Source: Salinadaptatus halalkaliphilus
Lineage (GTDB): Archaea; Halobacteriota; Halobacteria; Halobacteriales; Natrialbaceae
Length of the DNA stretch: 64,000 nt
Direction: 5' to 3'
Assembly (NCBI RefSeq): GCF_006543045.1
Contig: NZ_RBZW01000012.1
Location: forward strand, 124,001-188,000
In this document: positions 1-64,000 of the stretch, in pieces
Layout of the letters: each line of letters begins with the position of its first letter
Numbering within the stretch: position 1 is the stretch's first letter
Notes under the pieces: generated by a model
What the model was told of the DNA's origin: nothing
Seen by the model: the letters and a program-made list of their open reading frames with translations, nothing else
Database searches by the model: none
Program-made: the position numbers and the translations under genes

Positions 1-569
1 CGAGTGCGCTCGAGTTCGGTCAGGAGTTGGTCTCGGTCGGTGATCGTCTCCGGGGTTGCCGGCGGGAGGCCGTGGCGATCGATGATCTCGTCGATACGGT
101 CGGTCGAGTACTCAGCGAGAATCGCGAGCCCACCTGCCGCCTGATTCATGTAGAACCGCGTACCGACCCGCGACCGCATCGGGACGCCGTTACGGCCCAC
201 TTCGCGGTAGAGAACGACTGCACGACCGTTTTCCTCCACAGTGAAAAACGCGTTTTTGTCCGTTCGTTGGGCGAGTTCTTGCATATGGAGTTTTATCTCC
301 CTCGATCCTGGGTATTTGCTTCGTACAAACCCACCGATGTCAAGAAATTGCAACCCTAAGGAGTACGTCTGACCATCCTTCTCGACGAAATCGTATTCCT
401 GGAGCGTTCGAAGGTGCTTGTGAACACTACTCGTCGAAATATCCGTCGCCTGGCTGATCTCCGTTACCCCGCCACTGCCACCGATCTCAACGAGTGCCCC
501 GATGATCGTCAGCGAGTTAGCTGTCGCCTGAATCAACGGAGACGGCTTCGTGTCGTCTGGCGGTGTCAT
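1..569 (-). CDS. IclR-family transcriptional regulator (3' end outside window)
   Basis: The reverse strand reads without a stop from an ATG at 569 to the window edge, so the C-terminal end is missing. About residues 10-65 form a winged helix-turn-helix (TDISTSSVHKHLRTLQEYDF). The IclR effector-binding domain follows (VEENGRAVVLYREVG, MNQAAGGLAILAEYS). IclR proteins sense small organic acids and control catabolic operons. This one is divergent from the acyl-CoA synthetase operon starting at 1240, its likely target. It is shorter in the N-terminal arm than the two other IclR proteins in the window. Family assignment is secure; the effector is unknown. Confidence 0.9.
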   Translation of the reverse strand, partial: MTPPDDTKPSPLIQATANSLTIIGALVEIGGSGGVTEISQATDISTSSVHKHLRTLQEYDFVEKDGQTYSLGLQFLDIGGFVRSKYPGSREIKLHMQELAQRTDKNAFFTVEENGRAVVLYREVGRNGVPMRSRVGTRFYMNQAAGGLAILAEYSTDRIDEIIDRHGLPPATPETITDRDQLLTELERT

Positions 570-1239
570 ACACCGTCGTATGTGAACTACTCACTTAGAC
601 TTTTCCCATAACGAAAACTAAATCGACCGAAAGCTAGTCGTGGCGCGACGTTTTCGCAGACGGAAATCATCTTGTAATCCTTTAACACACGGGTGAGAGG
701 CGCACGGGCCACTCGTCTCGAGCGATTGTGGTGGGCGGATGGCAACTATTACAGCCATACGTCTGTATAATATCATCTGCCTGCTGAGCCGCCATTCGTT
801 CCGCGGTAAGTCGGATCCGCGGCTATTCCAGCATCGAATACAAAAACTCAGATGCTATATATTATCAAATAAAATATTATTTATTTGGGTGTGATCAGTT
901 GTATATCCTGTCCTGGCTTATCCATAATATATATTGCTAAATTAATATATTTAGTCCTTATTATGGTGGGTATGGACATTTTCTGCAGAATAATACACTA
1001 TCTGAATGTGAGTGTGGTTACCATGGGTACAGAAGATGATATATGGATATTGATCATTCTTTGGAACAATCGTTTTCTAGTATTACTTCGTCCCGGTCGA
1101 GTCGAAGATCACCACGTTTTATTTTTCCGTACCGTGTGGGTTCTGGTGACTATGTACGTACCGCATTGGGTGCACAGCAAGCCGACCGTCGCCGGCCCAC
1201 CGATTGCCCGGCGTCGCCACCGACCGGTGGGATCGAACG
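570..1239. other. Long AT-rich divergent intergenic region
   Basis: This 670-bp gap separates the divergent IclR gene and the acyl-CoA synthetase. Positions about 840-1010 are strikingly AT-rich for this genome, with several TATA-like runs. I find no convincing gene. An open frame at 885-1247 has atypical composition and no family features. The region probably contains both promoters and regulator operators. Confidence 0.5.
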
Positions 1240-2895
1240 ATGTCTGATCTCACGCTCCGGCCGTTTTTCTGGCGGCCGACGAACCTCTTTCCGGAGACCC
1301 GACTCGTCGCTCGAACTCACGACGGAATACACGAATATACCTACGACGCGTTTGGGAGACGCGTCCGGTCACTCGTCGCTGCGCTCACCGACCGTGGCCT
1401 CGGACCCGGCGATCGGATCGCCACGTTCGGCTGGAACCACCACCGACACTTCGAGGCGTACTTCGGCGTACCACTCTCAGGTGCACAACTCCACACGATC
1501 AACGTAATGCTCGGCGACGACGACATCGTCCACATCGTCGAGGATGCTGCCGACGACTGCCTCCTCGTCGATCCGGGCGAGCCGTTCCGGACGATCGAGC
1601 GCCTCTGGGACGATCTCCCGATAGAGCGCGTCGTCGTCATGGCCGAGTCGGTGCCCGAGACCGATATCGACGCGGTCGCTTACGAGGATCTCCTCGCCGA
1701 CCACGAGCCGATGCGGGAGTTGCCGCCGCTCGAGGAGGATCTCCCGGCCGGGATGTGCTACACGTCGGGGACGACCGGGCGACCGAAGGGCGTCGAGTAC
1801 ACCCAGAAGATGATCTACGCCCACGCGATGATGGTGATGACGCCCGCTGGGCTCGATCTCAGCGAGCGCGATGTCGTCATGCCCGTCGTGCCGATGTTCC
1901 ACGTCAACTCCTGGGAGTTCCCCTACGCGGCGACGATGGCCGGCGCGACGCAGGTGTATCCCGGTCCCTCTCCGGACGCGGCCGATCTGCTCGAGCTCAT
2001 CGAGCGCGAAGGCGTGACGATGACCGCCGGCGTGCCGACCGTCTGGATCAATCTCTTGGAGCACGTCGACGAACACGGCGGCGACCTCTCCTCACTCGAG
2101 CGCATCGTCGTCGGCGGGAGTGCGGCGCCGGCCGATATCATGCGTCGGTACGACGAGGAGTTCGACGTCACGATGGAACACGCTTGGGGGATGACCGAGA
2201 CGATGAGCATCGGCTCGGTTTCCCGTCCGAAAGCACGGATGGACGACTGGGATCGAGAGCGAACCGCCGCCAAACGCAAGAAGCAGGGACTGCTCTCGCC
2301 GGGCCTCGAGATGCGCGTCGTCGACGACGACGGCGAGGCGGTCGCCTGGGACGGCCAGTCGGCCGGCGAACTCCTCGTTCGCGGCCCGACGGTCGTCTCG
2401 GAGTACTACAATCGGCCCGACGCCACGGCGGCGGATTTCGTCTCGCGGCCCGTCGGCGAGACGGCCGGCTCGTCCGAGGGTTTTTCGCCCTCCGAAAAAT
2501 GGCTCAAGACGGGCGACATCGTCACCGTCGACGAGGACGGCTACCTCGAGGTCGTCGACCGCGCCAAGGATGTCATCAAAAGCGGCGGTGAGTGGATCTC
2601 CTCGATCGCGCTCGAGAACGCGCTGATGGCCCACGAGGCAGTCGTCGAGGCGGCTGTCGTCGGCGTTCCACACGAGAAGTGGCAAGAGCGGCCCCTCGCC
2701 TGCGTCGTGACCGCAGGTGGGTCGACCATCGACGAACCCGAACTTCGGGACCACCTGGCGGACGAACTCGACCAGCCCGACTGGTGGTTGCCAGACGAGA
2801 TTCGGATCGTCGAATCGATTCCGAAAACGGCGACCGGAAAGTTCGATAAGAAAACGTTACGTGGCCGTCTCGACGTGGTAGCAGACGATGAGTGA
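1240..2895 (+). CDS. AMP-dependent acyl-CoA synthetase
   Basis: Member of the ANL superfamily that activates a carboxylic acid to its CoA thioester through an acyl-adenylate. Visible motifs are the P-loop-like YTSGTTGRPKGVEYTQ, the adenylate motif WGMTETMSIG, the hinge region LKTGDIVTVDEDGY followed by VDRAKDVIKSGGEWISS, and the C-terminal catalytic lysine region PKTATGKFDKK. Length (551 aa) is normal for medium/long-chain or aryl acyl-CoA ligases. I chose ATG 1240 (MSDLTLRPFFW); an in-frame upstream start would add 12 atypical residues. The stop overlaps the next start (ATGAGTGA), so it is co-translated with the SDR. It is probably the entry step of the catabolic island. Confidence 0.93.
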   Translation: MSDLTLRPFFWRPTNLFPETRLVARTHDGIHEYTYDAFGRRVRSLVAALTDRGLGPGDRIATFGWNHHRHFEAYFGVPLSGAQLHTINVMLGDDDIVHIVEDAADDCLLVDPGEPFRTIERLWDDLPIERVVVMAESVPETDIDAVAYEDLLADHEPMRELPPLEEDLPAGMCYTSGTTGRPKGVEYTQKMIYAHAMMVMTPAGLDLSERDVVMPVVPMFHVNSWEFPYAATMAGATQVYPGPSPDAADLLELIEREGVTMTAGVPTVWINLLEHVDEHGGDLSSLERIVVGGSAAPADIMRRYDEEFDVTMEHAWGMTETMSIGSVSRPKARMDDWDRERTAAKRKKQGLLSPGLEMRVVDDDGEAVAWDGQSAGELLVRGPTVVSEYYNRPDATAADFVSRPVGETAGSSEGFSPSEKWLKTGDIVTVDEDGYLEVVDRAKDVIKSGGEWISSIALENALMAHEAVVEAAVVGVPHEKWQERPLACVVTAGGSTIDEPELRDHLADELDQPDWWLPDEIRIVESIPKTATGKFDKKTLRGRLDVVADDE

Positions 2896-3652
2896 ACTGT
2901 TCGACCTCACGGGGAAAACGGCACTGGTAACCGGCGGCGGTCGCGGCATCGGCCGGGCGATCGCCACCGAGCTCGCAGCAGCCGGCGCAGCCGTGGTTCC
3001 GTCGGCTCGGTCGACGGACGAGATCGAAGCCGTCGCCGACGAGATCGACGCCGCGGGCGGCGATGCGCTTGCCGTCCCCGCGGACGTAACCGATCCCGAC
3101 GCCGTCACGAACGCGATCGATCGAACCGAGGACACCTTCGGCAGCGTCGACATCGTAGTCAACAACGCCGGATTCAACCCCGACAGTGCGCTTGGCCAGC
3201 CCGAAGATGTCTCGACCGACGACCTCGAGCGGGTGCTCGCAGTCAACCTGAGCGGCGCCTACGAGGTAACCCGCGCGGCTGCGGACGGTCTCGAGGACAC
3301 TGGTGGCTCGGTGATCAACGTCGCCAGCGTCGGCGGACTGGTCGGCCTCCCGCGACAACACCCCTACGTCGCCTCGAAACACGGGCTCGTCGGGCTGACC
3401 AAGAGCCTCTCGCTCGATTGGGCGCCCGAGGTACGGGTCAACGCCGTCGCACCCGGGTACGTCTCGACCGACCTGACCGAAGACCTCGAGGGCAACGAAC
3501 GCCTTCGCCAGTCGATCCTCGAGCGAACGCCACTCGAGCGCTTCGCCGAGCCCGAGGAGATCGCCGGTCCGGTGGTCTTTCTCGCGAGCGATGCCGCGAG
3601 TTACGTGACCGGATCGGTGCTCGCGGCCGACGGCGGGTGGACCGCCCGATAG
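2888..3652 (+). CDS. SDR-family oxidoreductase (FabG-like)
   Basis: Classical short-chain dehydrogenase, 254 aa. It has the nucleotide-binding motif TGGGRGIGRA near residue 16, NNAG near residue 90, the catalytic Ser and Tyr-x3-Lys (VASVGG ... YVASKHG), and the C-terminal VTGSVLAADGGWT typical of FabG-like 3-oxoacyl reductases. Such enzymes interconvert hydroxyacyl and ketoacyl groups with NAD(P)H. The start codon lies inside the end of the upstream acyl-CoA synthetase, so the two form one transcription unit and probably act on the same acyl-CoA. The substrate is not predictable. Confidence 0.9.
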   Translation: MSELFDLTGKTALVTGGGRGIGRAIATELAAAGAAVVPSARSTDEIEAVADEIDAAGGDALAVPADVTDPDAVTNAIDRTEDTFGSVDIVVNNAGFNPDSALGQPEDVSTDDLERVLAVNLSGAYEVTRAAADGLEDTGGSVINVASVGGLVGLPRQHPYVASKHGLVGLTKSLSLDWAPEVRVNAVAPGYVSTDLTEDLEGNERLRQSILERTPLERFAEPEEIAGPVVFLASDAASYVTGSVLAADGGWTAR

Positions 3653-3692
3653 CGAATTGTCAGAATTCGCGGTCACACCGACCCGTAGCAGA

Positions 3693-3703
3693 ATATTGAT
3701 AAC
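3693..3703 (+). promoter_or_regulatory. TATA-like box of a leaderless transcript
   Basis: ATATTGATAAC is centred about 27 bp before the ATG at 3725, not before the CoA-transferase ATG at 3841. The mRNA is therefore predicted to begin at the small upstream reading frame. Confidence 0.5.
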
Positions 3704-3724
3704 CCTTGGCACAAACTCTCCGGT

Positions 3725-3844
3725 ATGTCACAGACGAACGGTCGAATCCGAGACGGGGATCCTCGGTCCGTACCGATGGCGCGACACACGGAGACGCATA
3801 CGAACCGTCGTCTGGACGGCAACAACACTGACACGTACCAATGA
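3725..3844 (+). CDS. Possible 39-residue leader protein ahead of the CoA-transferase
   Basis: A complete small reading frame starts MSQTNGRIRDG and ends NNTDTYQ. A TATA-like box sits about 27 bp upstream of its ATG, as in leaderless haloarchaeal genes. Its stop overlaps the CoA-transferase start (ATGA), the geometry of translational coupling. Composition is hydrophilic, rich in Arg, Thr and Asn, with no recognisable domain. Either it is a real small protein or leader peptide, or a vestigial leader whose translation delivers ribosomes to the downstream gene. No function is proposed. Confidence 0.4.
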   Translation: MSQTNGRIRDGDPRSVPMARHTETHTNRRLDGNNTDTYQ

Positions 3845-5025
3845 ATCCGTTCGAAGATGTAGACGTTCTGGACCTGACGCAGTCGATCGCTGGCCCGGTG
3901 TCGACGCAGTTCCTGTCGATGCTGGGTGCAAACGTGGTCAAAGTTGAGCCACCGCAGGGAGACGCATTCCGGGGGTTGCTCGACGGCGCGATGTTCGCCT
4001 CGGTCAACCTCGCAGGCAAACGAAGCGTCTGTCTCGACATGAAAAGCGAGGAGGGCCAACAGGCCGCCAGAGAACTCGCCGAGGAGGCCGACGTCATCGT
4101 CGAGAGCTTCCGACCGGGCGTCGTCGAGAAGTTCGGACTGGACTACGAATCAGTCGCCGAAACGAACGACGATGTCGTCTACCTCTCACTGACCGGCTTC
4201 GGACAGGAAGGGCCGTACGAAGAGTGGCCGGCCTACGATCCCGTTCTCCAGGCAATGAGCGGCCTGATGTCGACGATCGGTTACAAGGACCGTCCGCCGG
4301 TTCGGATCGGTGCGAGCGTCATCGACTGGGGGACCGGTACGACCGCCGCATTCTTGCTCTCGTCCGCGCTTCATCAGCGCGAACTCACGGGAGAGGGCGA
4401 GTACATCGATGTCAATCTCTTCGAGGTCGCGACCGCCTGGATGGGTTACTGGATCGCCCACTACACCGGCACCGGCGAAGTCGCCGAACGCTCCGGACAG
4501 GGCTTTGCCGGGCTCGCGCCGAACGAGGTCTTCCACGCCGCGAACGACGAACCGTTCTATATGAGCGTCGTCAACGATCAATTCTTCGATCGCCTCTGCG
4601 AGACGATCGACCGACAGGACCTCGCCGAGGACGAGCGCTTCGAGACCAACGACCAGCGTTGGGACAACCGCGAGGAGTTGCGCGAAATCTTGGAGGACGA
4701 GTTCAGTCAGTACGAGCGCGAGGATCTCTGTGAACGGCTTGCTGAAGCCGGCGTCCCGACCGGTCCGCTCAAGCACGTCGACGAAGTCGTCGAGGACGAG
4801 CACCTCCAGGAACGCAACATGTTCACCGAATCGCACAACCTCTGGACCGATACGCCCGTCAAGACGGCCAACCCGCCGTTTAGCACCACCAGTGGCCGCC
4901 CGGATCTCGGCGATCGACCGCCGGAACGCGGCGAGCACACCCGCGACGTCCTCGCGGAACTCGGCTACGACGACGACCAGATCGAACGCATGCTCGAGGC
5001 CGGCGCGGCCGGCCCCGAGGAGTAA
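3841..5025 (+). CDS. CaiB/BaiF class III CoA-transferase
   Basis: A 394-aa member of the formyl-CoA transferase/CaiB/BaiF family, which transfers CoA between carboxylates through an aspartyl-CoA anhydride. Family landmarks are the N-terminal DLTQSIAGPVSTQFLSMLGA, VVKVEPPQGD, LDMKSEEG, LSLTGFGQEGPY, and YIDVNLFE, which holds the conserved Asp. The C-terminal TRDVLAELGYDDDQI is typical. It is immediately preceded by, and overlaps by 4 bp, a small reading frame at 3725-3844. It faces a second CoA-transferase (5029-6207) convergently with a 3-bp gap. The acyl partner is unknown. Confidence 0.92.
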   Translation: MNPFEDVDVLDLTQSIAGPVSTQFLSMLGANVVKVEPPQGDAFRGLLDGAMFASVNLAGKRSVCLDMKSEEGQQAARELAEEADVIVESFRPGVVEKFGLDYESVAETNDDVVYLSLTGFGQEGPYEEWPAYDPVLQAMSGLMSTIGYKDRPPVRIGASVIDWGTGTTAAFLLSSALHQRELTGEGEYIDVNLFEVATAWMGYWIAHYTGTGEVAERSGQGFAGLAPNEVFHAANDEPFYMSVVNDQFFDRLCETIDRQDLAEDERFETNDQRWDNREELREILEDEFSQYEREDLCERLAEAGVPTGPLKHVDEVVEDEHLQERNMFTESHNLWTDTPVKTANPPFSTTSGRPDLGDRPPERGEHTRDVLAELGYDDDQIERMLEAGAAGPEE

Positions 5026-5028
5026 CGG

Positions 5029-6207
5029 TTAGATAACGCCTTTTTCGCGCAACGACTCGATCTCCTCGTCCGTGTAGTCGAGCGCCTCGAGAATCGCCTC
5101 GGAGTGTTCGCCCAGATCGGGCATCGCCTCGCTGGTCGTCTCGAGACCGTCGAAATCGATGGGGTTTCTGACGTAGGGGACCGGTCCATCCTCGGTCTCG
5201 AGTTCGTCGATGAGTTCCAGGTGGTCGGTCTGGGGGTGCTCGAGGACGTCCTCGAGGTGGTTGACATCGCCCCACGGGATGCCGGCGTCGGCGAGTCGCT
5301 GGGCCCAGTAATCGCGGGACTCCTCGGCGATAATCGATTCCATCGTCGCTTCGAACGTTTCGCGATGCCCGACGCGTTGCTCGTTTGTCGCGAATCGATC
5401 GTCCTCGAGGAGGTCGGGACGGTCGATGACATCGGTACAGAGCGCTTCCCAGTGGGCGTCGCTGAGGATAGCGAAGTTGACGTACTGATCGTCGGCCGTC
5501 TCGTGGGGGCCGTACGGCGTCAGGAGATGATGGCGCATACCGACGCGGGCGGGGGTTTCGTCGTTGTGCCAGTACTTGTGGGGAAAGTAGCCCAGCCACG
5601 AGACCATCCCGCCGAACATGGTGACGTCGATCGCCTCGCCGTCGCCGGTTCGCTCGCGGTGGAACAACGAGAGCAACGTCGCCATCGTCCCGTAAGTCGC
5701 GGCGTTGATGTCACAGATCGAGAGCGGAATCTTCGCCGGCGCGTCCGGTGAGCCGTTCATCAGGATCGAGCCGGTTTCGCCCTGCATCACCAGATCGTAG
5801 GCCTTTCGGTCGCTGTAGGGGCCGGTGCGGCCGTAACCGGAGATATTCAGGTAGATGACGTCCTCGTTGATCGCCGAGATGGCGTCGTAGCCGACGTCCA
5901 GCCGTTCGACGACGCCCGGCGAGTAGTTCTGGACGACGACGTCGGCCTCGGCCGCGAGTTCGTAGAAGATCTCGGTCCCCGCCTCGGCCTTCAGATCGAG
6001 TTCGATGCTCGATTTGTTCCGGTCGACCCAGGCGTGGGCCGAGGAGTCGCCGTGGACGACCGAATCCCAATGGCGATTGACGTCGCCGACGCCGGGCCGT
6101 TCGACCTTGATAACTTCGGCCCCGAAATCCCCGAGCAGCCGCGTACACAGCGGCGCGCTGACGCCGCTTTCGAGACTCACGACGGTGATATCCTCGAGCG
6201 CGAGCAT
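5029..6207 (-). CDS. CaiB/BaiF class III CoA-transferase
   Basis: Second 392-aa class III CoA-transferase, with VVSLESGVSAPLCTRLLGDF, VIKVERPGVGD, LDLKAEAG, LNISGYGRTGPY and AIDVTMFGG (conserved Asp). It lies 1 bp downstream of the MaoC-type hydratase gene and is surely co-transcribed with it. A CoA-transferase plus MaoC hydratase pair is a familiar arrangement for unsaturated or branched acids, for example mesaconyl- or crotonyl-type intermediates. The glutamate mutase and methylaspartate genes that would mark the methylaspartate cycle are absent here, so the specific substrate stays open. Confidence 0.9.
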   Translation of the reverse strand: MLALEDITVVSLESGVSAPLCTRLLGDFGAEVIKVERPGVGDVNRHWDSVVHGDSSAHAWVDRNKSSIELDLKAEAGTEIFYELAAEADVVVQNYSPGVVERLDVGYDAISAINEDVIYLNISGYGRTGPYSDRKAYDLVMQGETGSILMNGSPDAPAKIPLSICDINAATYGTMATLLSLFHRERTGDGEAIDVTMFGGMVSWLGYFPHKYWHNDETPARVGMRHHLLTPYGPHETADDQYVNFAILSDAHWEALCTDVIDRPDLLEDDRFATNEQRVGHRETFEATMESIIAEESRDYWAQRLADAGIPWGDVNHLEDVLEHPQTDHLELIDELETEDGPVPYVRNPIDFDGLETTSEAMPDLGEHSEAILEALDYTDEEIESLREKGVI

Positions 6208-6208
6208 C

Positions 6209-6811
6209 TCACTCCTCCCCCTCGCTCGAGGGCTGGGTACCGATGCCGGTCGGCCAGCCCGGCGGCTGGGCGGCGCTTGGCTGGGCGTGCGAGCGCTTCT
6301 GGACCATCGGCGTCCGCTCGAGGCTGAGGACGAGTTCGTCGTCCTGATTGTACGCGCGAAGTTTCGTCGTCACGATGCCGACGTGGTCGCGGGACTCGAG
6401 CTCGCGCTTCGAAACGACTTCGCTCTCGACGAAGAGCGTGTCGCCGTGGAAGACGGGCGCGTGGTGGCGTACGTCGTCGTAGCCGAGGTTGGCCGTGGCG
6501 TTCATCGAAATGTCGATGACGCTCATCCCGACCGCCGTGGCGATGACGACGAGGCCGTTGACGAGTCGCTCGCCGAACTCCGTTTCGGCGGCGTAGGCCT
6601 CGTTGAAGTGCATCGGGTTGAGGTTCATCGTGATGTTCGTCAGCCAGACGTCGTCGGTCTCGGTGATCGTCCGGCCGAAAGGGTGTTTGTAGACATCGCC
6701 GACCGTGAAGTCCTCGTAGTAGCGGCCCTGCCAGCCGGAGACGACGTTCGATTCGTCGGTCGTATTCGGCTTGTCGGTCGTGCTCTCGTCGGTCGTGTCG
6801 TCGTCGGTCAT
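6209..6811 (-). CDS. MaoC-like hot-dog fold acyl-CoA hydratase
   Basis: This 200-aa protein has a MaoC/R-hydratase core at about residues 25-165: YYEDFTVGDVYKHPFGRTIT, then the hydratase 2-type motif NPMHFNEAYAAETEFGERLV, then VFHGDTLFVESEVVSKR. It should hydrate an enoyl-CoA double bond. The first 20 residues are a Thr/Asp-rich acidic tail, and the last 25 a Pro/Gln-rich tail, both likely haloadaptive. It leads a minus-strand operon with the CoA-transferase 1 bp downstream; an acyl-CoA dehydrogenase is encoded just upstream on the same strand. Confidence 0.88.
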   Translation of the reverse strand: MTDDDTTDESTTDKPNTTDESNVVSGWQGRYYEDFTVGDVYKHPFGRTITETDDVWLTNITMNLNPMHFNEAYAAETEFGERLVNGLVVIATAVGMSVIDISMNATANLGYDDVRHHAPVFHGDTLFVESEVVSKRELESRDHVGIVTTKLRAYNQDDELVLSLERTPMVQKRSHAQPSAAQPPGWPTGIGTQPSSEGEE

Positions 6812-6892
6812 GGATATGGATGTGAATCGATCGTGGATTATCGAACGCGTTCGGGATCGTCCGTCGTTCGCCGCATTCCTCGAGCGTGTCTC

Positions 6893-8098
6893 TCAGTACG
6901 AGCGCGGCATCCCGAGGACGTTCTCGCTGATGTAGTTCAACACGAGCTGTTGGGTGATCGGGACGATTCGGGTAAGTCGCGCTTCCCGGAAGTATCGCTC
7001 GACGTCGTACTCGCGGGCGACGCCGAACCCGCCGTGGGTCTGGACGGCGGCATCTGCCGCGTCGAAAGCGGCCTCCGCCGCGCGGTACTTCGCAGCGTTT
7101 GCCATCGCACCGGTCTCTTTCTGACTCAACTGGTCGATGGTGTCGGCTGCCCCGTACAGCAACTGCTTTGCTGCCAGCACCTCGGTGTAAGCGTCCGCGA
7201 GCGGATGTTGGATCGCCTGATTCGAGCCGATTGCGTTGCCGAAGACCTCGCGTTCGTTCGCGTACTCGATGCCACACTCGAGGGCGACCTCGCCGAGGCC
7301 GACACACTCGGCGGCGATCGCGAGCCGTTCCTCGTTGAGACCGTCGAGAATCTGGTAGAAGCCGTTTCCCTCCTCGCCGATGAGTCGGTCTGCCGGCACG
7401 CGCAGGTCGGTAAACCACATCTCGTAGGAGTGGACGAACCCGCTGACGGTCTTTGGAATCTGTTCGATCTCGAGGGCGTCCTGTGCGTAGGCGTCCTCGA
7501 TGTCGACCAGGAACATCGAGATGCCCTGCGTTCGCTTCTCGACCTCGTCTCGGGGCGTCGTCCGCGCGAGCAACAGCAGGTAGTCCGTCGCGTCGACCCG
7601 GGAAATCCAAATCTTCTGGCCGTTGACGACGTACTCGTCGCCGTCTTTTTCGGCCCGTGTCTCGATCGACGTGGAGTCGGAGCCGGCGTTTGGCTCGGTC
7701 AGTCCCATCGACTGAATGGCGACGTCGCCGCGGGCGACCTTCGGCAGGAGTTCCGCCTTGAGGTCCTCGTCGGCGTACTTCACGAGCGGCGTGCTGTTAT
7801 AGATGCCACCGTGGATCGCCTGGGCGGCGCTGAAGCCGCCGCCGTTGGCCGCGATCTCTTCCATCATCACGGCGACCTCCGGCGTTCCCATCCCGGCACC
7901 GCCGTACTCTTCCGGGATGAGAATACCGAGCCAGCCGTGCTCGCCCAGCAGGTCGACGAATTCCTGTGGGTAGGACTCCGCTTCGTCATGTTCACGCCAG
8001 TACGCTGCGTCGAACTCCGAACAAATATCGCGTATGCTGTCGCGAACGAGCGCCTGTTCGTCCGATACCGGGATGGTATCCCGCCAGGAGTGAACCAT
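6893..8098 (-). CDS. Acyl-CoA dehydrogenase
   Basis: Flavin-dependent dehydrogenase of 401 aa that would desaturate an acyl-CoA. It shows LIPEEYGGAGMG, the FAD-contact motif SMGLTEPNAGSDSTS, NGQKIWISR, QAIQHPLADAYTEV and QTHGGFGVAREYDVERYFREARL. The C-terminal segment that normally reads EGTxEIQ is here VPITQQLVLN, so the canonical MCAD-type catalytic Glu is absent. The helix-G motif NEERLAIAAECVG keeps the Glu used by isovaleryl/long-chain-type enzymes. It reads in the same direction as the MaoC-CoA-transferase pair, 81 bp upstream of it, and is divergent from an IclR regulator. Confidence 0.92.
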   Translation of the reverse strand: MVHSWRDTIPVSDEQALVRDSIRDICSEFDAAYWREHDEAESYPQEFVDLLGEHGWLGILIPEEYGGAGMGTPEVAVMMEEIAANGGGFSAAQAIHGGIYNSTPLVKYADEDLKAELLPKVARGDVAIQSMGLTEPNAGSDSTSIETRAEKDGDEYVVNGQKIWISRVDATDYLLLLARTTPRDEVEKRTQGISMFLVDIEDAYAQDALEIEQIPKTVSGFVHSYEMWFTDLRVPADRLIGEEGNGFYQILDGLNEERLAIAAECVGLGEVALECGIEYANEREVFGNAIGSNQAIQHPLADAYTEVLAAKQLLYGAADTIDQLSQKETGAMANAAKYRAAEAAFDAADAAVQTHGGFGVAREYDVERYFREARLTRIVPITQQLVLNYISENVLGMPRSY

Positions 8099-8333
8099 AC
8101 GTATACGGCGTTCGGACGACTACATAAATCATGTGGAGGCTGACAGGCAGCCACGACTTCGCCCACCACCATGGTAAGAGAGACCAATAGTGGTTCGAAC
8201 ATGCAGAACGTTTTTCCTCACTCGGGCGCTCGTCGTTTCCATCGTACCTAACGGGTGAAACACCAGTATACCTTTTAGGAGGGCGATAACGCCGAGGACA
8301 GTGGCGTTCCAGGAGTTCGACGATGCAGAACGC

Positions 8334-8337
8334 TTAA
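8334..8337 (+). promoter_or_regulatory. TATA-like box for IclR gene
   Basis: CTTAACA lies about 27 bp before the ATG at 8363, the spacing expected for a leaderless haloarchaeal transcript. The 264-bp gap it sits in (8099-8362) also holds the divergent acyl-CoA dehydrogenase promoter. Confidence 0.45.
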
Positions 8338-8362
8338 CACCGTTCGAGCGAGACGATTTGGC

Positions 8363-9130
8363 ATGGCATCAGAGCACGAACGGGGACGGGTGAAAACGAT
8401 GGAAACCGCATTCGACATCATCGAGACCCTGGTGGCACTCGATGGCGGTCGTATCTCCGAGGTCGCATCGGAGCTCGGACTGGCAAAGAGTACGGCCCAC
8501 CGGCATCTGACGACGCTCGAGGAGCTCGAGTACGTCGTCGTCGACGACGGCGTCTATCGGCCGGGACTTCGATTCCTCCAGATCGGCGAGCAAACGCGAA
8601 CGAGGCAGGAGGCCTACGAACTCGCAAAGGAGAAAGTCACCGACCTCGCTGCGGAAACCGAAGAACGGTCGCAGTTTATCGTCGAAGAGTACGGTCGCGG
8701 TGTCTACGTCTTTAGAGACACCGGCCAACGGGCAGTACACACCGATTCCGAGATCGGCAAGCGGATCCCGATTCACGCGACGGCTGCGGGGAAGGCCCTT
8801 CTGGCGACTCTCTCCGACGAACGTATCACCGAAATTATCGACCACCGTGGATTGCCGGCGCTGACCGAACACACGATCACCGACGAGTCGACGCTTCGCT
8901 CGGAGCTCGAGGGGATCCGCGACCGCGGCTACAGCATCAATCAGCAGGAAAACACGATCGGTCTTCGTGCCATCGGCGTTCCCGTCGAACACGGGGACGG
9001 TACCCCGTTCGGGGCCTTGAGCGTTTCCGGTCCGACACACCGCTTTCAGGGCACCCTGTTCGAGGAGACGCTCCCGAATCTCATGCTCGGGACGGCAAAC
9101 GAGCTCGAGTTGAACATTCAGTACTCCTGA
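8363..9130 (+). CDS. IclR-family transcriptional regulator
   Basis: Complete 255-aa IclR protein. The N-terminal winged HTH is at residues 12-70 (RISEVASELGLAKSTAHRHL). The effector domain spans about 85-250 (SQFIVEEYGRGVYVFRDTGQ, IHATAAGKALLATL, DRGYSINQQENTIGLRAIGV, GALSVSGPTHRF). It is divergent from the acyl-CoA dehydrogenase at 6893-8098 and so probably controls that operon. It is close in sequence to the IclR at 13462-14217, suggesting paralogous duplication. Its TGA stop is the first codon of a repeat beginning TGAGACGG. Confidence 0.93.
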   Translation: MASEHERGRVKTMETAFDIIETLVALDGGRISEVASELGLAKSTAHRHLTTLEELEYVVVDDGVYRPGLRFLQIGEQTRTRQEAYELAKEKVTDLAAETEERSQFIVEEYGRGVYVFRDTGQRAVHTDSEIGKRIPIHATAAGKALLATLSDERITEIIDHRGLPALTEHTITDESTLRSELEGIRDRGYSINQQENTIGLRAIGVPVEHGDGTPFGALSVSGPTHRFQGTLFEETLPNLMLGTANELELNIQYS

Positions 9131-9191
9131 GACGGATTGCTGTACCGGTCTCCCGGTGCACCTGCGGGACGGTCGTGATTGCACCGACGGT
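9128..9191 (+). repeat. Degenerate palindromic repeat, TGAGACGG subfamily
   Basis: Begins TGAGACGGATTGCTGTAC and continues to a CGGTCGTGATTGCACCG segment. A sister copy at 22984 shares both ends. The first three bases are the stop codon of the IclR gene. Probably a mobile palindromic unit and/or terminator. Confidence 0.5.
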
Positions 9192-9552
9192 GGCGTCCAA
9201 TCGCTATTCGCGTCTCCGTCGGCAGGGACATCGGGAGACCGGACCGAGGCAAAACCGGTCGATAGTACAGGAAATTACAATAGTATGGGCGTAATATTCG
9301 GCAACAAACACACCGTTCAATCGTTATTACTCCTTTTATCGTTCGACATCGTCGAACTCACTATTGTGGCCACAATCCGACCGAGTCCGGAGGATAAATG
9401 GGTAGCGGACGATAGAACCCGGTACGTTTTCGGTTCTTCATATTCGAACGGATCTGATCGCGGCGATGGCGATACCGACGATACGGACTGGCTGTACGCT
9501 ATCCATCCGATCGGACCGAAACAAAAAATCGCAGTTTCGAGCAGCCCTGCGG
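9192..9552. other. Intergenic region, no gene seen
   Basis: About 360 bp between convergent genes (IclR plus strand, hydroxyacyl-CoA dehydrogenase minus strand). It is moderately AT-rich near 9270-9370, with no credible reading frame. Confidence 0.4.
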
Positions 9553-10749
9553 TTAGTAGAACGTCTCGTCGTTTTTGGCCTTCTCGACCAGCAGGTCACA
9601 CGGCAGCGTCTCGGCGAGCTTGTTCGTCTCCTCGTGGCGACTGGCCACCTCGGTCAGTTTCTGGAGGATGACGTCCGCACCGACTTCGTCACACTTTTCG
9701 AGGGGGCCCATCGGCCAGTTGCCGCCGAGTTCGGCACCGGTGTCAATGTCCTCGACGCTCGCGACATCGTTTTCGACCATCTTCGCCGCCTCGTTGACGA
9801 TGGGTGCCCAGATGAGTAGCGGATCGAAGCCCAGTCCGGCGTCGACGGAAATCGACGGCTCGTCCTGGTCGCTGTAATCGTAGTAGCCGGCGTCGGCTTT
9901 GCGTCCGTACCGACCTTGCTCGTAGAGTTCGTGCAGGAGCGGACAGACCTCGGTGTCGTAGGACATCGGCCGCGGGTCCGTCAGGTGGTCTTGTTCTCCC
10001 TCGACGCGAATCTGGATGCCGCCGGTAAAGTCCGCGAGCTCGAGCGGGCCCATCGGGAATCCTTCCTGGTACTTCATCGCAGAATCGATCTCCTCGAAGG
10101 AGTGTTCGCCGCGATAGGCCAGCCACGCTGCACCCTCGCCGTAGGGGCGCATCAAGCGGTTGACGATGAACGACGGAATGTCGATCCGACAGCGAATCGG
10201 CGTCTTGTCGAAGGATTCGATGAGTTCCTCGCCGGTCGTCGCGACCTCGTCAGGCGTGTGCTCGGTCATGATGACCTCGACGAGATCCATCAACATCGGC
10301 GGGTTGAACCAGTGGGTCCCGATAACCTGGTCGGGTCGGTCCGTGACTTCGGCCAGTTGCGTGATGTTCAGTCCCGAGGTGTTCGTCGCCAGCAGCGCCT
10401 CCGCCGGTGCGATCTCGTCTAAGTCCTGGAAGATATCCTCTTTGACCGACTGCTGTTCGACCGCCGCTTCGGTGACGAAGTCGGCGCCCGAGACGGCTTC
10501 CTCCTGATCGGTCGTAAACGTCAACCGATCGAGGGCCGCCTCGACCTCGTCCTCGCTCGCAGCGCCGCTATCGGCGGTCTTCTGGTAGGACCACTCGATC
10601 TGTTCTTTGGCCTCCTCGAGTTGAGACTCGTCGATGTCGTTGATGTACGTCTCGTAGCCAGCCAGTGCAGCGACTGCGCCGATGCCACGACCCATCTGCC
10701 CGGAGCCGATCACCGCGATGGTCTCGATTTCGTCGATGGTTACGACCAT
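9553..10749 (-). CDS. 3-hydroxyacyl-CoA dehydrogenase with two C-terminal 3HCDH domains
   Basis: NAD-dependent oxidation of 3-hydroxyacyl-CoA. The N-terminal Rossmann fold has VIGSGQMGRGIGAVAALAG, then TNTSGLNITQLA and GTHWFNPPMLMDLVEVI, which holds the catalytic His. At 398 aa it is longer than the 280-300 aa single-unit enzymes because it carries two 3HCDH domains, near residues 190-280 (SFIVNRLMRPYGEGA ... GFPMGPLELADFTG) and 310-390 (PIVNEAAKM ... NWPMGPLEKCDEVG). ATG 10749 was chosen over an in-frame start 51 bp upstream. It complements the acyl-CoA dehydrogenases and the MaoC hydratase as the third beta-oxidation step. Confidence 0.92.
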   Translation of the reverse strand: MVVTIDEIETIAVIGSGQMGRGIGAVAALAGYETYINDIDESQLEEAKEQIEWSYQKTADSGAASEDEVEAALDRLTFTTDQEEAVSGADFVTEAAVEQQSVKEDIFQDLDEIAPAEALLATNTSGLNITQLAEVTDRPDQVIGTHWFNPPMLMDLVEVIMTEHTPDEVATTGEELIESFDKTPIRCRIDIPSFIVNRLMRPYGEGAAWLAYRGEHSFEEIDSAMKYQEGFPMGPLELADFTGGIQIRVEGEQDHLTDPRPMSYDTEVCPLLHELYEQGRYGRKADAGYYDYSDQDEPSISVDAGLGFDPLLIWAPIVNEAAKMVENDVASVEDIDTGAELGGNWPMGPLEKCDEVGADVILQKLTEVASRHEETNKLAETLPCDLLVEKAKNDETFY

Positions 10750-10875
10750 GGTTGGCGATTCTCGGCCAGTTATAAAAAATAATGGGATTTGTTGGGACAC
10801 ACCACCCTCGTACTGCCGGTATCGATGTCACGGGGACCGCCCTCGGGAGTGACGTTCGGTTCTCGAAGCCGAACG

Positions 10876-10881
10876 TTTAAC
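10876..10881 (+). promoter_or_regulatory. TATA-like box for acyl-CoA dehydrogenase
   Basis: TTTAAC is centred about 27 bp upstream of ATG 10906. This supports that start over in-frame alternatives further upstream. Confidence 0.5.
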
Positions 10882-10905
10882 TACACCTGCTCGGTAGACG
10901 ATCAC

Positions 10906-12051
10906 ATGCTCTCCCTCTCTCCGGAGCAAGAGCTCGTCGTATCGTCACTCGAGGAGATCGCCGAACGGGAGTTCGCGGACAACGCCTTTAGCTGGAACGG
11001 CGAACTACCGAAAGAGAACATCGAACTGCTCGGCGAACAGGGCTTTCTCGGGCTCAACATCGACGAGGCCTACGGCGGCGGCGGGATGACCGAACTCGAG
11101 GCGATGTTGAGCATCGAGATCGTCGGCCGCGTCTGTCCGGATACGGCCGAATATCTCTACACCCAGCAGATGGTCGCGCCGCGTGCGATCGACCTCTTCG
11201 GAACCGAAGAAGCCAAAGAACAGTATCTCCCGCCGGTGACCGCCGGCGAGAGCGCGATCGCCGTCGCCATCTCGGAACCCGAGGCCGGCTCCGACGTCGG
11301 CTCGATGAAGACGCGCGTCGAGGAGACAGACGATGGCACGCTCGTCTGTAACGGCGAGAAGATCTGGGTCAGCACCATCCGCCACTCGGACGCCGCCGTC
11401 GTCTGGGTGAAATTCCCCGAGGGACTCGGTTCGGTTATCGTCGATCTGGACGCCGACGGCGTCGAGATCGATCAACACTACACCAACATGGCCGGCTACA
11501 CGCAGACGCAGTTTCGACTGAACGATGTCGAGATCCCGCCGGAAAACGTCCTGACCCGCGGCTCCGATGGCTTCAAGAATCAATTAAAGGCGCTCAACTG
11601 GGAGCGACTCGGCAGCGCGACGCTTGCGAACGCTCTCGCTCGGTGCGGACTCGAGAAGGCACTCGAGTACTCGAGCCAGCGCGAGCAGTTCGGCCAGCCG
11701 ATCGGCGAGCTACAGGGTATCGAGTGGAAACTCGCGGACGCGGCGACCGAGCTCGAGGCCTCCCGGACGCTGACCTACCGGGCCGCCATGGAGGCCCACG
11801 ACGCGGACGGCTTCCCCTCGCGGGTGGGCTCGTCGTTCGCGAAGCTATACTCCTCGCAGATGGTCGAAGAAGTCGTCAGCGAAGCGCTCCAGATTCACGG
11901 CGCGAACGGCTACCAGCAGGGCCACCCGCTCGAGTATCTCTATCGACTGGCTCGCGGTCGCCGACTGGCCGCCGGGACGGACGAGATTCAGCGCAACCAG
12001 ATCGCAAGCGTCCTGAAAGACGATGGGCTGCCCGCGATGTGGTCGACGTAA
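10906..12051 (+). CDS. Acyl-CoA dehydrogenase
   Basis: Second acyl-CoA dehydrogenase, 381 aa (MLSLSPEQELVVSSL). Motifs are LNIDEAYGGGGMTE, AVAISEPEAGSDVGS, NGEKIWVST, QFGQPIGELQGIEWKLADAA and QIHGANGYQQGHPLEYLYRLAR. The usual EGTxEIQ near the C-terminus reads AAGTDEIQRNQ, so the MCAD-type catalytic Glu is replaced by Ala. LNWERLGSATLANA retains the helix-G Glu of isovaleryl-type enzymes. It is divergent from the 3-hydroxyacyl-CoA dehydrogenase, with which it probably shares regulation. Confidence 0.92.
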   Translation: MLSLSPEQELVVSSLEEIAEREFADNAFSWNGELPKENIELLGEQGFLGLNIDEAYGGGGMTELEAMLSIEIVGRVCPDTAEYLYTQQMVAPRAIDLFGTEEAKEQYLPPVTAGESAIAVAISEPEAGSDVGSMKTRVEETDDGTLVCNGEKIWVSTIRHSDAAVVWVKFPEGLGSVIVDLDADGVEIDQHYTNMAGYTQTQFRLNDVEIPPENVLTRGSDGFKNQLKALNWERLGSATLANALARCGLEKALEYSSQREQFGQPIGELQGIEWKLADAATELEASRTLTYRAAMEAHDADGFPSRVGSSFAKLYSSQMVEEVVSEALQIHGANGYQQGHPLEYLYRLARGRRLAAGTDEIQRNQIASVLKDDGLPAMWST

Positions 12052-12066
12052 CGTCGGCCCCCTCTA

Positions 12067-12147
12067 CGATCCGTTCTAACGATGCCCCGATGCAACCGCG
12101 ACTGTACTGCGGTTGCACCGGTAACGACGTCTACGAGTCCGTCTCGA
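12067..12147 (-). repeat. Palindromic repeat of the (T)GAGACGG family
   Basis: On the minus strand it starts GAGACGGACTCGTAGACG, continues CGTTACCGGTGCAACCGC and then mirrors as GCGGTTGCATCGG. The inner arms form a hairpin (GCAACCGC and GCGGTTGC around AGTACAGTC). It lies downstream of the acyl-CoA dehydrogenase stop at 12051. Confidence 0.5.
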
Positions 12148-12261
12148 CCGGTCGCCGATCGGACGAGCGTCCGTCACTACCGGCAGGTATCGTCGTGGCA
12201 GCGGCTGTCGTGGGAGACGACTACAAAGCTTTAAGAAACGCCACGGCTATCTGTGAGCTAT

Positions 12262-13419
12262 ATGAATCAGCTCTCGGATGCGGTTCTCTCGGAGGAGCAC
12301 AAACTGCTGCGCGAGGAGACCCGGAAGTTCGTCACGAACGAGGTACTGCCGGAAGCGAGTGAACGCGATCCCGAGCAACGCGAGATGTCCGCGGACCTGA
12401 TCGATCAACTCGGAGAGATGGGATTTTTCGGGATTCTCATCGACGAGGAGTACGGCGGTATCGGGCTCGATCTGAAGGCGTACGCGATCATCGCCGAGGA
12501 GTTGTCACGAGGATGGCTGAGCGTGGGGAGTATCATCGCCCGCGGCCAGAGTCTCGCCGGGGCGACCGAGGCACAAAAGGCGGAGTACCTCCCGAAGATG
12601 GCAAGCGGCGAGATGCTCAAAAGCATCGCGATCAGCGAGCCCGACGCCGGCAGTGATGTCTCGAACATGCGTACTCGAGCCGAGAAAGACGGCGACGAGT
12701 ACGTCCTCAACGGCCAGAAGATGTGGTGTACGTTCGCAAAGGGATCGGACTTCATCCTCACGTACGCAGTCACCGACCCCGACGCGGAACCCGCCCATCG
12801 AGGCATCTCCGGGTTCATCGTCGAGAAGCCGGCCGGGACGTTCGATCGCGAGGGGCTAAGCGGCCAGCCGGTCGATAAAATCGGTTATCACGGCTGGAAA
12901 ACCTGGGAAGTCAACTTCGACGACGTCCGCATCAGCGAAGACAAACTCGTCGGCGGCGAAGAAGGACAGGGGTTCTACCAGATCATGGAGTTCTTCGAGG
13001 AAGGGCGCGTCCACACCGCCGCTCGAGCGGTCGGCCTCGCTCGAGGTGGCCTCGAGGATTCACTCCAGTACGCGACCGAGCGCGCGCAGTTCGACCAACC
13101 GATTTCGGAGTTCCAGGCGATCCGGTTCAAACTGGCGGATATGGCGACCCAAGTCGAAGCCGCCAGAGCGCTCACGCTACTGGTCGCCGAGACGGTCGAC
13201 GAGGGTGAACAGGCCAGTGCCGAAGCCGCCATGGCAAAACTCTTCGCCAGCGAAATCGCCGAGGAAGTCACCAGCGAGGCGATCCAGATCCACGGCGGCT
13301 ACGGCTACACGACGGAGTTCGACGTCGAACGCTACTGGCGAGACGCACGGTTGACCCAGATATTCGAGGGGACCAGCGAGATACAGAAACGGATCATCGC
13401 CGACTCGCTGCTGTCGTGA
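12262..13419 (+). CDS. Acyl-CoA dehydrogenase
   Basis: Third acyl-CoA dehydrogenase, 385 aa from ATG 12262. A GTG at 12253 would add three residues. A TTTAAG box near 12229-12235 fits a very short leader. It is the only one of the four with the canonical C-terminal signature intact: HGGYGYTTEFDVERYWRDAR followed by FEGTSEIQKR, whose Glu is the MCAD-type catalytic base. Other motifs are LIDEEYGGIGLD, SIAISEPDAGSDVSN, NGQKMWCTF and QFDQPISEFQAIRFKLADMA. It follows the dehydrogenase at 10906 in the same direction but has its own promoter. Confidence 0.93.
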   Translation: MNQLSDAVLSEEHKLLREETRKFVTNEVLPEASERDPEQREMSADLIDQLGEMGFFGILIDEEYGGIGLDLKAYAIIAEELSRGWLSVGSIIARGQSLAGATEAQKAEYLPKMASGEMLKSIAISEPDAGSDVSNMRTRAEKDGDEYVLNGQKMWCTFAKGSDFILTYAVTDPDAEPAHRGISGFIVEKPAGTFDREGLSGQPVDKIGYHGWKTWEVNFDDVRISEDKLVGGEEGQGFYQIMEFFEEGRVHTAARAVGLARGGLEDSLQYATERAQFDQPISEFQAIRFKLADMATQVEAARALTLLVAETVDEGEQASAEAAMAKLFASEIAEEVTSEAIQIHGGYGYTTEFDVERYWRDARLTQIFEGTSEIQKRIIADSLLS

Positions 13420-13461
13420 GGCTCCAACAGTCGCGGGCGGTCGATCGCCTGCGGCGGTCGG

Positions 13462-14217
13462 TTACGCGTACCTGATTTTGAGTTCGAGTTCGTTCGCCGT
13501 CTCGAGCAGCCGGGTAGCGAGGCTGTCGTCCTGGAAGCGACGGATCGGTCCGGAGACACTCAGCGCGCCCAGAACGCGCCCGTCTTCGTAGCGAATGGGA
13601 ACGCCGAACGCGCGGAGACTGTCGGCGGACTCCTGGTCGTTGCAACTGTATCCGCGTTCGCGAACGGCAGCGAGCTGTTCGACGAGTTCGTCTCGATCCG
13701 TAATCGTCGCGTCGGTTAGCTGCGGGAGCCCCCGGTCGTCGATGATCTCCTCGAGTCGATCGTCGTCGCTGAACGCGAGTATCGCTTTGCCGCCGGCACA
13801 GGCGTGTATCGGCAGCCGATCGCCGATCTCCGCATCGGTCGCGACGGCGTTGTCGCCGCGGTCTCGAAACACGTAGACGGCCCAACCGTGCTCTTCGACC
13901 ATGAACTGGACGCACTCGTTCGTCTCGTCGGCAAGCGCGGCGACGTTCCGTTCGACGAGTTCGTACTCGTCGAGGCGCGCTCTGGTCCGTTCGCCGATCT
14001 TCAAAAATCGAAAGCCGGTCCGAAAGATGCCGTCGTCGTTGACGACGTACTCGAGCTCCTCGAGGGTCGTCAGGTGCCGGTGGACGGTGCTCTTGGCGAG
14101 GTCGTGTTCCTCGGCGAGTTCCGTTATCCGACAGCCGTCGCGACGAACGATCGTTTCGAGCAGTTCGAACGCCGTTTCGACCGTCGTCACCCTGGAGCTA
14201 TCGTCGGAAACGTCCAT
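13462..14217 (-). CDS. IclR-family transcriptional regulator
   Basis: Complete 251-aa IclR regulator with HTH at residues 10-68 (RITELAEEHDLAKSTVHRHL) and effector domain (CVQFMVEEHGWAVYVFRDRG, IHACAGGKAILAFS, RGYSCNDQESADSLRAFGVP, GALSVSGPIRRF). It is a close paralogue of the IclR at 8363-9130. It is divergent from the acyl-CoA dehydrogenase at 14527 and convergent with that at 12262, so the 14218-14526 intergenic region is the likeliest operator site. Confidence 0.93.
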   Translation of the reverse strand: MDVSDDSSRVTTVETAFELLETIVRRDGCRITELAEEHDLAKSTVHRHLTTLEELEYVVNDDGIFRTGFRFLKIGERTRARLDEYELVERNVAALADETNECVQFMVEEHGWAVYVFRDRGDNAVATDAEIGDRLPIHACAGGKAILAFSDDDRLEEIIDDRGLPQLTDATITDRDELVEQLAAVRERGYSCNDQESADSLRAFGVPIRYEDGRVLGALSVSGPIRRFQDDSLATRLLETANELELKIRYA

Positions 14218-14497
14218 GATTATTATTCCTATCGACTGCCGTTAAATGTTCCGTATATGCGAACGCGATCGCCGAGAGATTCGGTGCCAGAGCGTGGCGA
14301 GCGTCGGGCCGACCGAAAGCAAAATCGGTCCGGTAACAGGGAAAGCGGCCTCGAGAGGCGACGGCTGTCGCGGGTGCTCGGTCGTCGGTAGTTCGTTTGT
14401 CGCAGGGATCGCTGTTCGAATAGCCCGAAAAGTGGACTAGTCCTAATATGCCGATTTTGGACGTTAGAGATACTGTATCTCAATATCTGTCGAAACG

Positions 14498-14503
14498 TTA
14501 TTG
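14498..14503 (+). promoter_or_regulatory. TATA-like box for acyl-CoA dehydrogenase
   Basis: TTATTG lies about 27 bp before ATG 14527 in the 309-bp divergent region 14218-14526, which otherwise shows no gene. Confidence 0.4.
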
Positions 14504-14526
14504 TGGGTCGGTGGTGAAGGACGCGT

Positions 14527-15789
14527 ATGATCGGCGAACGATCGTTACTCGAGCCCAAGGAAGAATCGTATCTCGACGATGTCAAATCCGCGCTCCGCGA
14601 GGAGGTCTTTACGGGCCAACTCGACAGGGACCACATCGAGGCGCTCGACCAAAACGAGGAGAGCGAGGACGATTGGTCGACCTACGCCAAGCGGATGGGC
14701 GAACAGGATCTGCTCGGCATCTCCATTCCGACCGAACACAACGGGGGCGGCCAGGGGATCATCGAAACGGTGCTCGCCGAGCAGGCGATCGGGTACGAAG
14801 GGAGCATCGTCCACGCGTGTCAGACCTCACTGACCCAACACATCGGTCGGACGATGTACGAACACGGCAGCGACCACATCGTCGAGAACTACCTCGAGCC
14901 GATGCTCGCCGGCGAGTTCGTCGTCGCGCAGGCCTTTACCGAACCGGGCAGCGGCACCGACATCGCCCATCTCGGCACCAGCGCCGAACGTGACGGCGAC
15001 GAGTACGTCGTCAACGGCGAGAAACGATTCATCGATTTCGCACCGTACGCCGACGTGCTGTTCGTCCCGGTCCGGACCGGCGGCTCAGCCGGCGATCAGG
15101 ACGGGCTCTCGATCCTGGTCGTCGACGGCGACACGGACGGGTTCGAGGTGCTCGAGCCCCACACCGAGTGGCACGGGTTCCGGGGGACCGGCGCGTCCTG
15201 GATCGAGTTCGACGACGCGCGAGTCCCCGCCGAGAACGTCATCGGCGAACCCGGCGAGGCCTGGACGTACATCACGAACGAACTCAACCTCGAGCACCTC
15301 ACGATCTCACGGTACTGTCTCGGGGCGAGCGAGCGAGCCCTCGAGATCGCGATCGATTACACGGCCGAGCGGGAGGTCAACGATCAGTCACTCTCACGAT
15401 ACCAGGGGGTCAACCACAAGATCGCGGATCTCAGTGCTCGTCTCGATGCCGCCTACGCGTTGAACACCCGAGCGGCCCGGATCTTAGACGAGCGAGGGAT
15501 GGCGGCCGGACGCATGGAGGGTGCGATGGCCAAACAGGTCGGCAACGAACTCGCTCACGAAATCGCCGACACGTCGATGCAGGTGATGGGCGGCGTTTCG
15601 ACGACGACGAAGTATCCCGTCGAGCGCATTCAGCGCGACGTGCGGGCAGGGCGATACATGGGCGGTGCGACGGAAGTCATGAAGAGCATCGTCCAACACG
15701 ATGTCTACGCCTCGGTTCGTGACGACGACTTCGACGGCGACCTGGTCGGCAACGAACTCGAGGGCAAACCGTGGCGCAAATCAGAGTAA
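14527..15789 (+). CDS. Acyl-CoA dehydrogenase (divergent)
   Basis: Fourth acyl-CoA dehydrogenase, 420 aa, the most divergent of the set. It keeps SIPTEHNGGGQG, VAQAFTEPGSGTDIAH, NGEKRFIDF, GFRGTGASWIEFDDARVPAENV and the helix region LNLEHLTISRYCLG. The C-terminal signature is altered: MQVMGGVSTTTKYPVERIQRD, then MGGATEVMKS where EGTxEIQ is expected. The N-terminus (about 60 residues) is unusually acidic. It is divergent from an IclR gene and upstream of the tripartite transporter genes, so it may act on the imported acid after CoA activation. Confidence 0.88.
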   Translation: MIGERSLLEPKEESYLDDVKSALREEVFTGQLDRDHIEALDQNEESEDDWSTYAKRMGEQDLLGISIPTEHNGGGQGIIETVLAEQAIGYEGSIVHACQTSLTQHIGRTMYEHGSDHIVENYLEPMLAGEFVVAQAFTEPGSGTDIAHLGTSAERDGDEYVVNGEKRFIDFAPYADVLFVPVRTGGSAGDQDGLSILVVDGDTDGFEVLEPHTEWHGFRGTGASWIEFDDARVPAENVIGEPGEAWTYITNELNLEHLTISRYCLGASERALEIAIDYTAEREVNDQSLSRYQGVNHKIADLSARLDAAYALNTRAARILDERGMAAGRMEGAMAKQVGNELAHEIADTSMQVMGGVSTTTKYPVERIQRDVRAGRYMGGATEVMKSIVQHDVYASVRDDDFDGDLVGNELEGKPWRKSE

Positions 15790-15824
15790 CGGCTTGGACG
15801 ATCCGGTTGCACAGTACCGTGAGT

Positions 15825-15908
15825 TATAGTAGCCACTGCAATGCAATGCACACCTGATCGCGCGACAGCTGCGCGATCAGTGTGTAAATCGTTGCCGTTG
15901 TTACTATA
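15825..15908 (+). repeat. 84-bp palindromic repeat (family 2, copy 1)
   Basis: Outer arms TATAGTA (15825) and TACTATA (15902-15908). Inner perfect stem CTGATCGCGC (15854-15863) and GCGCGATCAG (15871-15880), with a 7-nt loop. A diverged copy lies at 51356-51514 in the opposite orientation. The unit has the size and symmetry of a small non-coding inverted-repeat element. It sits between an acyl-CoA dehydrogenase and the tctCBA genes. Confidence 0.7.
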
Positions 15909-16070
15909 GGGGACGGCCAGTGTCGACGACCGAAACCGATCGTCGGTAGAATTTTGGCCGACTTAGCGCCGGTTTCAGGCGTCAATGTGGCGAAACTGTT
16001 CCTCGAGCATCGCCCGCGCGTACGGAAACGCTCAGGCGGATGAATGAAGAACATGCCGGGACAATGAGAA

Positions 16071-16080
16071 ACATATATCA
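16071..16080 (+). promoter_or_regulatory. TATA box of the tctCBA operon
   Basis: ACATATATCA is centred about 28 bp upstream of ATG 16104 and is the only strong AT-rich box in the 15909-16103 spacer. It predicts an almost leaderless tctCBA mRNA. Confidence 0.55.
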
Positions 16081-16103
16081 GTATTGATTTCCATGATTTC
16101 GGT

Positions 16104-17120
16104 ATGTCTCGGTATACTAAACACATTTCACGTCGAAGCGCATTGAGATATACGGGGTCAGCAGCGGCAGTGGGGTTGACTGGTCTTGCTGGTTGTATGG
16201 GGGACAACGGTGACGGCGAGTTCCCGAGCGACGATATTACGATCGTTATTGGCTATCCCGAGGGATCTTCTACCGACGCGGCGGCTCGCAATCTCGCGCC
16301 GATCGTCAGCGACATCACGGGCCAGAACGTCGCCGTTCAAAATCTCGATCCACAGCCGCGAGCCGGCGGTGAGGTCGCCGGGATGGAGCCCGACGGACAC
16401 ACCATCTTCCACTCCTATACGCCGAGTCTCGTGACCGCAAATCTCGTTGAAGAACCGGGCTGGACGGTCCCTGATCTCGAGCCACTCGGCCGGATCGGCA
16501 TCTACAGTACCGTCCTCGCGGTCAATCCCGATCACGGGATCGAGGATCCCGAGGATCTCTTCGGCCGGTATCAGGACGGGGAGTTCACACAGACTTGTGG
16601 TCTCGGTGTCGCCCATCCGTGGCACATTGCGAACGTCTTCCTCCGGGATCAGTACGGAATGGAGTGGGACACGTTCGTCAGCTACGACAGCGGCGCCGAG
16701 CAGGGAGCGGGTATCGTCGGCAACGAGGTTCCGGCGGGCGTCGCCGGCGACTTCACGATCATGGATCAGTACGAATCGGGTGACGTCGACATCCTCTGTT
16801 CGTTGGCGAGCGAACAAACCCCGATCGTCGAAGAACAGGGAATCGAGACCTGGACGGATCTGGGTTACGACGAGATGGACTTCATCACCAACTTCAACCA
16901 CGACTACTTCGCGCCGCCAGGGACGCCCGACGATATCGCCGACCAGTGGGAAGAAATCCTCGAAGAGGCGCACGACTCGGACGAGTTCCGCGAGCACGAA
17001 GAAGAGACGACGTTCATGCGCGGCTGGGCCGGCCGCGACGAGGTCGGCGACAACGTCGACCTCCTCCACAACGATCTGCCCGACATGATCGACATGGACG
17101 GCCTCGAAGACGACGTCTAA
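16104..17120 (+). CDS. tctC: TctC-type solute-binding lipoprotein of a tripartite tricarboxylate transporter
   Basis: A 338-aa extracytoplasmic receptor. The N-terminus has a twin-arginine motif (SRRSALR, residues 9-15), a short hydrophobic stretch and a lipobox LAGC with Cys31, predicting Tat export and lipid anchoring. The mature part has the TctC fold signature (DDITIVIGYPEGSSTDAAAR, DGHTIFHSYTPS, LGVAHPWHIANVFL, FFAPPGTPDDIADQWEEIL-like end). TctC proteins bind citrate or other carboxylates. It is the first gene of tctCBA, with 21 bp to tctB. The ligand is unknown but fits the CoA-dependent acid catabolism around it. Confidence 0.88.
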   Translation: MSRYTKHISRRSALRYTGSAAAVGLTGLAGCMGDNGDGEFPSDDITIVIGYPEGSSTDAAARNLAPIVSDITGQNVAVQNLDPQPRAGGEVAGMEPDGHTIFHSYTPSLVTANLVEEPGWTVPDLEPLGRIGIYSTVLAVNPDHGIEDPEDLFGRYQDGEFTQTCGLGVAHPWHIANVFLRDQYGMEWDTFVSYDSGAEQGAGIVGNEVPAGVAGDFTIMDQYESGDVDILCSLASEQTPIVEEQGIETWTDLGYDEMDFITNFNHDYFAPPGTPDDIADQWEEILEEAHDSDEFREHEEETTFMRGWAGRDEVGDNVDLLHNDLPDMIDMDGLEDDV

Positions 17121-17141
17121 CCGGAGGCTACTACGTTATTT

Positions 17142-17690
17142 ATGGGCCGATTTGCACGACTCGAGGCGTTTTTCGGTATCGATACTGAAGAGATTGGGCT
17201 GCTCTTGTTTTTTATCGTCGTCTCGACGTACCTGTTGGTCGGCTCGTTGGCCTACTCCGGGTTCGTCGGACGGTATCCGCGGGTGTTTTCAGCGGTCGTC
17301 CTCGTCTGTGCCGTCCTGTGTCTGTTCCGCCAACGGCTCCCGGAACCGCTGGCGACGATCACGTCCGAGCCGCCGGACCTCGTCGGCTTCGACGAGGACG
17401 AAGCGGAGGACGACCCGCTGGAACAGCGTGCACGATCGGCCGAAACACGAACAGTATTTGGCGTCACACTCAGCAAACGTGCGATCGTCACGCTCACCGT
17501 AGCCGGATACATGATCGCGTCGGTACTCGTCGGCATCCTCGTCGCGACGCCGCTTTACGTACTCGCGTGGGGGTACTTGGTCAACATCGATCGCAACCGG
17601 CTGATCGCGGTTACCGTCGGAACGACCATCGTGCTGTTCGGGTTCATGGAATTTGCCGGTATCAACGTCGACATCGGGGTGTTGTTTTAG
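17142..17690 (+). CDS. tctB: TctB-type small membrane subunit
   Basis: A 182-aa membrane protein with four predicted transmembrane segments (about residues 18-38, 45-62, 108-130 and 135-175) and a charged cytoplasmic loop rich in Asp/Glu in the middle. Size, topology and position between tctC and tctA identify the small TctB subunit of tripartite tricarboxylate transporters. Its sequence family is weakly conserved. Its stop is immediately followed by the tctA start (TAGATG), indicating tight coupling. Confidence 0.8.
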   Translation: MGRFARLEAFFGIDTEEIGLLLFFIVVSTYLLVGSLAYSGFVGRYPRVFSAVVLVCAVLCLFRQRLPEPLATITSEPPDLVGFDEDEAEDDPLEQRARSAETRTVFGVTLSKRAIVTLTVAGYMIASVLVGILVATPLYVLAWGYLVNIDRNRLIAVTVGTTIVLFGFMEFAGINVDIGVLF

Positions 17691-19205
17691 ATGGTTTCTA
17701 CAATCGTGGAGAGTCTGGGGATGGTTGCACAGCCCGAAATAATCGCGTTCATCCTCCTGGGGCTCATCGCTGGCATCATCTTCGGTGCGCTCCCGGGCGT
17801 TGGCGGCGTCCTCGGAATGGCCATCGTCCTCCCGCTGACGATCCCGCTTGGCGGGCTCGAGGCGAACATCCTACTGGTCGCTATCTACAGCGGGGCCTAC
17901 TACGGCGCGAGTATCGCAGCGATTCTGATCAACGTTCCAGGGACAGCGGCGGCGGCAGCGACGACGTTCGACGGCTATCCGATGACCCAACAGGGTGACG
18001 CACGGCGAGCACTCGGCATTTCGGCCGCCGCATCCGCGATCGGTGGTGGGCTGACGATGCTCGTACTGGTCGCGCTCGTGCCGTACCTCGCGCCAATCGT
18101 GCTTGCGTTCGGGGCACCACAGATCTTCCTGTTGGCGCTGTTTGGCATCGTGATGATCGGCGTCATCGCCTCCCGACAGTCGTTGATCAAAGGGGTTCTT
18201 TCGGGGATGTTCGGCGTGGTCATCATGACCATCGGAATCTCACCCGTCGGTCCACAGGTCCGCTATCAGTTCCTTCCCGAGAGTGCCGAGGCGATTCAAC
18301 CGATGATGTTGTTCGACGGCTTCGACTTCATCGCGATTCTCATCGGCATGTTCGCACTCGGCGAGATGCTTCGAATCGCAACCATCCGGGGACAGCTCGT
18401 CGAGGAAATCAACGTCCAGGGGAGCATCTTTGCTGGCGTTTACGACGTGTTTCGTCATCCGCTGTTGACGCTGAAGTCGGCCGCGATCGGCATGGGAGTC
18501 GGATCGATTCCCGGCGTCGGTGGTTCCGCAGCGAACTTCTTTTCGTACTCGGAGGCTCTCCGTTCGGCGAAGGACGCGATGTCGTTCGGGCAGGGTGATC
18601 CTCGAGGGGTCATCTCGGCGGAAGCGTCGAACAACGCGACGATCGCCGGCTCGCTGATCCCGGTGTTGTCGTTTGGCATCCCCGGTAGTGCCGGGACGGC
18701 CGTTCTGCTTGGGGGCTTTATTCTACACGGCATTCAGCCGGGGCCCGAACTGTTCGGCGAGGAGATTGCGTTCACGTACGCACTGATCTTCTCGTTGATC
18801 CTCGGTAACATCTTCATCATGCTGATCGGACTGTTCGTGATCAGCAAGCACGGACCGCTGCTCGGCCGCGTCGACATCGATTTACTCATACCGATCGTGA
18901 TGGCGTTTGCCGTGACTGGTGCGTACGCGCTGCGATCGAACTGGCTCGACGTTGCCACCGTCTTCATCTTCGGTATCCTCGCGTTCTACATGGTAAAGTA
19001 CGGGTATTCGGTAATCGCGCTGGTCATCGGTGCCGTCCTGGCCGAGATCATCGAGACGAACCTCAATCGGTCGATGTCGCTCTCGGAGGGATCACTCCTG
19101 ATATTCTTCGACGATCCACTCTCGCTGTTTTTGGTCGCGGCGCTGCTCGTGTTTGCGCTCGGACCGTATCTCGGACCAAAGCTCAAACAGCGATTCGACG
19201 TCTGA
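17691..19205 (+). CDS. tctA: TctA-type large membrane subunit
   Basis: A 504-aa integral membrane protein with about 11-12 hydrophobic segments and the TctA landmarks: GLIAGIIFGALPGVGGVLGM near the N-terminus, YYGASIAAILINVPGTAAA, and a second inverted half beginning IGMGVGSIPGVGGSAANFF and EASNNATIAGSLIPVLSFGI. The Gly/Pro-rich repeats are the family signature. It forms the permease of the TctC/TctB/TctA secondary uptake system and is co-transcribed with both partners. Confidence 0.92.
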   Translation: MVSTIVESLGMVAQPEIIAFILLGLIAGIIFGALPGVGGVLGMAIVLPLTIPLGGLEANILLVAIYSGAYYGASIAAILINVPGTAAAAATTFDGYPMTQQGDARRALGISAAASAIGGGLTMLVLVALVPYLAPIVLAFGAPQIFLLALFGIVMIGVIASRQSLIKGVLSGMFGVVIMTIGISPVGPQVRYQFLPESAEAIQPMMLFDGFDFIAILIGMFALGEMLRIATIRGQLVEEINVQGSIFAGVYDVFRHPLLTLKSAAIGMGVGSIPGVGGSAANFFSYSEALRSAKDAMSFGQGDPRGVISAEASNNATIAGSLIPVLSFGIPGSAGTAVLLGGFILHGIQPGPELFGEEIAFTYALIFSLILGNIFIMLIGLFVISKHGPLLGRVDIDLLIPIVMAFAVTGAYALRSNWLDVATVFIFGILAFYMVKYGYSVIALVIGAVLAEIIETNLNRSMSLSEGSLLIFFDDPLSLFLVAALLVFALGPYLGPKLKQRFDV

Positions 19206-19243
19206 TCGTCCACTATTTTTGTCTTCGACGGAATGTATGGTGC

Positions 19244-19990
19244 TCACCAGCCAGCGAACTTGTCTCGACGGAAGAGATCCAGTTCGGTGACTGCGTTTGG
19301 TGGTTCCTGTCGCGCAGCGAAGGCGACCGCCTCACCGACGGCCGTGGGCCCGGTTACCTCCCCCGGCTCGTAGCGTTCCTTCGACGTCCGGTCGCGGTAT
19401 TGTGTCCCGAATTCGGTCCGGACTTCCGCCGGATTGATGATCGAGACGCCGACGCCATCCTCGCCGACCTGCCCCGCCAGACTCAGGGCGAACCCGCGAA
19501 CCCACCACTTCGTCGCCGCGTACACCGGCCCCGCCGGTCGCGGGTATTTCCCGGCGAAGCTCGCGACGAAGATCAGCGTTCCGTTCGTCTCGCGGAGGTG
19601 TGGGAGCGCTTCCTGTGTAGCAACGAACGTCCCGTCGACGTTGACGTCCATTACCTGTCGATACTGCTCTCTGGGTAGTTCGTCGACGCCCGAGGTGCCG
19701 TCGGTTCCGATACCGGCGTTGTTCACGAGCACGTCGAGGCGACCGAACGCGTCGATCGTCGCATCGATCGCGGCTTCGATCTCGGCCGGTCGACTCACGT
19801 CGGCGGGGACGACCAGGGTATCGACATCGAACTCGCGTTCGATTTCGGCGGCGATCTCCTCGAGGCGCTGCTCTCGTCGGGCGACCAGTACGACGTTTCT
19901 GCCGTCGGCTGCGAGCTGTGCTGCCGATTCGCGACCGATACCGGCGCTTGCTCCCGTTACGAGTGCAACGGAGTCAGCGTCTGCGTCCAT
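19244..19990 (-). CDS. SDR-family oxidoreductase
   Basis: Classical SDR of 248 aa: VTGASAGIGRESAAQLAADG, DVLVNNAGIGTDG, FVASFAGKYPRPAGPVYAATK (Ser...Tyr-x3-Lys), and VSIINPAEVRTEFG after the active site. The end lacks the FabG-type GG(W/F) tail and instead carries NAVTELDLFRRDKFAGW, a form seen in sepiapterin-reductase/YdfG-like SDRs. ATG 19990 was chosen because a TTTTGATG-like box lies about 27 bp upstream; in-frame starts 24-27 bp further upstream are less likely. It converges with tctA and is monocistronic. Substrate unknown. Confidence 0.88.
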   Translation of the reverse strand: MDADADSVALVTGASAGIGRESAAQLAADGRNVVLVARREQRLEEIAAEIEREFDVDTLVVPADVSRPAEIEAAIDATIDAFGRLDVLVNNAGIGTDGTSGVDELPREQYRQVMDVNVDGTFVATQEALPHLRETNGTLIFVASFAGKYPRPAGPVYAATKWWVRGFALSLAGQVGEDGVGVSIINPAEVRTEFGTQYRDRTSKERYEPGEVTGPTAVGEAVAFAARQEPPNAVTELDLFRRDKFAGW

Positions 19991-20118
19991 GATACGCCGT
20001 TCGTCCGGTAACATCAAAACGGTATGGTTCGAGACGGGCTGCTGTGTCGACGATGACTCGCCGTGGGTTCAGTTTGCACGATTCGATGGCCACTCGTCGT
20101 CGGCTCGAGGGAGCAACT

Positions 20119-20125
20119 ATTATTG
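20119..20125 (+). promoter_or_regulatory. TATA-like box for UspA gene
   Basis: TATTATT is centred about 26 bp before ATG 20148 in the 157-bp gap between divergent genes. It fixes the start of the universal stress protein. Confidence 0.5.
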
Positions 20126-20147
20126 TCGTTTCGTCCGAATCATCTCC

Positions 20148-20579
20148 ATGGTCGTTATTGCAGCGGTCGACCGGTCAGCACGGAGCTCCGGGGTCGTCGA
20201 GCGCGGTGCGGAACTCGCCGACGCCTTCGAAGACGAACTGCACGTCGTCCACGTCCTTTCGGTCGCTGAGTTTCGCGATATTCAGCTCTCGACGGTCGAA
20301 GACTCGACGACCCAGATCGATGTCGACCGCGTCGAATCGGTCGCCGCCGAGCAGGCAGCCGACGCTGCCGAGGCCGTCGACCGACCGAGCCAGGCGGTTG
20401 GACTCGTCGGCGATCCCTCGAACGTGCTCCTCGAGTACGCCGAAGAAGTCGACGCACGGTACGTCGTTCTCGGTCCGCGACGGCGCTCGCCCGCGGGGAA
20501 GGCGGTCTTCGGGAGCACGTCCCAATCGGTCATCCTGAACGCACCCTGTCCCGTCGTCACGACGATGCTCGAGGAGTAA
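20148..20579 (+). CDS. Universal stress protein (UspA domain)
   Basis: Single-domain Usp protein of 143 aa. The N-terminal strand VVIAAVDRS and the C-terminal ATP-binding pattern (VLGPRRRSPAGKAVFGSTSQS, a G-x2-G-x9-G-S/T-like loop) are visible, and the protein ends in APCPVVTTM. A much longer in-frame opening exists upstream, but it is antisense to the SDR gene and lacks coding character. Usp proteins bind nucleotide and respond to stress. The neighbouring catabolic genes give no specific role. Confidence 0.88.
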   Translation: MVVIAAVDRSARSSGVVERGAELADAFEDELHVVHVLSVAEFRDIQLSTVEDSTTQIDVDRVESVAAEQAADAAEAVDRPSQAVGLVGDPSNVLLEYAEEVDARYVVLGPRRRSPAGKAVFGSTSQSVILNAPCPVVTTMLEE

Positions 20580-20732
20580 TGGCAAACCGGTGCCGCTCTG
20601 AGCGGTCGAACGCGTCCACGTGAGCGAAATTGCCACGACGCCCACAGAGCGAGCGGTGAGACTGGCCGAACCGACATAACATCGATCGTGCGAGCGGGCC
20701 CCACTACCGTTTCGTGGTGACGATCGCGACAG

Positions 20733-21944
20733 TTACGTCTCCGTCTCCGTCACGACGCTATCGTCTACCAGCGCTTCGATGTCGTCCTCGTCGTAGCCGA
20801 GTTCACGGAGCACGTCGCGATTGTGTTGTCCCTGCAACGGCGCCGGCTGTTCGACCCCGATCTCGGCTTTCGAAAGCGAGAGCGGGCTGCTGGTTAGGGT
20901 CAACGAATCGTACTGTGGGTGTGTGATCTCTTCGAACACGCCGAGGTGTTCCATCTGGTCCATCTCCGCGGCTTCGTCGATGGTCTGGTACGGTGCAGCC
21001 GGGATGCCGTTTTCGTTCAGCACCGATACCGCTTCGTCGACCGGTTGCTCCGCCAGCCAGGACTCGAACCGATCGGTCAGCGCTCCGAGGTCCGCAATGC
21101 GACCTTGTGGGGTCTGATACGTTTCGTCCTCGAGGAGGTCCGGCCGGTCGAGAACCTCACAATATCCCGTCCAGATTCGGTCGGAATACAGCAGCAACGC
21201 CACGGCGACCCAGCCGTCGTCGGCTTCGGCCGCGCCGTAGAGCATCTCGCGCTGATGACAGAGGTTTCGACCGCCGTGGCTTAGGACTTCGCCGAGGTTG
21301 TTGTAGAACTCGTAGGCGCCGTCTAAGTTGTGTGCGATCGACTCGAGCAGCGAGACGTCGATCTTCTGGCCGCCGGCTCGGTCGCGGTGGATGAGCGCGC
21401 CGAGTGCGCTTATCGTCGCGTTGTAGGCCGCGAAGTAGTCAGCGAGCGACGACTGGGAGCGAATCGGCGGGTGATCTTCGTAGCCGAGCATGCTCGAGAA
21501 GCCGGAGACGTGTTGCATCATCGCGTCCATGCCGGGCAAATCCGTCATCGGGCCGGATTGCCCGTAGCCCGTGATGTGGACGTAGATGATGTCCTCGTTG
21601 ATCTCCGAGAGCGTCTCGTAGTCGACGCCGAGGCGCTCTGCGACGCCCGGCGGCCAGTTCTGAACGAAAATATCGGCCTTTTCGACGAGGTCGTGAACGA
21701 TCTCGCGACCCTCGTCGGCTTTGAGATCGAGCGAGACCGCGCGTTTGTTCCGGTTGAACAGCTCGAACCCAGGGTTGAAGGGCTCGCCCTCGAGCTCTCG
21801 TCGGTCCGTTCGGAACATTTCGCCATCCGGCGGTTCGATTTTGACGACGTCCGCGCCGAGGTCCGCGAGAAACGTCGCACAAAGCGGTCCTGCAATCACC
21901 TGTCCACAGTCAACGACAGATATGTCTGAGAGTGGCACACCCAT
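20733..21944 (-). CDS. CaiB/BaiF class III CoA-transferase
   Basis: Third class III CoA-transferase of the window, 403 aa: VVDCGQVIAGPLCATFLADL, VVKIEPPDGEMFR, LDLKADEGREI, VHITGYGQSGPM, KIDVSLLES (conserved Asp) and the C-terminal NRDVLRELGYDEDDIEAL. It stands alone on the minus strand after the Usp gene. It is no closer to the other two CoA-transferases here than family members usually are, so it probably has a different acid partner. Confidence 0.9.
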   Translation of the reverse strand: MGVPLSDISVVDCGQVIAGPLCATFLADLGADVVKIEPPDGEMFRTDRRELEGEPFNPGFELFNRNKRAVSLDLKADEGREIVHDLVEKADIFVQNWPPGVAERLGVDYETLSEINEDIIYVHITGYGQSGPMTDLPGMDAMMQHVSGFSSMLGYEDHPPIRSQSSLADYFAAYNATISALGALIHRDRAGGQKIDVSLLESIAHNLDGAYEFYNNLGEVLSHGGRNLCHQREMLYGAAEADDGWVAVALLLYSDRIWTGYCEVLDRPDLLEDETYQTPQGRIADLGALTDRFESWLAEQPVDEAVSVLNENGIPAAPYQTIDEAAEMDQMEHLGVFEEITHPQYDSLTLTSSPLSLSKAEIGVEQPAPLQGQHNRDVLRELGYDEDDIEALVDDSVVTETET

Positions 21945-22700
21945 AGTTACCGCAGCGGTGGCATCAAACTACCGATCCGCGTAACGATAGTTATGTAAAA
22001 ATACAATATATGACTGGATTAATAAATTACCGCTAATACTCGTGGACCGACTGTGCATTCACAGGGACGGCAGACCGTCTGACGACTCGCGGGAATCCGA
22101 ATTTGCCACCGCTCCGCTGGCGAGATGGGCCGTACTATCTCCCGTCCTCGTTTCCACGGTAGTATCCTTGATCTTCGGTCCCATGCCAAGGGTCGGTGTT
22201 GTACTGTCGGACAGAACGAGTGTGAGAATTCACCTGCGCTGTCGGGGACTGTTGTGCTGATGTCGGGCCAATCGCAAGCAGATCATGGATACACCTGCAC
22301 TGCGACGGTTTGCTCTACCCTTTCACCGGAGCAACCGCGAGCCGTCCTGCGATCGCTCTCGGAACGATGTTCCGCAGTCCGTACGAGACATCCCGCGCCT
22401 GTACTGCACGGTCGAACCCGGCGGTGTCAATCGAGTCCACCCTGCAGTCACGCGTGGGCGTCTATTGTGTCAACGGTCCGTCTGCGTCTCCCGACACGAG
22501 ATCGACGTTGCAACGAGCGTTATTTCCGCAAATTAGTTATAACAATATTCGAACCTTTGAGTGAGGATATAGTATTAATTATATATCGTGCAGGTCATCA
22601 CGCGTCGATCCACGGCTGGGTCGTGATCGACGCCCGTCACGGACAGCCCACGACACGATAGCGATCGATATATTTCGCTGGCGGAACGGGCCATAGACGA
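21945..22700. other. Long intergenic region without a recognisable gene
   Basis: About 755 bp with several short open frames on both strands, none with family features or consistent haloarchaeal codon bias. It contains a perfect hairpin CGGAAC-GAT-GTTCCG near 22365 and AT-rich stretches at 21990-22030 and 22525-22590. It may be a decayed gene or mobile-element remnant. The TATA box for the small membrane protein closes the region. Confidence 0.4.
22668..22675 (+). promoter_or_regulatory. TATA box for small membrane protein gene
   Basis: ATATATTT lies about 29 bp upstream of ATG 22701. Together with the short leader it supports expression of that very small gene. Confidence 0.5.
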
Positions 22701-22880
22701 ATGGGAATCGACGACGGTTCGGATCTGTTTACGAGAAAAACGCTGGTGATTTGTGTCGTGGCCTTTCTGTTCGGAAACGCGATCACGATCGCGGCCGGCG
22801 GCTGGCAGTGGGAGCTCGTCTTCGTCCTCGGCGCTGCATGTCTGCTTCTCGAGACGATCCGTCGCAGTGCTCTCGGGTAG
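22701..22880 (+). CDS. Small two-helix membrane protein
   Basis: A 59-aa reading frame (MGIDDGSDLFTRKTLVICVV...). Two hydrophobic helices, about residues 15-30 and 36-52, are separated by a GGWQWE turn and end in a short basic tail. Composition and codon use are normal for the genome and a TATA box sits at the right distance, so I treat it as real. Function unknown. The nearest downstream gene is the KaiC-like ATPase, 285 bp away. Confidence 0.7.
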   Translation: MGIDDGSDLFTRKTLVICVVAFLFGNAITIAAGGWQWELVFVLGAACLLLETIRRSALG

Positions 22881-22983
22881 GTCACCGGATCGAACCGTCG
22901 CGCTCACAACCCGGGTAGAGCGAACACGAGCGACCGACCGAATCGGCAACAACGTTCATCTTCTTGGAGTTAGTGCTCGTAGC

Positions 22984-23054
22984 TGAGACGGATTGCCGTA
23001 CGTCTGTCCCGACACATCCGGCGAACGGTCGCGATTGCACCGGGGTTATCGTAC
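22984..23054 (+). repeat. Degenerate palindromic repeat, TGAGACGG subfamily
   Basis: Begins TGAGACGGATTGCCGTAC and ends with GGTCGCGATTGCACCG, matching the copy at 9128 at both ends while the middle differs. It lies between the small membrane protein and the KaiC-like gene. Confidence 0.5.
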
Positions 23055-23165
23055 AGGTGTCCGTCCGGCCCTATCGCGACGACCTCGTCGCAACGTTTGT
23101 ATGGATAGGCGAGCACGCTATCGCTATATCGTGACCGATCGAGTCCCCATCCGGAGGCCGTCGAC

Positions 23166-24281
23166 GTGACTGACGATTCCGAGGACTGGTTCGAGCAAGC
23201 CGTCGGGGACGACGAGAGTGACGACTCGACACCGGCTGACGGTTCGAGTGGCGACGAGACAGTATCGGACGATCGGTCGGCGGCCGACGCGGACAGGTGG
23301 CGCACTGACGAATCAGTCGCCGCTGATTCGCCCGCCGATAGTGACGCTGACTGGTCGATGGACGATCACGGGCCGCCGACCGAGGAACCCGAGCGATCGA
23401 CCGCCTCGCCAGACAGCGACGACAACGATGGATCGCTGTTCGATCAGGACTTCGGGTCGGCGCTTGAAACTGCAGCCGATCCATCCATCGGACCCCAATC
23501 CGACGCGCCGACCGGCGGTGGCACCGCCGACTTGGGCTTCGATTCGACCGACGACACCGATTTCGACGCCGACGCCGAGTCCGACCTCTCTCGCCTCGAG
23601 CTTGGTATCGAGGGCCTCGACGGGATGATCCAAGGCGGCGTCCCCGAACGGGCGCTGATGGTCGCGATCGGTAGCGCCGGGACCGGCAAGACCACCTTCG
23701 GGTTGCAGTTTCTCGCCCACGGCCTCGAGCAGGGCGACGATGCGGTGTTCATTGCACTCGAGGAGAGTCGCAAGCGGGTCGTTACGAGCGCGACCGAGAA
23801 GGGGTATCCGTTCGACGAGTATATCGACGACGACAAGCTGGCGATCGTCGATCTCGACCCCGTCGAGATGGCCACCAGTCTGGGCTCGATCCAGACCGAG
23901 TTACCGGCGCTGATCGAGGAATTCGGTGCGTCGCGGCTGGTGCTGGATTCGGTCTCGCTTCTCGAGATGATGTACGACGAGCAAGCGACGCGACGAAACG
24001 AAGTCTACGACTTCACGAAAAGCGTCAAAGACGCCGGCGTCACGGCGTTGCTCACGAGCGAAGCGTCCCAGGAGACGGCCTACGCGTCTCGACACGGCAT
24101 TATCGAGTATCTCACCGATGCGGTCTTCGTCTTACAGTACGTTCGGCCCGACGACTTCCGCGAGACGCGACTCGCCGTCGAAATTCAGAAGATACGTGAT
24201 GCGAACCACTCGCGGGAGAAAAAGCCGTACGAGATTACCGACGAGGGCATTTCCGTCCATCAACAGGCCAACTTGTTCTGA
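23166..24281 (+). CDS. KaiC-like RecA-superfamily ATPase with long acidic N-terminus
   Basis: A 371-aa protein starting at GTG 23166. Residues 1-140 are an extremely acidic, Ser/Asp-rich, probably disordered extension. Residues 141-365 form one KaiC/RadA-like ATPase domain: LELGIEGLDGMIQGGVPE, Walker A IGSAGTGKTTFG, a Walker B-type SRLVLDSVSLLEMM strand, and LLTSEASQE. Archaeal single-domain KaiC-like proteins act in signalling, often with kinases or flagellar/gas-vesicle regulation. No partner is adjacent here. The TGA stop shares its last base with the ATACGG palindrome downstream. Confidence 0.88.
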   Translation: MTDDSEDWFEQAVGDDESDDSTPADGSSGDETVSDDRSAADADRWRTDESVAADSPADSDADWSMDDHGPPTEEPERSTASPDSDDNDGSLFDQDFGSALETAADPSIGPQSDAPTGGGTADLGFDSTDDTDFDADAESDLSRLELGIEGLDGMIQGGVPERALMVAIGSAGTGKTTFGLQFLAHGLEQGDDAVFIALEESRKRVVTSATEKGYPFDEYIDDDKLAIVDLDPVEMATSLGSIQTELPALIEEFGASRLVLDSVSLLEMMYDEQATRRNEVYDFTKSVKDAGVTALLTSEASQETAYASRHGIIEYLTDAVFVLQYVRPDDFRETRLAVEIQKIRDANHSREKKPYEITDEGISVHQQANLF

Positions 24282-24361
24282 TACGGTTTACTGTAAGTCG
24301 TTACCGCCGAAACCGCGACCCGTCTGCGGTTTCGCCGGTAAATCGTTACAGCAATCCGTAT
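24281..24361 (+). repeat. 81-bp palindromic repeat (ATACGG family), overlaps KaiC-like stop codon
   Basis: Near-complete inverted repeat: ATACGGTTTACTGTAAG at the left mirrors CGTTACAGCAATCCGTAT at the right. The inner arms ACCGCCGAAACCGC and GCGGTTTCGCCGGT flank a short loop. The gene stop TGA (24279-24281) supplies its first base, giving TGATACGG. It could form one long stem-loop and act as a bidirectional terminator. Confidence 0.8.
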
Positions 24362-24421
24362 GAAGGGCCAATTCGCTCCCTAACCACGATAGATGCTGGT
24401 CCTCCGTGGGAAGGAGAACCG

Positions 24422-24546
24422 ATTATCAGCTACCAGGAGCCCGTGTGCGGACTGCCGTTTGGCGGCTCCAAACAGTCCGGTATCGGACGCGAAGTCGGCA
24501 CGAGCACTACCAGCAGACGAAGACGATCACCGTCTCACTTCCGTAA
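24422..24546 (+). pseudogene. Remnant of an aldehyde dehydrogenase C-terminus
   Basis: One frame reads ISYQEPVCGLPFGGSKQSG then IGREVG. A second frame, after a small deletion near 24500, reads HYQQTKTITVSLP and a stop at 24544-24546. These are the conserved C-terminal block of NAD(P)-dependent aldehyde dehydrogenases (PFGGxKxSGxGRE ... TKTITV). Everything upstream of it is missing: only about 40 residues of a roughly 480-residue enzyme remain. It sits between two ATACGG palindromes, suggesting a deletion or rearrangement scar. Confidence 0.85.
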
Positions 24547-24661
24547 TCTGGCGAGATGGGTTCCGGTGTCGCCCGCGTAACCGTCGGACGGGTCGTCGTA
24601 ATTGTCGATTGGGCACTGTTGGCGGCCCATACTTTTCCGAGCCGCGTCGTCACGTGTGCGT

Positions 24662-24904
24662 ATGGCTGATCGCACGACGGCGGACGAGACGCTTTCACGG
24701 GAGGAGCTCGCCGAGTACTTCGATCGGCTGTCGAAGGCCTTCGCCGGCGGCAGCGAGGAAGTTCGGATCGATGTCGGCAACAAGACCGTCACGCTTCGGC
24801 CACCCGAGACCGTCGACGTTTCGATCGATGTCATCGAACGCTCGACGCTTCTGCGGGGCAACCGCGAGGAAATCGATATCGAAATCGACTGGAAGCCACC
24901 CTGA
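24662..24904 (+). CDS. amphi-Trp domain-containing protein
   Basis: An 80-aa protein from ATG 24662 (MADRTTADETLSREELAEYF). The body has the amphi-Trp pattern: an N-terminal helix (EELAEYFDRLSKAFAGG), then strands (VRIDVGNKTVTLRPPETVDV) and the closing EIDIEIDWKP. These small proteins are common in haloarchaea and their function is not established. An ATACTTTT box lies about 29 bp upstream of the start. The TGA stop merges with the following ATACGG palindrome. Confidence 0.8.
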   Translation: MADRTTADETLSREELAEYFDRLSKAFAGGSEEVRIDVGNKTVTLRPPETVDVSIDVIERSTLLRGNREEIDIEIDWKPP

Positions 24905-24963
24905 TACGGACCGTTGTAGTTCTTTACCGGTGATCACCGGTAAAACGCTACAACAATCCGTAT
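24904..24963 (+). repeat. 60-bp palindromic repeat (ATACGG family), overlaps amphi-Trp stop codon
   Basis: ATACGGACCGTTGTAG ... CTACAACAATCCGTAT form the arms, with the inner perfect palindrome TTTACCGGTGATCACCGGTAAA. It is a shorter version of the 24281 copy and again starts at the stop codon (TGA at 24902-24904). Region 24964-25034 beyond it shows no gene. Confidence 0.8.
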
Positions 24964-25064
24964 GAAGCCGTCGGGAGAGACCGACGAGCGATCCTCGGTA
25001 CTCAGCAGGGCTGTCGGAGACGAGAAGGAAGTTCTTTTTCCCTCCAGACCAGAGGGTCGCCTAG

Positions 25065-25493
25065 ATGTACGAGACGATTCTCTTTCCTACGGATGGAAGC
25101 GACCACGCCGAGACGGTCGCAAAACACGCCTTCGAGGCAGCCTCGACCAGATCGGCGACGCTGCACGTCCTCTCGGTCGTCGACGACCGCGCCTTTCTCG
25201 TCCTTGACGACGACCGGGTGGACGCGGTCCGGGGCGACTTGGCAGAAACCGCTCGCGAGGCGACCGACGAGGCGGCCACGCGAGCGACCGAAGCCGGACT
25301 CGAGGTCGAGACAGCCGTCGAGACCGGCCATCCCGCGGAGTGCATCGTCGACTACGCCGACGACCACGGCGTCGATCTGATCGTCATGGGAACCAGCGGT
25401 GACAACTACGAGAACAACGTCGTCGGAAGCGTCTCTCAGCGTGTCGTTCAGACGGCCCCGGTGCCGGTAACGACGGTCGGGCCGGACGTCTAG
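25065..25493 (+). CDS. Universal stress protein (UspA domain)
   Basis: Canonical 142-aa Usp: MYETILFPTDGSDHAETVAK at the N-terminus and DLIVMGTSGDNYENNVVGSV (G-x2-G-x9-G-S ATP-binding loop) followed by SQRVVQTAPVPVTTVGPDV. A TTTTT box about 28 bp upstream indicates a leaderless transcript. It is only distantly similar to the Usp at 20148. Probably a stress-response nucleotide-binding protein. Confidence 0.93.
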   Translation: MYETILFPTDGSDHAETVAKHAFEAASTRSATLHVLSVVDDRAFLVLDDDRVDAVRGDLAETAREATDEAATRATEAGLEVETAVETGHPAECIVDYADDHGVDLIVMGTSGDNYENNVVGSVSQRVVQTAPVPVTTVGPDV

Positions 25494-25567
25494 CGGACCG
25501 TATCGGTCGTCACCGACGATAACGTTGGGTACACTTTCATAAGGAACCCATTGTAAGTCACAAGAAC

Positions 25568-26965
25568 ATGCGCCGCTCGATCGTGGTTGGGATCGCGTTG
25601 CTCGCCGTGGCCGTGCTCTTCATCGGCGGGCCCTCCCTGTTGTTCTCGCCGTCGACCGACGAGATCACACCCGAGGAAACGGACGAACCCGAACCCGAGA
25701 TCGTCACCCTCGAGGACAGCGAAAGCGGCTTCTGGCCGTATCTTAACGCCCGTGAGCACCACGAGCAACGAAGTCCGTTGAACGTCGTCGTTCGAGGGGA
25801 TCTCGATCGGATCGTCTCCCTTCTGGCGACCCACGGCGACGGCGACTGGGAAGAGACAGACCACGATCACTTCGAGGCCGACGAACTGCTCGAGCTACCG
25901 AACAACGAATCCACGACGGGTATGGACCCCGAGACGGATCCGACGGAAGCCGACAATACGACTGCCGACGCGATCCGTCCCATCGAGCCGACCGCCATCC
26001 CCTGGTCGGACGCCGACGGTGCGACGCGGTATGCCTACCTCGAACCCGGTCCCGACGACGACGCGTTCTGGACCACCGAGACGCTGCAACTCGAGGACGG
26101 GGAGTACTACGGCTATCGCTACCACATCCGGGCCTACGAGAGTCCGAACCCCGACGATCAGTGGGTCGTCATGCAAACGCACTCCGAACACTTCGACTGG
26201 TTCACGCTTCGCCACCGGGTCGACGGCGTCGAACAGGCGCAGGCCAGGCTCGAGGCGGACCTTATGGAGATTCCCGGCGTCGACATCCAGGAGGATGTCC
26301 AGCGGATCTACCTCGATAACAGCGGTCCCTCAGACGCCGACGGCTGGGCGACCAAGATCGATTTGACCGCGATGGCGCTCGTCCCGATTGCACTCTCACT
26401 CGCCACGAAACGGCGGCGAAAGGCCCACAGCGAGCCAGGAGGGATACTGCAACGAGCCGGCGGCGAGATCGACGCGTATTTGACCGACTCCGATCAGGAA
26501 CGCCTGCGAGCGGTCGCGGATCGGCTCGAGGCGCGCCACCTGGTGCTTGCGGCGACGATCTTGACGGTGATTCTGGGCGTCCGTATCGTCGGTGTCGCGC
26601 TCGACCGAACCGCCGGATTCCTGACCGTCCACATGATCGCGGCACTGCTGTACCCAGTTATCGCCGTCGGGTTGCCCGTCGCGACTTACGCCATCGCGAA
26701 CGGACTCGAGCGCCGCGTCGACGCCGCAGTCGCCGCCTCGGTTTCGCTCGCCGTGGCGATCTGGCTCGATTATTCGCTGCTCGGCGTCGACGTCATCCCG
26801 ATCGACGTCATCGTCCAGCGTGCACTCGTCGTCGTCGCGCTGGGGTTCATCGCCGGCGGCGCCGCCAATCGCGCGACACGGGGCTCGAGGCTGAACGACA
26901 TGTTGCTCGTCGGCGTGAGCCTGTGGGGCCTCGTTCTGGTCGGTACGCTGTTTGGCTATCTGTAA
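25568..26965 (+). CDS. Membrane protein with possible LssY_C-like outer domain
   Basis: A 465-aa protein. There is one N-terminal transmembrane helix (residues 4-25) and an acidic extracellular region of about 240 residues. Its start RSPLNVVVRGDLDRIVSLLATHG and later WVVMQTHSEHFDWFTLRHRV resemble the LssY C-terminal domain. A charged linker (TKRRRKAHSE) and five to six transmembrane helices (about 330-465) follow. The function of LssY_C domains is poorly defined; an envelope role is only a guess. The gene appears monocistronic, 74 bp after the Usp gene. Confidence 0.7.
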   Translation: MRRSIVVGIALLAVAVLFIGGPSLLFSPSTDEITPEETDEPEPEIVTLEDSESGFWPYLNAREHHEQRSPLNVVVRGDLDRIVSLLATHGDGDWEETDHDHFEADELLELPNNESTTGMDPETDPTEADNTTADAIRPIEPTAIPWSDADGATRYAYLEPGPDDDAFWTTETLQLEDGEYYGYRYHIRAYESPNPDDQWVVMQTHSEHFDWFTLRHRVDGVEQAQARLEADLMEIPGVDIQEDVQRIYLDNSGPSDADGWATKIDLTAMALVPIALSLATKRRRKAHSEPGGILQRAGGEIDAYLTDSDQERLRAVADRLEARHLVLAATILTVILGVRIVGVALDRTAGFLTVHMIAALLYPVIAVGLPVATYAIANGLERRVDAAVAASVSLAVAIWLDYSLLGVDVIPIDVIVQRALVVVALGFIAGGAANRATRGSRLNDMLLVGVSLWGLVLVGTLFGYL

Positions 26966-27058
26966 ATCGCTCTCTTGCGATCGTGTTGCGTGCCTCCGAC
27001 TGTGGCGTGCCACCGAGAACGCGTGGCTTTTTGAGGACGGGGCGGGTAGCCGCCGACG

Positions 27059-27898
27059 ATGGACGCAGCCGTCGGTATCGTCGCCCAGCGGGACAACGCC
27101 CGCGCCCACGAACTCGCAGCGACGCTCGTCGAAACCGTCGAGCGCGAATACGGCAGCGCCCCGGTCGTCGACGAGGCGACCGGCGACGCCATCGACGCGC
27201 GTGCCGTTCCGGTTGCGTCGATGTCAGCCTGCGAGTTGGTCGTCAGTATCGGGGGCGACGGCACCCTTCTGTTCGTCGCTCGAGCGGTCGGCTCGACGCC
27301 GATCCTCGGGGTCAACCTCGGCGAAGTCGGCTTTCTCAACGCCGTCGATCCCGCGAACGCCGTCGACGTCGTCACCGATCTCCTCGCCGGGTTACAGGCC
27401 GACACGTCGCTCGAGAGTCGGACGCTCGTCCGGCTTCGGGCAACGGGCGCTGACGCCGACTGGACGCTCGAGCCCGCCCTCAACGAGGTGCTCGTCCACG
27501 GGCCGCGACGCGGGCACGGTGGCGGTGCGACCGTTGCTATCGATGTCGACGGAAAGCGATACGCCGAGAGCGACGCCGACGGGGTACTCGTCGCGACGCC
27601 GACGGGGTCGACCGCCTACAACCTGAGCGAGGGCGGGCCCCTCGTCGACCCGTCGGCCGACGCGCTCGTGGTGACCGGGATGGCTGCTGCCGAACCGATG
27701 ACGCCGCTGGTCGTCGACCCGTTCGCGGCGATCACGCTCACCGTTTCGGATACCGACACCGCCTACGTGATCAGCGACGGTCGCAACCGACAACGACTCG
27801 AGCCGCCCGCGACGATCACGGTGACGCTCGCCGAGAATCCCGTCCACCTCGTCGGCCCACAGACGAACTTCTTCGAAGCCCTCGAGAAACTCGAGTGA
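27059..27898 (+). CDS. nadK: NAD kinase
   Basis: A 279-aa ATP-NAD kinase that makes NADP+. The diagnostic GGDGT loop is present (VVSIGGDGTLLFVARAVGST), followed by PILGVNLGEVGFLNAVDP, the NAD-binding NEVLVHGPRRGHGGG, and ATPTGSTAYNLSEGGPLV. The C-terminal DPFAAITLTVSD strand region is typical. A TTTTT box about 29 bp upstream fixes the start at ATG 27059. Haloarchaea often encode two NAD kinases; which paralogue this is cannot be decided from one copy. Confidence 0.93.
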   Translation: MDAAVGIVAQRDNARAHELAATLVETVEREYGSAPVVDEATGDAIDARAVPVASMSACELVVSIGGDGTLLFVARAVGSTPILGVNLGEVGFLNAVDPANAVDVVTDLLAGLQADTSLESRTLVRLRATGADADWTLEPALNEVLVHGPRRGHGGGATVAIDVDGKRYAESDADGVLVATPTGSTAYNLSEGGPLVDPSADALVVTGMAAAEPMTPLVVDPFAAITLTVSDTDTAYVISDGRNRQRLEPPATITVTLAENPVHLVGPQTNFFEALEKLE

Positions 27899-27928
27899 GC
27901 CGGTCGCACGCCGGTGCTCTCCGTTGCG

Positions 27929-28579
27929 CTACGGTCGAGCCGAACGCGTATCCTCCTCGAGGAGCTGTGCGAGCCGTTCTGGCGGAACGGCACCGCGAGC
28001 AAGTTGTCCGTCGGCGATGAAGGCGGGCACACCCGAAATGCCGCGCTGGCGAGCCTCGTCGAATCGGCTCTCGAGGTCGGCTCGCAGGTCGTCGTCCGCG
28101 AGCGCCGTTCGAACCTCCTCGCCCGGAATATCGACGTCCTCGGCTACCTCGACGAGAACGTCGGCGTCGCCGATGTCGCGGTCAGCCTGCCAGAGGGCGG
28201 TGTAGATCGCCTCGTCGAACGCGCCCCACCGGTCGGGGTACGCCCGATCGACGTACCAGGCGGCCTGCTGGGCGGGCAACGAGTCGACCTCGATGGCGAG
28301 TTCCCGTGCCATCTCGATGTCGTACTCCGCTTGCAGTCGGCGGACGTTCTGTCGTGCCTGCTCGAAGTAGTCCTCGTCCTTGCCGTCGTCGACATCGTGG
28401 TCGATCGAGCCGTCCGAATTTCGCTTCCCGCGACGGAGATCGAACGGCCGCCAGTCGACCTCGAGCGGGGCCTCGCGTCGCTCACGATACTGTCTCAGCG
28501 ACCGCGTCCCGAGGAAGCAAAACGGACAGACGTAGTCGGCGTACACCACGACTCGATCGGTCGAGGCTGTGTCGGTCAT
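27929..28579 (-). CDS. DsbA-family (FrnE-like) thiol oxidoreductase
   Basis: A 216-aa thioredoxin-fold protein: VVVYADYVCPFCFLGTRSL carries the CxxC active site (CPFC) and an insert helical domain follows. The cis-Pro region reads GISGVPAFIADGQLARGA. No signal peptide is present, so it is cytoplasmic, as FrnE/2-hydroxychromene-2-carboxylate isomerase-like members are. ATG 28579 was chosen over one 15 bp upstream because an AT-rich box lies about 26 bp before it. It converges with nadK with a 30-bp gap. Confidence 0.88.
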   Translation of the reverse strand: MTDTASTDRVVVYADYVCPFCFLGTRSLRQYRERREAPLEVDWRPFDLRRGKRNSDGSIDHDVDDGKDEDYFEQARQNVRRLQAEYDIEMARELAIEVDSLPAQQAAWYVDRAYPDRWGAFDEAIYTALWQADRDIGDADVLVEVAEDVDIPGEEVRTALADDDLRADLESRFDEARQRGISGVPAFIADGQLARGAVPPERLAQLLEEDTRSARP

Positions 28580-28643
28580 GACGGTGGTAGGCACTGCCGA
28601 CGGAAAAACCGACGGGCGTCGGCAGCCAAGCGTTGCGATCGAC

Positions 28644-29357
28644 TTACGTGTCCTCGAGCGACGGGTTGCCGGAACCGACCGGGTCGTCGTCCCCGTCGGT
28701 GTCTGTCATCTCGGGCAGGTTCGGATCGCGGTAGGGGTTTCGCCCGTAGGCCGGGAGCTCGTCCTCGAGCTGGGATTTGAGGACGCGTCGAAGTCGGTTC
28801 AGACTCGTCGTATCGAGGCCGTGGCGGGCGGCCAGTCGCTCGAAGCGCTCCTCGTCGGTGATGTCGTGACCGCGATACTGCGTGAATAGTTCCTCCATAC
28901 GGTCGGCAGAGAGTGACTGCGTATCGATATCGTCGAGTCCGAAGTACTGTCGGCGATCGACGTCGACGACGTGTCGGATGACCACGAGTGCGACTTTCGG
29001 AATCGCACGCTGGCTGCCAAACTCCGTGAGATCAATTTCGTCCATCACGCCGAGTGCGAGATCGCGCTGCCACGGCGTCACCTCGAGGGCGTTACACAGC
29101 GCCTGGGTCGTCCGCAGACGATCGAGGTGGTGGGCCCGCTCGCTGTAGCCCGGCGTCGCCGCGTGCTGTTCGTCGTGGAGTCGGCGAACGTTTTCGGAGA
29201 GGTCTGCCTCGGGCGTCTCCGCGCGACCGATGACCGTCGCACTCGGCGTCACGACGCCCCACTGTCGGACCGTCGAATCCCGCGCCACGGCCGCTCGAGA
29301 GAGCGATCCAGCACCGGGGCGCGTCTCGAGCGGTCGGTCGACACCGTCGTGTTGCAT
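28644..29357 (-). CDS. Haloarchaeal protein annotated as RNA polymerase subunit epsilon (putative)
   Basis: A 237-aa soluble protein with no general domain I can name. The central part (VTPSATVIGRAETPEADLSE, RTTQALCNALEVTPWQRD, FGSQRAIPKVALVVIRHVVD) matches, from memory, the haloarchaea-specific family labelled DNA-directed RNA polymerase subunit epsilon. It ends in an acidic tail. The assignment rests on recollection of the family, not on a catalytic motif. It lies 64 bp upstream of the DsbA-like gene in the same direction. Confidence 0.55.
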   Translation of the reverse strand: MQHDGVDRPLETRPGAGSLSRAAVARDSTVRQWGVVTPSATVIGRAETPEADLSENVRRLHDEQHAATPGYSERAHHLDRLRTTQALCNALEVTPWQRDLALGVMDEIDLTEFGSQRAIPKVALVVIRHVVDVDRRQYFGLDDIDTQSLSADRMEELFTQYRGHDITDEERFERLAARHGLDTTSLNRLRRVLKSQLEDELPAYGRNPYRDPNLPEMTDTDGDDDPVGSGNPSLEDT

Positions 29358-29452
29358 CTCGTCTGAGGGTCAGATGGGGAGACAGAAAAAGGCTCGCTCG
29401 GCTGGCTCGAGCTATCAATTCGGAAGTACGTCGCGGCGGATCGAAGCGAAAG

Positions 29453-29611
29453 TTAGATCTCGAGTGCGCCGATCCAGGCATCCTCGCCGTGGACGCTACA
29501 CCAGGAGGCGTGCGCTTCGAAACAGCGCTCGTCCATCACTTGGCCGCAGGTACACCACTGCTGGTGTCGTCCCGGAACTGGTCGTCGACAGAGCGGACAG
29601 TTGGTTTCCAT
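29453..29611 (-). CDS. Small zinc-finger protein
   Basis: A 52-aa reading frame: METNCPLCRRPVPGRHQQW, then CTCGQVMDERCF and SWCSVH. Paired cysteines (CPLC, CTC, further Cys and His) suggest one or two zinc sites of the CPxC small-zinc-finger type frequent in haloarchaea. It ends GEDAWIGALEI and a TAA. Composition and phase support coding. Function unknown. Confidence 0.75.
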   Translation of the reverse strand: METNCPLCRRPVPGRHQQWCTCGQVMDERCFEAHASWCSVHGEDAWIGALEI

Positions 29612-29713
29612 AGGTGGCTCTCCACCGAGGACCTACTTACTATTTTCACGGTTTGTTGATGACTGTCTGGTGATGTATGAAAGTCGACTCGAGCCCGAAA
29701 ATCCAGCCGCGGG

Positions 29714-29899
29714 CTACGCTCGCGAGCCGGAATACTCGTGGCCGACGACGAGCGCGAGGACGTTGACCGTCACCAAGCCGAAAAATGCCGCGAGCGTCAG
29801 CACCGAATCGATGCCAAGCAGCAAGACCGGGAGGTACGCGACCGGCAACAGCGTGCCGATCCAGAAACCGATAGCCGTAACGGCGTCGTCTGTGCGCAT
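29714..29899 (-). CDS. Small two-helix membrane protein
   Basis: A 61-aa protein with helices at about residues 8-30 (AIGFWIGTLLPVAYLPVLLL) and 33-54 (VLTLAAFFGLVTVNVLALVV), ending HEYSGSRA. It lies directly downstream of the 64-aa gene at 29906 (6-bp spacing), so the two are probably co-transcribed. No function is inferable. Confidence 0.7.
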   Translation of the reverse strand: MRTDDAVTAIGFWIGTLLPVAYLPVLLLGIDSVLTLAAFFGLVTVNVLALVVGHEYSGSRA

Positions 29900-29905
29900 C
29901 GTCGA

Positions 29906-30100
29906 CTAGCGCATCGACTCGAGTGCGACGAAGGCGTCGTCGTGTGCGACGATCCAGGCGGTCGACAGTCGCCGGTCGGTTGCGTGGCGCGGGAATATCG
30001 CACACTCGTCGGGTGCGTCGTCGTTTTCGATGGTTACGTGATCGAGTTCGGCCGTCGGTTCGTCCGGCTTCGAAGAGTGAGTGTTAGTATCGGGTGTCAT
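29906..30100 (-). CDS. Small haloarchaeal protein (DUF7511-like)
   Basis: A 64-aa hydrophilic protein: an N-terminal Thr/Ser/Asp-rich stretch, then ELDHVTIENDDAPDECAIFP and a C-terminal WIVAHDDAFVALESMR. From memory this matches a small haloarchaea-restricted family (DUF7511). Its function is unknown. It starts a two-gene unit with the small membrane protein 6 bp downstream. The 30101-30390 gap upstream shows no gene. Confidence 0.7.
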   Translation of the reverse strand: MTPDTNTHSSKPDEPTAELDHVTIENDDAPDECAIFPRHATDRRLSTAWIVAHDDAFVALESMR

Positions 30101-30390
30101 GGGCTGGGAGAGCAGTCGCGCTGCCCAACGATACCCGAGACGATCCTATTGTTATACCGTCACTACCGGTCGAGAACGTTCCGTAGCGTCCGAGATGCGC
30201 CGGGATCAGGGGATGGTGACGCAGAACGGGCCCGGGAATCGAAATCGGCGCGTACGACCATGCTACTGTATTCTCGCTCGTCGTATGCAGTGCTTACGCC
30301 GCTGCAATCGCGAATTTCTACGGTTCGAGAGCGGGAGTTCGACGGAACGGTCGTCGTGTCTCGATCCGACCGTCGGCATCTACGAGGGGG

Positions 30391-31500
30391 TTAGTTTCCG
30401 GGTCGTGTTCCGAGCGTCAACGATTCACGAATCTCCTCCCCGTCACGTCGGATCGCCAATTCGATCGTGTCTCCAGGCATCGTCTCGAGCGCCAGAAACG
30501 TCGAGAGAGCGTGACGATCCGGGATCGGTTCGCCGTCCATGGCGACGATGACGTCGCCGCCGACCGGGATCGGTTCGTTGCCCCGGTCGGCCGTCGTCTC
30601 CGCACCCTCGAGGATGTCCTCGGCCGGGCCGTCGGGAATGGTGTCGGTGACGATGACGCCGGTCGCTTCCGGGAGGTCGTTTTCTTCGGCGATGAGTCGG
30701 TCGACTGAGGCCAGTTGAATGCCCATGAAGGAGTGGCCGAACTCGCCATCCTCGAGCAAGGCGGGGACGACGCGGTCGGTCAGCGCGGCCGAAATCGCAA
30801 AGCCGATATTGTTGGCGCCGCCGGCGTGGACGACGCCGATGACGTTGCCCTCGAGATCGACGAGCGGGCCGCCGCTGTTGCCGGGGTTGACCGCCGCGTC
30901 GGTCTGGACGACGTTGGGGAACGAAAAGCTGCGTCCCGGTGCCTGAATCGTCCGGTCGACACCGCTGACGATGCCCGACGACATCGATCCCTCGAGGCCG
31001 AGTGGGTTCCCGATCGCCAGTACCTGCTGGCCGACGACGGGTCGTTGGTCGGCCAGCGTCAGCGGCGTCGCACCGTCGGGGACGTGTTCGACCTCGAGGA
31101 CGGCCAGATCGCTCAACCGGTCGGTCCCGACGAGGCGAGTGCTCGTCCAGTCACCGGTGATGTACTGGAGGTCGATTTCCTCGCCGCCGGCGACGACGTG
31201 TTCGTTCGTAACGACGTGGTTCTCGTCGTAGAGGAACCCGGAACCCTGGCCCTGCCCCTCTTCTTCAGTCAGCGGATCCTCCACACCGAAGACACGAACC
31301 TGCGTGACCGATTCGATGACGCCGTCGTAGATGTCGGTAAAGGCCGATCCCTCCGCGAGATTCTCTCGGTCGATCTCGTAGGATGATCCGCCCTCGACTT
31401 GGCCATCACGCCGTGGCTCCGAACAGCCGGCGAGGGCACTCCCGATTCCGGCGGCTGTGATCGCAAGCACCCGACGGCGACCCGGTCGAAAATCGTTCAT
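30391..31500 (-). CDS. HtrA/DegP-type serine protease, Tat lipoprotein
   Basis: A 369-aa trypsin-fold protease with a PDZ domain. The N-terminus has a Tat motif (GRRRVLAIT) and lipobox LAGC (Cys26), so it is exported folded and membrane-anchored. The catalytic triad is visible: His101 (VVTNEHVVAGG), Asp131 (DRLSDLAVLEVE), Ser209 (NPGNSGGPLVD). The PDZ region covers about 265-360 (GVIVTDTIPDGPAEDILEG, VIVAMDGEPIPDRHALSTFL). It probably handles surface-protein quality control. Monocistronic. Confidence 0.93.
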   Translation of the reverse strand: MNDFRPGRRRVLAITAAGIGSALAGCSEPRRDGQVEGGSSYEIDRENLAEGSAFTDIYDGVIESVTQVRVFGVEDPLTEEEGQGQGSGFLYDENHVVTNEHVVAGGEEIDLQYITGDWTSTRLVGTDRLSDLAVLEVEHVPDGATPLTLADQRPVVGQQVLAIGNPLGLEGSMSSGIVSGVDRTIQAPGRSFSFPNVVQTDAAVNPGNSGGPLVDLEGNVIGVVHAGGANNIGFAISAALTDRVVPALLEDGEFGHSFMGIQLASVDRLIAEENDLPEATGVIVTDTIPDGPAEDILEGAETTADRGNEPIPVGGDVIVAMDGEPIPDRHALSTFLALETMPGDTIELAIRRDGEEIRESLTLGTRPGN

Positions 31501-31703
31501 AGCCGTCGGATAGGACCGCGGCTATTTGAACGTCGGGGACTCCGTCGTTTCAGCACTCGTCTACAGTCTCTCGCTGTCAAACCACCCAGAGGTAAGTGTA
31601 TCGCCCACCCAGACGCCACCATGATAGTGCGCGACGACCGCACGACACAGCCCCGCCGAACTCGTTTTCACGCCGCACGGTCACCCCCGGCGCGTGATCG
31701 TCG

Positions 31704-32876
31704 ATGACCGCCGAGACGACGCTGACTGGCGAGACAGACGCACTGACCGACCAGGGTGCCGGCCTCGAAGTCGCCGTCGTCGGCGCCGGGGCCATCGGCG
31801 CGACGGCAGCGTACGATCTGGCCCGCGAGGGAGCCGACGTAACGCTGTACGACCGCGGAACGGTCGCAAGTGGCTCGAGCGGGCGTGCGGCGGGCGTTTG
31901 TTACGACGCCTTCGCCACCCAGCCCGACGCCGACATCGCGAGCGATTCGATCGAACGGTTCCGAGCGCTCTCGGGTGACGAGACGTTCCCGTTCGTCGAG
32001 TGCCCGTACGTCTGGTTCGCAAGCGAGGGCGACGACGAGCGCGTCGCGGCGATTCGGGACGGTATCGACCGCATGCAATCCCACGGCGTCGTCGCCCTCG
32101 AGATGGACGGCGACGAACTCGGCGAGCGGTTCCCGTCGCTTCGCACCGACGACGTGGCCGTCGCGGGCGTCGCTGGCGCAGCGGGCTATACCGACCCGTC
32201 GGCGTACACCGCCTGCCTCGCCGGCGCGGCGACTGGTGCGGGTGCGACCCTCGAGACCGAGACCCTCGTCTCGGTTCGAACTGACCCGCCGCGAGTAATC
32301 CTCGAGGACGGACCGACGCGCGAGGTCGACGCCGTCCTCGTTGCGGCAGGGGCCCACACCAAACGAGTACTCGCCGACGCCGGCCTCGAAATCGCGATGA
32401 AACCCTATCGCGTGCAGGCGCTCGTCGCTTCCCACTCGCTGTCGGAGCCGATGTGGTTCGACGCGAGTGCGACGTACTACGTCCGACCGCATCCAGCGGG
32501 TTTGCTCGCGGGCGATGGCACCGAGTTCATCGAGAGCGATCCGGACACGTACGATCGTGAGTCGGATCCGGAATTCGCGGACGACCTCTGTGAACGCGTC
32601 GGCCGGCGGCTCCCGGACGCCGACCTCGAGGTCGAGCGGGCCTGGGCCGGGCTCTGTACGGCGACGCCGGACCGAAATCCGCTGGTCGGTCGACTCGAGG
32701 ATGGCCTCTACGTCGCGACCGGATTCCAAGGACACGGGTTCATGCGTGCGCCGGCGATCGGACAGCGAGTCGCGACCGACGTTCTCGGTGGTGATGGGAT
32801 CGACGCGTTCGATCCGACGCGATTCGACGGCGACGAGACGTTCTCGATCACGGAGGGAATGGCCATCGAAGAGTAA
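31704..32876 (+). CDS. FAD-dependent amine/hydroxy-acid oxidoreductase (DAO family)
   Basis: A 390-aa flavoprotein of the D-amino-acid oxidase fold. After a 20-residue acidic lead comes the dinucleotide motif VAVVGAGAIGATAAYDLA, then the second FAD strand DVTLYDRGTVASGSSGRAAG. The C-terminal RNPLVGRLEDGLYVATGFQG and HGFMRAPAIGQ are typical of DAO/sarcosine-dehydrogenase-like enzymes. It should oxidise a C-N or C-O bond. The substrate and electron acceptor are unknown. Flanking genes (HtrA, Hsp20) are unrelated. Confidence 0.88.
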   Translation: MTAETTLTGETDALTDQGAGLEVAVVGAGAIGATAAYDLAREGADVTLYDRGTVASGSSGRAAGVCYDAFATQPDADIASDSIERFRALSGDETFPFVECPYVWFASEGDDERVAAIRDGIDRMQSHGVVALEMDGDELGERFPSLRTDDVAVAGVAGAAGYTDPSAYTACLAGAATGAGATLETETLVSVRTDPPRVILEDGPTREVDAVLVAAGAHTKRVLADAGLEIAMKPYRVQALVASHSLSEPMWFDASATYYVRPHPAGLLAGDGTEFIESDPDTYDRESDPEFADDLCERVGRRLPDADLEVERAWAGLCTATPDRNPLVGRLEDGLYVATGFQGHGFMRAPAIGQRVATDVLGGDGIDAFDPTRFDGDETFSITEGMAIEE

Positions 32877-32900
32877 CGGGCTCCGTCCGCAGAAGCGGTG

Positions 32901-33401
32901 CTATTCTTCGACCGTGACGGTCTCGGAATCGGTCGTACTGGTCGGCTCCCTGGTCGGCGTCTCGTCCGAGTCGTCAGCGTCAGTTGTCTCGACGGATTCG
33001 GTCGCCGAGTCAGACCCGGTGTCGGCCCCCTCTTTCGGGATTTCAATCCGTAACGTCCCTGTTTCGGTGAGTTTCGCCGTTCCAGCGTCCGGATCGACGG
33101 TCGCGTCGGTGGGAAGGTCGACCTCGCCCTCGAGCGTCATGCCGCGACCGGGAAAACGCAGTTCGAACCGATCGCGGAACTGCCGGAACCGGCGGATCCG
33201 GATGCGAACGCTGCCCTCGAGATACCGAACTTGGACGTCGTCGGGTTCCGCGCCGGGAGCGTCAAAGACGACGAGATATGAGGTGTCGTTCTCGAGGACG
33301 TCGACCGGCAGCGAGCGATAGGTCTGGAGGTGACCGTTTGCCCGGCCGATCTGTCGATAGAGCGTATCGCCGACCGATCGCTTGAGGTCGTCGAAGTTCA
33401 C
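32901..33401 (-). CDS. Hsp20/alpha-crystallin family protein
   Basis: A 166-aa small heat-shock protein. The alpha-crystallin domain covers about residues 30-125: LPVDVLENDTSYLVVFDAPG, a dimer-loop region with basic residues (RIRIRRFRQFRDRFELRFPG) and EGEVDLPTDATVDPDAGTAK, closing with TLRIEIPKEG, which holds the I-x-I motif. A disordered acidic Ser/Thr tail of about 40 residues follows. It should act as an ATP-independent holdase. It converges with the FAD oxidoreductase. Confidence 0.88.
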   Translation of the reverse strand: MNFDDLKRSVGDTLYRQIGRANGHLQTYRSLPVDVLENDTSYLVVFDAPGAEPDDVQVRYLEGSVRIRIRRFRQFRDRFELRFPGRGMTLEGEVDLPTDATVDPDAGTAKLTETGTLRIEIPKEGADTGSDSATESVETTDADDSDETPTREPTSTTDSETVTVEE

Positions 33402-33541
33402 TACTGTTCACCTCCGGCGGCACGCGGCGGGCTCGCCGGGATCGGTTCGGGGACCGAACGGGACGCGTCGGGCATACCTATCGGTAGGTACGAGATCCAC
33501 GGTTTTAGGGGTTTTGTGGTGGACGCAACAACTGCGAACGC

Positions 33542-33700
33542 CTACAGTTCGACCGGCTTGAGGCAGTCGGTCCCACCACAGACCGGACACGAGAGATCCG
33601 AGACGGTCAGCTCCTCGGGAACGTCGTAGGTGTAATGATTCTCGAACAGGTCGAGAAAACAGTCGTCGTCGGTACAGACCAGTTCCTCAGTCGGTGGCAT
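33542..33700 (-). CDS. Small zinc-ribbon protein (DUF7559-like)
   Basis: A 52-aa protein: MPPTEELVCTDDDCFLDLFE, then NHYTYDVPEELTVSDL and CPVCGGTDCLKPVEL. The cysteines pair as C-x4-C and C-x2-C with one further Cys. From memory it matches a small haloarchaeal family (DUF7559). ATG 33700 was chosen; an ATG 30 bp upstream adds ten non-conserved residues. Function unknown. Confidence 0.75.
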   Translation of the reverse strand: MPPTEELVCTDDDCFLDLFENHYTYDVPEELTVSDLSCPVCGGTDCLKPVEL

Positions 33701-33836
33701 AGATGGGTCCACGGTCGCATGGACCATCAACCCTCGGAGTCGATCACCCGCTGTAGATCCGTCCCGCTCGAGGGATTGCTACACGGTGGTTCTTGCTACG
33801 CGGTCCAACCACGCCAACGATCGCGGGTAGTCACCG

Positions 33837-33843
33837 TTTTAGG
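33837..33843 (+). promoter_or_regulatory. TATA-like box for radical SAM gene
   Basis: TTTTAGG lies about 26 bp before ATG 33866. It rules against the long in-frame opening further upstream and supports a leaderless start. Confidence 0.5.
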
Positions 33844-33865
33844 CCTCGAGGGGTTACCTGGCGCT

Positions 33866-35629
33866 ATGACCGACCCCGAAACGCTGTCGGTGACGATCGT
33901 CGACGGCTACGTCGACGAGCCAGCCCACTTCGGGGTACCACCGTACGTCTCGACGTACCCCCGCTATACGGCCGGGGCACTCGTCGACGCGGGGGTTCCC
34001 CGCGAGCGAATCACGTACCACACGATCGACGGACTGCGCGACGAGCCCGATCGCTGGCGCGACGTCGACGAGGCCGATCTGATGGTCTACATCGGCGGAA
34101 TGACCGTCCCCGGAAAGTACGTCGGCGGGACGCCGGCCGAACCCGACGAGGTCCGCAAACTGGCCTGGACCGCAAGCGGAACGAGCCTGATGGGCGGCCC
34201 CGTCAAGTTCGGCGTCGGCGAGGAAAACGCCGGTGCGACCGAGACCGAACGCCAGGACCTGGACTTCGACTTCGTCGCCAAAGGCGACATCGAGGCCGCC
34301 GTCTACGACCTCGTCACAAGCGGCCTCGAGGGCTTCAACAACCGGATGCGAGACATCGACGAGGTGACTCGCTGGGCCCGCGAGGGTGCGTTTATCGTCG
34401 AACAGCATCCGAATCATCCCGATCATCTCATCGCCGAACTCGAGACCTCGCGGGGCTGTGCCTATCGGTGTTCGTTCTGTACGGAACCGCTCTATGGCAA
34501 CCCCGAGTTCCGGCCGCCGCCGTCGGTCGTCGGCGAAGTCGGCACGCTGGCCGACTACGGCGTCTCCCACTTCCGGATCGGCCGCCAGGCCGACATCCTC
34601 GCCTACGGCGGTGACGGCGAGGCGCCCAACCCCGACGCCCTCCGCCAACTCTACAGCGGCATCCGCGAGGTCGCACCCGGCCTCGAGACCCTGCATCTGG
34701 ACAATATGAATCCGATCACCATCGTGGAGTGGCCCGAGGCCAGTCGCGAGGGAATCCGGATCATCGCCGAACACAATACGCCCGGTGATACGGCCGCGTT
34801 CGGCCTCGAGTCCGCGGATCCGATCGTTCAGGAAGAGAACAACTTAAACGTCACCGCCGAGGAGTGTTTCGAAGCCGTTCGGATCGTCAACGAGGAAGCG
34901 GGCTGGCGGCCGGGCGGGCCGAACGATCCGCGGTCGGACGCACCGGAAAGTGAGGCTGGCGACAGCGCGAGCGAGGACCAGCCGCGCTTGCCGAAACTCC
35001 TGCCCGGAATCAACCTGCTCCACGGGCTCAAGGGTGAACGCGAGGAGACGTACGAGCGCAACCTCGAGTTCCTCAAGCGAGTTTACGACGACGGCTACAT
35101 GCTCCGGCGAGTCAATATCCGGCAGGTGATGGCCTTCGACGGCACCGAGATGGCCGACACCGGCGCCGAAATCGCGAACGAACACAAAAGCCTCTTCAAA
35201 CGCTACAAACGCCAGGTCCGCGAGGAGATAGACAACCCGATGCTCCAACGGGTGGCCCCGACGGGAACCGTCCTCCCCGACGTTCACCTCGAGTATCACC
35301 AGGACGGTCGGACGTTCGGCCGGCAACTCGGAACGTATCCGTTGCTCGTCGGCATCCCCGGCGAGCGCGAACTCGGGCGGACGATCGACGTGGCCGTCGT
35401 CGACCACGGCTACCGATCGATCACCGGCGTCCCGTCACCGCTCGATGTCAACGAGGCCTCGATGGACGAACTAACCGCGATCCCCGGCGTCGGCGACCGC
35501 ACGGCCGGCGACATCGTCGTCAACCGACCCTACGACTCACTCGATCGTCTCGAGGGAACGCTCGAGGACGACCTCGAGGCCGATCTGTCGACGTTCATGC
35601 GGGCGCGGTCGCTCGAGCGAGCGGACTGA
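33866..35629 (+). CDS. Radical SAM protein with C-terminal helix-hairpin-helix
   Basis: A 587-aa enzyme. Residues 1-150 resemble a cobalamin-binding-like/N-terminal alpha-beta domain (VTIVDGYVDEPAHFG, DLMVYIGGMTVPGKYVGG). The 4Fe-4S motif is SRGCAYRCSFCTEPLYG (Cys198, Cys202, Cys205, CxxxCxxC), followed by the TIM-barrel core. Near the end is a helix-hairpin-helix (ASMDELTAIPGVGDRTAGDI, about 525-545), a DNA- or RNA-binding element. Archaeal homologues are usually annotated only as radical SAM proteins; a nucleic-acid modification role is a reasonable inference. Monocistronic with its own promoter. Confidence 0.9.
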   Translation: MTDPETLSVTIVDGYVDEPAHFGVPPYVSTYPRYTAGALVDAGVPRERITYHTIDGLRDEPDRWRDVDEADLMVYIGGMTVPGKYVGGTPAEPDEVRKLAWTASGTSLMGGPVKFGVGEENAGATETERQDLDFDFVAKGDIEAAVYDLVTSGLEGFNNRMRDIDEVTRWAREGAFIVEQHPNHPDHLIAELETSRGCAYRCSFCTEPLYGNPEFRPPPSVVGEVGTLADYGVSHFRIGRQADILAYGGDGEAPNPDALRQLYSGIREVAPGLETLHLDNMNPITIVEWPEASREGIRIIAEHNTPGDTAAFGLESADPIVQEENNLNVTAEECFEAVRIVNEEAGWRPGGPNDPRSDAPESEAGDSASEDQPRLPKLLPGINLLHGLKGEREETYERNLEFLKRVYDDGYMLRRVNIRQVMAFDGTEMADTGAEIANEHKSLFKRYKRQVREEIDNPMLQRVAPTGTVLPDVHLEYHQDGRTFGRQLGTYPLLVGIPGERELGRTIDVAVVDHGYRSITGVPSPLDVNEASMDELTAIPGVGDRTAGDIVVNRPYDSLDRLEGTLEDDLEADLSTFMRARSLERAD

Positions 35630-35672
35630 CCGGCCGATCGTCTCTCGAGGCGTGACTCGGTCGCCGACCCGG

Positions 35673-35678
35673 TTAATT
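35673..35678 (+). promoter_or_regulatory. TATA-like box for TRAM protein gene
   Basis: TTAATT lies about 30 bp before ATG 35705. The predicted transcription start is within a few bases of that ATG and upstream of the alternative GTG at 35741. Confidence 0.45.
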
Positions 35679-35704
35679 GTGTACGCTCGGTCGGTAGTTC
35701 TATT

Positions 35705-36145
35705 ATGCAGGGCCAACGAGAAGGACGCGAGGGTCTACCTGTGGAAATATCTGAAAAACTCCTGTGTCTGTTCAGTACGGAAGTGTCGACAGAGGAGGAT
35801 CGATACGTCATCGAAGTACCACGACAGGAAGTCGAGACCGGCGACATCGATCCGGAGGAGGTCTATCGCGTCGCGCTCATCTCGCGTGCGGAAGCGACAA
35901 CAGAGGGCGAGTCAGCAGAACAGCCCCAGAGTGCGCCGTCGGAGCCACAGCCACCGGTCGACGTCGGCGAAACACGCTACGTCGAAATCGAAGATATCGG
36001 CAAACAAGGCGATGGAATTGCCCGCGTCGAACGCGGCTACGTCATCATCGTTCCGGGTGCCGACGTCGGCGATCGCGTCAAGATCGAAGTCACCGAAGTC
36101 AAATCGAACTTCGCCGTCGGCGAAATCATCGAAGAGACGTTCTAA
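35705..36145 (+). CDS. TRAM-domain RNA-binding protein
   Basis: A 146-aa protein. The N-terminal half (VEISEKLLCLFSTEV ... YRVALISR) is the haloarchaeal TRAM-protein lead, with an acidic Gln/Pro linker after it. The C-terminal TRAM domain (about 90-146) reads RYVEIEDIGKQGDGIARVER, then GYVIIVPGADVGDRVKIEVT. TRAM proteins bind RNA and some act as cold-shock chaperones in archaea. Homologues often start at the GTG corresponding to 35741, but the promoter position favours ATG 35705. Confidence 0.88.
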   Translation: MQGQREGREGLPVEISEKLLCLFSTEVSTEEDRYVIEVPRQEVETGDIDPEEVYRVALISRAEATTEGESAEQPQSAPSEPQPPVDVGETRYVEIEDIGKQGDGIARVERGYVIIVPGADVGDRVKIEVTEVKSNFAVGEIIEETF

Positions 36146-36191
36146 CGAGGAGTCACCACTCCTCGGTTGTGCCCCGACTGTGACGGGACGA

Positions 36192-36956
36192 TCACCGGGG
36201 GATCGTCTCTCGAAACCGGTCGGGATCGTCGTGAAAGCAGTCACCGACGACGATCGCGTCAGCGCCGGCCGCGAGAATCTCCGTCGCTTTTGCCTGACTA
36301 TCGATTCCGCCGCCATAGAATAACGTCGTTTCCTCGAGATACCGAGCGGCGGCTTCGACATCGTCGGGCCCGCCGTAGGTCCCGGAATACTCGATGTAAA
36401 AGATCGGAAATCCGTAGAACGTCTCGGTCGCGAGCGCTGCACCAGCGACCTGTTTGGGCGAGTACGCGGTCTCGACGCCGGCGACCGACGCCGCTGTGGC
36501 GTCGACGTGTTGGACGACGTAACCCTCGCCGACGAGTTTCGACGTGAGTTGCGTGACGACTTCCTCGCCTTTCGACGCGAGATAGTCGCCGACGACCGGG
36601 AGACTCGAGCCCAGCAACGCATCGGGTTGGCGTCCGATTTCGGCGAACAGATCGACCTGTTTACCGACGAAGTGCGTTCGATCGCCGTTGTAGACCGCCG
36701 GTACGGCGACCCCATCTACGCGCTCGATAGTCGTCTTCGAGACGTGGGCCGAACTGTAGGGCTCCTGCAGGATTGGCGTCGCCGGACAGGCGTCCTCGAG
36801 CGATCGAATCGTCTCCAGCGTGTTCGATTCGGTGACCCCGTCAGAGCCACCGACGACGACCAGATCGGTCGCCTCGAGCATCGAGAGACCCGACGGGAGG
36901 GCTTTGACCGGATCGACTTTCGTCACATGTGTCACGCCGTCCCAGTCGATGTCCAT
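36192..36956 (-). CDS. Geranylgeranylglyceryl phosphate synthase
   Basis: A 254-aa TIM-barrel prenyltransferase that makes the first ether bond of archaeal lipids (sn-glycerol-1-phosphate plus GGPP). Family landmarks: HVTKVDPVKALP, LVVVGGSDGVTESN, QEPYSSAHVS, PIFYIEYSGTYG (substrate-binding loop), LFYGGGIDSQAKATEILAAG and AIVVGDCFHDDP. The last two form the phosphate-binding GGG and G-D-x-F elements. ATG 36956 was preferred to a GTG 15 bp upstream. It is divergent from lysA. Confidence 0.92.
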   Translation of the reverse strand: MDIDWDGVTHVTKVDPVKALPSGLSMLEATDLVVVGGSDGVTESNTLETIRSLEDACPATPILQEPYSSAHVSKTTIERVDGVAVPAVYNGDRTHFVGKQVDLFAEIGRQPDALLGSSLPVVGDYLASKGEEVVTQLTSKLVGEGYVVQHVDATAASVAGVETAYSPKQVAGAALATETFYGFPIFYIEYSGTYGGPDDVEAAARYLEETTLFYGGGIDSQAKATEILAAGADAIVVGDCFHDDPDRFRETIPR

Positions 36957-37109
36957 ACCGATGCTTCGCACAGCGGTCTCAACTTCCTATCGGTATCGTG
37001 TTCGCTTCCGAACACGACGCGACCCGTCGCGTCGGTACCGCGTCGGTGGGGGCGAGTCGGCATCGACGAACCCAAACCCTTGAATCCTCGCGGTTACTTG
37101 CAGGTGACA

Positions 37110-38345
37110 ATGACCAACCCCGCGGACTCGCCGGCCGTACGCCGACTAGACGACTGGAATCGCGACCGTCTCGAGTCGCTCGCGGCAACACACGAGACGC
37201 CCCTGTACGTGATCGACCTCGATCGCGTGACGGCGAACTACACGCGCTTCTCGAGCGCGTTTCCCGACGCCGACGTCATGTACGCCGCGAAAGCCCACAC
37301 CGGAAAGGCGGTACTCGAGGCCGTCCTCGAGGCGGGCGGAACGATCGAGTGTGCGGCCTGGGGCGAACTCCAGCGGTCGATCGACGCCGGCGCGGACCCC
37401 AACGAACTGCAGTATACCGCCGTAAACCCGCCGGACCACGACCTCGACTACGCGGCGGAACTCGGCGCGGAGAACCCTGGCCTGACGATCACCATCGGCG
37501 CGACCGATACGCTCGAGCGACTGGCCGAACGCGGCTACAACGGCCGGATCGCTATTCGGATCAATCCCGGTATCGGCACGGGCCACCACGAGAAGGTCGC
37601 GACCGGCGCCGACGCGAAGTTCGGTATTCCGTACAAGCGCGTTCCCGCGGTCGCCAACCGTGTACGCGAAGCGTTCGATCTCGTCGGACTCCACGCCCAC
37701 GCCGGCAGCGGCGTCCTGACCGACGACCTCGAGGACCACTGCCGCGCGATCGAACGCGTCGGCGACATGGCTCGCCGGGTCGGCGACGACGACCTCGAGT
37801 TCGTCGATGTCGGCGGCGGCTACGGCGTCCCCTACCGCGAGGACGAACCACCCCTGGATCTCGAGAAAACGTCGGATATGGTTCGCGAGGCCATCGGGGA
37901 CCTCGACGCACAACTGAAACTCGAGCCCGGCCGCTACGTCGTCGCCGACGCGGGGCTAATCTTGACCGAGGTCAACACCATCAAGAAAGCTCCCGATACG
38001 ACCGTCGTCGGCGTCGACGCCAGCCTCTCGACGCTGATCCGACCGGCGATGTTCGGCTCCTACCACCCGATGCTGAACGTCACGGCACCCGACCGCGACG
38101 CCGAGCCGATGACCGTCGGCGGTCCGGTCTGTACCAGCGCCGACGTCTTCGCCCACGACCGCCCGATAGCCCGCCCGGAGCGCAGCGACATCCTCGCCAT
38201 CGGCAACGCCGGCTCCTACGGCTACGAACTGGCAAACCAGTTCCACTCCCAGCCCAAACCAGCCGAGGTCGCCCTCGAGGGCGACGATGCCCGCGTCGCG
38301 CGACGACGGGAGACGCTCGAGGACGTGACCCGACTGGAACAGTAA
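37110..38345 (+). CDS. lysA: Diaminopimelate decarboxylase
   Basis: A 411-aa PLP enzyme of the alanine-racemase fold family that converts meso-diaminopimelate to lysine. The PLP lysine lies in VMYAAKAHTGKAVLEAV; the glycine-rich phosphate loop is VDVGGGYGVPY. LKLEPGRYVVADAGLILTEV and the substrate motif PVCTSADVFA follow. The end of lysA and the start of dapE overlap by one base (TAATG), so the two last steps of the succinylase lysine pathway are translationally coupled. A far longer opening upstream in this frame is antisense to the GGGP synthase and was rejected. Confidence 0.93.
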   Translation: MTNPADSPAVRRLDDWNRDRLESLAATHETPLYVIDLDRVTANYTRFSSAFPDADVMYAAKAHTGKAVLEAVLEAGGTIECAAWGELQRSIDAGADPNELQYTAVNPPDHDLDYAAELGAENPGLTITIGATDTLERLAERGYNGRIAIRINPGIGTGHHEKVATGADAKFGIPYKRVPAVANRVREAFDLVGLHAHAGSGVLTDDLEDHCRAIERVGDMARRVGDDDLEFVDVGGGYGVPYREDEPPLDLEKTSDMVREAIGDLDAQLKLEPGRYVVADAGLILTEVNTIKKAPDTTVVGVDASLSTLIRPAMFGSYHPMLNVTAPDRDAEPMTVGGPVCTSADVFAHDRPIARPERSDILAIGNAGSYGYELANQFHSQPKPAEVALEGDDARVARRRETLEDVTRLEQ

Positions 38346-39442
38346 TGACGTTCGATATCGCACAGTTCCACGCCGACGCCGTTTCGACGCCTTCCCACGA
38401 GGACGTGACCGAAATGCGCGAACTGCTGGTCGAAACGCTCGAGGACGCCGGCCTCGAGCCGGAGATCGACGATTTCGGAAACGTGCTGGCGGCCCGCGGC
38501 GGGAGCGGTGGGCGAGAGCCCGACGGCCCGCACATCGTCCTGAACACCCACATCGACACCGTCGCACCGCACGTCCCCTACGAGCGCGACGGCGACGCCG
38601 TTCGCGGGCGCGGTGCCTGCGACGCGAAAGGGCCACTCGCCGCGCTGCTCGCGGCGTTTCTGCGCGTCGAGCCGACCGAGGGAACGGTGACGCTCGCGAT
38701 CACGCCCGACGAAGAGACCCTGATGACCGGCGCGGCGGGACTGCAGGAAACGCTGGCGCCAGCAGCCGACGGCTTCATCGTCGGCGAACCGACCGATCGC
38801 GACGTCTGTATCGCCGCTCGCGGTCAGTGTGAAGGAACCATCACGATCACCGGCGAGAGCGGTCACGCCGCGAGCGTGCCAGCCGAGCGAAACGCCGTCT
38901 TCGGCCTCGAGTCCGTCCTCGAAGCGCTGGGAACGTACGACGGCGAGGCCGGGCCCGGCGTGGACTCCGTTCTGGGCGCACCGAAACTGACGCCGTCGAT
39001 GCTCGAGGGCGGCGAGGCGCCGAATCGGGTTCCCGAGCAGTGTCGACTCACGTTCGACCGACGAAGCGTCCCGCCGGAGACGAGTGAGTCGTTCCGGGCC
39101 GATCTGCAGTCGTATCTCGAGACGCGACTCGACGACGACCTCGAGGTCGCAGTCGATCTTATTCGACCCGATACGCCGTTTCCGAAGCCGTTCGTCACCG
39201 ACGAGAACGCCCAGCTCGTTCGGACGCTCGCGGCCGAGACGGCCGGCGAAGTCCGTCCGTTCGGCGCGGCGACCGAAGCCGGCTTTTTCGCGACGGATGT
39301 GCCGACTGTCGTCTTCGGACCGGGCGTCCTCGCCGACGACGAGGGCGCCGTCGCTCACGCCGAACGCGAGTACGTCCACCTGTCGGCGATCGAGACGGCC
39401 GCCGAGTCCGTAACCGCCACGCTCGAGAAACTCGTCGGATAA
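38345..39442 (+). CDS. dapE: M20 deacylase, probable succinyl-diaminopimelate desuccinylase
   Basis: A 365-aa M20-family metallohydrolase. Metal ligands appear in order: VLNTHIDTVAPH (His, Asp), GRGACDAKGPLAAL (bridging Asp), ITPDEETL (catalytic Glu pair), GEPTDRDVC, and a His near the C-terminus. Position directly after lysA, with a one-base overlap, argues for dapE rather than ArgE or another M20 peptidase. It would release succinate from N-succinyl-LL-diaminopimelate, upstream of lysA in the pathway. No other dap genes are in the window. Confidence 0.88.
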   Translation: MTFDIAQFHADAVSTPSHEDVTEMRELLVETLEDAGLEPEIDDFGNVLAARGGSGGREPDGPHIVLNTHIDTVAPHVPYERDGDAVRGRGACDAKGPLAALLAAFLRVEPTEGTVTLAITPDEETLMTGAAGLQETLAPAADGFIVGEPTDRDVCIAARGQCEGTITITGESGHAASVPAERNAVFGLESVLEALGTYDGEAGPGVDSVLGAPKLTPSMLEGGEAPNRVPEQCRLTFDRRSVPPETSESFRADLQSYLETRLDDDLEVAVDLIRPDTPFPKPFVTDENAQLVRTLAAETAGEVRPFGAATEAGFFATDVPTVVFGPGVLADDEGAVAHAEREYVHLSAIETAAESVTATLEKLVG

Positions 39443-39490
39443 GTCGATCGCTCGTCGTGTCTCGGCAGGTGCCTCGCCTCGAAACGACGA

Positions 39491-39619
39491 TCACTCCTCG
39501 AGCCGTTGTCCACACCGGGTACACTCGAACGTCTTCATGTCGCCGTGGACCTCGCGCCAGAGCAACTCGTAGTCGTGCGAACAGACGCGTTGACGGACGC
39601 GGGAAAGAGATTTCATCAT
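39491..39619 (-). CDS. Very small zinc-finger protein
   Basis: A 42-aa reading frame starting MMKSLSRVRQRVCSHDYELL and ending TFECTRCGQRLEE. C-x-H and C-x2-C pairs would bind one zinc ion. The basic N-terminus may contact nucleic acid. Phase and codon usage look coding, and similar tiny Cys-pair proteins are common in haloarchaea. Downstream of dapE on the opposite strand. Function unknown. Confidence 0.65.
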   Translation of the reverse strand: MMKSLSRVRQRVCSHDYELLWREVHGDMKTFECTRCGQRLEE

Positions 39620-39770
39620 TGTGGATCTATATCCAGAATAGGCCCATATATTCCTTTCCTCGAAGTAAATTAGAACTCATTCGACCATATAATGAGTATA
39701 AATCGAAAATACAGGACAATTTTCCATGACGGCGGTCGAAGCGCCGGAGGCAAACAGTGCTGACACCCCG

Positions 39771-40415
39771 CTAGAACTGGACCCAATCCGTCTGGACGTC
39801 CTCGCCACGCAGCTCCCAGCGTTGCTCGTAGGTCTCGTCGCGAGTTCGTAGTTCGACGGTCGCATCGAACAGCGGCTCGAGCAACGCGACGGCATCGTGG
39901 TCGCGGCTGACGGGTAAGTGATAGTGGCCCATCCCATCGACGTGGTCGATCCGCGAGGTGAGGACGTGTACCAGTCGAAACACGGCTTCGGTGTCGTGGT
40001 CTTGCAACAGCGTCGCCAACGAACCAACACACAGCCGGAGCTGCGAGGGCTCGAGTCCGTCCGACGCGGTATCGAAGTCGTCGATCGCTTCGCTGATCTC
40101 GAGACCCAACGACTCGAGGGTCGACTGATCGTCGCGTTGAGTCGACGCAGTGTCGGCCGTCGCCGATCCCGGGTATTCGATCGTCCGCGTCGTCTCGAGG
40201 GAGCCGTGTCCGGCCGGAATCGCATCCGGATCGTCCGTAACAAAGAGGTGATATCGTGATCCGGACGACTGATCGCCACACAACCGATGACAGGCCATTG
40301 TATGGACATTCTGTGTCGGTGGTCCAACGAGAAGGATGTTGCTCCCCGTTCGTTTGAGCGTATCGAGCGTGTGAGCGACACGTTCTGCTCCCCCAGCCCC
40401 TAACTCGCGATCCAT
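39771..40415 (-). CDS. Haloarchaeal DUF7504-like protein
   Basis: A 214-aa protein starting MDRELGAGGAERVAHTLDTL. The segment SNILLVGPPTQNVHTMACHR resembles the degenerate P-loop strand of a RecA/KaiC-like fold without a proper Walker A lysine. The C-terminal region (SQLRLCVGSLATLLQDHD, VHVLTSRIDHVDGMGHYHLP) is typical of the haloarchaeal family DUF7504, as I recall it. A sensor or adaptor role related to KaiC-like ATPases is speculative. No operon partner. Confidence 0.7.
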   Translation of the reverse strand: MDRELGAGGAERVAHTLDTLKRTGSNILLVGPPTQNVHTMACHRLCGDQSSGSRYHLFVTDDPDAIPAGHGSLETTRTIEYPGSATADTASTQRDDQSTLESLGLEISEAIDDFDTASDGLEPSQLRLCVGSLATLLQDHDTEAVFRLVHVLTSRIDHVDGMGHYHLPVSRDHDAVALLEPLFDATVELRTRDETYEQRWELRGEDVQTDWVQF

Positions 40416-40582
40416 CTATCCCAAGAAACAAATTCGATTAGAATAAATATTGTGGCTTCAATATGGGGTAAAAACACCGTTGACAACTGCGTTTCGATAC
40501 TGACCATGGAAAGCCGTATGAGGTCTTCCAGTGGCCGACCGTCAACCGCCCACCTTTTCGTTCCGGACCCCGTAGGACGCGT

Positions 40583-41320
40583 ATGGCCGACCACGACGAC
40601 GACCTCGTCGAGGCCGTGCGAGAACTCACACGGACGATCGACGACCTCGGCGACCAACTCGAGCCACGCCAGCGACGGCCGCCGATTCGTCCCCCGACGC
40701 CCCGGGAGGTCCTCGGATTCGCCGACGAGGTCGCGATCCCCGCGACGATCGCCGTCCTCAACTCGAGCGTGCGCGCTCTCGAGGCGTTTCAGCGCAGTCT
40801 CGAACTGATGCGGACCGAACGCGAGGTCAGAGAGCGGACAACCGACACCGTGGCGACGACGAGCGACCGGGCGAACGAACTGCGGCGAACGACGCTCTCA
40901 CAGCTCGATACCGTACTCGCCGAACTACAGCGCGCCGCCTCGGAGGGATCGTTACCGGCCGACGAACAGGCTCGCGATCTGTTGACCGACGCGCGTGAGC
41001 TTCGAGACGAAGTGGACCAACGGCTCCGGTCCGGGACGGCTGACCCGGAAACCGACGAGCCACCAGCGGGAACGACGATCGATATCGACGACGGCACGCC
41101 GGACAGCGAGGCAGACCCAGCGGATGACGACGACGAACCGAACTCGGCGGTCGACGTCGACGCCGAACTCGAGACGCTGAAAGATCGCTACGAAACTGGC
41201 GAAGACGAGGAGGACCCCTTCGAGGACGAGGGAACGAACGCTGACGATGGCGACACTGCTGAGAACGGCGACGGAACCGACGCCGACGATACGGGGCCGG
41301 ACGACGATACGAACGACTAG
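40583..41320 (+). CDS. Acidic coiled-coil haloarchaeal hypothetical protein
   Basis: A 245-aa protein with an N-terminal region (residues 1-60) holding a conserved PPIRPPTPREVLGFADEVAI segment, a helical or coiled-coil middle (about 60-145, heptad-like Leu/Arg/Glu), and a very acidic, probably disordered tail from about 150 onward. It matches my memory of a haloarchaea-only family (DUF7547). TTTT about 27 bp upstream supports the start. No enzymatic motif. Function unknown. Confidence 0.75.
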   Translation: MADHDDDLVEAVRELTRTIDDLGDQLEPRQRRPPIRPPTPREVLGFADEVAIPATIAVLNSSVRALEAFQRSLELMRTEREVRERTTDTVATTSDRANELRRTTLSQLDTVLAELQRAASEGSLPADEQARDLLTDARELRDEVDQRLRSGTADPETDEPPAGTTIDIDDGTPDSEADPADDDDEPNSAVDVDAELETLKDRYETGEDEEDPFEDEGTNADDGDTAENGDGTDADDTGPDDDTND

Positions 41321-41351
41321 TGTTCTCGAGCGATTCGACGGCTGTGTCGCT

Positions 41352-41711
41352 TTAGATCGGTTCGAATCGGTAGCCGTCCCAGTCTTGACTGGCGGGCTCG
41401 CGGATACCGGCCCCGGGTTCGCGGAGTTCGTCGACGTGGACTGGTTCGATCTCGTCGCCCGTTTCGACATCGTCGGTCGTCATCTGACCGATCGCCCGCA
41501 CCGACTCTCCGTCGACGGTGAACTCGACGATCGCGAGCGTGTTGGGTTCGCGAACGCCGGGTGGTGTCGCCATCGACGTCGTCCAGGTGACGACCTCAGC
41601 GGTGTACTCGCTCAGGTCGATCGTCTCGACGGGCTCAGATCCACCCGGACCGCGGGGATGGCCGGGATAGCTGATCGATCCGTCCGCGTAGCGGGTCGCT
41701 TCCATGGTCAT
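41352..41711 (-). CDS. DUF35-type OB-fold protein partnered with thiolase
   Basis: A 119-aa OB-fold protein (DUF35 type): YTAEVVTWTTSMATPPGVRE, NTLAIVEFTVDGESVRAIGQ, MTTDDVETGDEIEPVHVDEL. It lacks the Cys4 zinc ribbon seen in longer DUF35 proteins, so only the OB part remains. Its ATG overlaps the stop of the thiolase gene (ATGA). In archaea such OB proteins bind thiolase or HMG-CoA synthase and help CoA-ester channelling. The same is likely here. Confidence 0.82.
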   Translation of the reverse strand: MTMEATRYADGSISYPGHPRGPGGSEPVETIDLSEYTAEVVTWTTSMATPPGVREPNTLAIVEFTVDGESVRAIGQMTTDDVETGDEIEPVHVDELREPGAGIREPASQDWDGYRFEPI

Positions 41712-42865
41712 CGTGCAGCCTCCATAATCGTGGTAATGACGCAGTTGCCAAAGCCACCGACGTTACAGCACAGTCCCGTCTCGGCCTCGACCTGTCGCGG
41801 GCCGGCTTCGCCGACGAGTTGCTCGTAAATCTCGACGCCCTGGGCAACGCCACTCGCGCCGAGTGGATGCCCCTTCGATTTGAGTCCACCGGAGGTGTTG
41901 ATCGGCAACTCGCCGTCCGTCTCGGTGTATCCCTCCGCGACCAGTTTCCAGGCCTCGCCCTGTTCGGCGAAGCCGAGTCCCTCCATCTGGAGAAACTCGA
42001 GGATCGTGAACATATCGTGGAGCTCAGCGACGTCGATATCGTCGGGCCCGAGGCCGCTCATCTCGTAAGCACCCTTACCGCTTTCGACGACACCGCCCAT
42101 GACGGTCGGGTCCTCCCGCTCGTGGACGACGTGGGTATCGGTTGCCCCATCGATACCCGTGATGAGAGCGTAATCGTCGGTGTACTCCTGGGCGACGGAC
42201 TCGGGACAGAGCATGAGCGCCGCAGAGCCGTCCGTGATCGGGCAGAAGTCGTACAGTCGCAGCGGATCGGCCACGATCGGCGACTCGAGGGCGGTCTCCT
42301 CGTCGATCTCTTTTCGAAACTGGGCGTGGGGGTTGTCGACGCCGTTTTCGTGGTTCTTGACCGCGACTTTCGCCAGACTCTCACGGGGCGCGTCGAATCG
42401 CTCGAGGTAGTGACGAGCGGTCAGCCCGGCGAAGGAAGGCAGCGTGACGCCGGTTTTGTACTCGACGGGGTGGGTTAGCGACGCGATGACGTCGGTCGAT
42501 TCGCCGGTCGTCTTGTGAGTCATCTTCTCGCCGCCGACCAGCAGCGTCATTTCGCTCGCGCCGCTTGCGACCGACTGCCAGGCGGCGTAGATCCCCGCCC
42601 CGCCACTGGAACTCGTTTGATCGATTCGCTGCGTGTAGGCCGGCACCGCGTCGATGTCCTGGGCCAGCGCATTCATCACGCCGGTCTGTCCTTCGAACTC
42701 GCCACTGGCCATGTTCGAGACGTACAGGTGCTCGACATCTGTCGCGTCGACACCCGCGTCCTCGAGACACTCGAGTCCGGCTTCCGCGAGCAGATCGAGG
42801 ATCCACTCGTCCTCGCGTTGCCCGAACTGGGTCATCGATGCGCCGATTACTGCGACACGTTCCAT
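41708..42865 (-). CDS. Thiolase-family protein (SCP2-type) with altered nucleophile site
   Basis: A 385-aa thiolase-fold protein: MERVAVIGASMTQFGQREDE, VEHLYVSNMASGEFEGQTGV, AELHDMFTILEFLQ (catalytic His), GGLKSKGHPLGASGVAQGVE (second His) and GLCCNVGGFGNCVIT. At the position of the nucleophilic Cys, usually SCASG, it reads QTSSSGGAG, so Cys is replaced by Ser. It is operonic with the OB-fold protein. It may be a non-decarboxylating condensing or binding subunit rather than a classical acetyl-CoA acetyltransferase. Confidence 0.88.
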   Translation of the reverse strand: MERVAVIGASMTQFGQREDEWILDLLAEAGLECLEDAGVDATDVEHLYVSNMASGEFEGQTGVMNALAQDIDAVPAYTQRIDQTSSSGGAGIYAAWQSVASGASEMTLLVGGEKMTHKTTGESTDVIASLTHPVEYKTGVTLPSFAGLTARHYLERFDAPRESLAKVAVKNHENGVDNPHAQFRKEIDEETALESPIVADPLRLYDFCPITDGSAALMLCPESVAQEYTDDYALITGIDGATDTHVVHEREDPTVMGGVVESGKGAYEMSGLGPDDIDVAELHDMFTILEFLQMEGLGFAEQGEAWKLVAEGYTETDGELPINTSGGLKSKGHPLGASGVAQGVEIYEQLVGEAGPRQVEAETGLCCNVGGFGNCVITTIMEAAR

Positions 42866-42957
42866 AGCTAACCAAACTCGGCTAATCGGTTTATAACGTG
42901 GGGATCGAAGCGGCGATTGCCACCCGTCGCGCCACCGGAACCCAGCTCCGACCGCGA

Positions 42958-44265
42958 TCAGTCCGACGGCGACTCGGCTGCCATCGTCGCCAACTCGCTG
43001 GCACGTGTGCGTGCCTGCGAGATGACCGCGGGGCGGGCCTCGAAGGAGACGAGTACGTCGTCGTCGCCGTAGGTGACGTCCTCGACGTCCGCGTTGTCGT
43101 GGATCCACGAGACCAGACTCATCGTTTCGTCGGTCATCGGGAGCACGAGTCGCTCGTCTTCCCAGTCGGGGAGTTCGGCGTCGATACGCTCGAGCAAGGC
43201 GTCGACGTTCGTTCCCTGGCGCGCGCTGACGGTGACCGGATTCGGTGCGAGTGCCGACAGCGCCTCCTGTTTGTCGACGAGTTCGGCGTCGTCGACTTTG
43301 TCGACCTTGTTCAACACCGTGACGATCGGCGCCTCGTTGCGCTCGTAGAGTGTGTCGTGACAGGTGACGAGCTTCTCGTGGATCTCGTCGATCTCCTCGC
43401 TGACGTCGACGACGAGCAAGACGAGGTCGGCTCGATAGACCGAATCGAGCGTCGACTTGAACGACTCGACCAGCCAGTGGGGCAGGTCGCTGATGAACCC
43501 GACGGTGTCGGTCACCAAGACATCGCGTGGCTCGATCGCGGCCCGACGGGTCGTCGTGCCAAGCGTGGTAAAGAGCTTGTCCTGGGATTCGGCCGTCGAA
43601 TCGAGATCGGGGTGGAGATCCTCGTTCTCGTCGACATCGAGGTCGCTCGAGAGCCGCCGCAGCAGCGTCGACTTGCCGGCGTTCGTATAGCCCGCCAGCG
43701 CGACCAGATCGAACCCCGAGTCCCGCCGGCGCTCCCGACGGTGTTGTTCGGTCTGTTCGATCTGGTCGAGTTCGTCGTTGATCCGGCTGATCTGGTCTTT
43801 GATGTCCTGCTCGCGGCTCTCGTCGTACTCGCCGAGCCCCATGAACCCGGGATGCTCCTCGCGTTTCGCGAGGCTCGTCTTGGCCTCGGCGCGGGGCAGT
43901 TCGTAGCGCAGTTCCGCGAGTTCGACCTGGAGCTGTGCTTTCCGGGTCTGGGCGCGCTGGCCGAAGATCTCGAGGATCAGCGTAAATCGGTCGATCACCT
44001 CGACGCCTTCTGGGAGGAGCTGGCCGAGGTTGTACGTCTGGTATGGCCCGAGTCGGTTGTCGAAGATGACCGTCGTCGCCTCCGTCTGGACGGCTCGTTG
44101 GGCGAGTTGTTCGGCCTTCCCTTCGCCGAACTGCAGGGCCGGATCGGCGCGTCTAGACTGAGTGATCTCGCCGACGACGGTATACCCCGCTGCTTCGGCC
44201 AGCTCCGTGATCTCAGTCGTATCAGGCGTTCCCGAATCGACGCGTTTGGCGATGAGCGCGTTCAT
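42958..44265 (-). CDS. hflX: GTPase HflX
   Basis: A 435-aa ribosome-associated GTPase. The N-terminal HflX domain (VGEITQSRRADPALQFGEGK, TTVIFDNRLGPYQTYNLGQL) is followed by the coiled-coil region and the G domain with G1 GYTNAGKSTLLRRL, G3 DTVGFISDLPHWLVESFKST and G4 NKVDKV. HflX splits or rescues stalled ribosomes in bacteria; archaeal members bind the large subunit. The gene appears monocistronic, 92 bp from the thiolase operon. Confidence 0.93.
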   Translation of the reverse strand: MNALIAKRVDSGTPDTTEITELAEAAGYTVVGEITQSRRADPALQFGEGKAEQLAQRAVQTEATTVIFDNRLGPYQTYNLGQLLPEGVEVIDRFTLILEIFGQRAQTRKAQLQVELAELRYELPRAEAKTSLAKREEHPGFMGLGEYDESREQDIKDQISRINDELDQIEQTEQHRRERRRDSGFDLVALAGYTNAGKSTLLRRLSSDLDVDENEDLHPDLDSTAESQDKLFTTLGTTTRRAAIEPRDVLVTDTVGFISDLPHWLVESFKSTLDSVYRADLVLLVVDVSEEIDEIHEKLVTCHDTLYERNEAPIVTVLNKVDKVDDAELVDKQEALSALAPNPVTVSARQGTNVDALLERIDAELPDWEDERLVLPMTDETMSLVSWIHDNADVEDVTYGDDDVLVSFEARPAVISQARTRASELATMAAESPSD

Positions 44266-44461
44266 AGTGGTAACTGGGCGTGCAGCGTGGGTCGGTCGAA
44301 CTCGCTCGAGCGCCGCGGTCGGGATAGCGAGGTTCGCGGGGCCCCCACTACACTAAGGATGCCGGTCGAACACCTCCGTTGGGCAGTCGACGGTCATGAT
44401 CGGTCGTACGCGACCGATCGTCTTGAATCCCGTGCTCGGATCGCTCGCGTCGGACCGTTGC

Positions 44462-46120
44462 TCACGCCGGTGTCGCCGCGAGTTCGTCCTCGAGGTCGGC
44501 GTCTTCGATCAGTTCGACGAGTCGCTGTCCGTCGACCACCGTGGGATCGGACGGCAACGCCTCGACCGACTCGTCGATACGACCGGTCGTGATGACCAGA
44601 ACCGTCTCGACCGTGGTGTCACACTCAATGCGGCCGCGTTCGGACGTGAGTTCGTCGGCCGTTACCGGCTCGTCAGACGGCCGATGGACCGTCCGAAGCA
44701 GCTCGTGTGTCCCATCCTCTCTGGTCGCGACGACGTCGATCCAGTCCTCGGCCGCCTCGGTTACGGTACACGCTCGTCCCCACTCCGACCGAAACGTCGC
44801 GACGAACTGTGCAAACGCCGTCGCGTCCATCGCGGCGAGGCGTCGACCGATCGCGACGCGAGTCGAGGTGTGCCATCCCGAATCCCTGTCGACCGAGTCC
44901 CCCTCGGTTCGTTCGTCAGCGACGTGGCTCAATTCCATCGGCTCGAGGTCGTGTTCGCGTTCGATTCGGCGAATGCGATCCGCCATCGGGGGTTCGACAG
45001 CGAGTTTTCGGTTGGGGTCTTCCCGGGTCTGTTCCTGATCGACGACGGTGATCGTCTCCGCATACCGATCGTAGACGCGTCGGACGACGTCGGGGTCGAC
45101 TACCGACGTCGCAGCGCGGTCGGCGGGATAGATCGTCCGTCTCACGAGCCGGTTTCCACCGAACATGCTAACGATCGATACACCCGCGAGGGCGACCCAC
45201 GCGAGCGGGGTGTCGGGGTCGCCGTTCAGCGCCAGGACGGTGATCACCTGGGCGACGATAACGACCATCGTCACCAGACACGCACACCACGCGAGATAGA
45301 CGAGCACGTACCGCTGGTAAAAGTACCGACGATTCTTTTCGGCTTCCGCGGCTATCACCGCAGCGAGCTCGTCATCGGTCGTGTCTGCAAGCAACGATGC
45401 CTGGACGTAGAGCGTCCGAACCGCGTTCGTGCCGACGAGCTTGGCGGCGAGGTCTTCCGCTTCGTCGTCGAAGACGATGATTCCCGGTAACTCCCGATCC
45501 AGTCGCTCGAAACAGCCCTCGAGGCGCGACCGCTCCGGCACCGTGGGATCTCGAGTCCGACAGGCTCCAGAGACCACTGGAAGGCGAAGGAGTAACCAGC
45601 AATAGACGATCGGCGTGATCACGACGAGATACCAGAATACCGCCAGTTGCGTCGTCAGCACCAGTATCAACGCCATCGACGCACCGATCGAGACGACCGC
45701 GACGGACACCCAGTAGCGTCTGCGGGAGTGGGCCGGCACCGTATGCCGGCGCTCCATGACGTCTCTGATCGTTGGCGCAATGGCTCGGTGGACAGCGAGG
45801 ACGACCCCGAATACGACCACACCGAATCCGAATCCAGTCCCGAGTACTGTCCCGAGTTGGAGCGGTTCGAACTCGAGTCCGGTGGCGGCCGAATCGAACG
45901 GTGCGAACATCGAATACAGCGCGACGGTGAAATAGACGCCGATGCCAATCAGTGCGAGGCGCGAATACATCGTGAGACGCCCCATCCGCCGTCCCGTCCG
46001 GCCAGTCCGTCGTATACCGGCGCCGACTAGCCGGGAAAGAACGTACAGTCCGACGAGCAACGCACAGACGAGTCCAATCCCCATCGCAGTTCCAGCGACT
46101 CCCATCGGAGTTTGATTCAC
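44462..46120 (-). CDS. M48-like membrane protein lacking the HEXXH zinc motif
   Basis: A 552-aa protein. Six or so transmembrane helices (about 10-30, 55-72, 88-110, 136-175, then two between 270 and 330) frame a soluble segment like the Oma1/HtpX fold (GIIVFDDEAEDLAAKLVGTN, TLYVQASLLADTTDDELAAV). Where family M48 has HEXXH, this protein reads A258-E-A-E-K262: the Glu remains but both His ligands are gone. The C-terminal 200 residues are a separate hydrophilic domain. Probably a proteolytically dead relative with a scaffolding or sensing role. Confidence 0.7.
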   Translation of the reverse strand: MNQTPMGVAGTAMGIGLVCALLVGLYVLSRLVGAGIRRTGRTGRRMGRLTMYSRLALIGIGVYFTVALYSMFAPFDSAATGLEFEPLQLGTVLGTGFGFGVVVFGVVLAVHRAIAPTIRDVMERRHTVPAHSRRRYWVSVAVVSIGASMALILVLTTQLAVFWYLVVITPIVYCWLLLRLPVVSGACRTRDPTVPERSRLEGCFERLDRELPGIIVFDDEAEDLAAKLVGTNAVRTLYVQASLLADTTDDELAAVIAAEAEKNRRYFYQRYVLVYLAWCACLVTMVVIVAQVITVLALNGDPDTPLAWVALAGVSIVSMFGGNRLVRRTIYPADRAATSVVDPDVVRRVYDRYAETITVVDQEQTREDPNRKLAVEPPMADRIRRIEREHDLEPMELSHVADERTEGDSVDRDSGWHTSTRVAIGRRLAAMDATAFAQFVATFRSEWGRACTVTEAAEDWIDVVATREDGTHELLRTVHRPSDEPVTADELTSERGRIECDTTVETVLVITTGRIDESVEALPSDPTVVDGQRLVELIEDADLEDELAATPA

Positions 46121-46271
46121 GCCCTCCGATGAAAATTATTGCGAAACGTGACGATAGATCGACGTAGGGAAGTGCCGAAACGTACGCAACGCGAACGTGG
46201 GTGTCGATGTCACCGACTGATCGCTGCGAGCGAGCGGCCACCGTGGTCGCACTCGAGTCGTGGGCCGATGA

Positions 46272-46997
46272 CTACCGCGTCTTCAGATCGTCCGTATCCT
46301 TGACGATCTCCGTCTCGGCGTTGCCGCTCGTGTGCTCGTTGACGGTATCGTAAAAGTCGTTTTGCATCCCCGCAGGGAACGTCAACACGCCGATCCAGGA
46401 GCCGTCGGGTTGCCACTCCTCGCGCTCTAGGTCGCCGAAGGTTCGAATCTTCGCCTGCGCACTGCCGGCGTGTTCGGCCGGGATCTGGACCGCGACGGTC
46501 ACCTCCTCGAACCGGATCGGAATCACGGGCCGCAGATCGTCGAGTGCATCGTCGACCTGCTGTTCGACCGGTTCCATCGGATCGACGGTGAAGCCGGCCT
46601 CCTCGAGGGCGTTCTCGATGCGCTCGGGCGGATGGGGCGCGTTGTCCATCTGGGGATTGACCGCGTTGCGCGTGATCGTATCGATCAACTGCTTGCGCTT
46701 TTGTTCTTGCATCTCGCGGCGCTGATCGGCCGTGATCTGGATCTCCCCGTCTTTGATCACTTCGGGGATGATCTCGAGTGGCTCGGTGGTGTCGAAGACC
46801 GTCTCGAGGTCGTTTTCGGCGGGCCGGTCGCCGCGCGAGGCGTCCTCGAAGACGTCTTCGGCGGCGATGACATCCGCTAAGTCCCCCTCGAACTCGTCGC
46901 GTTTGATCTCGAGGGCCGCGTCCGGGTCGACGAGTACTTCGAACCGAGCGCCGTGTGACTCGAGTCGCGCCGTCACCGCCTCCTCAAGTGATATCAT
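46272..46997 (-). CDS. Ribosome maturation protein SBDS homologue
   Basis: A 241-aa SBDS/Sdo1 protein. Domain I (residues 1-95) includes ARFEVLVDPDAALEIKRDEF and VFEDASRGDRPAENDLETVF. Domain II shows GEIQITADQRREMQEQKRKQ and NPQMDNAPHPPERIENALEE; domain III holds PIRFEEVTVAVQIPAEHAG. Together with EF-2 it releases the anti-association factor aIF6 from 50S subunits. It lies next to psmA, an arrangement often seen in archaea together with RNase P and exosome genes. Confidence 0.93.
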   Translation of the reverse strand: MISLEEAVTARLESHGARFEVLVDPDAALEIKRDEFEGDLADVIAAEDVFEDASRGDRPAENDLETVFDTTEPLEIIPEVIKDGEIQITADQRREMQEQKRKQLIDTITRNAVNPQMDNAPHPPERIENALEEAGFTVDPMEPVEQQVDDALDDLRPVIPIRFEEVTVAVQIPAEHAGSAQAKIRTFGDLEREEWQPDGSWIGVLTFPAGMQNDFYDTVNEHTSGNAETEIVKDTDDLKTR

Positions 46998-47164
46998 ACC
47001 GGGGAGTACCCGCGGCCACCTAAAAGAGCTTTTCCTGCCGGCGACCGGTCGTGGTCTACGACCGCTCTTGCCGGTTCGACGGGAGTGGCTTCACGAGTAC
47101 AGATACCAAGCCGGGGGCTCTCGGACGGAAATCGGAAAAGTCGCCCGACAGCGACTCGGTTACG

Positions 47165-47920
47165 TTATTCGTCGTCGGTTTCTTCGCCGTCGTCGAGGAG
47201 GTCGTTCTCCTCGAGGTGATCGGCGATACGGTCTTGTTCGAACTGCTCGAAGGCTTCCGTTTCGACGTCGACGGTCGCCAGACCAACTTCGCTCGGCAGC
47301 AAGGAGCCGTCGTTGACCGACGCGAGGGCATCGAGTGCGAGGCCGATGCCGCCATCGAGATCGGCGTCGTCGTCGTAGTTCTCCTCTAAGTACTCTTGGA
47401 GGTCACCTCGATCGGCGCCGACGGCCAGTGCTTTCCACTCGTAGGGCGTTCCCGAGGGATCGGTCTCGAACAGACGCGGTTCGCCGTTGTCGATCCCGCC
47501 GACGATCAGCGCGACGCCGAAGGGGCGAGCGCCACCGACCTGCGTGTACTGCTGGATGTGATCGGTGACTTCCTTGGTCAGCGTCTCGACCCCGACCGGT
47601 TCGCCGTAGCGCAGGTGATTGACCTGCGCCTGGCGACGCGCGAAGTCGATCAGCTGGCGGGCGTCGGCGACGTGGCCCGCGCTGGCGATGCCGACGTGGT
47701 CGTCGGCCTTGTGTATCTTCTCGACGCTCGAGTCCTCGAGCAGCGGGGAGGGGACGCGCTTGTCCACGGCCAGGACGACGCCATCGTTCGTTCGAACACC
47801 GATGCTTGCTGTGCCTCGTTTGACCGCCTCGCGAGCGTACTCGACCTGATAGAGTCGGCCGTCGGGCGAGAAGATCGTAATACCGCGGTCGTAGGCCTGC
47901 TGTTGGGCTTGTCCCTGCAT
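47165..47920 (-). CDS. psmA: Proteasome subunit alpha
   Basis: A 251-aa 20S proteasome alpha subunit: YDRGITIFSPDGRLYQVEYA is the alpha-type N-terminal gate and signature, followed by AVKRGTASIGVRTNDGVVLA and KIHKADDHVGIASAGHVADA. It forms the outer heptameric rings of the archaeal 20S particle. The acidic tail after residue 205 is haloarchaeal. It belongs to the minus-strand cluster rnp3, methyltransferase, rnp2, psmA. The ancestral rnp2 stop (47925-47927) lies only 4 bp before its ATG. Confidence 0.95.
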   Translation of the reverse strand: MQGQAQQQAYDRGITIFSPDGRLYQVEYAREAVKRGTASIGVRTNDGVVLAVDKRVPSPLLEDSSVEKIHKADDHVGIASAGHVADARQLIDFARRQAQVNHLRYGEPVGVETLTKEVTDHIQQYTQVGGARPFGVALIVGGIDNGEPRLFETDPSGTPYEWKALAVGADRGDLQEYLEENYDDDADLDGGIGLALDALASVNDGSLLPSEVGLATVDVETEAFEQFEQDRIADHLEENDLLDDGEETDDE

Positions 47921-47924
47921 AGTA

Positions 47925-48074
47925 TCACACTAAATCGGAATCGAGGTCTGTCGCGTCCACGAACACTCCCTCGAGTCGCACGTCTACGGACCGCTGACGG
48001 ACGACGGCGACTCGCTCCTCGTTCGCGAACACGACGTTTCTCTCTTCCGTGACTTGCCCGCGGCGTCCTAAATA
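47925..48074 (-). pseudogene. rnp2: Detached C-terminal tail of rnp2
   Basis: The minus strand from 48074 reads YLGRRGQVTEERNVVFANEE then RVAVVRQRSVDV and LEGVFVDATDLDSDLV, ending at TGA 47925-47927. This is the haloarchaeal C-terminal extension of RNase P component 2 and continues exactly where the upstream part (ending EAK at 48175) leaves off. It is cut off by a 100-bp insertion and is in a different phase from the upstream part. With no start codon of its own it should be untranslated unless the insertion is removed from the RNA. Confidence 0.8.
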
Positions 48075-48174
48075 GTTTTCTTACCACGACGCTCGTGTGC
48101 GGGCCAAAACCACCCAAGACTTACAATCCCATAGTAGCCGCCTGATCCAGTTCGCAGACTCACGACGTGAGAAA
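48075..48174 (-). other. 100-bp insertion within rnp2
   Basis: Exact removal of these 100 bp joins GAAGCGAAA to TATTTAGGACGC and restores an uninterrupted rnp2 frame (EAK-YLGRRGQV). The insert starts TTTCTCACGTCGTGAG and ends GTGGTAAGAAAAC, so its termini share a short inverted TTTCT-AC. It contains a CTCACG-CGTGAG hairpin near its start and introduces a TGA five codons in. No coding content and no clear target duplication are visible. Possible origins: a small inverted-repeat element or an intron-like sequence. Confidence 0.7.
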
Positions 48175-48510
48175 TTTCGCTTCGGCGGCGCGGATCGTTC
48201 CGCTGATTCCCCGGACGTGGATGCCGACCGACGCACCGTCTATCTCGTCGATGCAAGCCAGTGCCGCTCGCGCCGGATCGGTCTCGCCGCGACGGGCCCT
48301 GACGATCGCTTCGCCAGCACCGTCGGCGAACTCGAAGCGCAACACTCGCAGATCGGCTCGAGCACTCCCCGGATCCCCGAGTAGGTTCTGACCCGCGTAC
48401 CAACACTCCCGTTGAAACGCCCGCCTGTCGATCGACTCGTCGGGCCACGTCTCGAGGCCGACGGCGAGGTATCGCCACCGTGGCTGGAGGTGTTTGGGGA
48501 GGTGTTTCAT
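48160..48510 (-). CDS. rnp2: RNase P protein component 2 (Pop5), C-terminally truncated
   Basis: The 116-aa product covers the whole Pop5 core: MKHLPKHLQPRWRYLAVGLE, CWYAGQNLLGDPGSARADLR, VLRFEFADGAGEAIVRARRG and VGIHVRGISGTIRAAEAKF. Only three inserted codons (LTS-type end) follow before the premature TGA. The core matches the roughly 120-aa Pop5 of other archaea, so RNase P function may survive, but the haloarchaeal tail is split off (47925-48074). Its ATG overlaps the methyltransferase stop (ATGA), so it is translationally coupled. Confidence 0.88.
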   Translation of the reverse strand: MKHLPKHLQPRWRYLAVGLETWPDESIDRRAFQRECWYAGQNLLGDPGSARADLRVLRFEFADGAGEAIVRARRGETDPARAALACIDEIDGASVGIHVRGISGTIRAAEAKFLTS

Positions 48511-49157
48511 TCGTCGTCGGTCGCTTCGGGGCCATCTCCATCCGGCCCGTGGCTCGGCGTTCGCTCGGCGACGAGCACGCCGACCTGTTCGTGTACTCGT
48601 TCGACGGCGGTCAACGAAAAGCCAGCGTCGGTAAACGCGTCCGCGAGGGTGCCGACAGTCGCCGGATCGTCGACCTCGGGCGAGTAAAACGGTACCGCCG
48701 GATCCGGCTCGCCGAAGAACATCACGTCGCCGAGGACGAATTTTCGGGGCTCGAGGCCGGCTATCACCGAAATCGCCTCGCGTTTTTCTCCGTCCGAGAG
48801 GTGATGCATCGCGAAGTTCGAGGTAACGATATCGACCTCGCCGGCGTGATTTGGATCGCGAAATCGGCCCTGATCGAACGCGACGTTGTCGAGTCCGGCC
48901 TCGGCGGCTTTCGTCCGCGCTCGCTCGAGCATGCCTTCGCTGATATCTCGCCCGACCACGCGATCGGCGTCGGGGGCGAGTGCGAGCGCGATCGCCCCGG
49001 TTCCGGCCCCGAGATCGAGGACGACATCGTCGTCCTCGGGTGCGGCGTGTTCGATCACCAGATTTGCGCAGGCGCGGTACTCCTCGGAGCCATCGTCGTC
49101 GTACTCGCTTGCGATCTCGTCGAAGCGGGTAGCGTGTTCCTCAAGACTCTTTTTCAT
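48507..49157 (-). CDS. Class I SAM-dependent methyltransferase
   Basis: A 216-aa methyltransferase: MKKSLEEHATRFDEIASEYD, SAM motif I VVLDLGAGTGAIALALAPDA, motif II-like VVGRDISEGMLERARTKAAE and motif IV VDIVTSNFAMHHLSDGEKRE. The C-terminus is an acidic tail. It sits between rnp3 and rnp2, overlapping rnp3 by 17 bp and rnp2 by 4 bp, so it is part of the RNase P/proteasome operon. A role in tRNA or small-molecule methylation cannot be told from the sequence. Confidence 0.9.
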   Translation of the reverse strand: MKKSLEEHATRFDEIASEYDDDGSEEYRACANLVIEHAAPEDDDVVLDLGAGTGAIALALAPDADRVVGRDISEGMLERARTKAAEAGLDNVAFDQGRFRDPNHAGEVDIVTSNFAMHHLSDGEKREAISVIAGLEPRKFVLGDVMFFGEPDPAVPFYSPEVDDPATVGTLADAFTDAGFSLTAVERVHEQVGVLVAERTPSHGPDGDGPEATDDE

Positions 49158-49842
49158 ATCGTCCCCGTTCGATCCCCGGCTCAATGAACGACTCGGAGTC
49201 GACCCGTCGATTTCGCTCTGCGAGCCGTCCCCACTCCGCAAGGCCGTCCTCGACGAACGTCCTCGAGAACCCGATCGCCTCCCCCACCGCCTGCAGTTCT
49301 CGCGGGGCTCGAAGCTCGAGGTGGGCCGCCGGATCGGCGCTGACGACGTACGGCGCGTCGTAGTAGTCGACGATCTCGGCGAGCTTTCGAAGCGACTGGA
49401 TGGTCCGCACTCGCCGACCGCCGTGGGTTCGGAGCACGCCCGCGAGATTGAATTCGAACCGAACGCCGTTCTCGGCGGCCGCTTTCGCGAGGACGTGATT
49501 GACATCGCCACCGTCCATCGGATTCGCGAGGACGTCGACTTTCTCGTTCTCGACGGCGAAGCGATTCAGTGCGTTGGTCCCGCCCTCGACGGCGACGATC
49601 GTCTCGTCGGGTCGGTAGTTCCCCACCGCACCGCTTGCCTGCTGGGGATCGTCGGCCCGGACCGCGACGCCGCGAACGACATCGATCCCGTACTCCGCCG
49701 CGATTTCGGCGGCGTCGTACTCGGCTCGAGCGCCCGAGTGATTGCACACGACCACGCCCTCGAACCCGTACTCGGCCGCCGTCTCCGCGAATCTGGAGAC
49801 CGTGCTCGCTCCGTCGGGCTGGGCGTGGACGGCTTCGTACAT
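49141..49842 (-). CDS. rnp3: RNase P protein component 3 (Rpp30)
   Basis: A 233-aa TIM-barrel RNase P subunit: MYEAVHAQPDGASTVSRFAE, YGFEGVVVCNHSGARAEYDA, VDVLANPMDGGDVNHVLAKA and GVRFEFNLAGVLRTHGGRRV. SADPAAHLELRAPRELQAVG follows near the end. With Pop5 it binds the catalytic and specificity domains of RNase P RNA. ATG 49842 was chosen; in-frame codons upstream are not conserved. First gene of the rnp3-methyltransferase-rnp2-psmA unit. Confidence 0.92.
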   Translation of the reverse strand: MYEAVHAQPDGASTVSRFAETAAEYGFEGVVVCNHSGARAEYDAAEIAAEYGIDVVRGVAVRADDPQQASGAVGNYRPDETIVAVEGGTNALNRFAVENEKVDVLANPMDGGDVNHVLAKAAAENGVRFEFNLAGVLRTHGGRRVRTIQSLRKLAEIVDYYDAPYVVSADPAAHLELRAPRELQAVGEAIGFSRTFVEDGLAEWGRLAERNRRVDSESFIEPGIERGRYEKES

Positions 49843-49938
49843 ACTCGAGTGCTCTCGCGGTGGGAACTTGGGGTTTGTGTCACGAGTCGCTGATGGGGAC
49901 GCTGTCGTCAACCCGCCGGAACACAGTCGAAAAGAGAG

Positions 49939-50757
49939 TTAGTTGAGAATCGATTGAGCGACGGTCGCGAGCTGGCCGTTGTCTGCCTCGCGCAGGCGGT
50001 CGTCGCCGATCTTGAGTCGGAGACGCGGTCGACCGACATCGATCGGGACTTTCTCGGTGTCGATCAGGCCCATATCCTCGAGTTTGGTCTTCGTGCGGCT
50101 GAACGTCGCTTTCGAGGCGATGCCGACGTCTTCGCCCCACTTGCTGATGTCGTACAGCAGCGCTTCGTTCTTCGCTGCGACCAGCAGCGAGATGGTGACT
50201 TCGTCGAGTCCGTCGCCGTCACCACGGGCGGTCTCGAGGGAGTTTAGGATGGCGGCGAAGTCGTCTTCGGCGTCGGGGCTGATCTCCGCCGAGAGGGTGT
50301 CTCGGACGTCGGTGATCGGTGGGGTCCGAAGGTTGAACTCGGTGGCGTCGTCCCAGCGATCGGCGTAGGTGGCGTAGGTATCCTCGACGAAGCTCTCGTC
50401 GTCGGTGATGAGGCCACCGACGCGGTCACCGGCGTGGACGACGGCGACGACGCGGTCTTCGGTGAGCAACAAGGAGTTTTCTGGAGCCTCCTCGATCGTC
50501 CGCAGGGAAAGTGCATCTTCGGCGATGAGGTCGGCCGCGTTCGAGGCGACGATAAAGTCGTCCATTACGTCTTTGAGCGTCCGCTCGTCGGCGAGCATCC
50601 GTACCGACGGTACCGATTCGTCGAAGCCCGTCGCAACGCTGACGAACTCTTCGATTGCGGCCCGGGACGGGTTGACCATGTACACGTCGCCGGTTGCGTC
50701 CTCGAGAACTGTCTCGAGGATATCATCAATCTGGTGGTTGAGTAAATTCGAAGCCAT
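49939..50757 (-). CDS. tbsP: Transcriptional regulator TbsP
   Basis: A 272-aa haloarchaeal regulator: MASNLLNHQIDDILETVLED, YMVNPSRAAIEEFVSVATGF, NSLLLTEDRVVAVVHAGDRV and the C-terminal winged helix ISKWGEDVGIASKATFSRTK, which is followed by a GRPRLRLKIGDD segment. This matches the TbsP family, which in Haloferax volcanii cooperates with TrmB in controlling gluconeogenic genes (recalled, not verified here). An AAAATTAAG box about 35 bp upstream supports ATG 50757; a much longer in-frame upstream extension lacks coding character. Confidence 0.8.
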   Translation of the reverse strand: MASNLLNHQIDDILETVLEDATGDVYMVNPSRAAIEEFVSVATGFDESVPSVRMLADERTLKDVMDDFIVASNAADLIAEDALSLRTIEEAPENSLLLTEDRVVAVVHAGDRVGGLITDDESFVEDTYATYADRWDDATEFNLRTPPITDVRDTLSAEISPDAEDDFAAILNSLETARGDGDGLDEVTISLLVAAKNEALLYDISKWGEDVGIASKATFSRTKTKLEDMGLIDTEKVPIDVGRPRLRLKIGDDRLREADNGQLATVAQSILN

Positions 50758-51355
50758 GTCTATACAGAAGTAAACGCAGTTGCTGTACTTAATTTTGGTG
50801 GCCGTTCTCACACCATAAGTTCTTCTCTCGGGAGAGAACCGGTGATTTTTGTCCCAAATTGTATTGTTTTTCCAACTGCTTCTCCGAGTTAGGTAGTCGT
50901 TCGATCGTTGGGAACTGGAATGGAATACGTGTTTCGATCGCTGGAAACCCCACGACTGCTCGCCGCTGTCTCGACAGGGGTGGGAGATCGCTGTCGCCTG
51001 TTCGAGCGCAGTCGCCAACTGTGGGTTGGTCGTATCGGGCGTCGACACGACAAATATTCCATCTTTGCTGATGGTGACGGACCGATAACCAGTAGCTATA
51101 AATGGATGACTTGTTACTACAGTATCGTATGAGAGGCAGTCCCTATCAGCGAACGTGGGTGGCAATTGGATGTCTCGAGACGTGTTTTGCGGCGGTCTTT
51201 CGGGGAGCCACGGGCCGACTTCAAGCGAAACGAATCAGCACGTACGGCGGTCCGTAGCACGTACGGCGGCGCCTAGTGGATACGCATACGGATCGCTGTG
51301 GTCTGTTCCAGGACACCGCGAGCAGTCCTGCGATCGAATCAGTGTGTCGACACGG
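50758..51355. other. Intergenic region, no gene seen
   Basis: About 600 bp between tbsP and the repeat at 51356. It includes the tbsP promoter, an AT-rich stretch near 50840-50890, and a direct repeat of AGCACGTACGGCGG at 51237 and 51255. Short open frames lack family features. Confidence 0.4.
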
Positions 51356-51514
51356 TCTAGTACCACCTGCAACGGATGACACGCTGATCGCACAGCTTGC
51401 TCACGGCTCACGTCGTTCCCCGTTCGCTTTGCCGCAGTTTTCTTCTTCCGTTCGCTCCGAACCGCGTCCGTCGTGCGATCAGGTCTGCAGTGACCGGCAG
51501 TGGCTACGATAAAC
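51356..51514 (-). repeat. Family 2 palindromic repeat, copy 2 with internal insertion
   Basis: Read on the minus strand it begins TTTATCGTAGCCACTGC, continues CAGACCTGATCGCACGAC and resumes after about 65 extra bases with CTGTGCGATCAGCGTGT, ending GTACTAGA. The two halves align with the 84-bp unit at 15825-15908. The middle is an unrelated Ser/Arg-codon-like GC-rich insert. It abuts the end of the CHAT-like gene. Confidence 0.6.
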
Positions 51515-51518
51515 CGTC

Positions 51519-53618
51519 TCAGGACTCGAACTGTGACCAGAGCTGCTCGGACCAGTAGATATCGCCGTCGTAGACGACCGACGCTTCGGTTTCTTTGAGC
51601 AGCGACGCCAGTTCCGCACTCGAGAGGGTAAAGTGTGACTCCTGCCCACAGAGATACGCGTGGTCGTTGTCCGCCGTATGTGGAAAGTAGTACGACCCCG
51701 TCACTCGTGTCGAGTAGCAATCGACAGTAACGAAGTAGCTACCAGGCTCACCCTCCAGGGGATCGATCGTGATCGTCGTCGGGACGCGGTGTTCGCCCTG
51801 GGTGAGCGAGTGAGTGCCGTCGCCGACGACGGCGTAATCTTTGCCCATCATGATCCGCCGGCGAGCCAGCCCCATCGCGCGTTCGATGCTGAATCCGTGA
51901 ACGAGCAGTTTGGCGAACGTCGAACCGACCTTGATCGCGTGGTCGTTCAACACCTTGGTAAACGTGACGGCGCCGGCGACGCTGCCTTTCTTGAGGAGGG
52001 TCGTTCCCTCGTAGAACGAGCCACAGGCGTTGAGAAAGAATGTCTGGACGCGACAGTGATCCACACTCGAGGCCGAGAGATAGCCGTTCGAGCAGCGCAG
52101 TCCGTCGGTCTCGCAGTGACCGATGTAGTGGACGAAGTCGTGCTCGGATTCGAACAGGCGGGCGAGTTCGTCGGTTCGCAGGGACTCTCGAACCACGACG
52201 TCGATCGGAAGGTCTTCCGATCGCTGCCGATAGATCTCGGTCACGTCTGCGTGTTCGCCGGCCATATCGGGATCGTTCAGGACGACCCGGATCGAAATCT
52301 CGTCGCTTGCACCCTGGAGATAGTCGAGGCGGTTCTCGTAGGCCTCGGTCGTCGATTTGAAGACGTCGATCGGGACGCCGTCGGCCAACCACCCGTGGAC
52401 GCGGCCGTGTCGAAGATCGGGTTTGACGACATCGACGGAGGCGACCTGGCCGGCACTCGCTCGAGTGGGTGCCGATTCGGCGCCGCCGCGATAGAAGTCG
52501 TCGAGCGAGCGTTCGACGAGTTCCTGACCCTCGAGCTCGGACGTTCGCGGCGTATAGAGCAGGCTCAGTCGATCGAGGAGGAACGGCAACACCTCGAGGT
52601 GATCGTAGTCGGGCGTGACGTACGTCGAGAGGTGCCAGTCGGGGATGCGGTGTTCGATCGCGGCGTAGGGAACCTCGAGGTAGGTCGCGAGTCGTCGCTG
52701 GGGACTCGCGTCGTAGAGTGCCGCGGCGTCGAGTTCGAGGGCGTCGAGGACGCTCAGTTCGGACAGCGATGTCCCGTAAGGGCCGGCGTTGCGAACGAGA
52801 CAATCGAGAAAGAACGTCGTTCGAAGCAATCGCGCGACGTCGTACTCGAGATCGGGCATCGAGGAAAGCCGTTCGTCGATGCCGTAGTCGGGAATGCGAA
52901 GCCGCGGGCCGGCGGATTCCGAGCGGCGCTGCTCGAGGAGGGAGACGTCGGCCTGCAGATAGTACGCCAGCGGCGCGATCGTATACAGCGACGCGTAGTC
53001 GGGCGGGACGAGCAACTCGACCGGATGGGAGGGCGTCGTCTCCCGGATGCGTTCGGGTATTTGGAGGCTCTCGCCAGGCTCGAGCAACGGCGGATGACCC
53101 CGGAGAGTCGGATAGGATCGATCCGGACTCGCGGTCTTGTGCGAGGAAGCGAGGTGGGGGAGGGCAGCAGCGACGCCGTCCGTGGAGTCGGGGACGGTGA
53201 TGGTATCGGCCGGGAGTTCGTGGCGACTTCGAAAGCCGAGGACGACCCGCGTCCGTTCGGGAAAGGAGACGACGACTGATTCAAAGTCCGCCGTTCGTTC
53301 GATGGTCGCTCGCCCCGAAAATCGGAGGTAGGTTTTGATCTCCGTATCGACATCGACGACGTACTCGCCGGCTTCGAGCTCGAGTGGCTGCCCACAGGGA
53401 TCGAGTTCGTATCGGTCGTCGCGACCGAGTGCGAAGGCGTAGACGACCGCGTGTGGGAACGAAAGCGAGTCGGTCGTCGTGACGACCGTCTCGTCGACCG
53501 GACGCGGAATGTCTGTCGCTGCCGGCTGGACGCTGAGATCGCTCCCGCGGACGGTTACCTCGGCGGTATCCGCATCAGTAACACGGAGAGCGTGGTCGCC
53601 CACCTCCCACTCTATCAT
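51519..53618 (-). CDS. CHAT-domain cysteine protease-like protein
   Basis: A 699-aa soluble protein. The C-terminal third has a caspase-like CHAT pattern: a hydrophobic strand ending in the putative catalytic His (HDFVHYIGHCETDG, His501), a second strand ending in the putative catalytic Cys (VQTFFLNACGSFYEG, Cys532), then GAVTFTKVLNDHAIKVGSTF and the helix HGFSIERAMGLARRRIM. Residues 1-470 have no recognised domain; the first 140 look beta-rich. CHAT proteins act in signalling or defence, cleaving partners on activation. No CRISPR or gasdermin partner is adjacent; a TnpB element lies just upstream. Confidence 0.7.
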   Translation of the reverse strand: MIEWEVGDHALRVTDADTAEVTVRGSDLSVQPAATDIPRPVDETVVTTTDSLSFPHAVVYAFALGRDDRYELDPCGQPLELEAGEYVVDVDTEIKTYLRFSGRATIERTADFESVVVSFPERTRVVLGFRSRHELPADTITVPDSTDGVAAALPHLASSHKTASPDRSYPTLRGHPPLLEPGESLQIPERIRETTPSHPVELLVPPDYASLYTIAPLAYYLQADVSLLEQRRSESAGPRLRIPDYGIDERLSSMPDLEYDVARLLRTTFFLDCLVRNAGPYGTSLSELSVLDALELDAAALYDASPQRRLATYLEVPYAAIEHRIPDWHLSTYVTPDYDHLEVLPFLLDRLSLLYTPRTSELEGQELVERSLDDFYRGGAESAPTRASAGQVASVDVVKPDLRHGRVHGWLADGVPIDVFKSTTEAYENRLDYLQGASDEISIRVVLNDPDMAGEHADVTEIYRQRSEDLPIDVVVRESLRTDELARLFESEHDFVHYIGHCETDGLRCSNGYLSASSVDHCRVQTFFLNACGSFYEGTTLLKKGSVAGAVTFTKVLNDHAIKVGSTFAKLLVHGFSIERAMGLARRRIMMGKDYAVVGDGTHSLTQGEHRVPTTITIDPLEGEPGSYFVTVDCYSTRVTGSYYFPHTADNDHAYLCGQESHFTLSSAELASLLKETEASVVYDGDIYWSEQLWSQFES

Positions 53619-53866
53619 TCGATCGATCGAATGTCAGCCCGTTAAGTTAGTTGTATCGGATGAGGTGTTAGCTGAAAAGAGGGGCTAAGCCCCCGTCCTC
53701 AAGGAGCGCTCGAAGAGCGCGAGTAGGGCGGAGATACAGCGTTCACAAGAGCAAGCTCTTGTGCAGCCCATCAGAACCTTCGGTTCTGAGGACGCCCGCA
53801 CGAGTCTCAATCACTCTCAACCGACATGTTTAACAAACTACGTAGCGAAAACCCGAGTACACGCGC

Positions 53867-55144
53867 ATGGATTACAGCCCACGTTTCAGGCTCTTGCCAA
53901 CCTCCGAACAGCGAGAGCTACTGGGCTGGCAGCGCGACACCGTGCGCCAAGTTTACAACCACGCGCTCTACCGGTTCGACCAGTTACCCGAACGCGACGA
54001 CCAAACGGTCCGCCAACGCGTCTGGCAAGTCCGCGACGAACTCCCCAACTGGAAGGCCAAGTGGGGCAAATGGAGACAGGTGTACTCCACCGTCCTACAA
54101 GCCACAGTGGAACGCATCTACCACAGTATCACCGGGCTCGCCCAGCAGCGCGATAATGGACACAACATCGGGGATTTGAACTGGAAGAAGCCGCGAGAGT
54201 TCCAGAGTTTTACGTATCGCCAGCGGGGCTTCGAACTCAACGAAAAGAGTGGTCCTGCTGGCCGTGGACTCTTAACACTCAAGAAAGTGCGCGGGGAGAC
54301 GCTCGAAATCCCCATCCGACTCCACCGTGACATCGACCCGAACGACATCAAACACGTCACCGTCAAGCAAGAGGCGACCGGGGCGTGGTATGCGTCGTTC
54401 AGCGTCGAACGCAACGAACCAGAGAAACCAGACCCCGAAGATATCGACCCAGAGGATACAGTAGGCCTCGACCTCGGCGTGTTGAACTTCGTCCATGACT
54501 CGAATGGGCGATCAATCGATTGCCTTGACTTGTCCGATGACCGCGAACGCCTCAAGCGTGAGCAACAGTCGCTCTCCGGGAAAGAGTACGAGTCGAACAA
54601 CTGGCACAAACAACGCCAGCGCGTCGCTAAAGTCCACATGGACATGCGGAACAAGAAACGGGATTATAAGCACAAGCTCGCTCACGCGTACACGACGACG
54701 TACGACGCCGTGTTCGTCGAGGACTTGAACGTGAAGTCGATGCTGGAGGGCGATGGTAACGCGCGGAACAAAGCCGAGGTAGGCTGGCGCGATTTTATCA
54801 CAATTCTCAAGCACCACGGCCGGAAACACGGGTGTCACGTGGTAGAAGTCGAACCAGATGGGACGACGAAAGAGTGTGCCTCGTGTGGAGTGGAGACGGA
54901 GAAACCGTTGTGGGTGCGCGAACACTCGTGTCCGTCGTGCGGGTTCGAGTTGGACCGGGATTTCAATGCGTCGCTGAACGTTCTTTCTCGCGGCCTTGCC
55001 AAGCTAGGAGTGGGTCACTCCGAAGAAACGCCTGTAGAGACTGCTACCTCTGTGGATACGGGTTCCGTATCTTCAAGTCGCGTCGTTGAATCAGGAAGCC
55101 CCTGCCTCAAGGAGCCGCCGAAGGCGGCGAGTAGGCAGGGGTAG
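53867..55144 (+). CDS. tnpB: TnpB, RNA-guided endonuclease of IS605/IS1341 type
   Basis: A 425-aa TnpB starting MDYSPRFRLLPTSEQRELLG. All three RuvC acidic residues are present: Asp202 (TVGLDLGVLNF), Glu285 (AVFVEDLNVKS), Asp365 (ELDRDFNASLNVLS). The zinc finger is ECASCG ... CPSCG (Cys337, 340, 355, 358). Length is normal for haloarchaeal members and nothing is frameshifted, so it is probably active. The last 30 codons run through the right-end hairpin, so mRNA and omega RNA overlap. The guide should be the flank just after about 55145. Confidence 0.93.
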   Translation: MDYSPRFRLLPTSEQRELLGWQRDTVRQVYNHALYRFDQLPERDDQTVRQRVWQVRDELPNWKAKWGKWRQVYSTVLQATVERIYHSITGLAQQRDNGHNIGDLNWKKPREFQSFTYRQRGFELNEKSGPAGRGLLTLKKVRGETLEIPIRLHRDIDPNDIKHVTVKQEATGAWYASFSVERNEPEKPDPEDIDPEDTVGLDLGVLNFVHDSNGRSIDCLDLSDDRERLKREQQSLSGKEYESNNWHKQRQRVAKVHMDMRNKKRDYKHKLAHAYTTTYDAVFVEDLNVKSMLEGDGNARNKAEVGWRDFITILKHHGRKHGCHVVEVEPDGTTKECASCGVETEKPLWVREHSCPSCGFELDRDFNASLNVLSRGLAKLGVGHSEETPVETATSVDTGSVSSSRVVESGSPCLKEPPKAASRQG

Positions 55145-55145
55145 T
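55098..55145 (+). ncRNA. Predicted 3' end of TnpB omega RNA (right-end hairpin)
   Basis: The nested stem-loop at the element's right end is the conserved 3' scaffold position of omega RNAs. It would be transcribed with tnpB and extended by a guide taken from the flanking chromosome (starting near TTCACTTACGG). Boundaries are inferred from symmetry only. Confidence 0.5.
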
Positions 55146-55303
55146 TCACTTACGGAAATATCCGGGACGGGGCGGCGTACTCCACTCCCTAGCGAGCGAT
55201 GTCCCGAACACCCATTGTCGCGTCGACTACCACATCCACAGCTATCGTCCGATCGATGTCTCGAGCGTTGTGATGGAGACGATACTCGTCGGGGAAAGGT
55301 ACA

Positions 55304-55310
55304 CTTATAC
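55304..55310 (+). promoter_or_regulatory. TATA box of glyA
   Basis: CTTATAC is centred about 27 bp before ATG 55334, predicting a leaderless glyA mRNA. The region 55146-55303 shows no gene. Confidence 0.55.
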
Positions 55311-55333
55311 AGCCGCCAACCGCCACAACGGAC

Positions 55334-56584
55334 ATGGACCACGATCAGGTTCGGGACGTCGATCCCGACGTCGCTGACGCACTCGAGAGCGAGGTAGATC
55401 GCCAGCGGGAGACGCTGCAGATGATCGCAAGCGAGAACCACGCCAGTCAGGCGGTCATCGACGCACAGGGGAGTGCCCTGACGAACAAGTACGCCGAGGG
55501 CTATCCCGGCTCGCGGTACTACGGTGGCTGTGAGCACGCCGACGAGGTCGAACAGCTCGCGATCGATCGCGCCACGGAGCTGTTCGGCGCCGAACACGTC
55601 AACGTCCAGCCCCACTCGGGCACGCAGGCCAACCAGGCGGTCTACTTCGCGATGTTAGAGCCCGGCGACAAGATTCTCTCGCTGGATCTCACCCACGGCG
55701 GGCACCTGAGCCACGGCCACCCGGCGAACTTCGTCGGTCAACTGTACGATGTCGCACAGTACGAAGTCGACGCCGAGACGGGCTACGTCGACTACGAGGG
55801 CCTCGCCGAGCAGGCCGAGGCGTTCGACCCCGACATCATCGTCTCGGGCTACTCCGCGTACCCGCGCGAGATCGAGTGGGAGCGCATTCAGGAGACCGCC
55901 GACAGCGTCGACGCGTTGCACCTCGCTGATATCGCACACATCACCGGCCTCGTCGCCGCCGGCGTCCACGAGTCGCCGGTCGGCGTCGCCGACTTCGTCA
56001 CCGGCTCGACGCACAAGACCATCCGCTCGGGTCGTGGCGGCATCGTCATGTGCGACGAGGAGTACGCCGACGATGTCGACTCGGCGGTCTTTCCCGGCGG
56101 ACAGGGCGGCCCACTCATGCACAACATCGCCGGCAAAGCCGTCGGCTTCAAGGAAGCACTCGAGCCCGCGTTCGAAGACTACGCCGAACAAACGGTCGCC
56201 AACGCGAAGGCCCTTGGCGAGTCGCTGTCCGAGCACGGTTTCTCGCTCGTCTCCGGCGGGACCGACAACCACCTCGTGCTCGTCGACCTGCGCGAGAGCC
56301 ACCCCAACACCTCCGGCGGCGACGCCGAGGAAGCGCTCGAGGCTGCCGGCATCGTCCTCAACGGCAACACGGTCCCCGGCGAGACGCGCTCGGCGTTCGA
56401 CCCGTCGGGTATCCGCGCCGGCACGCCCGCGCTAACAACCCGCGGTTTCGACGAGGACGACTGTCGGACGGTCGGCGATCTGATCGCTCGCGTCGTCGAC
56501 GCCCCGGACGACGACTCCGTCATCGCAGACGTTCGCGAGGAGGTCACGGACCTCTGTGCGGCGAATCCGCTCTACGACGAGTAA
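55334..56584 (+). CDS. glyA: Serine hydroxymethyltransferase
   Basis: A 416-aa PLP enzyme interconverting serine and glycine with transfer of a one-carbon unit to the folate/pterin carrier. Motifs: LQMIASENHASQAVIDAQGS, NKYAEGYPGSRYYGGCEHAD, VNVQPHSGTQANQAVYFAML and the PLP-lysine segment VTGSTHKTIRSGRGG. GIRAGTPALTTRGFDEDD follows near the C-terminus. folD, the next enzyme of one-carbon metabolism, lies 5.5 kb away, separated by the interrupted permease gene. Confidence 0.95.
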   Translation: MDHDQVRDVDPDVADALESEVDRQRETLQMIASENHASQAVIDAQGSALTNKYAEGYPGSRYYGGCEHADEVEQLAIDRATELFGAEHVNVQPHSGTQANQAVYFAMLEPGDKILSLDLTHGGHLSHGHPANFVGQLYDVAQYEVDAETGYVDYEGLAEQAEAFDPDIIVSGYSAYPREIEWERIQETADSVDALHLADIAHITGLVAAGVHESPVGVADFVTGSTHKTIRSGRGGIVMCDEEYADDVDSAVFPGGQGGPLMHNIAGKAVGFKEALEPAFEDYAEQTVANAKALGESLSEHGFSLVSGGTDNHLVLVDLRESHPNTSGGDAEEALEAAGIVLNGNTVPGETRSAFDPSGIRAGTPALTTRGFDEDDCRTVGDLIARVVDAPDDDSVIADVREEVTDLCAANPLYDE

Positions 56585-56607
56585 CTGCCGAGCCGCCCTC
56601 TTTCAGT

Positions 56608-56696
56608 TCAGTGGACCACGGGTTGTCATCGGTTGCGTTGGCAACCGCCGCCCGGATCTCGGGTGCGCCGGCAATGACGTACAGGAAACCGTATCA
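56608..56696 (-). repeat. Palindromic repeat (ATACGG family) overlapping permease stop codon
   Basis: On the minus strand TGATACGGTTTCCTGTACG starts at the permease stop (TGA, 56696-56694), followed by ATTGCCGGCGCACCCG and an imperfect mirror ending ACAACCCGTG. It also lies just after the glyA stop at 56584, so it sits between convergent genes, a natural terminator position. Confidence 0.65.
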
Positions 56697-57961
56697 GTCG
56701 TCGGTCGATCCACTCGAGTCGCCGCCGATCGCTTCGTGTTTGTGAAGCAGCGACATCTTCTCGCGGAGGTCTTCGTCCTCGTCGCCGTACGTTCGGATGC
56801 GGTAGACGTACAGCAGTGTCGCCAGGCCGATCCAGACGAACTGGAAGAGAAGTGCCGACGGGGCGCCAAGCGCGACGAAGATCATGAACACGGCCGAGAC
56901 GATGACGTTGCCGACGGCGACGACCTTGAGCACCGGCAGCGGCAGCTTGTAGAACGAGTACTTGTACCGATCCGGAAACACCGTCGGCAAGTTCCACAGC
57001 GCGACGCCACTGATCATGAAACTGATGAAGATGCCGGTGACGGTGACGGTGACGAGCCAGTCCAGTACGTCGACGGCGATCAGTTCGCCGAGAGGACCGG
57101 TAAGCGGCGCGGCGAGCAACGGTGGCACTGCGAGCAACAGGAGCGCGCGGTTGGGCGTTCCGAACCGCTCGCTGATTCCCGCGAAAAAGCCGGGGACGAC
57201 GTCGTCACGGGCCGCTCGCATGATCGTTCTGGAGTAGGAGGTATACAGCGTGTTGGTCGTCGTCGCCGCCGCGACGAGTGCCCCGAGTGCGACGAACGCG
57301 ATCGCCCATCCCGGCAAGATACCGTCTGCAACGGCCGCGAGGCCGCCGTCGATCGCTTCACCGTCCTCGGCGATCGCTTCCCAGGGAACCGACCCAACCA
57401 GCGCAACGACAACGGCGATCGTGAGGACAGCCACGAGCGTCATTCCCGCAGCCAGCACGCGCGGGATGTTCTTGGCCGGGTTCTCGAGTTCTTCGCCGAT
57501 CTCGATGATCATCGCAAAGCCCTGAAACGGGATGTAGAGGGTGACGGCCGCGAGGAAGAACGTCCCGTAGCCGTCGGCGAACGGTTCGCCCTCACCGGCC
57601 GGGAACAGTGGGTCGAGATTCGACGCGTCGAAGGAGGTGAAACCGCCGAGGGCGAAGGTAAGCATCGCCGCCATCAGTACGCAGACGAGGACGATTTGGA
57701 TGTTCGCGGCGAGTCGAACCCCGACGTAGTTAAACACCAAAAAGGCACCAAGCAGGAGATACACCGAAAGCAGCGTCGGTAAATCAGCGAAGACGGGAAC
57801 GAACTCGGCGAACCCGAGTGCAGCAAACAGGAGATACGCCCACACCGACATCACCGGCACGGCGACGCCCAGAAACCCCCAGTATGGCCCAACCAGCCTC
57901 GAGGCGTAGACGTAGGCGCCACCAGCGACCGGTATCGCACCGCCAAGTTGTAACAGCAATA
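56694..57961 (-). pseudogene. APC-family permease, C-terminal part (gene split by insertion)
   Basis: Codes for about 420 residues from LLLQLGGAIPVAGGAYVYAS to the end: roughly ten transmembrane helices of the amino acid-polyamine-organocation superfamily, with GFAMIIEIGEELENPAKNIP (helix 6-7 region). The first two helices are missing here. They are found at 61691-61885, on the same strand, 3.7 kb upstream. The reading frame enters this part inside the 9-bp duplication (57953-57961). Only a TTG at 57959 could serve as start, so the product is probably not made or not functional. Confidence 0.88.
57953..57961 (+). repeat. Target site duplication, left copy
   Basis: ACAGCAATA directly precedes the left inverted repeat. 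The identical sequence follows the right inverted repeat at 61693-61701. Confidence 0.85.
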
Positions 57962-57962
57962 C

Positions 57963-57976
57963 AGCGTGTCATAGAA
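57963..57976 (+). repeat. Terminal inverted repeat, left
   Basis: AGCGTGTCATAGAA; its reverse complement lies at 61678-61691. Confidence 0.85.
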
Positions 57977-58135
57977 TCGTTCACAACGATCAGTAGAGCT
58001 GCGAACTGACCGGTGAAGGAGCCACCAAATGCGATTGATATTCGAACTGGTATGCAAGATATAGAGTGAATTCATCGGTCTCGCCTTTCTGGATTTGAGG
58101 ATGGGAGTTTTGTAGCGACCGGATATAGAACGCAC

Positions 58136-58216
58136 ATGGAAGGAGAGTTGCATCGAAAGCTTGTCGAAGAATCTTCGGATATTGCGACGATCATCGATTC
58201 AGAAGGGTTCTCTTAG
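58136..58216 (+). pseudogene. Possible N-terminal scrap of a PAS-domain sensor protein
   Basis: A 26-codon frame reads MEGELHRKLVEESSDIATII then DSEGFS and a stop. LVEESSDIATIIDSEG resembles the first strand and helix of PAS domains in haloarchaeal sensor kinases. The rest of such a protein is absent: the frame runs into the end of the PiT gene. It suggests the element was assembled by recombination that truncated a sensor gene. Confidence 0.4.
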
Positions 58217-59493
58217 CCGAGAAGTGAAAACAAGGCATAGGATCCCACGAGCGACATCATCGGCGTGATCACCCAGAGTGTCACAACGCGAACTGCCGCT
58301 GCCTGGTGGAACAGACCTTCGGCAGACAGTTCCTCCGGGTCTTTTTCGCCGATGCTAGACACACCATCCCCGGATGCGTGCTGTCTGTCCGGGTGAGGAG
58401 TCTCGCCTTCAGCGAGTTCGCCCACAGTCGGGCCCGAATTGACCCCCTTGTTGCCTTCAACTGGGTGAAGTCTGAGTGCACCAGTCGTAAACTTTGGAGC
58501 GGATTCATCGGCGGGAGATCGTGTGACTATTTCTGCGAGCGTCCGCGCTCGGCTTGCACGGCCCCACCCGAGTCCAATAATACAACTGGTCGTACTCACG
58601 GCGAGACTGGCTGGAATTCCGAGCCACGATAGGACGGTGATAATCGTCGCACCCACGGTCGAAACAATGAGCGCAGCCAGAATCGGCATCTCAGTAATAT
58701 CGTTGCCAACGGTCGCCAGCGTCCGCCGGGCAATCGTGAAGCCGCCCACGCTGATGGCCCCAATTGCGAGGAGAATCGCCGGGCTAGGGTCAAGGGAACC
58801 GTTACCGACAAGCGGGGCGACTGCGTTCGCCGCGTTCGAGGCCCCAGCACTGAACGCCATGTAGCAGGCAATTGCCACCACAAGCGCCGACCCGATCAGA
58901 TCCCGAGGCGAGACGTTATCGTTGACCGATAGCCGTGGGAGTCTCCCCTGGGTATCGATTGCGATCAACGGGTTCGTGAGGCGACCGAATTCGAATTTGG
59001 CGTCGAGGTGCGGGTACAGATATCTGCCAATAAACACACCTGTGAAGACGGCGATCAGCGGGGCGACGATCCATGCCGACAGGATGGTAAACATTAGCGC
59101 AGTGTTGAGCGTCCCCGTTGCCAATCCGAGTCCGACGATTGCTGCGACGGCTGTCATCGAGGTTGACGCCGGGACACCGTAGAGGTTCGAGATCAGGAGT
59201 GCGAGCCCGGTAAAAAAGAGGACGCCAACGCTCGCTGCAGGTGTAAAGGCTGCTGCATCGATGATTTCGGTACTCATCGTCGTGATGACCTTCCGCCCAA
59301 TCGTCCACGCTCCGAGGAACGCAAACACGGTAAACAGTGCTCCGGCGGTGACTTTTCTGACGGCCCGGCTGCCGACTGCCGGTCCGAAGGCGACCCCGGT
59401 TGATGACCCGCCGATATTGTACCCGACGAACACCGCCACCAGCAATCCCACGAGAATGAGTAATTCTGCCACGTGTCTGCGTTCGGTTCGCAT
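58213..59493 (-). CDS. PiT-family inorganic phosphate (anion) transporter
   Basis: A 426-aa membrane protein from ATG 59493 (MRTERRHVAELLILVGLLVA); an in-frame start at 59595 would add 34 hydrophilic residues. The two PiT repeats are recognisable: FVGYNIGGSSTGVAFGPAVG near the N-terminus and FSAGASNAANAVAPLVGNGS in the second half, with TGLALLISNLYGVPASTS between. The usual G-x-N-D-x-A-N-A Asp is replaced in both, so the substrate may not be phosphate. An acidic/His loop of about 90 residues precedes the last helix. Cargo of the 57962-61692 element. Confidence 0.85.
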   Translation of the reverse strand: MRTERRHVAELLILVGLLVAVFVGYNIGGSSTGVAFGPAVGSRAVRKVTAGALFTVFAFLGAWTIGRKVITTMSTEIIDAAAFTPAASVGVLFFTGLALLISNLYGVPASTSMTAVAAIVGLGLATGTLNTALMFTILSAWIVAPLIAVFTGVFIGRYLYPHLDAKFEFGRLTNPLIAIDTQGRLPRLSVNDNVSPRDLIGSALVVAIACYMAFSAGASNAANAVAPLVGNGSLDPSPAILLAIGAISVGGFTIARRTLATVGNDITEMPILAALIVSTVGATIITVLSWLGIPASLAVSTTSCIIGLGWGRASRARTLAEIVTRSPADESAPKFTTGALRLHPVEGNKGVNSGPTVGELAEGETPHPDRQHASGDGVSSIGEKDPEELSAEGLFHQAAAVRVVTLWVITPMMSLVGSYALFSLLG

Positions 59494-59598
59494 GCGAAAA
59501 AATAGTGCCGTTTCACTGCTGAACTGTTGGCTCCGACCGATAGACGCAGTAACACGGATATCTAGGACCGATTCGTCCCCATACGGGTTGCCCAAAGA

Positions 59599-59808
59599 TC
59601 AGTGATCGATATGCGCCTTCTCTCCATCAACCGTTGAACGGACATTTTCACAAGCTGTTAGAAGGTGGTCTGCATCCAGAGGCTGAGGGCATTGGAGAAG
59701 GGGGGTTTCGCTATATGATTGCTGGTAAGAGAGCCTGTACCGCCCGAAAACCAGTATCAACTCCCTAAGGACTCCCCTTTTTGCGCGCTCAGAGGCTGTA
59801 GTCAACAC
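59599..59808 (-). CDS. Small open frame of uncertain status between the cargo genes
   Basis: A 69-codon frame (MLTTASERAKRGVLREL ... VDGEKAHIDH) in the same direction as the flanking cargo genes. It ends just upstream of the longest possible PiT start. No domain is recognisable. It may be a remnant of a larger gene, or non-coding. Confidence 0.3.
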   Translation of the reverse strand: MLTTASERAKRGVLRELILVFGRYRLSYQQSYSETPLLQCPQPLDADHLLTACENVRSTVDGEKAHIDH

Positions 59809-59900
59809 ATGTATTTCATTCCGTCAGAGCCCAGCGGAACAATTTGCTGGAACTCTCGGCCAAGATTGAACACCAGAACGTGATGTAGCACCAGAGCGAC

Positions 59901-61556
59901 TCATCTGAATGTTGTAATGAACGCGTTGACAGCGTCGTCACTTCCTGTGACAATGAGGCGGTCGTTTCCTTTGATTACTGAACCGGCTCCGGGATTTGTC
60001 AGCAATTCACCGTTCCGCTCAATGGCGACGACGGTCGCTCCGGTTCGGTTGCGGACAGCCGATTCCTTGAGCGTTCTGCCGACAAGCTCAGGGGCAGTTG
60101 TCCGGATAATTTCGAACTGTGTTTCCGGTGTGAGAACTTCTAACTGCGTTTCCGGTGTGAGACCTTCTTCGTCCTCTAAGAGAACGGATGAGACCATTCG
60201 CCCGGTAACGGTCGAAAGGGCGAGCACGTACTCGGCACCAGCCCGGTAGAGTTTTGCTGTGTTTTCGACATCGTTCACCCGTGTTATCACTTCGATATCG
60301 GGTGCCAACTCTTCGATTGCGACGGTAGCGTACATTGTGGTCGTGTCGGCATCCAGTGCCAACACGACAACGCTTGCATTTTCGACACCGGATTCAGAGA
60401 GTGTTTCCTGCTGATTAATATCGCCGGTAATATCGACTCTGTCGTCCTCAGTTATATCAACCACCGTGGGTGAAACGTCGTTTGTCTCCAGAACGTCGAT
60501 GACTGCTTGCCCAACGACACCATAGCCCGCCACGATGACCTGCTCACTACCGGGGGTCATTGGAGAAATTGTTCGGCTCTTCACCTCTTGGAGGGCCTCG
60601 TGATTTCCGGCAACAAGCAAAATCGTATTTGCGTCAATCCGCGTATTGGGCTCCGGAGCAGGACTGAACTCACCATTGGACCAGATCCCATTGACGGTAA
60701 TCCCGAGCTCTCTCGGCAGTTTCAATTCCGCAAGAGTCTGCCCTGCGAGGTCGCTGTTTTTCTCGACGAGGATTTCTGCGAGTTCAAAATCGTCACCGAG
60801 TTCAATCGTCTCTTGGAGTTTTCTTGTAACCGAGAGGGTCGCTTTATTGCCGAGCGCGCGACCAAGGGCTTGTCGAGGTCGAATCACCTGGTCAGCGCCC
60901 GCATACCGATGATACTCTGCATCCTGTTTATTCTCCGCGACACTCACGACCATCAGATCTTCCCGGAGTTCTCTAGCAGTAAGAATTACTGAGATGTTCT
61001 CTTCGTCAGAAACATCGGCCACCAGCGCCTGGGCTTCGTTGATGTTTGCGGCTCGGAACGTCTGCTCATATTCGGGATCGCCGCAGATCGCTTCGATTCC
61101 ACGGGTATTCAGATCCAGCACCGTTTTGGGATCATCATCGATAATAACATAGGGGACATCCGCTGCCTCAAGCTTAGACCGAAGGACATCTTCGCGCGGG
61201 TTGTATGAACAGATGATGACGTGGTCAGTAAGTTCGGTCGATTCCTGTGGGTTATCTTTGAGGGCTTGTTGAAATAGCGGCACGACGAACAGCGGTAGTG
61301 CTAGAAACACGAGGAGCACGCCGGAAAGGTTCATCCAAACGACGATGAGATTCATGATGGCTGTGTTCCAGTACCCAGTATCGCCACCGAATCCGGCTGT
61401 CGTGAGTGCCTCAATGACGACTTGTAAGGAATCAAAAAACGCGATCTCTACCCCTTCAAACGTGAGCATTGCCCACTGGTAGAGGAGCGTGTACACAAAG
61501 ACAAGCAGGGCCACGGCAGACAATAACATGACAATCCGTCGCTGCCATTCTATCAT
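59901..61556 (-). CDS. Potassium channel-like protein with two RCK (TrkA-N/TrkA-C) units
   Basis: A 551-aa protein. Two transmembrane helices (about 8-28 and 64-92) flank a pore loop EALTTAGFGGDTGYW, residues 50-63, where TTAGFGG replaces the usual TVGYGD filter. Two cytoplasmic RCK modules follow: VIICSYNPREDVLRSKLE ... VIIDDDPKT, and VIVAGYGVVGQAVIDVLE ... VDITEDD, each with a TrkA-C domain (LAGQTLAELKLPRELG; VGRTLKESAVRNRTGATVV). It probably gates K+ in response to nucleotide. A 27-bp tandem duplication inside the gene (60115-60168) repeats LTPETQ(L/F)E. Cargo of the interrupting element. Confidence 0.85.
   Translation of the reverse strand: MIEWQRRIVMLLSAVALLVFVYTLLYQWAMLTFEGVEIAFFDSLQVVIEALTTAGFGGDTGYWNTAIMNLIVVWMNLSGVLLVFLALPLFVVPLFQQALKDNPQESTELTDHVIICSYNPREDVLRSKLEAADVPYVIIDDDPKTVLDLNTRGIEAICGDPEYEQTFRAANINEAQALVADVSDEENISVILTARELREDLMVVSVAENKQDAEYHRYAGADQVIRPRQALGRALGNKATLSVTRKLQETIELGDDFELAEILVEKNSDLAGQTLAELKLPRELGITVNGIWSNGEFSPAPEPNTRIDANTILLVAGNHEALQEVKSRTISPMTPGSEQVIVAGYGVVGQAVIDVLETNDVSPTVVDITEDDRVDITGDINQQETLSESGVENASVVVLALDADTTTMYATVAIEELAPDIEVITRVNDVENTAKLYRAGAEYVLALSTVTGRMVSSVLLEDEEGLTPETQLEVLTPETQFEIIRTTAPELVGRTLKESAVRNRTGATVVAIERNGELLTNPGAGSVIKGNDRLIVTGSDDAVNAFITTFR
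60115..60168 (+). repeat. 27-bp tandem duplication within channel gene
   Basis: Two copies of AACTG(T/C)GTTTCCGGTGTGAG followed by A(A/C)CTTCT, at 60115-60141 and 60142-60168. They add nine residues (LTPETQLEV/LTPETQFEI) before the last TrkA-C domain without disturbing the frame. Confidence 0.85.
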
Positions 61557-61677
61557 TATAGCTCGATAGGACTGATTTGATTAAGTATTCTTTTATTGTA
61601 CAGTTGGTGTTGAATATGCGCGTTCCATCTTGCACGCGAGTCTTGACAAGACTTGGATAAGCAGAGCGTGCGAATCT

Positions 61678-61691
61678 TTCTATGACACGCT
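61678..61691 (-). repeat. Terminal inverted repeat, right
   Basis: TTCTATGACACGCT on the plus strand, the exact complement of the left repeat at 57963-57976. The element's terminal bases create the stop codon that ends the N-terminal permease fragment. Confidence 0.85.
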
Positions 61692-61885
61692 CACAGCAAT
61701 AGGATACCAAGAACCATCGGCACTATTGCGAGGACTATCGCGAGGACGATACTCGGCCCGGCCACGGCTGCCATCTGGGTCGGCACGATGAAGATACTCA
61801 TTCCGACTGCCGTCCCAATGAGTAACGCCACCGCCGCGATCGGGCCCACCTGCTCGTTGATCAACTTGAAATCGTCATCGGCCAT
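61691..61885 (-). pseudogene. APC-family permease, N-terminal part (gene split by insertion)
   Basis: A 64-codon frame starting MADDDFKLINEQVGPIAAVA. It encodes the first two helices of an APC permease (VALLIGTAVGMSIFIVPTQM, then SIVLAIVLAIVPMVLGILLL). The sequence continues precisely into the C-terminal part at 57952 once the 3.73-kb element and one target copy are removed, giving a 483-residue permease of normal length. The stop (61691-61693) is formed at the insertion junction. Confidence 0.88.
61693..61701 (+). repeat. Target site duplication, right copy
   Basis: ACAGCAATA, identical to 57953-57961, placed directly after the right inverted repeat. Confidence 0.85.
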
Positions 61886-62092
61886 CGTTTGTATGTCAGT
61901 GAATCTCTCCCACTGACTTTAACATTAGTATTAATATGCCAGTATATGGCGGAACGCCAGCCACGAAGTTGGCTATCACTGGTACGTCCATCCGACGAAG
62001 AATCCACGATCGTGGATACACCTTCGCATTGCGGACCCTCATCTGGGCACGGATCCGAGCATTGATTAGCCTCGCGGTCGCCACCTCGAGTA
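61886..62092. other. Divergent promoter region of permease and folD
   Basis: A 207-bp spacer. TTGATTAG at 62062-62069, about 27 bp before the folD ATG, is a likely TATA box. An AT-rich stretch at 61918-61935 serves the permease side. No gene seen. Confidence 0.5.
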
Positions 62093-62986
62093 ATGACCGA
62101 AATTATCGACGGCAACGCCGTCGCCAGCGAGATTCGGGACGACCTGACGGACGCGATCGAGACGCTTACCGACGCGGGTGCTCGACCCGGGCTGGCGACC
62201 GTACTGATGGGCGACGATCCTGCCAGCCAGACCTACGTGAACATGAAACAACGCGACTGTGAAGAGGTCGGCATCGAAAGCGTCCACGTCGACGTCGCTG
62301 GCGATGCGTCGCCCGAAACGCTCTACGAAGAAATCGCTGCGCTCAACGACGATCCCGCGGTCCACGGCTACATCGTCCAGGCTCCCGTCCCGGATCACGT
62401 CGACTACCGGGAGGTCATCCGTCGCGTCGATCCCGCGAAGGACGTCGACGGCTTCCACCCCGAGAACGTCGGTCGCCTCGTCGCCGGCGACGCTCGCTTC
62501 CGTCCCTGTACCCCCCACGGCGTCCAGAAGCTCCTCGAGAGCGCGGGCGTCGACCTCGAGGGCAAAGACGTCACCATCGTCGGCCGGTCGGACATCGTCG
62601 GCAAGCCACTGGCCAATCTGCTGATTCAGAAGGCCGACGACGGCAACGCGACCGTAACGGTGTGTCACTCCCGGACCGAAGACCTCGCTGCCAAGACGCG
62701 AGACGCGGACATCGTCGTCGCGGCGGCCGGCGCGCCGGAACTCGTCGATGGCTCGATGATCGGTGACGGCGCCGTCGTGATCGATGTCGGTGTCAACCGC
62801 GTCGATGCGGACACTGAGAAGGGGTACGAACTCGTCGGCGACGTCGAGTTCGAGTCCGCGAAAGAACAGGCTAGTTCGATCACGCCCGTTCCCGGCGGCG
62901 TCGGGCCGATGACTCGCGCGATGTTGCTCTACAACACCGTCAAAGCTGCGAGTCTGCAGGAAGGCGTCGATGTCGACCTCCCCTGA
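62093..62986 (+). CDS. folD: Bifunctional methylenetetrahydrofolate dehydrogenase/cyclohydrolase
   Basis: A 297-aa FolD: MTEIIDGNAVASEIRDDL, GLATVLMGDDPASQTYVNMK (catalytic Tyr and Lys), VHGYIVQAPVPDHVDYREVI, KDVDGFHPENVGRLVAGD, PCTPHGVQKLLESAGVDLEG and the NADP-binding VTIVGRSDIVGKPLANLL. PVPGGVGPMTRAMLLYNTVK closes the fold. It oxidises methylene-folate made by GlyA. glyA and folD are neighbours in many haloarchaea; here they are separated by the permease and its insertion. Confidence 0.95.
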   Translation: MTEIIDGNAVASEIRDDLTDAIETLTDAGARPGLATVLMGDDPASQTYVNMKQRDCEEVGIESVHVDVAGDASPETLYEEIAALNDDPAVHGYIVQAPVPDHVDYREVIRRVDPAKDVDGFHPENVGRLVAGDARFRPCTPHGVQKLLESAGVDLEGKDVTIVGRSDIVGKPLANLLIQKADDGNATVTVCHSRTEDLAAKTRDADIVVAAAGAPELVDGSMIGDGAVVIDVGVNRVDADTEKGYELVGDVEFESAKEQASSITPVPGGVGPMTRAMLLYNTVKAASLQEGVDVDLP

Positions 62987-63092
62987 GTTCGTCCCGTGCA
63001 GTTCGAAGACACCACGTCGTTCCGACCACACCGGATCGACCGCACCGAACCGATAGGCCGATAGTATCGGCCTCGAGAGTACCAGTACGCGA

Positions 63093-64000
63093 ATGACGCG
63101 AACGCTTCTCGTCGCCGGAACTGCGAGCCACGTCGGCAAGTCGACCGTCGCCGCGGGGCTCTGTCGACTGCTGGCCGACCGCGGCGTCGCCGTCGCGCCG
63201 TTCAAGGGCCAGAACATGAGCAACAACGCTCGAGTCGTCCTTCGAGCGGACGTGATCGACCGAGACGAGCCACGCGACACCGAGGGCGATCCAGCGGCCG
63301 ACCAGTGGGGCGAGATCGGCGTCTCGCAGTTCGTCCAGGCCAGAGCCGCCCGGACGACCCCGACGACGGACTGCAACCCCGTCCTGTTGAAGCCCCGTGG
63401 CGACGGCGAGAGCCAGCTCGTCCTCCAGGGCGAGGCCCACGAGCACGTCCCCGCGGGGACGTACTACGAGGAGTACTGGGAGCGAGCACGTGAGGCCGCC
63501 GAACAGTCCTACCGACGGCTGGCGGCCGACCACAAGGTGATCGTGGCCGAGGGCGCCGGCAGCATCGGCGAGATCAACCTCCACGACCGCGACCTCGCGA
63601 ACGTCGAGACGGCTCAGTTCGCGGATGCCGACATCCTCCTGCTGGTCGACATCGAACGCGGCGGCGCGTTCGCCAGTCTCTACGGTACCCTCGAGTTACT
63701 CCCCGAGAGCCTCCGCGAGCGCGTCGTCGGGGCGGTCATCACGAAGTTCCGCGGCGACCGGTCCCTGCTCGAGCCGGGGATCGAGGAGATCGAATCCCGA
63801 ACCGGCGTCCCCATACTCGGCGTCGTTCCGTACGCGGATCCCGGACTTCCCGAGGAAGATAGCGTCGGGCTCCCCGGTCCCGAATCCCGTGGCGTCCACG
63901 GCGAGGACGACGGCATCCCGGAGCAGTCCCGTATACGGATCGCCGTCCCGCGGCTGCCACGCATCTCGAACGCGACCGACCTCGAGGCGCTGGCCGGCGA
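63093..64000 (+). CDS. cbiP: Cobyric acid synthase (3' end outside window)
   Basis: Starts at ATG 63093 and stays open to the window edge, giving 302 residues of about 500. [20 protein letters not shown] is the P-loop-like ATP site, followed by [54 protein letters not shown] and [20 protein letters not shown]. These identify the glutamine-dependent amidase CbiP/CobQ of adenosylcobalamin synthesis. The C-terminal glutaminase domain lies beyond the window. Confidence 0.93.

Follow-up and report, generated by a model that had tools for sequence, protein, structure and literature searches.

An APC permease gene of Salinadaptatus halalkaliphilus has been split by the insertion of a 3731-bp element within the 64,000-nucleotide stretch of DNA analysed here (the window), and the corresponding empty site is found in relatives. 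We consider it likely, by inference from sequence alone and without experiments, that this element is a two-layer mobile unit, with an ISH11-type transposon on the outside and a site-specific gene-cassette exchange on the inside. The inner layer would be part of a gene-shuffling system that is widespread in haloarchaea and has apparently not been described.

The element is flanked by 9-bp direct repeats (ACAGCAATA), and its excision with one repeat copy leaves an open frame of 1452 bp, or 484 codons when the stop is counted, without internal stops. The joined permease (483 aa) aligns over its full length with intact homologues. The larger fragment matches Pfam AA_permease (E 8e-33), and the 64-aa fragment has no Pfam match because it is too short. 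The GC content is 0.54 in the element versus 0.62 in the flanks. A preliminary description of the window had claimed that the permease is cut in two by a 3.73-kb element with a footprint, that the cargo is a PiT-type transporter and a two-RCK protein without a transposase, and that the whole is a non-autonomous cargo transposon. The first claim held in all parts (coordinates, repeats and 484 codons), the second held by Pfam matches, and the third is supported; none of the outcomes named there as refuting it (the same arrangement in relatives without the duplication, permease parts from different families, or no other locus with the inverted repeats) came true. An intact 483-aa permease, which it had suggested looking for between glyA and folD, is present there in relatives. 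The inverted repeats, which it had suggested looking for at other loci, were found in the same genome around ISH11-type ISs, and the identical element was found in another genus.

This identical 3731-bp copy lies in Natronolimnohabitans sp. A-GB9, where it occupies an unrelated site and is flanked by a separate 11-bp target-site duplication (TSD). Contamination as its origin was ruled out, since the insertion sites and TSDs of the two copies differ. Because its outer bases are identical to those of the window element despite the different location, the element boundaries can be placed at 57962 and 61692 (Table 1). The exact 14-mer AGCGTGTCATAGAA occurs in the window only at the two element ends, and one further base outside the 14-bp repeats differs between them (C on the left and G on the right, read outside-in).

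Table 1. Features of the interrupted permease gene and of the inserted element (window coordinates)
Feature	Position	Strand	Basis
C-terminal part of interrupted APC permease, including left TSD	56694..57961	-	Fragment joining, homologue alignment
Left TSD ACAGCAATA	57953..57961	.	Sequence repeat
Non-autonomous ISH11-type element (probable), 3731 bp	57962..61692	.	TSD; identical copy at L055:7792-11522
Left end module conserved in the family, through the L site inclusive	57962..58080	+	Comparison of family ends
Left terminal inverted repeat AGCGTGTCATAGAA	57963..57976	+	Perfect 14 bp
L-type 29-bp site, inner half degenerate	58052..58080	+	Site profile
Remnant of PAS histidine-kinase passenger start (MEGELHRKLVEESSDIATIIDSEGFS*)	58136..58216	+	Homologous to kinase cassette in L098
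PiT-type (PHO4) transporter ORF	58213..59595	-	PHO4/PiT match, E 5.5e-44
R-type 29-bp site closing PiT module	59602..59630	-	Site profile, PiT module comparison
37-bp linker with CTGTTAGAAGG (consensus CTGTCAG.AA.gg)	59631..59667	.	Boundary comparison
Probable eroded L site opening RCK module, one base lost (inferred)	59668..59696	+	Linker and L profile
Two-RCK potassium-channel-like protein, 551 aa	59901..61556	-	Pfam 2xTrkA_N / 2xTrkA_C
R-type 29-bp site near right end	61607..61635	-	Site profile
Right end module conserved in the family	61607..61692	-	Comparison of family ends
Right terminal inverted repeat AGCGTGTCATAGAA	61678..61691	-	Perfect 14 bp
Right TSD ACAGCAATA	61693..61701	.	Sequence repeat
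N-terminal part of interrupted APC permease, including right TSD	61693..61885	-	Fragment joining, homologue alignment

The terminal repeats of the element share 14 of 15 bases with those of the ISH11 group (IS5-like) and are identical to those of the GAGCGTG subgroup. The TSDs of the family (9 bp in the window element and 11 bp in the second copy) range from 6 to 11 bp, and those of the ISH11 group from 6 to 12 bp; support for the terminal repeats and variable TSDs of this group is given in PMC10264941. The genome that carries the window element also encodes an intact ISH11-group transposase, and the inverted repeats bracket ISH11-type IS copies elsewhere in it. The element has passengers and encodes no transposase, and it shows three features of an ISH11-mobilised element of the mobile insertion cassette (MIC) type, namely the terminal repeats of the helper, helper-like TSDs and passengers without a transposase. 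Given the matching ends, the variable TSDs and the intact transposase in the genome, the element is therefore a non-autonomous cassette, probably mobilised by an ISH11-group transposase in trans, although the supply in trans is inferred and there are no transposition data. In this view, the ISH11-type terminal repeats would allow the transposase to move a DNA segment lacking its own, such transposition would generate variable 6–12-bp target duplications, and one event would have broken the permease. A hybrid element (L119) combines an ISH11-type IS end with a cassette end, both within a single TSD. No autonomous member with cassette-type ends was found among the closed elements of the family, and a close ISH11 transposase is absent from 29 of the 65 genomes that have a family right end, which counts against this explanation. 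IS1595 was considered as a helper on account of an IS1595-like ORF near the right end of one locus (L065) and is unsupported; the matching terminal repeats are on ISH11-type ISs.

The haloarchaeal family comprises about 14 independent elements, each flanked by a TSD, that are conserved at their ends and unrelated in their interiors. Each end is a fixed module, of about 118 bp on one side and 80 bp on the other, that terminates at a 29-bp site, and we propose that the genes between these sites are interchangeable. The sites have an 11-7-11 architecture with half-sites GTGNNNNATAC, and the spacer is AGAGNNT in the L site and ANNGCGC in the R site. Same-site copies with different genes diverge within the 29-bp site. 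In two pairs with the same TSD the interiors are swapped, with inner break points that coincide, and in a third same-site pair, outside ISH11-type ends, divergence starts at position 15 of the L site. The outer half-sites match the general consensus, and the break point between close relatives therefore cannot be placed inside the site as opposed to its edge. Homologous recombination between near-identical end modules is a possible alternative source of swaps. Pilin and BAT+HalOD1 cassettes are common to transposons and site-bounded modules.

Within the window element, the block 58207–59616 shows 89–94% identity to PiT modules on other haloarchaeal replicons, and the linker plus L profile at the probable eroded L site ranks 17th of 127,886 window positions. 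We suggest that an earlier PAS-kinase cassette may have been largely replaced later by the PiT cassette and that an RCK-channel cassette is also held; the direction of exchange is inferred. Since the family carries many unrelated genes, the PiT/RCK cargo is incidental, and the "transporter-for-transporter replacement" of the preliminary description was an over-reading. That description also missed the 29-bp module sites around the cargo, which define the gene-cassette system.

Single-gene modules that lack transposon ends are likewise bounded by L and R sites, and some of these modules form tandem arrays. Array boundaries are mostly composed of an R site, 37 bp and an L site (95 bp), giving the order L gene R - 37 bp - L gene R, and nearly all boundaries between adjacent modules have a linker of 37–39 bp. 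The boundary recurs as a repeat whose core is conserved and in which two inverted double-box arms lie around a central segment. The cassettes are single genes (median 617 bp) in both orientations. In array regions, which were selected by L-site density, there are 203 sites in 347 kb versus 1 in shuffled sequence, the null models being mononucleotide shuffles. The sites are present in 102 of 195 haloarchaeal genomes and in none of 164 other genomes of the phylum. Among six carriers of the PiT module, identity is 0.87 inside, 0.94 in the inner half-site, 0.71 in the spacer, 0.52 in the outer half-site and 0.50 outside, and modules of 98% identity stop precisely at the two sites, beyond which their linkers differ. 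The general criterion for gene modules flanked by inverted recombination sites, namely recurrence of a gene in different contexts with breaks falling at the sites, is fulfilled. The same sites bound modules across haloarchaea, whether alone, within ISH11-type ends or in tandem arrays, and we propose that a site-specific recombinase, not yet identified, would exchange genes through crossovers within or next to the 7-bp spacer. Both its existence and its type are inferred; because of the site architecture, it is most likely of the tyrosine type. No recombinase was found consistently beside the arrays (PF00589 genes, G173 and G220), which counts against this proposal. As to viral carriers, IMG/VR gave no match to the right-end pattern or the strict L-site pattern. 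The 29-bp intergenic repeats of Halovirus HF2 were considered as relatives and are unrelated, AT-rich promoters.

It could be argued that the family is a plain MIC, that is, an ISH11-derived non-autonomous family with assorted genes and no dedicated exchange system, in which the transposase binds the 29-bp motifs subterminally and homologous recombination between the conserved ends produces the swaps. The ends, TSDs and helper IS are fully consistent with this, and the two members of each swap pair have end modules of 97–99% identity, so that homologous recombination would give the same picture. However, we regard this explanation as unlikely, since the same sites bound modules lacking ISH11-type ends in tandem arrays with a fixed 37-bp linker, the same-site swap outside ISH11-type ends breaks in the L site, and the PiT modules of the six carriers break in the R site. 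Even less plausible is that the 95-bp boundaries belong to a dispersed intergenic repeat (REP/MITE-like or regulatory) inserted among resident genes, reflecting passive gene scattering and not recombination sites. Although the repeated boundary with its conserved core and the two gene orientations would fit, the inner half-sites move with the gene while the linker and outer sequence vary, nearly identical modules stop exactly at both sites despite different linkers, and no known RNA family except a tRNA was found in the arrays.

True integrons, with an IntI integrase acting on attC sites, are favoured by the tandem single-gene cassettes, by the inverted double-box arms and by the occurrence of integrons in other archaeal phyla (PMC9668308). 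However, this explanation is largely refuted and can be all but excluded. An attC identity of the boundaries was rejected, as none of 56 boundaries contains both core motifs, RYYYAAC and GTTRRRY. A hairpin or covarying boundary is likewise unsupported: arm pairing is 0.562 versus 0.559 with shuffled partners, and the alignment fold is empty. The linker length is nearly constant, and no integrase consistently adjoins the arrays.

A bolder reading, to which we lean by a narrow margin, is that haloarchaea have a cassette system of their own, which would rank as a third kind alongside integrons and dif modules and in which paired heterospecific 29-bp sites, a 37-bp linker and an unknown recombinase would assemble roughly ten or more genes into tandem arrays and let ISH11-type transposons load and unload cargo. 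If confirmed, this would be an archaea-native gene-cassette platform, carried by about half of the haloarchaeal genomes sampled. Gene exchange is intense among haloarchaea, and with a defined site, a fixed boundary geometry and named carriers, one candidate mechanism of same-position replacement can be tested directly. The identical 3.7-kb copies exemplify how a simple IS family can take many unrelated genes between genera without the element encoding its moving enzyme.

Among known systems, the ISH11 group (ISH11, ISHma6, ISHla6 and ISNpe17) has terminal repeats and variable 6–12-bp TSDs in common with the element. However, its ISs are about 1.07 kb and carry a transposase, whereas the element is 3.7 kb, lacks one and holds passengers between extra end modules. 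MICs, like the element, consist of IS ends around passengers without a transposase; they are mobilised in trans, as is inferred for the element. MIC231 of IS231 in the Bacillus cereus group (mobile insertion cassettes are mentioned in PMC1196294 and PMC2266710) belongs to another IS family and domain of life, and the haloarchaeal family adds many unrelated passengers and the proposed inner 29-bp exchange sites. Haloarchaeal MITEs such as ISH2 (PMC3119063, PMC10264941) are also non-autonomous and, as inferred for the element, are mobilised in trans by ISs with related ends, but the known ones are short and mostly non-coding, whereas the family carries full genes and modular ends.

The Acinetobacter dif (pdif) modules (PMC6449649) are similar in that adaptive gene modules lie between short inverted double-box sites and recur in varied contexts on both plasmids and chromosomes. 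Their sites are 28 bp (11-6-11), with one per boundary, whereas the haloarchaeal sites are 29 bp (11-7-11), of two types and two per boundary with a 37-bp linker, and have no known recombinase; a test for the 28-bp 11-6-11 Xer site was not met. Integron arrays, including archaeal ones, share tandem small single-gene cassettes with conserved inverted-repeat boundaries, but the haloarchaeal arrays lack attC core motifs, a covarying fold and a consistently adjacent IntI, and have a constant linker length and a site at both cassette ends. True integrons also include arrays without IntI. In our reading, the system works like integrons or dif modules, yet it met no tested feature of either. In Haloquadratum walsbyi, 64 deletion-coupled insertions have been described, in which two strains carry unrelated DNA at one and the same position through a mechanism called undescribed (PMC3119063); the regions reach 104 kb, and the authors saw no conserved targeting sequence. 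These insertions resemble the cassette swaps in placing unrelated DNA at an identical position, and the cassette system, if true, would also explain some same-position gene replacements in haloarchaeal genomes.

The preliminary description had placed two permease fragments on either side of the 3731-bp element, with 9-bp direct repeats and 14-bp inverted repeats, and had claimed that deleting the element and one repeat leaves 484 codons. Both claims held when the window sequence was re-examined, and the restored frame has no internal stop. The check that it proposed, a search of relatives for an intact permease near glyA and folD, was run: intact homologues are present, with glyA and/or folD adjoining in most fetched loci, and the empty-site sequence aligns with them gap-free across the junction (protein identity of 82-87%, several genera of the same family). 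The GC content of the element is lower than that of its flanks (0.54 versus 0.62). A TnpB/OrfB_IS605-type gene lies nearby (see the table). A 100% identical copy of 3731 bp was found in another genus, in Natronolimnohabitans sp. A-GB9 (G044:C34), at an unrelated insertion site with GACTGCTGTCC flanking each side. Because both copies carry the same odd outer bases, the boundaries of the element are fixed. Their identity is most simply read as the result of a recent transfer from one genus to another.

Of 392 genomes of the order, 65 contain a match to the element's last 79 bp. When right ends were paired with left ends, about 14 independent insertions emerged, each with target-site duplications (TSDs) of 6-11 bp lying flush with the ends, compared with about 0.2 expected by chance. 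In an all-against-all comparison, only approximately the first 118 bp and the last 76-85 bp of the family are conserved, and the interiors are unrelated to each other. The passengers comprise PAS histidine kinases, an HTH_10/BAT regulator with HalOD1, Mrr-type and DpnII-type endonucleases, a PemK-type toxin, a HIT protein, a ThsB-type TIR protein with HIT, an archaeal pilin, a glycosyltransferase, lipoproteins, and a pentapeptide protein. Positions 92-246 of our element match a kinase cassette at an equal offset from that cassette's end, and a remnant of a kinase start is retained; we therefore infer that an earlier passenger was largely replaced. One family element (L118, genome G281) carries a ThsB-type TIR domain (Thoeris-like) adjoining a HIT-family gene, and among the other passengers several are of restriction-endonuclease or toxin-antitoxin-like type; it is therefore possible that the cassettes spread defence genes.

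Features located in the window and in other haloarchaeal genomes
Feature	Location	Remarks
TnpB/OrfB_IS605-type gene	window 53867-55144 (+)	intact, 425 aa; immediately upstream of glyA
Kinase start remnant	window 58136-58216	26 codons; edge of PiT block
R site, PiT/RCK module boundary	window 59602-59630	
Linker, PiT/RCK module boundary		contains CTGTTAGAAGG
L site, PiT/RCK module boundary	window 59668-59696	probable site, inferred; one base eroded
Hybrid element	L119 (G347), oriented 5534-9087	cargo of PAS/kinase genes
Segment between two imperfect ISH11-type repeats	L024:5017-5414 (G000:C66)	MITE-sized, ~400 bp; window's own genome
HalOD1-like ORF	L061:20-340 (G140)	C-terminus reads into ISH11-type terminal repeat
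Tyrosine-integrase domain	G173:C1:377384-378011	437-aa open frame, ~150 bp from L site; cassette passenger or candidate recombinase
"Recombinase family" genes	L251:14249-14935; L249:44249-44905	on two plasmids having L/R-bounded modules

Two pairs of insertions share a site and TSD but differ in their interiors: one on plasmids of Haloplanus rubicundus and Halobellus sp. DFY28 (TSD CAATCA, homologous flanks), the other formed by two copies in Halorubrum vacuolatum (TSD TATTGAG). Both lose identity at identical inner points, on the left after GCAAGAT[A/G]TAGAG and on the right before CGCGC..T.TATCTTGC. These break points are 29-bp sites of 11-7-11 architecture, both directed inward: the L site, GTGCAAGATAY-AGAGNNT-NANTCAGCAC, generally located 84-89 bp inside the left end, and the R site, GTGCAAGATAC-ANNGCGC-GTATNNNNCAC, generally 53-56 bp inside the right end.

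Further sites were sought with a weight matrix whose training set was the transposon ends; it recovered "L gene R" modules, single or in tandem, with 278 sites in 1.1 Mb of loci versus 8 in shuffled sequence; solo sites are present in plasmids. Among back-to-back pairs, 11 of 12 were spaced 38-40 bp end to start, that is, with 37-39 bp between sites (null, 0). Array regions were then picked solely by L-site density, a selection that involves neither R sites nor linker length. They contained 203 sites in 347 kb versus 1 in shuffled sequence, linkers of 37-39 bp at almost all adjacent module boundaries, and modules with a median length of 617 bp. The 95-bp boundary consensus consists of.TG...gAt.CGCGC.cTgTATTCAGCA. 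followed by 37 bp with CTGTCAG.Aa.gg and by GTGC.agATACAGAGG.TGtaTtCAgCA. (56 copies). Cassettes mostly hold one small gene in either orientation (31:25). In genome G220, roughly ten or more cassettes follow one another within 20-kb stretches, though not without gaps.

A PiT module that is 98% identical between two genomes terminates exactly at its L and R sites. Across six carriers of the PiT module, mean pairwise identity is 0.87 within the module and 0.94 at the inner half-site, then falls to 0.71 over the spacer, 0.52 over the outer half-site, and 0.50 beyond the site. A further same-site pair, which lacks ISH11-type ends, is 92% identical over 2.3 kb as far as L-site position 15, with no identity past it in the compared stretch. 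A pilin cassette occurs both in an ISH11-type transposon and in a site-bounded module of a Haloarcula plasmid, and a BAT+HalOD1 cassette both in a transposon and in an array; we conclude from these sequences that transposon cargo and array cassettes form a single pool.

The 11-7-11 site and break points in or beside its spacer suggest a tyrosine recombinase; dif sites are 11-6-11 (PMC8371274, PMC6449649). Such a putative enzyme, acting at L and R sites, would leave break points within or beside the spacer, and the dissimilar L and R spacers would bar recombination between the two ends of a cassette and set its orientation. No recombinase consistently adjoins the arrays in the neighbourhoods examined. 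An integrase domain near an L site and recombinase genes on plasmids with L/R-bounded modules are listed in the table.

For the outer ends, the window's genome contains IS copies of 1.07-1.15 kb bracketed by the element's terminal repeat with one base changed, one of them encoding an intact DDE transposase of 330 aa. Its named relatives are ISNpe17, ISH11, ISHma6, and ISHla6 (protein identity 85-92%); where their TSDs can be recognised, these measure 6 to 11 bp and the terminal inverted repeat (TIR) is GAGGGTGTCATAGAA. A subgroup at ~70-75% protein identity includes copies whose TIR, GAGCGTGTCATAGAA, is identical to the element's. TSDs in the wider ISH11-type set are 6-12 bp, and published strain comparisons gave 6, 8 and 9 bp for ISH11 (PMC10264941); the 9- and 11-bp TSDs of the element are compatible with this range. 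An ISH11-type transposase occurs in 36 of 65 genomes having the family right end versus 69 of 327 others (odds ratio 4.6, p ~7e-8, uncorrected for phylogeny). In the hybrid L119, the left end is an ISH11-type IS that has decayed and still contains transposase fragments, the right end is a cassette right module, and a single 7-bp TSD, AGCAGTA, encloses both. Given the matching TIRs, fitting TSDs, co-occurrence, and this hybrid, the element was probably transposed in trans by an ISH11-type transposase, which has not been shown experimentally. Two other ISH11-type repeat contexts are tabulated; in L061, the ORF extends into the repeat, and the end sequence is therefore now coding.

The L-site pattern was found in 102 of 195 haloarchaeal genomes (reversed control pattern, 0) but was absent from all 164 genomes sampled from the rest of the phylum. 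A right-end pattern had 20 exact matches in 84,980 species genomes, all haloarchaeal by name or on haloarchaeal MAG contigs; neither it nor a strict L-site pattern matched any viral contig.

We found no description of this cassette system in the open-access literature searched, which leaves out most subscription papers. Sixty-four same-position replacements ("deletion-coupled insertions") of undescribed mechanism are reported between two Haloquadratum strains (PMC3119063); a link with L/R sites is plausible but remains only a possibility. Although the inner layer is functionally like integron cassettes and dif modules, it meets none of their defining features that could be decisively tested, and attC features are absent from the array boundaries. 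The outer layer, built on ISH11-type ends, is a haloarchaeal counterpart of mobile insertion cassettes.
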